The notes below the pieces were generated by a model, which had not been told where the DNA came from, searched no databases, and worked only from the letters and a program-made list of their open reading frames with translations. Both the position numbers and the translations under genes were made by a program. 26,061 nucleotides of DNA from a virus. The DNA lies in IMG/VR virus record IMGVR_UViG_3300028840_000408, positions 1 to 26,061 of that record; one strand, given 5' to 3'. This document shows positions 1 through 26,061 of this stretch, in pieces; within the stretch, counting starts at the first letter, position 1, and the number at the start of each line of letters is the position of its first letter.

Positions 1-150
1 CCAGGCACCAATCCTCCAGGCCCCACCCATCTCGTGGTTGCGTTCCAGTTCAACCATACAGCGAACGCCGTCCTTCTTTGGCTGGACCATCACCGGCCAG
101 CTTTTGATGAAGCGTTCTTCATAGTCTTTTGCGTATTGCGGTCTATCCAT
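1..150 (-). CDS. ATP-dependent DNA ligase, N-terminal fragment
   Basis: The first 50 codons of a gene that runs off the window's left edge. Translation from the ATG at 150 gives a short leader and then QPKKDGVRC. This matches nucleotidyltransferase motif I (KxDGxR), in which Lys25 would be the residue adenylylated by ATP. The motif is shared by ATP-dependent DNA ligases, RNA ligases and capping enzymes; the Q-P-K-x-D-G-V-R-C form is most like phage DNA ligases. An AAGGAC ribosome binding site sits 8 nt upstream. The start overlaps the end of the preceding 65-aa gene by 8 nt. Its likely role is sealing nicks during phage replication or repair. The placement next to RtcB makes a nucleic-acid repair block. 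RNA ligase cannot be excluded from 50 residues. Confidence 0.72.
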   Translation of the reverse strand, partial: MDRPQYAKDYEERFIKSWPVMVQPKKDGVRCMVELERNHEMGGAWRIGAW

Positions 151-340
151 TGTCTTTGTCCTTAAAACAGCGTGTCGGCGATTGCAGATCCACAGGTGCT
201 CCACCTGGGCATTTGAAGCCTGCCCACCAGGCCTGGGCTGCGGTCTGTACTTCAGGGGTGAAGGCCCTGCCGCAGGAGTCACTGTTCGAACAGGACTCCC
301 AGCGACGGCACCACCACCGGTCTCTAAAACATAGGGCCAT
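143..340 (-). CDS. small Cys/Trp-rich protein, hypothetical
   Basis: A 65-aa frame between RtcB and the ligase. I chose the ATG at 340 because it follows the RtcB stop by 2 nt and has a GAAGGGA ribosome binding site about 6 nt upstream, inside the RtcB end. The frame stays open further upstream only through RtcB coding sequence. The protein has six cysteines (C4, C11, C17, C23, C44, C58) and five tryptophans, which suggests a small metal-binding or disulfide-stabilised fold. No family recognised. Its position between two end-joining enzymes hints at an accessory role, which is inference only. Confidence 0.6.
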   Translation of the reverse strand: MALCFRDRWWCRRWESCSNSDSCGRAFTPEVQTAAQAWWAGFKCPGGAPVDLQSPTRCFKDKDNG

Positions 341-342
341 GG

Positions 343-1512
343 TTATCCCTTCACAACGGCCAGGGGTTTCAGTTTCGTGGTGGCCACGCATAGATCGGAC
401 TGCATGGCCATCACCTCGTCGATGTCCTTGTAGGCCCCAGGAGCCTCGTCAAGGTCCTCACGGCCCTTAACCTGATGCACAACACCCTCCAGCATCTTAA
501 GCTGTTCCTGGAGGTCCAGGGACTTCTGAGCGGCCTTCCGGCCTAAGGCCCTACCGGCCCCGTGGGACGTCGTTCTCAGGGCAGTGGGCGGAGCCTCATC
601 CTTGTACATAACAATGTAGCTGGCGGTCCCCTGGGAGCCTGGGATGATACCTACGGTGTCAGCGTAGAAAGGCCCAGCAGCACCTTTACGGTGGACCATG
701 ACATTCTTGCCCAGGTGGTTCTCCAGGGCCACATGGTTGTGGCAGATGTCGTGGATCACGCCAACATCCCCAACAGGACCAGGCAGCACGTCATCACAGG
801 CAGCGAGAACCTCAGCCATCATACGACGGCGGTTCAGCTTGGCGTACTCCACACAGTAGGCCATGTCGGCCATGTAAGCCTGGCCAAGACGGTCTCGGGT
901 ATCCAGGAAGGCCAGGTCCCAGGAGCTTTCAACCTTAGAGTATGCCCGGTCGTTCTCTTTCTTGGCGGCCTTGTTGTACCCGTCCGCTACCTGCTTACCA
1001 AGGTTACGGCTTCCGGAATGGATCATAGCCCACAGGTAGTCGTACTCATCCACCTGGATCTCAATAAAGTGGTTGCCGCCACCTAGTGTCCCCATCTGAC
1101 GACGGGCGTTCTGGAGATACATAGCCACAATGTTGGTATGTTCAAAGATCTGGGAGTTTGGCATGAATCGGTCCTGTACTGGGACGGGCCGCTTGTTGAA
1201 TCCTACCGGGACAACTTCACGGATTCTGTCGGTCAGGGCCACCAGGTCGTCACGGGTGACATTGCTGGCCATATACCCCAGGCGGACGGCAGCCATCCCA
1301 CAGCCGATGTCCACGCCTACCGCGTTCGGGATCACTACATTGGTATCCGTGGCGAGCACGGAGCCGATAGGCACACCGTAGCCTTGGTGGATGTCCGGCA
1401 TGATAGCCAGGGCACGCAGGAACGGCAGCCGCAGGATGTTCTCCAATTGCTCCAGGGCACCCAGGTCAATCTGATCAGTTCTAATTCGTCGGTAGTTTGG
1501 CATCGCGTTCAT
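343..1512 (-). CDS. rtcB: RtcB family RNA ligase
   Basis: 389 aa, slightly shorter than Escherichia coli RtcB. RtcB joins RNA 2',3'-cyclic phosphate or 3'-phosphate ends to 5'-OH ends using GTP and Mn2+. The conserved blocks are in order: IHQGYGVPIG (41-50), VGVDIGCGM (65-73, metal ligands D68 and C71), GGGNHF (144-149, H148), MIHSGSRNLG (163-172, H165), HDICHNH (254-260) and SHGAGR (316-321). H317 corresponds to the histidine that carries GMP. All key residues appear intact, so the enzyme should be active. The ATG at 1512 has AAGGA 8 nt upstream; the in-frame ATG at 1503 has none. The start overlaps the preceding gene by 32 nt. In phages, RtcB most plausibly repairs tRNAs cut by host anticodon nucleases. 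Confidence 0.96.
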   Translation of the reverse strand: MNAMPNYRRIRTDQIDLGALEQLENILRLPFLRALAIMPDIHQGYGVPIGSVLATDTNVVIPNAVGVDIGCGMAAVRLGYMASNVTRDDLVALTDRIREVVPVGFNKRPVPVQDRFMPNSQIFEHTNIVAMYLQNARRQMGTLGGGNHFIEIQVDEYDYLWAMIHSGSRNLGKQVADGYNKAAKKENDRAYSKVESSWDLAFLDTRDRLGQAYMADMAYCVEYAKLNRRRMMAEVLAACDDVLPGPVGDVGVIHDICHNHVALENHLGKNVMVHRKGAAGPFYADTVGIIPGSQGTASYIVMYKDEAPPTALRTTSHGAGRALGRKAAQKSLDLQEQLKMLEGVVHQVKGREDLDEAPGAYKDIDEVMAMQSDLCVATTKLKPLAVVKG

Positions 1513-1846
1513 TGCTTAAATCCTTAAGTAAAGTTTCTATGGCCTTGACGGCCTCTTCATTCTCATCACTGAACCTGGGAGTCCAGCACCGTTTCGTCAG
1601 CTTCCTAATCTCCTGAAGATCCTTGACGATAGGGCCGAACAGGTACTCCATTAGCTGCCCGTACAGTTGGCCCTTGACTTCGTCCTCAGTCGGCCAGTGG
1701 TTCTTACTGAGCATCTCCGTGGCGAAGTATTCGTTCTGACAGATGATCATTGTAATACCCTGAATCACTCGGGTATCCTCATCCTCCATGGTCTGAAAGC
1801 TCATCTTGTCCAGGAGGTCTGTCACTTTGTCTTTAACTTCGCTCAT
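1481..1846 (-). CDS. hypothetical protein, 121 aa
   Basis: An acidic, mostly helical soluble protein with no signal peptide and no membrane segment. No family recognised. The start at 1846 has GGAGAG 8 nt upstream. It overlaps the upstream membrane-protein gene by 14 nt and the downstream RtcB gene by 32 nt, so it is clearly translated within the same operon. The strong overlap with rtcB suggests translational coupling. Nothing in the sequence assigns a function. Confidence 0.75.
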   Translation of the reverse strand: MSEVKDKVTDLLDKMSFQTMEDEDTRVIQGITMIICQNEYFATEMLSKNHWPTEDEVKGQLYGQLMEYLFGPIVKDLQEIRKLTKRCWTPRFSDENEEAVKAIETLLKDLSNERDAKLPTN

Positions 1847-2417
1847 GGTTGATTCTCTCCAGCATGCCGTCGTGTTGCGTGTACATGAATTCCGCGTGAC
1901 ACAAGGTGCATTTGGTCATCATTTGTACGCCAGCCTCTGGGCCTCCTGCCAGCGTACCAGGACAGTCGGGACATATAGGTTTCTGGGCTTCATTGAACTG
2001 GAGCTTATAGAAGCCATCCGGGTAACAGCCCACGTTCGCACGGTTGCCAGGGTACACAGGATCAGGTTCAAGCTTCGCCCTCTGGGCCTGTAGCTCCTTG
2101 ATCTTTTTATCCTGGTAGGCCTTGAGCTTATCCATCCAGCCGAAACAGAAGTTGGTGACCGCACAGATAATGGTCCCACCCCATGTGGTTGTGTCCTTCC
2201 GGCAGATCAGCCGGGCAGCCGGTCCAATGATTGCGGCCAATACTACACCAAGGAAGGCAACAACAGCCACCATCCCTAGATAGAGACAGGCACCTGCGAA
2301 GAAGATCATTGTTAGGATCTCACGGAGTAGGTGCTTGCCGTCAACCCAAAGGTAGGTCAGTAGGCTCAAGGCACCGATGATCCACATTGCGTTTGTGTAT
2401 GTTAGCCATTCAATCAT
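1833..2417 (-). CDS. membrane protein with C-terminal zinc ribbon
   Basis: 194 aa from the ATG at 2417, which has a GGAGA site 5 nt upstream and sits just past the stop of the upstream gene. A longer in-frame TTG start at 2456 lacks support. Hydrophobic segments lie near residues 10-25, 34-65 (probably two passes or one long hairpin) and 79-93. They are followed by a charged helical stretch (95-115). The C-terminal domain carries C149-x2-C152 and C170-x2-C173, a zinc-ribbon pattern, probably on the cytoplasmic side. Membrane anchor plus zinc ribbon suggests a sensor or scaffold, but I do not recognise the family. It shares an operon with RtcB. Confidence 0.78.
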   Translation of the reverse strand: MIEWLTYTNAMWIIGALSLLTYLWVDGKHLLREILTMIFFAGACLYLGMVAVVAFLGVVLAAIIGPAARLICRKDTTTWGGTIICAVTNFCFGWMDKLKAYQDKKIKELQAQRAKLEPDPVYPGNRANVGCYPDGFYKLQFNEAQKPICPDCPGTLAGGPEAGVQMMTKCTLCHAEFMYTQHDGMLERINHERS

Positions 2418-2418
2418 G

Positions 2419-2649
2419 TCACTCTCCACAGTAATGTAGTAATAGTCTTTTGTCAACCCAGGTGGATTTCTCTCCAGGGAACTTTATCAGGCACAAGCTA
2501 GGCTGCACGTCCATGATCCGGCCTTTCTTACCACCGCCGCCCAGGACCAGGATCTCATCATCCATGGCCCAGTCGTCGATCTCGTCTTGTTCAAGGGGCC
2601 AGCCCACGCTCTCCAGAATTTTATCTGCTTCACTCTTGTCCATAGTCAT
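2419..2649 (-). CDS. hypothetical protein, 76 aa
   Basis: A small acidic protein with a glycine-rich turn (LGGGGKKGR, about residues 36-44) followed by a predicted beta-rich segment ending in WVDKRLLLHYCGE. The pattern resembles a small SH3-like or KOW-type barrel, but this is a weak guess. The start is either the ATG at 2649 (GGGA 5 nt upstream) or the ATG at 2643, and the sequence does not decide. It overlaps the upstream gene by 20 nt and ends 1 nt before the next start. Confidence 0.7.
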   Translation of the reverse strand: MTMDKSEADKILESVGWPLEQDEIDDWAMDDEILVLGGGGKKGRIMDVQPSLCLIKFPGEKSTWVDKRLLLHYCGE

Positions 2650-2992
2650 CCAAATCCCAATTAAAACTCTCTGCTCTTTTCTGAACGTTGGTCAGGTCTT
2701 CGCCATCCACCCAATCAGGTACGATATGCTTGGAATGCACCGAGACATTTTCCAGTTCACAGTTGGCCTCAAACCAGGGCAAGCCAAAGGACTCGAACGT
2801 AGGTTCACAGGCGGTTTCCAGGCTCCACTCAGACTGGATGGTAACCACTGCCGTAACTTCCCGCTTGTGCTCGTCGTTCCAGCCTACAACCTTTGCCGTG
2901 GCTCCGATGTGTATGGAGTAGCGTTTGATCAAGCCACTGTCCAGGGCCTCAGCATGTCGGTCATCGTCGCGTCTGTCATCATAATCACACAT
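2630..2992 (-). CDS. hypothetical protein, 120 aa, first gene of RtcB operon
   Basis: 120 aa from the ATG at 2992, chosen because GGAGG (complement at 3000-3004) lies 7 nt upstream; the in-frame ATG at 3022 has no such site. The N-terminus is very acidic and hydrophilic (DYDDRRDDDRH). The body is a mixed alpha/beta domain with several tryptophans. No family recognised. It is the first gene after the promoter at 3034-3062 and the terminator at 3073-3106, so it leads a new transcription unit that reaches RtcB and the ligase. Confidence 0.72.
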   Translation of the reverse strand: MCDYDDRRDDDRHAEALDSGLIKRYSIHIGATAKVVGWNDEHKREVTAVVTIQSEWSLETACEPTFESFGLPWFEANCELENVSVHSKHIVPDWVDGEDLTNVQKRAESFNWDLDDYGQE

Positions 2993-3033
2993 TGTCTTGC
3001 CTCCAAAATTCGTTTCATTCATCCAACACTTAA

Positions 3034-3062
3034 AGTATACTCAATGGACCGGGGACATGCAA
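3034..3062 (-). promoter_or_regulatory. sigma70-like promoter for the RtcB operon
   Basis: On the minus strand the -35 box TTGCAT and the -10 box TATACT are 17 nt apart. The -10 matches consensus at 5 of 6 positions, and TATACTTTAA is identical to the promoter at 5198-5226. The -35 is weak (3 of 6). It lies in an intergenic gap, directly after a terminator and 42 nt upstream of the start at 2992, where a promoter is expected. Confidence 0.6.
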
Positions 3063-3072
3063 ACAGAAAACT

Positions 3073-3106
3073 AAAAAAATAGGCCAGGTCCTATAAGAAC
3101 CTGGCC
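3073..3106 (-). terminator. rho-independent terminator after the protease gene
   Basis: The minus strand forms an 8-bp stem (GGCCAGGT paired with ACCTGGCC) with a 9-nt loop, followed by TA and seven T residues. It is 31 nt past the stop of the serine protease gene. This is a textbook intrinsic terminator. It closes the transcription unit that starts at the 5198-5226 promoter. Confidence 0.88.
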
Positions 3107-3136
3107 AGTCGGAGGAAGAAATGAGAGGGGAAGTGC

Positions 3137-3913
3137 TTATTCAAGTACTTGTTCTACTTTACTACACGTCCCGAACTCATAAATGGGTACGTATATAGAG
3201 TAGTTCTTATTAAACTTGCGGAGATCCGGAAAGCCTACGAAGATACCGGCCAGCTTTCCCTGGTAGAACACAGGACCGCCGCTGTTGCCGTGGACCGTGA
3301 AACAGGTGGTGCCTACTACCCTATCCCAGATCTCTGCAAGCTCCGGGTCATTAAAGTTTGGTAGGCCAGCGATCACCTTTTCAGCATGGACGTGACATAT
3401 GTTTCCTTTGGTGACGTAACCCGCCATTGAAAGGTAGGCCGGTGTCCCAATCATTACCACGTCACCACCTAGGGGAGGGTCTCCGTCCATGGTCTCAGCG
3501 ATAGGATGAGGAGGAACGCCGTATAGGTCTACCATAGCCAGGTCACTATCTGGGTCAAGCCACACACAATGCTCTTCGTTGATGAAATATTCGTTACCTT
3601 TATACAGGGCAGAGTATTTAGTGCCATCCGGTTTGTCTTCAAATAAATGTCTCGCCGTCATGAAGCTGCCGTGACTAATAAACACACCAGAACCAAACCC
3701 CATATGTTTGAACCGGTCACAGCATGGGGGTTGGTGCTTGCACGGGAATTCGATAAGGATCGTCACAGTAGTGTCCGCCAGATCCTGGATCGTGGGAGGC
3801 ATCACCTCAACCTGGGCCTCACTTGACACGGACCATCCAATAAAGCTCCAAGCCCCACAGTAGATCGAGACAATACAAGCTAACACTAGTGTGAATTTTA
3901 AGACATTATTCAT
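3137..3913 (-). CDS. exported trypsin-like serine protease
   Basis: 258 aa. A hydrophobic N-terminus (about residues 4-29) looks like a signal peptide or signal anchor, placing the catalytic domain in the periplasm or outside the cell. The chymotrypsin/HtrA-type triad is visible and intact: TARH (H89), DSDLAMV (D124) and GNSGGP (S211). There is no PDZ domain, so it is a compact single-domain protease. It has seven cysteines after the export signal (C58, C64, C65, C116, C173, C204, C250), consistent with disulfides outside the cytoplasm. The start has GAGGTGA a few nt upstream and overlaps the stop of the 39-aa gene (ATGA). It is the last gene before the terminator. This is not a prohead protease of a known type, because it is exported. 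Roles in altering the host surface, excluding other phages or virion entry are inference. Confidence 0.88.
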   Translation of the reverse strand: MNNVLKFTLVLACIVSIYCGAWSFIGWSVSSEAQVEVMPPTIQDLADTTVTILIEFPCKHQPPCCDRFKHMGFGSGVFISHGSFMTARHLFEDKPDGTKYSALYKGNEYFINEEHCVWLDPDSDLAMVDLYGVPPHPIAETMDGDPPLGGDVVMIGTPAYLSMAGYVTKGNICHVHAEKVIAGLPNFNDPELAEIWDRVVGTTCFTVHGNSGGPVFYQGKLAGIFVGFPDLRKFNKNYSIYVPIYEFGTCSKVEQVLE

Positions 3914-4029
3914 GCTATCACCTCATTAGTAGATTTCACTTCAGCCAGGACTTTTTCACGAGTACGTTTCTCGACATCCTTGGCCAGTTTCTTTGCTTCC
4001 TCTGGGCTATAGTCCTGCTTACGCTTCAT
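3910..4029 (-). CDS. 39-aa helical peptide upstream of the protease
   Basis: ATG at 4029, stop TGA at 3910-3912 overlapping the protease ATG. The peptide is highly charged and almost certainly one long amphipathic helix (EEAKKLAKDVEKRTREKV in the middle). The ribosome binding site is weak, but the frame exactly fills the gap between the lipoprotein gene and the protease. Translational coupling through the ATGA overlap supports it. No function can be assigned. Confidence 0.55.
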   Translation of the reverse strand: MKRKQDYSPEEAKKLAKDVEKRTREKVLAEVKSTNEVIA

Positions 4030-4040
4030 GGCACGACCGA

Positions 4041-4469
4041 TCAGAAGCCCAGGGGCAGCCGAGAGAACGGGTTACCTTCGGAGCCGACGACAATGTCCTG
4101 GATGGTTTGTCCCTCCCGCTTGGCCGCCTCATTGTATGCCTTGGCAAAAGAGTGTCGGAGCTTTTCGTCCTCAATCCTGCGGATGTTCTCAAGCTGCCTT
4201 AGTTGGTGTTGAAGTTTAATCTGGATGTTCATGTGGCGGACATGGTACAGCGAAGTGAATCCCCAGACCTGAGGGACCTCGGTCTCAAGGTAGTCGGTGA
4301 CAACCGGGCTGACCGGTGCCGGGGTGATGTGATCCATAGCAGTGTTGCAACCAAGCAGGGCCAGGCCCAGGATGGCGAGCACCGCACATGTCACGTTCAT
4401 CTTATCAAGCTTCACAAACTTGACTGCCTTTTTCGCCGGGGCAGCCTCCGGGATATTGGGTCTGTACAT
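4041..4469 (-). CDS. predicted lipoprotein / membrane-anchored helical protein
   Basis: 142 aa from the ATG at 4469, which has AGGAGA 5 nt upstream. The N-terminal 23 residues are Ala/Lys/Pro-rich, followed by a hydrophobic segment (26-40) ending in LALLGC, a good lipobox with C41 as the acylated residue. An internal ATG (residue 24) would give a classic short lipoprotein signal but lacks a ribosome binding site. Residues 75-125 are a long charged helix or coiled coil. It could be a lipoprotein, or a signal-anchored protein if the long N-terminus prevents processing. It belongs to the protease cassette and so may act in the same envelope compartment. Confidence 0.75.
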   Translation of the reverse strand: MYRPNIPEAAPAKKAVKFVKLDKMNVTCAVLAILGLALLGCNTAMDHITPAPVSPVVTDYLETEVPQVWGFTSLYHVRHMNIQIKLQHQLRQLENIRRIEDEKLRHSFAKAYNEAAKREGQTIQDIVVGSEGNPFSRLPLGF

Positions 4470-4487
4470 TGGATCTCCTAGTTAAAG

Positions 4488-4949
4488 TTAGTCGCTAAAG
4501 GACCCGTCGATCAGGGCCTCCAACGAAGCGACATATCCCGCCTTGCGTTTCAGGTACTCCCTGTGCAGGTTGATACGTCGCAGCTTGTTTGGGATGTTGT
4601 TAATGACCGCGTAGGCTCCCTTGAGTCTTTCGTCCAGGACGGTCTCTATTGTGGCCAACTCCAGTAACTGTTCCGTGTAGACGATCTCGCAATCCAGCAC
4701 CGCAGCACATTCAGCCTTGGCGTTGTCCATATCCTGTTCCAGCATGGAGCAAGTGAGACGAATCCCGTCCTTTAAGGTCAGGGCACACTCCACCATCTTA
4801 TCCGTGGGAAGCAGATCCACGACCGGCAGTTCCTCAATGCAGTGAATTGTTGTACAGTTCTCTGCGGCCTGCTGGACGAATAACTCCGGCTGTCGGACGA
4901 ACACACGCATCTCACTACCGTCAACAAATGTGACTTTGACTGGGATCAT
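4488..4949 (-). CDS. hypothetical protein, 153 aa
   Basis: The start at 4949 has GGAGAT 8 nt upstream and follows the stop of the 70-aa gene by 2 nt. The N-terminus (IPVKVTFVDGSEMRVFV) looks like a short beta hairpin; the rest is acidic and helical with four cysteines in residues 60-90. No family recognised. Second gene of the unit driven from 5198-5226. Confidence 0.72.
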   Translation of the reverse strand: MIPVKVTFVDGSEMRVFVRQPELFVQQAAENCTTIHCIEELPVVDLLPTDKMVECALTLKDGIRLTCSMLEQDMDNAKAECAAVLDCEIVYTEQLLELATIETVLDERLKGAYAVINNIPNKLRRINLHREYLKRKAGYVASLEALIDGSFSD

Positions 4950-4951
4950 GG

Positions 4952-5164
4952 CTACATCTCCAATTCGGGGAACACGACATCAACATCCTCTCCGAAGATC
5001 TGCGAAAAGCAGTCATACAGAGCACAACGGGCGTTCTCGTATGCACCACCACCTGCCAGGAGGGCGTCGGCTTCTTCCTCGGTATCCGTGGCAGGCATTA
5101 ACGTTTGGCCGGTGACTTCGGCGGCCACTTCGCCGTTTACGTAAATCAGTGCTTTGGTGATCAT
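4952..5164 (-). CDS. hypothetical protein, 70 aa, first gene of protease cassette
   Basis: ATG at 5164 with AAGGA 8 nt upstream. A longer in-frame start is ruled out because it would begin upstream of the promoter. The protein starts with a beta-like ALIYVNGEVAAEVTG stretch and continues with an acidic Glu/Ala-rich helix. Both its N-terminal pattern and its acidity resemble the next gene (4488-4949), so the two may be distantly related. No function recognised. It is the first gene after the near-consensus promoter. Confidence 0.7.
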   Translation of the reverse strand: MITKALIYVNGEVAAEVTGQTLMPATDTEEEADALLAGGGAYENARCALYDCFSQIFGEDVDVVFPELEM

Positions 5165-5197
5165 TTCAAAATTCCTTATAAATAGGTTACGTTTTAA

Positions 5198-5226
5198 AGT
5201 ATAGCTTATTTCATCTTCGGTGTCAA
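5198..5226 (-). promoter_or_regulatory. near-consensus sigma70 promoter
   Basis: Minus strand TTGACA (6 of 6) and TATACT (5 of 6) separated by exactly 17 nt. The -35 lies in the last codons of the zinc-ribbon gene and the -10 in the gap before the 70-aa gene. The first start codon is about 34 nt downstream of the -10. This should be a strong promoter for host RNA polymerase and marks the start of the protease cassette. Confidence 0.88.
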
Positions 5227-5439
5227 CCTTTTTTGATAGCCTTTTACTTGCTGGTTGGGGAGATCTACATTGTAGATGCCCCAAACCACCTTACAGTCTA
5301 CGCAAACGCAGCGAATGGTGTCACGTTCACCGTGGCCTGTCATGATTTTAACGATACCATCCATGACAGTTTTTCCTTCACATTCCAGGCATCTGATAAT
5401 AGCAGGGCCAAACGGTTTTGGTTTTCTTGCAGGGTGCAT
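5206..5439 (-). CDS. small zinc-ribbon protein
   Basis: 77 aa with two cysteine knuckles, C17-x2-C20 and C44-x-C46-x2-C49, the pattern of a zinc ribbon. The tail is basic (QVKGYQKRLTPKMK), consistent with nucleic-acid binding. The ATG at 5439 has AAGGAG 6 nt upstream. It follows the primase-helicase by 9 nt, so it may be a replication or transcription accessory factor. That role is inference; the specific family is not recognised. Confidence 0.75.
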   Translation of the reverse strand: MHPARKPKPFGPAIIRCLECEGKTVMDGIVKIMTGHGERDTIRCVCVDCKVVWGIYNVDLPNQQVKGYQKRLTPKMK

Positions 5440-5448
5440 CAGTTCTCC

Positions 5449-7812
5449 TTAAAAGGGCGGTCTATCTTCGGACACTTCGACATCTTGCCAAGGTGTCTTA
5501 CATCGCATTAATGTGTCCCAGTTGTCCCGGCACTCTTGCAGGGTGGGGAAGACGAAGCACATAGGACGGGTATTAACTCGCAGTCCGACGTTGGGGGAAT
5601 CCTTGTCCGGCGTGATCGAGATCTGCCGCGTTCTGGGATATCCTAAAGGAAGGAATCGTCCCAGGAATTTAGCCATCCGCGTCTTTGTACACCGGCTCTG
5701 CCACAGTTGACTCCCTGGGCGTTTGACGAACTCAACATAATCTAGGAACAACTCCTCTTTAATTACCACGCACTCCCATTCTTCCTGCCTGGGCAGTAGG
5801 ATACCTTCTTGAAGCTTATCATACCACCAGGCCTCTTCGGGGCTGAGGTTCAGGGCCTTCTGCTCTGCCAGGGCATCCGTCTTGGGAGCCTCAGCGAAGG
5901 AGAAGCCTGAGATATCGTAGTTCAGTAGGTAGTTCAGCAAGCCCTCATAACCACCGTCGTTCAGTTGGTTCATGATAGCACTGAAGTACTCGTGATCTTC
6001 CTTACGGGCGTCACTCACATCAAGGACGAAGAAACGTCTGTCATCCATATCGACAGGGATCACCCACTCAGAGTTGGAGGCCATGACGATGTGTAGATAG
6101 TTGCGTCCGAACTCGGCGTCAATACCTTTGGCCTCAATCATCAACTGCTCTTCAGTGATCAAGCCCTTGAGGATCGCTTCATTCTTTTTGTCACCAGCAT
6201 AGAAAGCTTCATCAGCGAACAGGAACACGCAGTCACGAAGGTGACTATTGAAGGCACCGGTCAAGTGTTTGGAGTTTGTCACTTGCAGGAAGTGTTGCCC
6301 GAACAGGTGGCCGAAGGCCTTAGAGAACACGCCCTTGCCTGTCCCTTGCTTGCCGCGTAGCACGATGGCCACACCAGCCGGTTGATCTGGGCGTTGCACC
6401 GCCGCAGCCATCCACTGCATGAAATAGTCGTAGTGTTCTTGGTTGCCACGGCACAGGTTCTCTTTGACATGCTCCAGGAACAGGGAGCAATCGCCAGGCT
6501 TGGCTACACAGTTGAAGCCCTGCCACAGGTTGAAAGCGTTGGGGGTCTCACGCCCAGGGACGAACACCATTGTGTCGAACTGTTCACGACGGGGATGCTC
6601 CAGCCACCACTTACCTAAAGGCATATACTGAGGGACATCGTTCTTCATCCCGATCTGTACTTGGCGGTTCATGTATCGGTTGCGGAAGTCTTCGAAGGCC
6701 TGGTAGATGATCTTGGTCCGGTCGAAGGCGTGGTCCCACTCCCTGGCAATGACTCGGCACTTAGAGCCCAGGGAAGCGATGACTGCGTGACGGTCGTTCA
6801 GTTCCCGCAGTTCCGCAGCTTCGGCCTGTTCCATCGCAGACTTGATCTGTTTTAAAGCGTAGGCCTCAGACCGGGAGCCAAGCTCCAGGACGGACTCGGA
6901 GATCTTGAAGTCAGGGTCCGTGATGACGGCGTAGATCGTCTCAGCGTCACAACCTGCCCGGACCAACTCGCAGCATACACAGAACAGAGACTCAGACCGT
7001 GACTCAAACCGGCCAGGGTCATCAGGATCTTTACCTTGAACGATCAGGACCTTAACCCACGGCTTCACAGCTTCGGGGAGATCCTCCACGGAGGCCAGCC
7101 TCTGCACGTTTCCGCTCACGTCGGGGAGGATGACGTTGGTGGCCAGGGAGGTTCTACTCTGTCCCGCTTGACCTTGCACCATCGGGGCCGCAGTGAAGGC
7201 ACTGATAGGATAGACCACGGACTCATCAAAGTATAGCAACGTGGCCTGGACTTTCTCACGACCCTTGGCCCGCTTCTTTGCGTCCGGCAGGTTCATGGTC
7301 CCAGGCACACGCATGATTCTATCGACATTGTGACAGTTGTCACCACCGAAGAGGATCTCAAGCTGCACGTTGTATCGCTTGGCATCTTCAGCCAGGGCCA
7401 GGTCACCGTCAATCTTGACAGGCTCGGCCAGCTTCCAGAATGCTTGGTAGCCACCACCGGAGAAGATCACACAGGAGGGCCGGGGCTCAGCGTTGCGGAA
7501 CTTGTTAAGGATGCGTTCCTGCTCCTCTTTAAGGTCCTCACCTACGCGGGGATCAACGTCAACATGTAGCCAGTCCATGTGCTTCATGTCAGTACGCTTG
7601 GCCTTCTTATTGATCGGATTGATCGTGGGGTTGACGGAGAAATAGATGTTGTGGGCCGCGTTCATTTTCTCGATCCACGCTTCCATCTTGTCCGTCTGTT
7701 GGGCATTGAATGTCAGACCGATTGGAGCTTTCTTACGCTCAGGATCTGTGGCCACCAGGAGCCACGGTCCGCCTGGTCTGAATTTATTTAGAAAGTCGGT
7801 TGCAATGTGCAT
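5449..7812 (-). CDS. primase-helicase (AEP primase fused to SF3 helicase, DUF5906-like)
   Basis: 787 aa, a typical length for phage and plasmid primase-helicases. The N-terminal archaeo-eukaryotic primase-like domain shows LHVDVDP (82-88, metal-binding D85/D87), SGGGYQAFW (118-126) and DRIMRVPGTMN (164-174). After a linker, the C-terminal superfamily 3 helicase domain has Walker A GKQGTGKG (487-494), Walker B VFLFADE (529-535) and a sensor-like IVMASN (575-580). A D5-like extension follows. The protein should both prime and unwind DNA at the fork. The start at 7812 has AGGGA upstream and overlaps the VRR-NUC gene by 29 nt. It neighbours the polymerase, nuclease and helicases, forming a complete replication set. 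Confidence 0.93.
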   Translation of the reverse strand: MHIATDFLNKFRPGGPWLLVATDPERKKAPIGLTFNAQQTDKMEAWIEKMNAAHNIYFSVNPTINPINKKAKRTDMKHMDWLHVDVDPRVGEDLKEEQERILNKFRNAEPRPSCVIFSGGGYQAFWKLAEPVKIDGDLALAEDAKRYNVQLEILFGGDNCHNVDRIMRVPGTMNLPDAKKRAKGREKVQATLLYFDESVVYPISAFTAAPMVQGQAGQSRTSLATNVILPDVSGNVQRLASVEDLPEAVKPWVKVLIVQGKDPDDPGRFESRSESLFCVCCELVRAGCDAETIYAVITDPDFKISESVLELGSRSEAYALKQIKSAMEQAEAAELRELNDRHAVIASLGSKCRVIAREWDHAFDRTKIIYQAFEDFRNRYMNRQVQIGMKNDVPQYMPLGKWWLEHPRREQFDTMVFVPGRETPNAFNLWQGFNCVAKPGDCSLFLEHVKENLCRGNQEHYDYFMQWMAAAVQRPDQPAGVAIVLRGKQGTGKGVFSKAFGHLFGQHFLQVTNSKHLTGAFNSHLRDCVFLFADEAFYAGDKKNEAILKGLITEEQLMIEAKGIDAEFGRNYLHIVMASNSEWVIPVDMDDRRFFVLDVSDARKEDHEYFSAIMNQLNDGGYEGLLNYLLNYDISGFSFAEAPKTDALAEQKALNLSPEEAWWYDKLQEGILLPRQEEWECVVIKEELFLDYVEFVKRPGSQLWQSRCTKTRMAKFLGRFLPLGYPRTRQISITPDKDSPNVGLRVNTRPMCFVFPTLQECRDNWDTLMRCKTPWQDVEVSEDRPPF

Positions 7813-8221
7813 TATTGTTCCCTGTAAGATAGGCCGCTACTTCGTCTGCTGATTTCCCAATGAAACACGCAAGGGCACGATGCTCCTGGGCATTCCGGTT
7901 ATCCTTGCAAACTTTCTTACAAGCCGTCTCACCATCAAACACCAGCCACTCGCGAGTCTTAGAGACTTGCAAACACAGCCATACTGCTCCTTGATTATAC
8001 CACCGACGCATGATCCAAACCCGCTGTTGCTGGGTGTAGTGGTCGAGGGTGACTTTCGTTTCTTTCTTAACAGGCCAGCGTTCCAGGTACTTCAGTTCGA
8101 CCCACCCGCCAATATAGTTGACGTCCGGTGTCCCTGGGAGTGCCGGGTTTTCAACACTGATCGCATCCTTCTTAAGCTTGTTCAGTGCTTTGACTATCTT
8201 TTTTCGTTGATCCTGTTCCAT
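7784..8221 (-). CDS. VRR-NUC domain nuclease
   Basis: 145 aa, a single-domain PD-(D/E)xK nuclease of VRR-NUC type. The core is LPGTPDVNYIGGWVELK (28-44): D33, E42 and K44 are the catalytic set. A helix with QQQRVW (64-69) supplies the usual conserved Gln. Stand-alone phage VRR-NUC proteins are thought to cleave branched or flap DNA, for example Holliday junctions. The start at 8221 has only a weak GAGA site, and the gene begins 50 nt inside the upstream frame, so it is probably translationally coupled. It lies between polymerase and primase, as in many phages. Confidence 0.9.
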   Translation of the reverse strand: MEQDQRKKIVKALNKLKKDAISVENPALPGTPDVNYIGGWVELKYLERWPVKKETKVTLDHYTQQQRVWIMRRWYNQGAVWLCLQVSKTREWLVFDGETACKKVCKDNRNAQEHRALACFIGKSADEVAAYLTGNNNAHCNRLSK

Positions 8222-8612
8222 TAATATTCTCGATTAAATCCTGTTCAGGGGTGAAGAAAACAACGGTGACGATCTCGCCTTCAAGAATCCCATCATACTG
8301 GGACTTCATGTCGGCCATGAATCGCTTGAAGCTTTTACCGGCATCCTTACAGTGGTAGTAGCTGCCCAGGAGGATCTTGTAGCGGGACAGATCGCCCAGG
8401 ACCATGTGCTTGACCTCGAAGATCCGGGCTCGGCCCCAACATGTCTGCGTGCATTGCTGATCTTCCCACACGTTAACCATGTCGCCGACCGCAACATCTT
8501 GTGCCTGGATGCCTTTCAGAACCACAATATTAAGTGCAATCGGGTCCTCCAGGTTTGGCACCTCGATCTTCTTGGTCCTCAGTTCCTTATTAGGTAGCCA
8601 TAGTTTATACAT
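8172..8612 (-). CDS. hypothetical protein, 146 aa
   Basis: A soluble mixed alpha/beta protein with a hydrophilic Ser/Thr/Gln tail that overlaps the VRR-NUC gene by 50 nt. The middle (residues 30-85) looks beta-rich, with a possible small barrel around VGDMVNVWED. No family recognised. The start at 8612 lies within the last codons of the polymerase gene (8-nt overlap), with GGAG about 12 nt upstream. Its place between polymerase and nuclease suggests a replication accessory, which is inference. Confidence 0.7.
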   Translation of the reverse strand: MYKLWLPNKELRTKKIEVPNLEDPIALNIVVLKGIQAQDVAVGDMVNVWEDQQCTQTCWGRARIFEVKHMVLGDLSRYKILLGSYYHCKDAGKSFKRFMADMKSQYDGILEGEIVTVVFFTPEQDLIENINGTGSTKKDSQSTEQA

Positions 8613-10587
8613 TTGTCAGTTCGTTCTCCATTGAGTGCCCCCAACTACTGCCAAGCTCCACGTCCACTTTGGACGGAACTTTCAAGGTGACACAGTCTGT
8701 CATAATCTTAGCGATTTCATATGCCTCAGACTTCTTATACACAGTTGTATCAAATTCGTCGTGAACTTGCAACTGTAAACTGAAGCCAGCCTCATAAATT
8801 TTTACCATGGCCAGCTTGGTTTGGTCCGCAGAACTGCCCTGGATCAGGTTATTTAGGGCCTTTCGCTCGTTGCCGAACCCGGCTTGGTAGTGAATATGCC
8901 GTCCCAGGAGGGTGATTATATGACGTCGGTTCCATGCCACGCCCTCTACCAGCTTCTTGATTTCCTGCAAAAAGGGCACGCGGCGGTTGAACTCCTCCAG
9001 AAATTTCTTTCCTTCAGGGCCTGCAACCTCTCGCTCTTCGCCCTTGATCTTGATGATCTCCACAGGGAAGCCCAGAGACCGGCAGAGCTTGCCGCCGCCC
9101 ATACCGTACACTAACCCTAGGAAGATGATCTTTGCCCGCCCACGGAGGAATTTAAACTGCTTAGGGTCCGTGTTAGCCGGTGTAGCACCAAAGGCCAGTT
9201 CGGTGGTCGTGTTGTGGAAATCCCAGTTGGGATCGGTGTTTGCCTGGTGGACAGCCTCCGCAGCACCTGGGCAGTTGCACAAAGCCGCAAAGTGGGTGAG
9301 CATACGGGGCTCCTGCCCGGAGTAGTCCATGGCCGCCCACATGCCGCCCTCATCCGGCAGGTATATCTTCCGCCAGAAGATATGGACCGGCATATCCAAG
9401 GCCCACCAGTTGGGCTTACGGCCAGGCTGCTGTTGAAGGTTGGGATTGGATGACGACATACGCCCAGGGCCAGCACCTACCACGGTCTCAGAATTCTGAC
9501 CTTGGCGTTTCAACTGGTTCAACGTCGCGTGAATCCGTCCGTTGACCTGGTGAGACCTGATAGACTTCACGAACGTGTTTCTCAGCTTGTTCAGGTATTT
9601 GGCATGGATGATTGCCGATGCTACCTTGTTGTCCTTTGCAAGGGGCATGAGAAGCTCTGTATTGATCTTAGGCTGCCCGGTGGGTGTCTTATCATAGGGA
9701 AGGCCCGCAGCGTCCAGAGCACGGGCTGTGAGGGTTTTCTTGTTGATCTCATCCACACAGATCCGAACGTTGGTACGACGGGCGATCTCGTCCAGCATAA
9801 GCTGTTCCTGGACAATCGTCCATTGCTCCACGCGGTCCAGGTGGTCGAAGTCGATACGCACACCATGGCGTCTCATTCGAATGAGGATGGGCTGTACGCG
9901 ACGTTCCAGGTCGTACATGCCCTGGAGGCCCTGCTGATCAATAAGCCGCTCCTGACGGCGTAGGATCTTCAGGGGCAGGTCTGCGTCGTCTTCAGCGTAG
10001 AGACCGACATAGCGGGCCGGGAGCTTCCACATATCTTTCTTGGCGTCAATCCCGTAGGCCATGGCCGCATCTCTCAGGGCGTCCTCATTCTTACCCTGGA
10101 AGCCGTAGCCTTTGGCCGTGGCCTCCAGCGAGTACTGGAGCTTGTTCTCATCCAGCAAGGGCTCAGCCACTTGGATGTCACGAAGGTCATGATCCAGGAG
10201 GTCAACCCCGGCCTCAGCTAGGTAGTCCACATCGTAGCCCAGGTTGGCACCGCAGATGGAGCCGGTGAATTCCTTGGACCGATCCTTCAGGTACTGGAAC
10301 ACCTTAGTCTCGTTCATGTTGTCACCACCTCGGTGACGTGTAGGCAGATAGAACTTGGGACCGTCTTCAATGGCGAAGGACACTCCGACGATATAGCCAC
10401 CACGCCGAACACCTGGGCCTAACTTCCGCAGGTCCTTGTCGTTGGTCTCGGTATCAAGACCGATCCGTTTGATGCCCTTCCATGATTGAGGTAGGTCCTC
10501 GAAAGACGGGGGCCTCCAGTTGCTCTCAGGCTTGAACAACGGAGGCGTGTCAGTGTCTTTCCAATTTCTATAGCTACGTCTTGCCAT
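8605..10587 (-). CDS. polA: family A DNA polymerase with 3'-5' exonuclease, Leu762 type
   Basis: 660 aa. The proofreading domain is intact: GLDTETND (D45, E47), N115-x3-D119 and Y197-x3-D201. There is no 5'-3' exonuclease domain, as usual for phage enzymes. Polymerase motif A is AMDYSGQEPR (D421), motif B is RGRAKIIFLGLVYG (R482, K486, Y494) and motif C is VHDE (H609, D610, E611). Aligning motif B to E. coli Pol I places L490 at the Phe762 position; the usual Asn before it is Phe. This site affects discrimination against dideoxynucleotides and divides viral polymerases into Phe, Tyr and Leu groups. The start at 10587 has AAGGAA 9 nt upstream and shares a base with the upstream stop. This is the replicative polymerase of the phage. 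Confidence 0.97.
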   Translation of the reverse strand: MARRSYRNWKDTDTPPLFKPESNWRPPSFEDLPQSWKGIKRIGLDTETNDKDLRKLGPGVRRGGYIVGVSFAIEDGPKFYLPTRHRGGDNMNETKVFQYLKDRSKEFTGSICGANLGYDVDYLAEAGVDLLDHDLRDIQVAEPLLDENKLQYSLEATAKGYGFQGKNEDALRDAAMAYGIDAKKDMWKLPARYVGLYAEDDADLPLKILRRQERLIDQQGLQGMYDLERRVQPILIRMRRHGVRIDFDHLDRVEQWTIVQEQLMLDEIARRTNVRICVDEINKKTLTARALDAAGLPYDKTPTGQPKINTELLMPLAKDNKVASAIIHAKYLNKLRNTFVKSIRSHQVNGRIHATLNQLKRQGQNSETVVGAGPGRMSSSNPNLQQQPGRKPNWWALDMPVHIFWRKIYLPDEGGMWAAMDYSGQEPRMLTHFAALCNCPGAAEAVHQANTDPNWDFHNTTTELAFGATPANTDPKQFKFLRGRAKIIFLGLVYGMGGGKLCRSLGFPVEIIKIKGEEREVAGPEGKKFLEEFNRRVPFLQEIKKLVEGVAWNRRHIITLLGRHIHYQAGFGNERKALNNLIQGSSADQTKLAMVKIYEAGFSLQLQVHDEFDTTVYKKSEAYEIAKIMTDCVTLKVPSKVDVELGSSWGHSMENELTNV

Positions 10588-10958
10588 TACGAATATTTCC
10601 TTTCGCGAATGACCGGCTTCTTTGGCCAGATACCCATGGCACGTTTAACGAAGTCCCAGCTATGTGCCTGCATCCAAGCCCGGCAGAGGTCTACATCATC
10701 AGTGCCTCTCAGTTGTAGCTGATGTTTGTCTGGAATATCCAGAGCCTGGATCTGGTTGAACATAGAAACACGATGAGCACGGGTAAGATAATTACGCCCA
10801 TACTGGCCACGGTTAGCAACAAGAACAATCTGCTCCTGCACAATTGGCTGTCCTGGCACAGGAACATTAGGAGCAGGGCGTGGTGTCCCTCTCACGGCCA
10901 ACTGTTGAGAGAATTTGGCCGCTTGACGGCAGGCGTGATCTAGCATCTGGTTATTCAT
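10587..10958 (-). CDS. hypothetical protein, 123 aa
   Basis: A basic protein with a Pro/Val-rich linker (residues 25-45) between two helical segments. The C-terminus (QAHSWDFVKRAMGIWPKKP) is basic and aromatic, which might bind nucleic acid. The start at 10958 has GAGGT upstream and a TAATG junction with the preceding gene; the stop overlaps the polymerase start. No family recognised. Confidence 0.72.
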   Translation of the reverse strand: MNNQMLDHACRQAAKFSQQLAVRGTPRPAPNVPVPGQPIVQEQIVLVANRGQYGRNYLTRAHRVSMFNQIQALDIPDKHQLQLRGTDDVDLCRAWMQAHSWDFVKRAMGIWPKKPVIRERKYS

Positions 10959-11332
10959 TACTTTACCTCATTTCTTGGGTTAAGATTCATAACGTGACCG
11001 AACTTCCCGGCCCTGTTGATCATTCTAATAACATAGGTCCCCCAGCCTTGTTCGGCTTCGTGGAACTCTATTCCTAACTCGTGCATGATCTCCAGGACGT
11101 GACCGAACGGATGGTCAACGGTATAGTTCAGCACGAAGCAGGCGGGCATCAGCGGGCCAGCGATCATGGTCCTGGAGGGTAATGACACCACCTCTTCCAA
11201 ACACTCATAACCATTACCGTCATCCACACAGTTCCGACAGTCATAACAATTGAACAGCCAGATCTCTTTGGAGTCTTTGATGGCCTGACGCATGGCCCGC
11301 TTAAGCAACGCTTTCTTGGTTTTATTTAACAT
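10958..11332 (-). CDS. hypothetical Cys-cluster protein, 124 aa
   Basis: A basic N-terminal helix (residues 1-20) precedes a cysteine cluster C29-x2-C32-x2-C35 with C44, which looks like a metal-binding site. The remainder is a mixed alpha/beta domain. No known family recognised. The ribosome binding site is weak and the start lies 11 nt inside the arginine-rich gene, so it is probably coupled to it. Confidence 0.7.
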   Translation of the reverse strand: MLNKTKKALLKRAMRQAIKDSKEIWLFNCYDCRNCVDDGNGYECLEEVVSLPSRTMIAGPLMPACFVLNYTVDHPFGHVLEIMHELGIEFHEAEQGWGTYVIRMINRAGKFGHVMNLNPRNEVK

Positions 11333-11537
11333 TCAATAGGTCCCGACATCTTTCAATCAATTCATCCATGATAAGGAATGGCGGAAGAAAAAGCAAGTCT
11401 AAAATGCTGTACCGTGTTCTTTTTCTTCGACGGCGTAACGGCTTCTGCCAGTTGTACTTCCGAGTCCGGCGAAAGGCCAGGTCTCGACGTTGGCGACGAC
11501 GGTTACGGATGGATCTAGGTGTTCGGTACTTCGCCAT
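11322..11537 (-). CDS. arginine-rich small protein
   Basis: 71 aa. The first 42 residues contain 17 arginines, including blocks such as RNRRRQRR and RRRRKR. The last 28 residues form a hydrophobic and then acidic helix (LDLLFLPPFLIMDELIERC). The shape suggests nucleic-acid binding at the N-terminus and a protein or membrane contact at the C-terminus. The ATG at 11537 has a good AGGAGA site. It lies 9 nt after the helicase stop, inside the replication operon. Function unknown. Confidence 0.7.
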   Translation of the reverse strand: MAKYRTPRSIRNRRRQRRDLAFRRTRKYNWQKPLRRRRKRTRYSILDLLFLPPFLIMDELIERCRDLLNVK

Positions 11538-11546
11538 GATACTCTC

Positions 11547-12731
11547 CTATCTAACTACCAGTGTAAGTTTCTCTGCTGCCCGAGTCACGGCAGTGTATAA
11601 CCACTTGAACCGATCACTCCCAAACACAGAACTTTCGTCGAAGACTAGGACCGAGTCCCATTGCGATCCCTGGGCCTTGTGACATGTTAGGGCGTACCCA
11701 TAGTCAAACTCCTGGGCTTCCTTACGAATCCACCACGGAAGCTGGGCCTTAGGATCTGGATTAACAAACGGATCAGCGTGTGCTTCGACAGCCACGTACT
11801 GCCCGTCCTCATTCATAACAATCAGGTCAACCTTGTCGCGATCATCCCCAGCAAAGCAGGTGTCCACGGTCCAGATGCTTCCATTCAGGAGGCCGACCTC
11901 GTGATCATTACGCAAGCAGACGACTCTATCCCCAGGGACAGGCAGTTCTGACTCACGCCTAAGCAGTTCGCGAATGCGAAAGTTTGTTGCCTTCTTGGTG
12001 TCGTTCTTACCTACCAAAAGTTGCTCGTGTTCTAAGACTTCCTCAGGGCTGATAGATCCCCAGGCACGGACCATCCCGCCATCGGGCCGGGGCATCTTAC
12101 GTTCCCGGATGTCCGTAGCCAATCGGATGATCGGATTCTCACGGGCCTGTCTGTGGATCTCTGTCAGCATAAAGTCAGGTTGTGCATTGATAAAGTAACC
12201 CGCACCAAACACCGGTGGCAGTTGGGCAGGATCGCCCAGGACCAAAATGTCCACACCGAAGCTCATCAGGTCACGGGCCATCTGTTCGTTCACCATGGAA
12301 ACCTCATCCACGATGATCAGGTCAGCACCTTTAACCATGCTCTCTGGATTAAGCTTAAAGCTTGGACTGTTCAGCTTTTTCTGTTCCAGGGCAATCTCAA
12401 TTTCAAGTTGTTCTTTACGTTTGACATCCTCATCGTCGCAGCATGCGAGTTGTTCCTCAAGCCTCTTCAGAGGCAGCTTACTCCGTTCCTGCGGTAGATA
12501 AATCAACTGGTGTATAGTATAAGCCTCTACACCTTTCTGGCGTAGGACGTAAGCAGCCTTACCTGTGAAGGCACAGAACAGGGGCAGTGTGCAGTCCTCG
12601 GCAATGTACTTGGCCAAGGTCGTTTTCCCTGTACCCGCATACCCAAACAGACGAAAGACTTGGCTGGCACTGTTACGCCTCCAGGCCTTGATCATATCTA
12701 TAGCTCGTTGCTGTTGGGGTGCAAGTTTCAT
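11547..12731 (-). CDS. Dda/RecD-like SF1B DNA helicase
   Basis: 394 aa, close in size to T4 Dda. Motifs in order: Walker A GYAGTGKTT (30-38, K36), Walker B VDEVSM (141-146), motif III GDPAQLPP (166-173), HRQA (193-196), HKAQGSQW (351-358) and YTAVTRA (379-385). A charged helical insertion lies between motifs Ia and II (about 80-125). Such 5'-3' helicases help origin opening, recombination and clearing bound proteins. The start at 12731 has GAGGT upstream. It follows the ssDNA-binding protein candidate across a gap with a strong hairpin. Confidence 0.93.
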   Translation of the reverse strand: MKLAPQQQRAIDMIKAWRRNSASQVFRLFGYAGTGKTTLAKYIAEDCTLPLFCAFTGKAAYVLRQKGVEAYTIHQLIYLPQERSKLPLKRLEEQLACCDDEDVKRKEQLEIEIALEQKKLNSPSFKLNPESMVKGADLIIVDEVSMVNEQMARDLMSFGVDILVLGDPAQLPPVFGAGYFINAQPDFMLTEIHRQARENPIIRLATDIRERKMPRPDGGMVRAWGSISPEEVLEHEQLLVGKNDTKKATNFRIRELLRRESELPVPGDRVVCLRNDHEVGLLNGSIWTVDTCFAGDDRDKVDLIVMNEDGQYVAVEAHADPFVNPDPKAQLPWWIRKEAQEFDYGYALTCHKAQGSQWDSVLVFDESSVFGSDRFKWLYTAVTRAAEKLTLVVR

Positions 12732-12752
12732 AATACCTCGAAGTTAAATTTA

Positions 12753-12777
12753 AGGCCGGGAGTACGCCTCCCGGCCT
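12753..12777 (-). terminator. strong GC hairpin between SSB-like and helicase genes
   Basis: A perfect 10-bp stem (AGGCCGGGAG / CTCCCGGCCT) with a 5-nt loop, 38 nt past the SSB-like stop and 22 nt upstream of the helicase ATG. On the minus strand it is followed by an AT-rich TAAATTTAACTT rather than a pure T run. It could be a partial terminator, or a 3' stabilising hairpin that raises SSB yield relative to the helicase. There is too little room for a complete promoter between the hairpin and the helicase start. Confidence 0.6.
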
Positions 12778-12814
12778 AAGGTTAAGATGAAGAAAAGAAG
12801 GAGGTTGTCAGGGT

Positions 12815-13651
12815 TTAGAACGGCACTTCACCCTTGGGCTTTTTGTCGTCGCCCGCAGCGTTCTGGGCCGCGTGATCGACCTTGGCCTCACCAGACTTGA
12901 CCAGCTTGTAGAATGCCTGGCCCATGTCCAGCAAGTCACTGCCCGGAGCAATCAGGGAATCAATGATTGAACCGTTCAAGGAATCAATCTTGAAGTTCCA
13001 GAACTTGTCCTGGTTCTTGGTTTGCTTCACAGCACCAAGACGCAGACGGTGGGCGAACAACGGAGGCGATGCCTTGCGACCTTCACCAACTGGCACCTGG
13101 AAGGAACGCAGTTTGGTCATTGCTGCCTTGTACACCTTGATCTTGGTGGAGGTGAATGTCACCATGGCCTGAGACACGACGGTGTCGTTCTCATCCAGGA
13201 TGTTGCCGTACATGTAGTACGTCTCGATGAGATCGTTCTCACCGACCTTGTACTTGCCGAACTGTGTGCTGGCGGCCTTGGCTGCCTTCACGACGTCGGA
13301 GTCCATCTCATGGATGGCCACGAATCCACCGCCACTGTTGCGGGGCACCCACTCGACATACACATGCTGCGTGATGACGGGCTGGAACGGAACGCCGGTC
13401 TCGGGCGAGTACAGATCGCCGGTCACACTGTTGAGGATCATGCCCTGCTTGGCACCCTCAATGTAGGCCGCGTCGTCTTCCGACAACTGGGGTGACAGTT
13501 GCTGAAGCACTGTAAGGAACGGGATGGAAAAGTCTTCCTTGCCCGTGTTGTCGAAGCCTTCCTGGCCATAGTCACTGTAACCCTCGAAGGTCACCAATGC
13601 TGCGGCTTCTTTCTTGGCCAATTCGTTCTTTGTTGCTTTCTTTGCTGCCAT
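12815..13651 (-). CDS. candidate single-stranded DNA-binding protein
   Basis: 278 aa. The N-terminus is Lys/Ala-rich, the middle is beta-rich (residues 60-215), and the C-terminus is a disordered stretch ending in DDKKPKGEVPF. The final VPF resembles the IPF tip of bacterial SSB, which recruits partner proteins. The gene sits directly upstream of a helicase and downstream of a replication-unit promoter. I infer an SSB from tail and context; the core does not show a fold I can name from motifs. The ATG at 13651 has a GGAGAC site 5 nt upstream. Confidence 0.6.
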   Translation of the reverse strand: MAAKKATKNELAKKEAAALVTFEGYSDYGQEGFDNTGKEDFSIPFLTVLQQLSPQLSEDDAAYIEGAKQGMILNSVTGDLYSPETGVPFQPVITQHVYVEWVPRNSGGGFVAIHEMDSDVVKAAKAASTQFGKYKVGENDLIETYYMYGNILDENDTVVSQAMVTFTSTKIKVYKAAMTKLRSFQVPVGEGRKASPPLFAHRLRLGAVKQTKNQDKFWNFKIDSLNGSIIDSLIAPGSDLLDMGQAFYKLVKSGEAKVDHAAQNAAGDDKKPKGEVPF

Positions 13652-13674
13652 GTCTTGTCTCCAAAAAAAAGTGA

Positions 13675-13688
13675 TTGATACGTATCAA
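13675..13688. repeat. 14-bp perfect palindrome
   Basis: TTGATACGTATCAA overlaps the stop codon of the 195-aa gene and lies about 24 nt upstream of the SSB-like start. On the minus strand it is followed by TCAC and eight T residues, so it could be a weak terminator or attenuator. It could also be an operator. With only a 4-nt loop and an AT-rich stem it may be incidental. Confidence 0.35.
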
Positions 13689-14272
13689 CTTGAGATTGCT
13701 ACAACATCCGCCTGGTGAACTCCAAAGGTCTCCAGGGGTACATCTACTTCGCCCTTCTGTAAGAGCTTGGTGATCAGAGCCTTAACCGTGGCTCCGTTGA
13801 CATCCAGAACCGTCTTGTGGTTCTTCCAGCTTCGACCTATGAGACGCAGGAGCTTGTCAACCTTTTCCTGCTCAGTTTTATTGAAGCTGACAACTACGTT
13901 ACGTGACACGATACCGCCGTGACCGTTGTCGTCCAGCCATTTAATGGCCGCAGGCTTCTTAGCTCCAGCGATGCTGGTCCGTGTGACCTTCTTAAAGGTC
14001 AAGGGCAAGCCATCCTTTGTCTGGATCTTGGCACCGATGGCCCACCCAGCTTCCAGGAACAGTTCCGGCAGTTGGTTCTCTTCAAGGTCACGCTTCTGTC
14101 CCTTGAGCTTCTTCAGTGCCAGTTCCGCGTCGGCGATCTCTTTTTCTTTGTTCTTCAGTTCCTTGGCTGCGGCGGAGATCCGGCTCAGAAGATCCTTATC
14201 ATCCTGGGCCTTTTCGACCTCATCAATGTACTGGCCATAGTCAAGGTTAACGTCTTTCTTTTCGTCGCTCAT
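13685..14272 (-). CDS. hypothetical replication-region protein with coiled coil
   Basis: 195 aa. An acidic N-terminus, then a Lys/Glu-rich coiled coil (about 30-68), then a globular alpha/beta domain with basic patches (AGAKKPAAIKWLDD, about 102-115). No family recognised. Its place just upstream of the SSB-like and helicase genes suggests a DNA replication or recombination helper. The start at 14272 overlaps the SNF2 stop and has GAGGA upstream. It is probably transcribed from the promoter at 14354-14382. Confidence 0.78.
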   Translation of the reverse strand: MSDEKKDVNLDYGQYIDEVEKAQDDKDLLSRISAAAKELKNKEKEIADAELALKKLKGQKRDLEENQLPELFLEAGWAIGAKIQTKDGLPLTFKKVTRTSIAGAKKPAAIKWLDDNGHGGIVSRNVVVSFNKTEQEKVDKLLRLIGRSWKNHKTVLDVNGATVKALITKLLQKGEVDVPLETFGVHQADVVAISS

Positions 14273-15831
14273 TTCAATCCTCGATACAATTCGTAAGCAT
14301 CTTCATCATTTCGTGATTCAGTATTGATCACTTGTTCTTCATTCGACTCAGCTATAATAGCATCCTTGCCACCGTAAGTCAATAACCATTTTCTTAATTT
14401 TCCATCAATTACTGAACTTGCTGAATCAAATTTACGACGAAGGGCTGTAATGATATCAAGATCCATGCTATTATTGGCCACTAGGTCAATAATATTTACC
14501 TGATTGATTTGCCCAGCACGGTGGTTGCGGTCCTCAGACTGCAATCTTTCCTTCAGCTTGTAGCTGTTGGAATAGTAGATCATGGTCAAGGCTTCAATTA
14601 ATGTGTGGCCTTCTCCCATTGACTCAGGAGTGGCCACCAGGAACTGGACCTTGTCCCAGGGCTCTTTCTTGAACCGCAGCTTGTTGTCCTCTCGCTCATC
14701 CATGGGCACGGTGCCGTCCCAGCGAACGGCCCTGTCCCCCAGCATGTCACAGATCTGGTTGATGTCTTCAATAAACCTTGCCCAGATGATGCACTTGTGC
14801 GGTAGGTCCTGGGTGATTTCGCCCAAGAGTTGGAGCCGGGGATTCTTGCCTTTGTCGATGGGCGTCATGATCTTGTCGTCACCGGTGGGCAGATACCCGC
14901 AGAGAACTTGCTGGAGCCGGAGCAGCCGGACGATGACCTGAGGCGTGAACACCATCTCACCTTCGAACTCGGTCATGAACTCGGTTTGGATGTCCATGTA
15001 CAGCTTGACCTGGTTGGGGCTCATATCAAACCCACGGTACGAATACAGCTTAGGTGGCAAGTCCTTGAGAACGTCTTCCTTGAGAACTCGTGAGGACATG
15101 GACGCAACCAACTCACTGAGGATGTGTAGATTCTGGTACGCAACACACAGTGGGAACTCTCTTTGGTTGTCACCATCTCCGCGTGTGATCTTCTGCCAGA
15201 CACCAAAGAAGGTCTTGAAGTCCTGGTAATCGGCCAGGCCGTAACCGGTCTTGGCCCAGAAGTCGGGCTCCAGATATCGGAACTGCGTGTAGATATCAAA
15301 GGGCGTGTTAGTGATGGGCGTTCCACACAGTGTACGCTTATACTCTGCGTACTTGCCAGAGGCCACCACAGTGCGTGTAACCTTCGCAGACGGCGTCTTG
15401 ATCCGGTTGGACTCATCGCACACGTAGAAGCATTTACGCTTCGACAGGAAGTCCTTGGCCGCCTTCTTACCTGCTACGGTTTTGATGGCATCGTAAGACA
15501 TAGTAAAGATGGGGAGGCCGTCCCGGTAGTTGAGAATGTCCTTGACCTCACGTTGGTGATACTTGGTCTTGCTCTTCTTACTCTGATAGGCCAGGGAGCG
15601 ATGCTCAATGGATACCAGTTCTGGGATCTCGTAGATCACCCAGTTGGTGTGGAGGCCATTGGGAGCCAGGACAAACATGGCGTCAATCAGTCCCTGCTTG
15701 TAAAGCTCTTCTGCTTCCCACAGAGCCAAGTACGTCTTACCTGTACCCTGCTCCCAATGAATGGCCCGCACCTTATCAAGGCCATGCTCTTTAAATTCCT
15801 TTGCTTGATGTTCGAATGGATCTTTTTTCAT
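14269..15831 (-). CDS. SNF2-type (SF2) helicase/ATPase
   Basis: 520 aa, the compact phage form of SNF2 with no accessory domains. Visible motifs: Walker A WEQGTGKT (26-33, K32), motif II DESNRIK (139-145, DESN in place of DEAH), motif III CGTPITN (169-175), a second RecA-like domain from about 345 (KCIIWARF), and motif VI QSEDRNHRAGQ (431-441, arginines R435 and R438). These enzymes use ATP to translocate on double-stranded DNA and are common in phage replication modules. The last 45 residues are AT-rich at DNA level and contain an embedded promoter. The start at 15831 has a weak ribosome binding site and overlaps the preceding stop, suggesting coupling. Confidence 0.95.
   Translation of the reverse strand: MKKDPFEHQAKEFKEHGLDKVRAIHWEQGTGKTYLALWEAEELYKQGLIDAMFVLAPNGLHTNWVIYEIPELVSIEHRSLAYQSKKSKTKYHQREVKDILNYRDGLPIFTMSYDAIKTVAGKKAAKDFLSKRKCFYVCDESNRIKTPSAKVTRTVVASGKYAEYKRTLCGTPITNTPFDIYTQFRYLEPDFWAKTGYGLADYQDFKTFFGVWQKITRGDGDNQREFPLCVAYQNLHILSELVASMSSRVLKEDVLKDLPPKLYSYRGFDMSPNQVKLYMDIQTEFMTEFEGEMVFTPQVIVRLLRLQQVLCGYLPTGDDKIMTPIDKGKNPRLQLLGEITQDLPHKCIIWARFIEDINQICDMLGDRAVRWDGTVPMDEREDNKLRFKKEPWDKVQFLVATPESMGEGHTLIEALTMIYYSNSYKLKERLQSEDRNHRAGQINQVNIIDLVANNSMDLDIITALRRKFDSASSVIDGKLRKWLLTYGGKDAIIAESNEEQVINTESRNDEDAYELYRGLK
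14354..14382 (-). promoter_or_regulatory. sigma70 promoter inside the SNF2 gene end
   Basis: Minus strand TTGACT (5 of 6), a 17-nt spacer and TATTAT (5 of 6). These hexamers and spacing are identical to those at 16575-16603. It lies about 82 nt upstream of the start at 14272, so it can drive the coiled-coil protein, the SSB candidate and the replication genes beyond. Confidence 0.72.
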
Positions 15832-16094
15832 CTATCTACCACAGCCTTTAACATGAAAATTAATTCACCGTCAACCATCAGCAGTAACAAGTAGTCTCCG
15901 ACATACCGGAACTGATAGTAACACTCATACACCGCATCAATTGGTTTTAGTTGTAATATTTCAGGGTTGCAATTACTCTCCGGGCAGTACACCCGGCAAT
16001 AGATGTCACTACTGCCGGGCGATACTGCGTCAGGAGTAAATACCAGTCGATGCTTTCTACCCGTAGAGTAGTGTTGCACCGAATGGTTGATCAT
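15828..16094 (-). CDS. small beta-rich protein, 88 aa
   Basis: A mostly beta-strand protein with many Tyr residues and four cysteines in the middle (C33, C37, C42, C58). The ATG at 16094 has GGAGGA upstream and overlaps the stop of the preceding gene (ATGA). No family recognised. It looks like a small beta-sandwich and travels with the next-upstream Ig-like gene. A virion or binding role is possible but not shown. Confidence 0.7.
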   Translation of the reverse strand: MINHSVQHYSTGRKHRLVFTPDAVSPGSSDIYCRVYCPESNCNPEILQLKPIDAVYECYYQFRYVGDYLLLLMVDGELIFMLKAVVDR

Positions 16095-16507
16095 CCAAAG
16101 TGTCCTCCACGGGCAACCGAAGTCGCACCCAGAGCACTTAATGCGTTAAGCACTGCCGTATGGTTTGAGGCGGTCACCAGATCCTGGGCGTCAATCTTCG
16201 CCTCAATGGTGGCAATCTTGGCACCAACAGCGGCCAGGTTGTAAACACCAACCGAGTACTGCTTGGTTACTTCTAGGCCCAAGTCATCAGTCGCGATGAG
16301 CGACCACTCACCCTGGGCATCGGGAGTGAACGTTCCCTTTACAACTCTGGTTGAGCCGACCTGAGTAAGCCCAGAGCCGATCTGAAGTGTGGCCTCTACG
16401 CCGTCCAATTCGTCGTAGATAACAACCGTGGGGTTGTCTGTGGCCGGATCACCGTTGCACCGCAAGCGGAACTCGATGACCTCATTTACTTTGTAGCCTT
16501 TTGCCAT
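16091..16507 (-). CDS. Ig-like beta-sandwich protein, 138 aa
   Basis: Residues 1-90 read as an alternating beta pattern ending in a DDLGLEVTKQYSVGVYN strand pair, typical of an immunoglobulin-like sandwich. Residues 92-130 form an Ala-rich helix (GAKIATIEAKIDAQ), and the protein ends in GGHFG. This looks like a small virion-associated or binding protein rather than an enzyme. It is the first gene after the promoter at 16575-16603, with GAGGAGA 5 nt before the ATG and a leader of about 60 nt. Its location next to SNF2, far from the tail genes, is unusual. Confidence 0.7.
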   Translation of the reverse strand: MAKGYKVNEVIEFRLRCNGDPATDNPTVVIYDELDGVEATLQIGSGLTQVGSTRVVKGTFTPDAQGEWSLIATDDLGLEVTKQYSVGVYNLAAVGAKIATIEAKIDAQDLVTASNHTAVLNALSALGATSVARGGHFG

Positions 16508-16574
16508 GTGTGTCTCCTCTAACTAAGTTTCTATCGTCAGTCAGGCAGTCCTCCGAGAACCGCAACAAGTACCT

Positions 16575-16603
16575 ATAATACACTACTCGGGACCTGGAGT
16601 CAA
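16575..16603 (-). promoter_or_regulatory. sigma70 promoter for the SNF2 unit
   Basis: Minus strand TTGACT and TATTAT with a 17-nt spacer, each 5 of 6 to consensus. The -10 is in a true intergenic gap and the -35 overlaps the stop codon of the metallopeptidase gene. The first gene downstream starts at 16507. Confidence 0.85.
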
Positions 16604-17037
16604 GACTTTTTCTTCTTCTTCTTCTTCTTCTCCTCCGGTAATTCTTCCCAATCGAACAGGTCCGACATTCTGCGTAGTTCTACCAGAGTCCTGGCCAGCA
16701 CGTCTGTAGGCCGTTCAAGGAAAACAAGCTCCTCTTCCCTGGTTAATGTGCCCTTAAGCTTATCACAAATTTCTGCTGTTCGGACGTGAACCATCTCATG
16801 TAGGATCGACTCTTCCATGTCTGTATCGTCAGCGTTGGCAGACCAAGTGCTGGGATCTGAGATCCGGATGTGGGCCGTCATGTACGGCAACGAATGCCCG
16901 ACCTGGGCGTAGCAATCATTCATATCAGAATCATTGTGCATTGTCCACGATATTTCCCAATCCCGTAAGGCGAGTTTATTTCTCCAATATCTGATGACGT
17001 CGTTGATTTGTTCTCCTGTTAACGTTTTGTAAATCAA
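16600..17037 (-). CDS. HExxH metallopeptidase-like protein, TTG start
   Basis: 145 aa. The zinc-binding motif is ILHEMVH (78-84, ligands H80 and H84, general base E81), with acidic candidates for a third ligand near 101-109. The preceding strand TAHIRIS (54-60) and helix layout fit a compact minimal zincin. The C-terminus is EE followed by eight lysines and Ser, from a CTT-type triplet repeat at 16606-16629. The start is a TTG at 17037, supported by GGAGG 6 nt upstream. No ATG is near, and upstream codons lie inside another gene. Related phage zincins are of unknown function; an anti-defence or host protein-cleaving role is speculation. Confidence 0.8.
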   Translation of the reverse strand: MIYKTLTGEQINDVIRYWRNKLALRDWEISWTMHNDSDMNDCYAQVGHSLPYMTAHIRISDPSTWSANADDTDMEESILHEMVHVRTAEICDKLKGTLTREEELVFLERPTDVLARTLVELRRMSDLFDWEELPEEKKKKKKKKS

Positions 17038-17321
17038 AATACACCTCCATAGTAAATAAGTAAGGCCAGCCACACGGTGTTGGCAATGGCCACGAACCAC
17101 GCACCAAGGCCACTGAACTTCTGGCCCAGGTTGGGATAATAGAACAGGTTCCAATACCCCCAGATAGTGAAGAAGGCAACCGCAACCCAGGAGACTCCGG
17201 CCACGCTCTTCAACGTCCAGACACTGTGGATGTTCAAGCAAACAAAGAAGCCTCCGAACATCTCGAAGGCCCCGTTGATTTTATCCGTGAATTTGTTTAA
17301 GAAGCTTTTGATGTGCAACAT
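17034..17321 (-). CDS. small multi-pass membrane protein, 95 aa
   Basis: The ATG at 17321 has GGAG 5 nt upstream and was preferred over in-frame starts further up that lie in another gene. Hydrophobic segments lie at about 20-35, 40-62 and 71-93, so two or three membrane passes. The first 18 residues are basic and probably cytoplasmic. Its size and topology would fit a holin, but the location away from lysis genes and lack of an endolysin nearby leave this open. It overlaps the metallopeptidase start by 4 nt. Confidence 0.75.
   Translation of the reverse strand: MLHIKSFLNKFTDKINGAFEMFGGFFVCLNIHSVWTLKSVAGVSWVAVAFFTIWGYWNLFYYPNLGQKFSGLGAWFVAIANTVWLALLIYYGGVF
17044..17048 (-). promoter_or_regulatory. 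ribosome binding site fixing a TTG start
   Basis: GGAGG on the minus strand, 6 nt before TTG at 17037-17035. It sits in the last codons of the membrane-protein gene, whose stop overlaps the TTG (TTGA). This site decides the start of the metallopeptidase gene. Confidence 0.8.
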
Positions 17322-17619
17322 AGGATCTCCATAGATGATTGCTGATGTACCGTCCTTCATTGCACGGGCGGATCTCGTTAGGAATATAGAAGTAGACATA
17401 CTCCCGGCTAGGCTCAGTAGATACGCACCATCGGCAGAGGCGGTAGTCTATCCTACGCATTGTACATGCGGCGGTAGGCTTCAAGGCCTCCTCCATATTT
17501 CTAGGGATCGGAGCCAGTTGTTCATAGGTCAAGGTTGTTCTGGTCCGTAATGGAGGCATCACAATCTCTCCGCCATTATAACGACAGAGAACTAGTGCTT
17601 GTTGGTTTTCAGTAGACAT
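17281..17619 (-). CDS. hypothetical protein with CxxC, 112 aa
   Basis: A basic protein with five cysteines, including a C62-x2-C65 pair in RLCRWC. No family recognised. The start at 17619 has AGGAAG upstream and lies in the end of the 57-aa gene (28-nt overlap). Its own end overlaps the membrane-protein gene by 41 nt, a long overlap for this genome. A small metal-binding fold is possible. Confidence 0.68.
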   Translation of the reverse strand: MSTENQQALVLCRYNGGEIVMPPLRTRTTLTYEQLAPIPRNMEEALKPTAACTMRRIDYRLCRWCVSTEPSREYVYFYIPNEIRPCNEGRYISNHLWRSYVAHQKLLKQIHG

Positions 17620-17765
17620 GCTTTCTTCCTGTCAAACGTCTCACGGTCGATCTCACCATAGGCCAAGGCCACATGGAGGTCAACCAGTTTCGGATTACAG
17701 CCAGGGGCGTAGCGGGGACGTCTGTCCCCACCTTTGCCACCTTTGCCATTCGTTGCTCGTACCAT
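17592..17765 (-). CDS. small basic protein, 57 aa
   Basis: ATG at 17765, stop TAG at 17592-17594. The N-terminus is Gly/Lys/Arg-rich (NGKGGKGGDRRPRYAPG). The middle (LVDLHVALAYGEIDRETF) looks like one helix and is reminiscent of a short HTH- or terminase-small-subunit-like segment, too little to name. The start forms a TAATG junction with the upstream stop, and without this gene 145 nt would be empty. The ribosome binding site is modest. Confidence 0.6.
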   Translation of the reverse strand: MVRATNGKGGKGGDRRPRYAPGCNPKLVDLHVALAYGEIDRETFDRKKACLLKTNKH

Positions 17766-18040
17766 TATTCCGCCAACTCCTCACTCCACTCACGGACGGC
17801 GATGCTTAGGTCACGTCTGGCCTCTACCACAGCCTTGTTGACCTGTACAAGCTGAGTGTTCAACGCAGACTGGAGGATATCCGGAGTGAGGTTAACCTGT
17901 CGGCCATCCACCACTACCCGCACTTCAGCCCCTGTGTCGTGCCACTTACTGGCGTTAGCTAGTAAGATCTTACAAGTGTTTTGTGCTGCCAGTGCCGCAT
18001 CCAGTGCATCCTGGGCGGCAGTTACTTTGTTGTTGGTCAT
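17765..18040 (-). CDS. hypothetical helical protein, 91 aa
   Basis: Ala-rich and largely helical, with one short beta segment in the centre (EVRVVVDGRQVNL, about 39-51). The start at 18040 has AAGGAG 6 nt upstream. No family recognised. It is the first gene after the shorter copy of the duplicated promoter segment at 18056-18116. Confidence 0.72.
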   Translation of the reverse strand: MTNNKVTAAQDALDAALAAQNTCKILLANASKWHDTGAEVRVVVDGRQVNLTPDILQSALNTQLVQVNKAVVEARRDLSIAVREWSEELAE

Positions 18041-18055
18041 GTTGTCTCCTTAGGT

Positions 18056-18116
18056 TCTATATTTGCCTTTCCAGATTGTTACGATTGTACGTTCCCGTTC
18101 GGGTATGTCACGATGT
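18056..18116. repeat. degenerate copy of a gene 3' end (copy 1)
   Basis: 61 nt that match 18230-18291 with one missing base and two substitutions, about 95% identical. On the minus strand it repeats the last 20 or so codons of the HTH-phosphoesterase gene. The missing base breaks the frame, so this copy encodes nothing on its own. It retains the promoter-like hexamers. A true gene end is 18230-18291. Confidence 0.92.
18084..18111 (-). promoter_or_regulatory. promoter-like element in repeat copy 1
   Basis: Minus strand GTGACA and TACAAT, both 5 of 6, separated by 16 nt because of the single-base deletion. It is about 44 nt upstream of the 91-aa gene start and lies in otherwise non-coding DNA. 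Confidence 0.5.
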
Positions 18117-18137
18117 TCGCCTTGTCCATTCGTCGCT

Positions 18138-18227
18138 CTAGGTAGTATACGCACCCAACCAACAAAGGAATGTGATGATGGCAGCAAGAACGAACGACAC
18201 CAAGATATTGAGTAATAGATCTCTCAT
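18138..18227 (-). CDS. 29-aa single-pass membrane peptide
   Basis: ATG at 18227 overlapping the stop of the phosphoesterase gene (ATGA), TAG at 18138-18140. After MRD come about 22 hydrophobic residues (LLLNILVSFVLAAIITFLCW), a clear membrane helix. It has no ribosome binding site of its own beyond the coupled stop. It sits between the two copies of the repeat. Small single-pass peptides in phages can act in lysis control, superinfection exclusion or inhibition of host membrane proteins; none is shown here. Confidence 0.55.
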   Translation of the reverse strand: MRDLLLNILVSFVLAAIITFLCWLGAYTT

Positions 18228-19825
18228 GCTCTATACTTGCCTTTCCAGATTGTTACGATTGTACGCTTCCCATTCGGGTATGTCACGATGTGTGAGTGCG
18301 ACCAGGAGGACGGTCCCATCATATACCAGCTATCGGTGTCCGTCTCACAGGATACGCCGCACACGTAAACGCCGTTGTAGATCCCGGCTTGATGCGTGTG
18401 ACCAATGTTCGCCTTGCGTGCCATCTTGGACAGGTTGTTGGCAGAACCACGGGCACCATTAGGCCCAAGGTTGCCGTGCATCCCGCACTCGATCTCCGCA
18501 GGCGTAATCAGCATACTCTGATCCGGACGCAGGAAGATAGCATCCATCGGATCTAGTCCCTGCAACTGGAAGGCGTGCTCCACGACGTGGAAGTCACGAC
18601 TGTGGGGGTCTGCCTGGATCGCACGGTAGAACGCAGCGTTGAGGTCGAACCACAGCAAGGCGTTCTTTGGGTCTTCCCGGCCATCCCGTCCAAGCCACTT
18701 CTCCATCCAGGTGCGGTCATGGTTTGAATCCACGACATACGTATCGCAATACTGTCTGTTGATGGATTTCAAAAATTCAACACAGCCTTGGATCTCTTTA
18801 GTGAGGTCGTTCCAGCCGCCAGACTTGACGAAGTTACGGAAGCGAGTATGTAGGCACTTACTGGACCAGTGGCTTGTCACGGCCCCGGCCATCACGTCGT
18901 GAACGAACTGCTTGCTGGGTGTCAGATCATCCAGCATCTTTTGGGAACAGGTATGCACCGCCTCATCCAGGAGCAGGCAGTGGGTGTCGCCCCATGTCAC
19001 GGCCTCAATACCATCATGGGTCCGGACCTTCTGATCTTCAACACAGAGATCCAGGTCGTAGATCACGCCCTCCTCGGTGGCGTTCAACTGACGAACCCAC
19101 CAGTTACCAGCGTCGTCTACCTCAACCAGCAGCCCGCCGTAGCAGTGATGGAACTCGGCCTTGAGGCCTTCACGCTTCTGGATGTAGTTACGCTTGGTAA
19201 CCGTACCAGTGGTGTACGTGAACTTGGTTCCCTCATATCGGCCAGAAGGGATGGATCGCATGGCAAACTTCACCTGCGGGAAGATGCTACTATCACGGGC
19301 CGTGTATGTCTCGAACCCGGCCAGCGGATTCACGGCAGTGGGGAGGATGTTCATCTCACCACACCACTGAAGGTGAGGAGCCAATTGGTGACGCTCATCA
19401 ACGATGAAGGGCACGACCTTGGGATCATACCACAGGCGATCATCGGTGCCCTTGGCCGTCCCACGCTTGACGGACATCTTGCCGTAGGCGTTCTGGTTGT
19501 ATGTGAATGTCCCAACCATCACCTGGGCATCGTAGTGATTCGCCAAAGCCATGAGGTTGTCCCATACAGGCCCGTGGACGTGGGTGTTGTTCTGGGCAGA
19601 GGTCAGGATGTACCGCTTGATCTTACCACGCTTGGGCAGCTTGACCGGCACGGCCTCAATACCACTGACTGTACCGCTTGCCAGCTTCTTTGTCCGGTCG
19701 ATCCCGGCCTTCTTCAGGTGGTGATAGATGGATGCTCTACCCACACCTAGTTCCTTGGCCGTTGCTTGGACGTTGCCGCCCTGTCGTTGATACATGTCCA
19801 CTACCTGTTCTGTTGTTACTTTCAT
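18224..19825 (-). CDS. HTH plus metallophosphoesterase protein (possible T5 A1-like nuclease)
   Basis: 533 aa. Residues 14-42 form a Fis-like helix-turn-helix (NVQATAKELGVGRASIYHHL). After a linker comes a region with calcineurin-like phosphoesterase signatures: WGDTH (278-282), DSNHD (366-370), ECGMHG (446-451) and GHTH (475-478). The motifs suggest a two-metal phosphodiesterase, so this may be a DNase or RNase guided by the HTH. The T5 early protein A1, needed for host DNA breakdown, has been linked to this superfamily; homology here is only a suggestion. The start at 19825 has AAGGAG 6 nt upstream. The tail of the gene is duplicated just downstream. A cyclic-nucleotide or Ap4A phosphatase is the main alternative. 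Confidence 0.82.
   Translation of the reverse strand: MKVTTEQVVDMYQRQGGNVQATAKELGVGRASIYHHLKKAGIDRTKKLASGTVSGIEAVPVKLPKRGKIKRYILTSAQNNTHVHGPVWDNLMALANHYDAQVMVGTFTYNQNAYGKMSVKRGTAKGTDDRLWYDPKVVPFIVDERHQLAPHLQWCGEMNILPTAVNPLAGFETYTARDSSIFPQVKFAMRSIPSGRYEGTKFTYTTGTVTKRNYIQKREGLKAEFHHCYGGLLVEVDDAGNWWVRQLNATEEGVIYDLDLCVEDQKVRTHDGIEAVTWGDTHCLLLDEAVHTCSQKMLDDLTPSKQFVHDVMAGAVTSHWSSKCLHTRFRNFVKSGGWNDLTKEIQGCVEFLKSINRQYCDTYVVDSNHDRTWMEKWLGRDGREDPKNALLWFDLNAAFYRAIQADPHSRDFHVVEHAFQLQGLDPMDAIFLRPDQSMLITPAEIECGMHGNLGPNGARGSANNLSKMARKANIGHTHQAGIYNGVYVCGVSCETDTDSWYMMGPSSWSHSHIVTYPNGKRTIVTIWKGKYRA
18230..18291. repeat. gene 3' end, intact copy (copy 2)
   Basis: 62 nt inside the last codons of the HTH-phosphoesterase gene, duplicated at 18056-18116. 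The segment from the end of this copy to the end of copy 1 is 176 nt long, so the structure looks like a short tandem duplication whose spacer now holds a membrane peptide gene. Confidence 0.92.
18258..18286 (-). promoter_or_regulatory. promoter-like element in repeat copy 2
   Basis: Minus strand GTGACA and TACAAT, both 5 of 6, with an optimal 17-nt spacer, within codons for the C-terminus of the phosphoesterase. The start of the 29-aa peptide is 31 nt downstream of the -10. The hexamers agree with the other promoters of the window. Confidence 0.5.
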
Positions 19826-19834
19826 GAAGACTCC

Positions 19835-20413
19835 TTAGGTTGAGGCATTCCGCAGGGAGATATCCAAGACGTTCATGATATCATCTGCTTTCTTGTACGC
19901 ACTGTTCCAAGGACGGGGACATACGATTGCAGTTCCCCCGGCCTCTGTCCAGGCATTTGTGTTTCTATCCCAGTCATCCAAGAGCACGGCATCAGGGCCA
20001 GCGGCTTTCGCAATGGCTTCCTTGCAATCACCGACCAAGATTCTCTTGCGATACTTGGGCATGTTAGCGTTAATCCAGTCGAACCGTCCGTCAATAGTCC
20101 CATCCTCATGGCACGGGGAGGACAGAAGGAATACGTTACCTGCGAAGTAACGTTCGCACTTCGACAGGATCTCTGGGCCGTCAGGCATCCAGCCCAATGA
20201 AGCCCAGAAGTTGCGGTTCATTCCCGTGAAGAGGTCCTTAAGCTCCACGTCGAAGGCAGGGTCCTTATAGAAGTCCCAGCCCTTCGGGCCAAAGGTGTAC
20301 GGCCAATACTGTAGCGTAGCGTCACCAGGTGACCAACGCTTCCCGTGGAGTCGGTGACATCCTGCCAGCCAATCCACAAGCACTCCGTCTACGTCAAGGA
20401 ATAAGGTTCTCAT
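19835..20413 (-). CDS. HAD-family 5'(3')-deoxyribonucleotidase-like
   Basis: 192 aa from the ATG at 20413, which has GGAG 9 nt upstream and a TAATG junction. HAD motif I is FLDVDGVLVDWLAG (5-18; nucleophile D7, acid D9), motif II LLSSP (96-100), motif III around K123-K131 (RILVGDCKEA) and motif IV LLDDW (144-148). This layout fits the NT5C deoxyribonucleotidase family, which removes the 5' phosphate from dNMPs. It stands beside a dATP/dGTP diphosphohydrolase-like gene, so the pair may reshape nucleotide pools. A polynucleotide phosphatase is possible. Confidence 0.85.
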   Translation of the reverse strand: MRTLFLDVDGVLVDWLAGCHRLHGKRWSPGDATLQYWPYTFGPKGWDFYKDPAFDVELKDLFTGMNRNFWASLGWMPDGPEILSKCERYFAGNVFLLSSPCHEDGTIDGRFDWINANMPKYRKRILVGDCKEAIAKAAGPDAVLLDDWDRNTNAWTEAGGTAIVCPRPWNSAYKKADDIMNVLDISLRNAST

Positions 20414-21369
20414 TATGCATCGCTCCAATTAGGACATCCTGTACGAGTAGTTTTTGCAGTAGTTGGATACTGGCACTCTTCCATAGGCACAGTACATAGT
20501 TTACAGTTTCGATTAATTTCCAGGAATTTTGAAATCTTACGGTACGGCGTCTCCGTGTTGTTGTCCACCTCAGTAAAGGCAGGGACAGCGTCCGGGTACA
20601 TCTCAATCAGATTGGCCACTTGAAGATGCATCGGCTCCAGCCAGCCTGAGCTTCCCAGGACGGCACCTTCACGGGGACGGTCATCGTGATAGTTCTCGTC
20701 GTGAAGGATGGCGTGATGCAGTTCCATGAGATGGTACGCGGCCACCTTAAGCATGTCATGTTGGCCACCTTCCCACCACTGCATGATCAGGGACAGGATC
20801 AGTTCGTAATACCGTGACGCTGAGTTGCCGGAGCATTCGCCAATCACCCGCATATGAACCTTGGGCGGACGGTCGTCAACCCATTTGCCGTTTTCCATGG
20901 CATCCACAAACACGGCCATGCAGGCCAGGGCTTTGATAACGTGGTGAACGTTGGAGTCCTTGTCGATGTCCTCACCGTACCACCATTGATGAAGGTGACG
21001 CATCAAAGCATCGTAGTATACAGAGGCACGAACGCCGGACACGCGGTAGTTGTGACGGCCATACTTCCGGGCTCCCTCGGCCATGGCCAGGCCAACGGCG
21101 AAGAGGGTCTTCATCTGTAGGTAGCGATACCCGCCAGCGATCTTCGCCAGGGCTGAAATGAACAGGCAGGACACGCACTGGAGCCCGGCCTTCTTAATTC
21201 CTACTGCGTCTTTTGGGTTTGTTTCTTTGACCTCAATAGGCCCTTTAACATCATGACGTTTCTTGGTCACTTCAAACCCTCCTACCTCCAGTTGGGCCTG
21301 ATCGACATCCTTCTGGTGTGCTTCACTCAGTTTTTGGGATTCAATCAAATTCTTGTCCATGTCGTCCAT
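20413..21369 (-). CDS. dATP/dGTP diphosphohydrolase-like protein with a duplicated domain
   Basis: 318 aa. After a charged leader comes NPKDAVGIKK (51-60), then the family core: AMAEGARKYGRHNY (95-108), YDALMRHLHQWWYGED (119-134), HHVIKALACMAVFVDAME (142-159) and DDRPP (165-169). This matches the all-helical, MazG-like phage dATP/dGTP diphosphohydrolase family, which turns dNTPs into dNMPs. Residues 188-232 repeat the pattern in weaker form (IMQWWEGG, then a His-rich helix and DDRP), an apparent second half-domain. The C-terminus has three or four cysteines (C289, C292, C299, C312), possibly metal-binding. The start at 21369 has GGAG 9 nt upstream. Enzymes of this family include MazZ of phages whose DNA contains 2-aminoadenine. 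Confidence 0.8.
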   Translation of the reverse strand: MDDMDKNLIESQKLSEAHQKDVDQAQLEVGGFEVTKKRHDVKGPIEVKETNPKDAVGIKKAGLQCVSCLFISALAKIAGGYRYLQMKTLFAVGLAMAEGARKYGRHNYRVSGVRASVYYDALMRHLHQWWYGEDIDKDSNVHHVIKALACMAVFVDAMENGKWVDDRPPKVHMRVIGECSGNSASRYYELILSLIMQWWEGGQHDMLKVAAYHLMELHHAILHDENYHDDRPREGAVLGSSGWLEPMHLQVANLIEMYPDAVPAFTEVDNNTETPYRKISKFLEINRNCKLCTVPMEECQYPTTAKTTRTGCPNWSDA

Positions 21370-21372
21370 ACA

Positions 21373-21534
21373 CTATTTCTCCAACTGCTTACGTCGTTCT
21401 TGTTCATGCAGCAGGTCCTCTTTCAGGGAGTCCGCTGCCTCAATAGCTGCATCCAGGCCCAAGATAGCGAGCCAGTTATTATAGACACTGTGTGCTGCCC
21501 TGGCGATGACGTCAGGGTCTACTCGTTTACTCAT
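21373..21534 (-). CDS. small helical protein, 53 aa
   Basis: ATG at 21534 with GGAG 8 nt upstream, TAG at 21373-21375. The peptide is helical with a heptad-like charged C-terminal half (DSLKEDLLHEQERRKQLEK), a likely coiled coil. It exactly fills the space between the TM protein and the diphosphohydrolase-like gene. No function recognised. Confidence 0.68.
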   Translation of the reverse strand: MSKRVDPDVIARAAHSVYNNWLAILGLDAAIEAADSLKEDLLHEQERRKQLEK

Positions 21535-21548
21535 TGGAACGTCTCCGA

Positions 21549-21800
21549 CTAACTGCCTGGCCAGATCGACCTTGCGATCAAGGCAAGGACTCCGATAACC
21601 GCTGTTCCGATAACTGTCAGGACGGTCTTACGTCCGGCACTCTCGGACAGCGTTCTAAAATTTCTGGCGAACTGCATGTCTTTCTGGACCTCCAAGGGAT
21701 TGTCAGCGTCAATCCCAAGGGCGATCAAAGTCGTCTTTACGGCCTTTCCAGCCGCCTTATCTGCCAACTGTTCAAGATGGTCTTCTGTATACTCAGCCAT
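21549..21800 (-). CDS. small C-terminal-anchored membrane protein, 83 aa
   Basis: A soluble acidic N-terminal half with DMQFARNFRTLSESAGRK (41-58), followed by one membrane helix (about 59-78) and a short tail. Proteins of this layout occur beside phage tail genes and resemble the DUF6127 type; some may act as holins, but that is unproven. The start forms a TAATG junction with the hub stop, so translation is probably coupled. It is also the first gene downstream of the internal promoter at 21897-21925. Confidence 0.75.
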   Translation of the reverse strand: MAEYTEDHLEQLADKAAGKAVKTTLIALGIDADNPLEVQKDMQFARNFRTLSESAGRKTVLTVIGTAVIGVLALIARSIWPGS

Positions 21801-24595
21801 TATTGAAATACCACATATGCGTCTTCCGTGTCTACGGGCGATTCCACAAGTACGATGGTTTCGTTCCCGGTTACTGATCCTTTGTACTTGACCTTAATTG
21901 TATCAGATGCAGACACTCCTGTCAAGGTTCCAGTAGTCGTTCCGGCAGAAATAATTTGCTGTTCGGCTCCACCGTTCACAGATGCCCAGATACTCGGACC
22001 TGAGGTGCCTAGTTTGAACGGATAGTTGCCAGTGTCGGGGGCTGTCCATGTCCCTGTGTAGGTGTCTACGACGTTCTGAACACCCCAGTTGTGGTCGTTT
22101 TCCAACTCAGCGGAGTCACAGTCGAAATCATAGTAAAGGTCCTGGGTTGCCTCACGCACTACCGAGTATTCATCGGTATGTCTACAGGTGATTGAGATCC
22201 GCAGGTCCGTGGGGATCACGCCCGCAGTGTTGGCCAGGATCTCGGTACGGCTGGCAAGGATTGATCCGGTCTTAGCTACTGTAGCATAGGCGACAGTAAA
22301 CAGTAGAGTGTTGGCTCCACTGGGATCGTTGTACACACGCATGCGATACTGTGTAGTGTTGTTCGCAGGGAAGTCACTATTGATGTCTTCAGCGTCAGTG
22401 TCCAGTTGAGATACTTCATCGTAGATTCTCCAGTCACGGCGATTGAATTCAACTTCAATGCCTTTGGTATCCTCGGAGGACGCACTGTCCACGTCAAGGG
22501 ACACTGTTCCAGTTGGGTATTCTGTTCCGTTTAGTTCCAGGTTAGTAGGCGGATAAGGCCGTCTCTCCCGGTAGTCTGTATCAATCTCGATCTCGGTCAG
22601 GCCGGGATCACTCTCAGAGATGACTGTCTGGTCACCGTCCCGATACGGCAGGAGGCGGATGTCCACATGATTATCCACAGGGAAAGCTGTGTCGGTTGTG
22701 GCTCCCAAGCCCAGGAGGAAGAAGACAGGGTCACCTAGGGAGTGAACCCGCTCGGCGGTATCCATCAGGCCCCGGTAGCAGTTGTTCATCTGCACTCCAC
22801 CGGTGATGTTTGTAGCCGTCTGGCAGTTAATAAACTCGTCACCGATCAGTACCAGGTTAGTCAGGTCATTTCCGCACTCAAAGGCTCCAACCTGGAGCAT
22901 CTCTGTCTCGTTCATATCAGTAGTGACCTGGATCGTAGTGTCCCCAGGGTTAATATCCGCAACCAATGTCCCAATGAACATGAATGCGTTGATCTGGCCA
23001 GCGTCATAGAACGCTCCGCCAGAGGGGTCTGTTGTGTCATTACGTTGACGGATGTATACCCCAGACTCTTCCCGGCCAGGAGAAACCGCTCCACACCAGA
23101 TCTTGTTTTCAGCCACATACTCCTCACGTCGCGACATCGCGTAGGGTACTTCAAAGGCAATCTGCTCCCCTGAAGGAATAGGGATCAGGTCACGGTCTGG
23201 CACAGTCCACGACGTAGGGTCAGGAGCAGCAAACGAAGGGCTGGCATATGTGAATACATCTTGAACCACGTCAATAGCAATCTTGGGGTCTTTCGGGGTT
23301 CCATAATCAATCTTGATGATACGCATAGGCAGTTCATCAATATCAAACTCACTACAGGTGTACGTGAATAGGATAGGCTCACCTACATAGGCGTTCCAGA
23401 ACGTTCGGTTGACAATGAATCGTCCTTTAGCCAGTGGATAGCTGTTGGCCCGCAGTTCTCGCCAAGCGATGCTGTTCGCCAGGTCGTCGTCCTTCACCCC
23501 AGGGAAGTTGTATGTTGTAGGGACCTTGCGGTTTTGAATCTGCATGTTCGCCATATCCTGGGCAAGGGCATATCCATCAGCGTAATCATTTGCTCTTCGC
23601 TTATACTGTACTCTGATATTGTTCTGTGTGCCTTCCCATGCCCCACGGCTAAATGATTCCATCTCCAGGATGGTTTGGTTGTTAGCCTCCTTAAGCCCAA
23701 CAGTGGAGTAGCCATCCCTGATCAACGCAACAGTGAACTTGCCAGTCTGAGCATCCAGGCGGAACTTACAATCGGCCTGCTTCTCAACTAGAGTAAGGAT
23801 ATCCCCCGCCTGCCGGGACTGTGCCAGCAGCATGCTCATTCCATTATTTTCAAGCTTCAAGGTCTCGCCTGCCGTAGCCATTCCCGTCTTGTCAATATCA
23901 ACATCTGGATATCCATAACCCCAACGAGCGTCGGACATGATCTCATACGCCAGGTTCATTGGGTTACAGTCATAGGTGTTTACTGTTCCAGAGCCAGACA
24001 GGGACAGGCCATTAGGAATGCGGGTCAGTTCAAACTTCCAAGGTTTAATAGAAGTAGACTCACCTACGTAAACATTCTTAGCCAGCACATAAGACATCCC
24101 ACGATACGCAGGGCAAGGGCTCTGTTGTGTGGCCAGGTAGGTATCCACAGATTGTGTAATAGAGCCAGTGTAAAATGTCGCCGTACCTGTAAGGTCTTTA
24201 TGGTCTAGGGTGATGTCACCATCTGTTGCTTGTGTGCCAGACCAAGCTAGTTCCTCGCCAACCCATACCTTACGCAAGGTACACTCACCATGGGCCAGTC
24301 CAAACTGAATGCTGACGTAGTACCGGTAGCCTTTAATATAGCTCTTGGAACTGAACATGGAGACCTTGACCTTCTCCTTGATAGGCACTACCTTAAGGTC
24401 CCCATACCAAATCACATTAGGACCATCAATGATGTCAGTGCCCCACAGAAGTGGAAGTACCCGGCCTTCGGTAGCCGTAGGGAAGTTGAAATCATTCAAC
24501 GACGCAGGGCGGGCATCCTCGATCTCAGGATCAGGTGTCAACAGTCGGCTGGCTACGAAGGTAGCGGCCCACAACGCTAGTGTGAGGAAGAACAT
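21800..24595 (-). CDS. tail tip / baseplate hub protein (gpJ-like)
   Basis: 931 aa, the largest protein in the window. It begins with a hydrophobic stretch (2-17) and a region around 38-66 with EGRVLPLLWGTDIIDGPNV and WYGDL, a pattern typical of siphovirus tail-hub proteins. The N-terminal half continues with phage tail beta domains, including a DxRWGYG-like segment near 219-225. The C-terminal third is beta-rich and repetitive in Gly/Thr/Ser, probably Ig-like or carbohydrate-binding. It should sit at the tail tip and contact the host. It follows the BR0599-type gene after 3 nt. Assignment rests on pattern and synteny. Confidence 0.85.
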   Translation of the reverse strand: MFFLTLALWAATFVASRLLTPDPEIEDARPASLNDFNFPTATEGRVLPLLWGTDIIDGPNVIWYGDLKVVPIKEKVKVSMFSSKSYIKGYRYYVSIQFGLAHGECTLRKVWVGEELAWSGTQATDGDITLDHKDLTGTATFYTGSITQSVDTYLATQQSPCPAYRGMSYVLAKNVYVGESTSIKPWKFELTRIPNGLSLSGSGTVNTYDCNPMNLAYEIMSDARWGYGYPDVDIDKTGMATAGETLKLENNGMSMLLAQSRQAGDILTLVEKQADCKFRLDAQTGKFTVALIRDGYSTVGLKEANNQTILEMESFSRGAWEGTQNNIRVQYKRRANDYADGYALAQDMANMQIQNRKVPTTYNFPGVKDDDLANSIAWRELRANSYPLAKGRFIVNRTFWNAYVGEPILFTYTCSEFDIDELPMRIIKIDYGTPKDPKIAIDVVQDVFTYASPSFAAPDPTSWTVPDRDLIPIPSGEQIAFEVPYAMSRREEYVAENKIWCGAVSPGREESGVYIRQRNDTTDPSGGAFYDAGQINAFMFIGTLVADINPGDTTIQVTTDMNETEMLQVGAFECGNDLTNLVLIGDEFINCQTATNITGGVQMNNCYRGLMDTAERVHSLGDPVFFLLGLGATTDTAFPVDNHVDIRLLPYRDGDQTVISESDPGLTEIEIDTDYRERRPYPPTNLELNGTEYPTGTVSLDVDSASSEDTKGIEVEFNRRDWRIYDEVSQLDTDAEDINSDFPANNTTQYRMRVYNDPSGANTLLFTVAYATVAKTGSILASRTEILANTAGVIPTDLRISITCRHTDEYSVVREATQDLYYDFDCDSAELENDHNWGVQNVVDTYTGTWTAPDTGNYPFKLGTSGPSIWASVNGGAEQQIISAGTTTGTLTGVSASDTIKVKYKGSVTGNETIVLVESPVDTEDAYVVFQ
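21897..21925 (-). promoter_or_regulatory. sigma70 promoter in the end of the tail hub gene
   Basis: Minus strand TTGACA (6 of 6), 17-nt spacer, TACAAT (5 of 6). It lies within the last 43 codons of the hub gene, 97 nt upstream of the start of the 83-aa gene. If active, it separates expression of the nucleotide and nuclease genes from the late tail genes. Coding constraint means the match could be chance. Confidence 0.6.
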
Positions 24596-24598
24596 AAT

Positions 24599-25399
24599 TT
24601 ATAGTCCTGTCTGAAAGATATTTTTAGTTGGAACGTAAGGGCAGCCCCCAAAATTAATTGAGTTGCTGAACTTAGTATTGCAGGTGCTAATGTCGTGATC
24701 GCAGCCTGCATATACGTTCACACTGTTACCTACTACCTGTTGATAGAAAGGCAGATTAAGGGTGCAGTCGTCTCCTGTTTGGCTGAGGATCATACGAAAG
24801 TCCAGGGAGCCATAGGACACATATCCCGCGTCTGCCCATCCAGAGCCTTGGACCGTAAGGCCGCTCACGGTGATAACGTTCAATACGTGTGCAGTGCAGG
24901 TCCCTACATATCTGAAGGATGACGCAGACAGTTGACAGTCTGCATCGAACAGAGTGTGGTTACACCCGGCCTGGAACGTCCTGTCAGGGATTGTTTTGTC
25001 GAAGGTAGCTGTCAGGGGGATAACCGTCAAAGTGCTCTCAAAACCTTGCTGAGCGAACGATACGGACCGCACAACTCCTTTATACTTTACCTGTACATCC
25101 CCAAGGCCTTCACCCCGCTGGAACTCATAAATTGTAAGGGTTGACAGTTGCCCAGGGGCTACTTCGATGAAGTTCTGGGCGAAGTCGTGGTCACCGGGAA
25201 TGGTGATGTCCAAATTCTCCTGGGCTCCTCCGATGGTTCCCCGGCTTACCGCCAATGGTGTATAATCGTTACCGCCATAGCTTATGGTCTCGCCGTAGAT
25301 CTGGTTGTGAAAGTACCAGGTCGTCGATCCAAGCCCCAGGGCGTATAGCTCTACCGGCTGCCCTGCCTCTACACTTACTTCATAATCTTCGAATGCCAT
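24599..25399 (-). CDS. tail protein, BR0599/DUF2163 type
   Basis: 266 aa. The C-terminus has the signature AGCDHDISTCNTKFSN (231-246; C232, C240) followed by NFGGCPYVP (249-257), diagnostic for the phage BR0599 family. A second motif, AGCNHTLFDADC (144-155), also fits. Members with DUF2163 are tail-tip components found in siphophages and gene transfer agents, next to the hub gene. The start at 25399 has GAGGT upstream and overlaps the preceding stop. Most related loci encode a NlpC/P60-like peptidase between this gene and the hub; here the hub follows directly. Confidence 0.92.
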   Translation of the reverse strand: MAFEDYEVSVEAGQPVELYALGLGSTTWYFHNQIYGETISYGGNDYTPLAVSRGTIGGAQENLDITIPGDHDFAQNFIEVAPGQLSTLTIYEFQRGEGLGDVQVKYKGVVRSVSFAQQGFESTLTVIPLTATFDKTIPDRTFQAGCNHTLFDADCQLSASSFRYVGTCTAHVLNVITVSGLTVQGSGWADAGYVSYGSLDFRMILSQTGDDCTLNLPFYQQVVGNSVNVYAGCDHDISTCNTKFSNSINFGGCPYVPTKNIFQTGL

Positions 25400-26061
25400 T
25401 AATCAAATACCTCTTTAGTTGGTACAAAACATTTAGCCTGTCCAAGTGCATTATAGTGTGTGATGACGATGTCGTCAACATTAATCCGGACTTTCTCCAA
25501 AAATTCACACCTTTCGATATCGTCCGGGTCGATGTCATACGGCCAGGCAACATCCACCGTAAGCTGTTCCTCCGACGCAGAAGCCTCTGTGGAGATCAGG
25601 ATCTGCCGGGTTAGGATGGTTCCATCTTTCAAGTGCATTCGGAACCAATCCTTGGATGGACGGTTGCGAGCGTTGATAGTGTAGCCGATGTTGTCCATAA
25701 CGAAAAGGCTCTGAGTATTCAACAGCGTAGTATTGGGGATCAGATCCTTAGAGAATGTCGGGATATAGAACGACACTTGCTGAGCCTTTAGGTAGTGGAA
25801 CAACTGACGAAGAATCCACAACTCCTCACGAGTGTTTGATTTGAATCCCTTAACACTGCTACGCTTGTTGCGTGCCCACTGTGTCACTCTGTCAAACACA
25901 CCAGTCATGTTATCTACCACCAGGACCTTAGTCTCCAGAGCTTCATTCAAGATGTTTCCCTCTACCATATTAGGATCATCCAAGAAGACCTTACTGTCGA
26001 AGGTGCTCCAGGTGCTCGCATCGGCGATGTCTTGATCCACCGATCCCACATCTAGCCGGAT
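25399..26061 (-). CDS. minor tail protein, 5' end outside window
   Basis: The frame is open to the right edge of the window (reading begins IRLDVGSVDQ), so the start is missing; the GTG at 26049 has no visible support as a start. At least 220 residues are present, with mixed alpha/beta composition and a helical middle (TREELWILRQLFHYLKAQQ). Its place before the BR0599 gene is that of the DUF2460 or similar tail-tip protein of siphophages, but I see no diagnostic motif. Stop at 25399 overlaps the next start (TAATG). Confidence 0.78.
   Translation of the reverse strand: MRLDVGSVDQDIADASTWSTFDSKVFLDDPNMVEGNILNEALETKVLVVDNMTGVFDRVTQWARNKRSSVKGFKSNTREELWILRQLFHYLKAQQVSFYIPTFSKDLIPNTTLLNTQSLFVMDNIGYTINARNRPSKDWFRMHLKDGTILTRQILISTEASASEEQLTVDVAWPYDIDPDDIERCEFLEKVRINVDDIVITHYNALGQAKCFVPTKEVFD

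Follow-up and report, generated by a model that had tools for sequence, protein, structure and literature searches.

Positions 3,073 to 5,226 of an IMG/VR virus record (IMGVR_UViG_3300028840_000408; 26,061 nt, probably a fragment, and referred to here in its entirety as the window) hold a compact run of ORFs between a promoter-like and a terminator-like sequence. A preliminary description read this run as an autonomous phage "moron" cassette of five genes, encoding two small unknown proteins, a lipobox protein, a 39-aa helical peptide and an exported serine protease. This raises the questions of whether the run is a genuine transcription unit, whether it was recently acquired, and what its products might do in an infected cell. 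All five ORFs, the promoter and the terminator were found on the minus strand, at the positions given below.

The transcription unit and its boundaries

The adjoining primase-helicase and the DNA polymerase are 49% and 48% identical, respectively, to those of Pseudomonas phages of Abidjanvirus (Mesyanzhinovviridae). Core replication genes shared with members of this family (primase and DNA polymerase) are thus present, and the clade that carries the unit is probably related to the Mesyanzhinovviridae, with the window as a 26-kb fragment. The genes 3' of the primase in Abidjanvirus phages differ from the cassette in the window. The nearer clade is seen as metagenomic contigs only (L002, L017, L018, L019, L020, L037, L053 and L054, of which L019 and L020 are near-identical), giving nine contigs with the window included. 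An alignment of the primase was used as the query for relatives, and the loci were therefore picked independently of the cassette. A single-sequence search of viral contigs with the protease returned no relatives, and alignments were required. Six further loci (L021–L026) are related through the protease only; they have the trypsin-like domain alone in common, and no match to any further window protein was found in them.

The promoter (TTGACA-17-TATACT, positions 5198–5226) is the best of 10 promoter-like sites in positions 1–12,000 of the window. This count is no evidence in itself, because shuffles of the sequence give a mean of 8.4 such sites. Random 80-nt stretches of the clade genomes reach 11 of 12 consensus positions in about 0.4% to 1.1% of cases, while a promoter with an 11/12 match and a 17-nt spacer lies just 5' of the first gene in all six loci tested and also in L053 and L054 (the relatives with this site are L002, L017, L018, L019, L037, L053 and L054). 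The -35 hexamer overlaps the 3' end of an upstream ORF encoding a zinc-ribbon-like protein of 77 aa (p77, positions 5206–5439), which lies between the primase and the cassette and is not part of the unit. In the window the hexamer is read as Leu-Thr, whereas in L017 it is read in another frame, as Ile-Asp-Lys, and it is therefore the DNA that is conserved and not the peptide.

The unit ends in an intrinsic terminator with an 11-bp stem and a T run (positions 3073–3106; GGCCAGGTTCTTATAGGACCTGGCC and TATTTTTTT at 3106–3082 on the minus strand, -18.7 kcal/mol). In a stricter scan this was the only strong terminator found in the window, L002, L017 and L037, and L020 gave one additional weaker match; the terminator of L018 escaped the script but is evident on reading the sequence. 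Every relative has a terminator at this position 3' of the protease gene. As the promoter and terminator recur at the same places in nine contigs, the unit is almost certainly real, and the near-consensus sigma70 promoter, the clean terminator and the autonomy that the preliminary description had proposed are all borne out by the comparison. The conserved signals make it a clear example of a phage transcription unit identified from its relatives and not from motif scores.

Several features accompany these signals. The promoter of the next unit, of a weaker type, lies outside the cassette (TTTGCA-18-TATACT, positions 3034–3063, minus strand) and is conserved directly 3' of the terminator in the relatives, with a spacer of 17 or 18 nt. 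Between its -35 and -10 hexamers, L002 and L019 carry a palindrome, CATAGATT-NAATCTATG, and L037 a similar one; this looks like a candidate operator. In every clade member, the protease stop codon and the terminator are separated by a pyrimidine-rich box that resembles an anti-Shine-Dalgarno sequence (in the window AAGCACTTCCCCTCTCATTTCTTCCTCC, positions 3111–3138, minus strand). Its CCTCC core is present in all relatives, and the box is near-identical in the window, L002 (15373–15400) and L053 (after 12203), even though the proteases of the window and L002 are only ~30% identical. At the other end of the unit, the first ATG lies ~12 nt after the -10 hexamer in L002 (12578–12618), L017, L018, L019, L037 and L054, and a transcript from the cassette promoter would therefore be almost leaderless in these six relatives; in the window and L053 the two lie further apart.

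A clade-specific operon or a moron

The primase-keyed search recovered the unit, with gene order and site unchanged, in all eight relatives with a primase identity of at least 54% (54% to 58%). Each of the eight carries the genes for the zinc ribbon, p70, p153, the lipoprotein and the protease in that order, and seven of them also carry a gene for a Cys-rich protein. None of the 72 loci with lower primase identity, some of which are short and lack the flank, carries any cassette gene. Between L017 and L018, dN/dS was 0.105 for p70, 0.136 for p153, 0.082 for the lipoprotein, 0.18 for the Cys-rich protein and 0.097 for the protease; these ratios (0.08 to 0.18) indicate that the cassette genes are under purifying selection.

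A moron, in the definition applied here, is horizontally acquired and independently transcribed (PMC6469090). Like phage moron cassettes, the unit has its own promoter and terminator and predicted envelope-directed products; the conserved boundary signals point to independent transcription. The unit is also absent from the more distant relatives that have the same primase and from 50,697 deposited phage records. Unlike moron cassettes, it is fixed at one site in the clade, its genes are under purifying selection and no tyrosine integrase was found in G000–G006. Its GC content (51.1%) is ordinary, lying inside the range of the window, and we rejected a foreign origin on this basis. A recent horizontal gain predicts presence in some close relatives and absence from others, but the block comparison that the preliminary description had suggested gave a fixed order in eight of eight relatives, at loci found independently of the cassette. 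Its "moron" label is therefore not retained, and we consider it highly unlikely that the unit is a moron in the strict sense, that is, a dispensable cassette gained horizontally and altering the envelope of a lysogen. By this comparison the unit is a clade-specific core operon and not a recently gained extra, and that it is at once a real transcription unit and core to the clade appears close to certain. The clade may have gained the block in a single event at its root. In L054, an HNH endonuclease gene (10288–10614; PF13392, 7e-12) is inserted between the p153 and lipoprotein genes.

The preliminary description knew of no characterised phage system with this gene set, and our searches agree. 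We searched the 50,697 deposited phage records with p153, the lipoprotein, the Cys-rich protein and the protease. The first three gave no matches, and the phage-encoded HtrA-type envelope protease gave a single weak one (27% identity). A search of the literature for a phage HtrA-like protease or for the gene set of the cassette returned nothing direct. What is new is the combination of genes and their fixed place, while the pieces, an HtrA-type catalytic domain and a lipoprotein, are of known kinds.

Products of the unit

The two small proteins of the preliminary description are present, and neither belongs to a Pfam or PHROG family: p70, p153, the lipoprotein ORF and the 39-aa ORF all lacked a significant match in these libraries. 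Sub-cut-off Pfam matches for p77, the lipoprotein and the Cys-rich protein were disregarded. The first gene of the unit encodes p70 (70 aa, positions 4952–5164), which is kept in all nine clade members, is 34% to 38% identical to its relatives, lacks a transmembrane segment and is predicted to be soluble. The second product, p153 (153 aa, positions 4488–4949), is also predicted to be soluble. It was studied through alignments and a structure model of the L017 homologue (pLDDT 84.5), which has two beta-beta-alpha-beta units and a helical hairpin. When this model was used for a fold search, no match rose above noise; small ferredoxin-like hits to subtilisin propeptides, with a Z of about 5, were discounted as evidence.

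The lipobox protein is a 142-aa ORF (positions 4041–4469) with the motif LLGC, in which Cys41 corresponds to codon 4347–4349; its export is predicted, as is a helical periplasmic part. This ORF corresponds to the first half of the lipoprotein of the relatives, which is a single intact ORF of ~210–235 aa in all eight and comprises a lipobox, a helical stretch (~96 residues between lipobox and hydrophobic helix in L017), a mid-protein hydrophobic helix ending in RKR, and a further ~75 residues. The lipobox-like motifs (LLGC, GSGC, SAGC and GGGC) lack Asp at position +2, and an outer-membrane signal is predicted only; the motif of L037 (GSLC) is irregular. The structure model of the lipoprotein was poor (pLDDT 53), too poor for a fold search.

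A profile built from the lipoproteins of five relatives, with the window left out, was run against 588 ORFs of the window. The best-ranked ORF was 3913–4071 (profile positions 134–173, E 0.0013) and the second 4044–4481 (profile positions 6–95, E 0.003), while the third reached only E 6. The same two pieces were paired with the relatives' lipoprotein by tblastn, with a summed E of about 1e-6. The 39-aa ORF (positions 3910–4029), predicted to be cytoplasmic, lies within the first of these pieces and corresponds to the C-terminal part of the lipoprotein, out of frame with the lipobox ORF. This strongly suggests that the lipoprotein gene of the window is split over two overlapping frames, with loss of the hydrophobic helix. 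The preliminary description had treated the 39-aa peptide as the product of a gene of its own, and the frame is indeed still open (3913–4071), with a stop codon that overlaps the protease start (ATGA) and would permit translational coupling. Against this, the homology to the lipoprotein begins upstream of the 39-aa ATG, the ORF lacks a plain Shine-Dalgarno sequence, unlike the other cassette genes of the window, and all eight relatives have one intact lipoprotein ORF; the 30-base overlap, read by eye, also contains no standard slippery heptamer. It is therefore very improbable that the ORF is a separate gene or a programmed-frameshift product and not the remaining 3' part of a gene disrupted by mutation or by an assembly error. 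The split itself may have arisen through natural mutation, an assembly error or frameshifting. The five ORFs of the preliminary description thus stand, but they amount to four genes, one of which is broken.

Most relatives encode, between the lipoprotein and protease genes, a protein of 93–117 aa that usually has an N-terminal hydrophobic helix and a Cys-rich domain (VWVRxDLKGKHRxxCLCxxC...PVWECP). Its gene is missing from the window and L054, and an Aminicenantes MAG includes a contig that encodes a soluble relative. In L018 (11177–11455) the protein has no N-terminal helix and instead carries a piece like SEHLTPGTI of the lipoprotein. With its lipoprotein gene split and the Cys-rich protein gene gone, the window copy appears to be a reduced version of the unit.

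The last gene encodes a trypsin-like, HtrA-type serine protease of 258 aa (positions 3137–3913), which is probably membrane-anchored. It matches Pfam Trypsin_2 (E 6.5e-16), and in a profile search of the PDB the best matches were DegP, DegQ and DegS, with E-values down to 9e-15. The catalytic domain aligns to residues 74–244, and the triad His89/Asp124/Ser211 is conserved, with GNSGGP around the serine. A hydrophobic N-terminal segment, the predicted anchor, is present in the window protease and in five of five relatives tested. The exported serine protease of the preliminary description is therefore supported, its export being a prediction. Members of the HtrA family have at least one C-terminal PDZ domain, and DegS is membrane-anchored with an inhibitory PDZ domain (PMC11642142). 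The phage protease resembles HtrA/DegS (MEROPS S1C) in its trypsin-like domain, His-Asp-Ser triad and N-terminal anchor but, unlike them, is phage-encoded and lacks a PDZ domain C-terminal to the catalytic domain: Pfam gave no PDZ match, there is no room for one, and the relatives end likewise. As the PDZ domain is inhibitory in DegS, the phage protease could, by analogy, perhaps be constitutively active. PADLOC matches to RT-Protease and LmuA reflect the general trypsin domain only and were not taken as identity.

A further difference from HtrA/DegS is a repeated GGLxSxx linker in the proteases of some relatives, which could form a coiled coil. It is encoded by a G-rich repeat (GAGGGTGGGTTG..., often with 21-nt spacing) in the protease genes of L002 (14736–14790), L020 (11700–11740) and L053 (11519–11640). 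Arrays of the repeat also occur elsewhere in the same genomes (L041 1845–1998, L043 14389–14535), as if it were spreading within the phage.

Possible roles in the infected cell

Motifs and predicted topology make an envelope location of the products probable. We tentatively take proteolytic remodelling of the envelope of the infected cell to be their most likely role. The host RNA polymerase would transcribe the unit without a need for phage factors. The lipoprotein would be lipidated and, in the relatives, its mid-protein helix would cross the inner membrane, so that the protein would extend from a membrane into the cytoplasm. The protease would be located at the inner membrane and face the periplasm, in the manner of DegS but lacking the inhibitory PDZ domain, and the two proteins could together remodel the envelope through the cleavage of at least one of its proteins. 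The Trypsin_2 domain with its intact triad, the predicted anchor of the protease, and the lipobox and hydrophobic stretch of the relatives' lipoprotein favour this role. On the other side, lipidation and export are sequence predictions, the lipobox of L037 is irregular, and the loss of the transmembrane part and of the Cys-rich protein in the window would be hard to explain if the complex had to be complete. Four of the five families have no match in the libraries, and the proposed role is therefore drawn largely from the protease and from topology. The most probable uses, taken jointly and with similar reserve, are superinfection exclusion or control of the host's envelope-stress signalling, and an envelope-remodelling module would provide a defined set of four to five genes for one or the other. 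Ltp of TP-J34, which functions in superinfection exclusion, is likewise a phage-encoded lipoprotein (PMC3952083); as described, it is set apart from the lipoprotein of the unit by its architecture and by the latter's protease partner.

The same parts could be read as a non-canonical lysis or egress module, in which the relatives' lipoprotein, anchored by lipid in the outer membrane and by its helix in the inner one, would serve as a unimolecular spanin, and the periplasmic protease would release or activate cell-wall hydrolases of the host. Unimolecular spanins, such as phage T1 gp11, combine a lipobox with a membrane helix (PMC6139136), a layout that the relatives' lipoprotein shares in its predicted N-terminal lipoprotein signal and later transmembrane helix, and the ~96-residue stretch in L017 could bridge the periplasm. 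Among the matches listed for the near-complete relative G001 there was no endolysin, holin or spanin family, and the endolysin families PF00959, PF01510, PF13539 and PF01464 were not found in G001–G006; PF05838 also gave nothing, but is uninformative as it had no match in any control genome. In phage Ab18 a lysozyme-holin-Rz cassette follows the tail genes, and a cassette of this type was not recognised after the tail genes here. Lysis genes are, however, diverse and easily missed, and these absence searches covered some families only. The helix of the relatives' lipoprotein is also mid-protein and followed by a long, presumably cytoplasmic tail of ~75 residues, unlike a terminal transmembrane domain, and the periplasmic part is helical in the low-confidence model, whereas those of unimolecular spanins are mainly beta. 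The unit further stands beside replication genes under a host-type promoter and not beside a holin, and the window copy lacks the helix. We therefore regard a lysis role as unlikely, though it would fill a gap in phages without recognised lysis genes; that an exported protease and an envelope-spanning lipoprotein replace the whole holin-endolysin-spanin set, as a new exit from Gram-negative cells, is less likely still. A role in counter-defence is another candidate, in which a membrane-bound defence protein of the host would be inactivated by the exported protease, with p70 and p153 acting on the same system in the cytoplasm. Takeover genes typically encode small uncharacterised proteins, lie next to the replication genes and have a strong host-type promoter, and p70 and p153 fit this pattern. 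PADLOC, on the other hand, gave no match beyond the general trypsin fold, and the fixation of the unit throughout the clade suggests that it serves a broader need, which makes counter-defence quite unlikely and leaves envelope remodelling as the reading that we favour.

Elsewhere in the window, also on the minus strand, an 83-aa protein with one C-terminal hydrophobic helix (21549–21800; phrog_6420) is encoded directly after the tail genes and is a possible holin by position. The ORF at 16600–17241 has a metalloprotease-like HEMVH motif and ends C-terminally in a long lysine run. An RtcB-type RNA ligase (343–1512; PF01139, 2.9e-96) is also found in L002 and L019/L020, and partly in L037.
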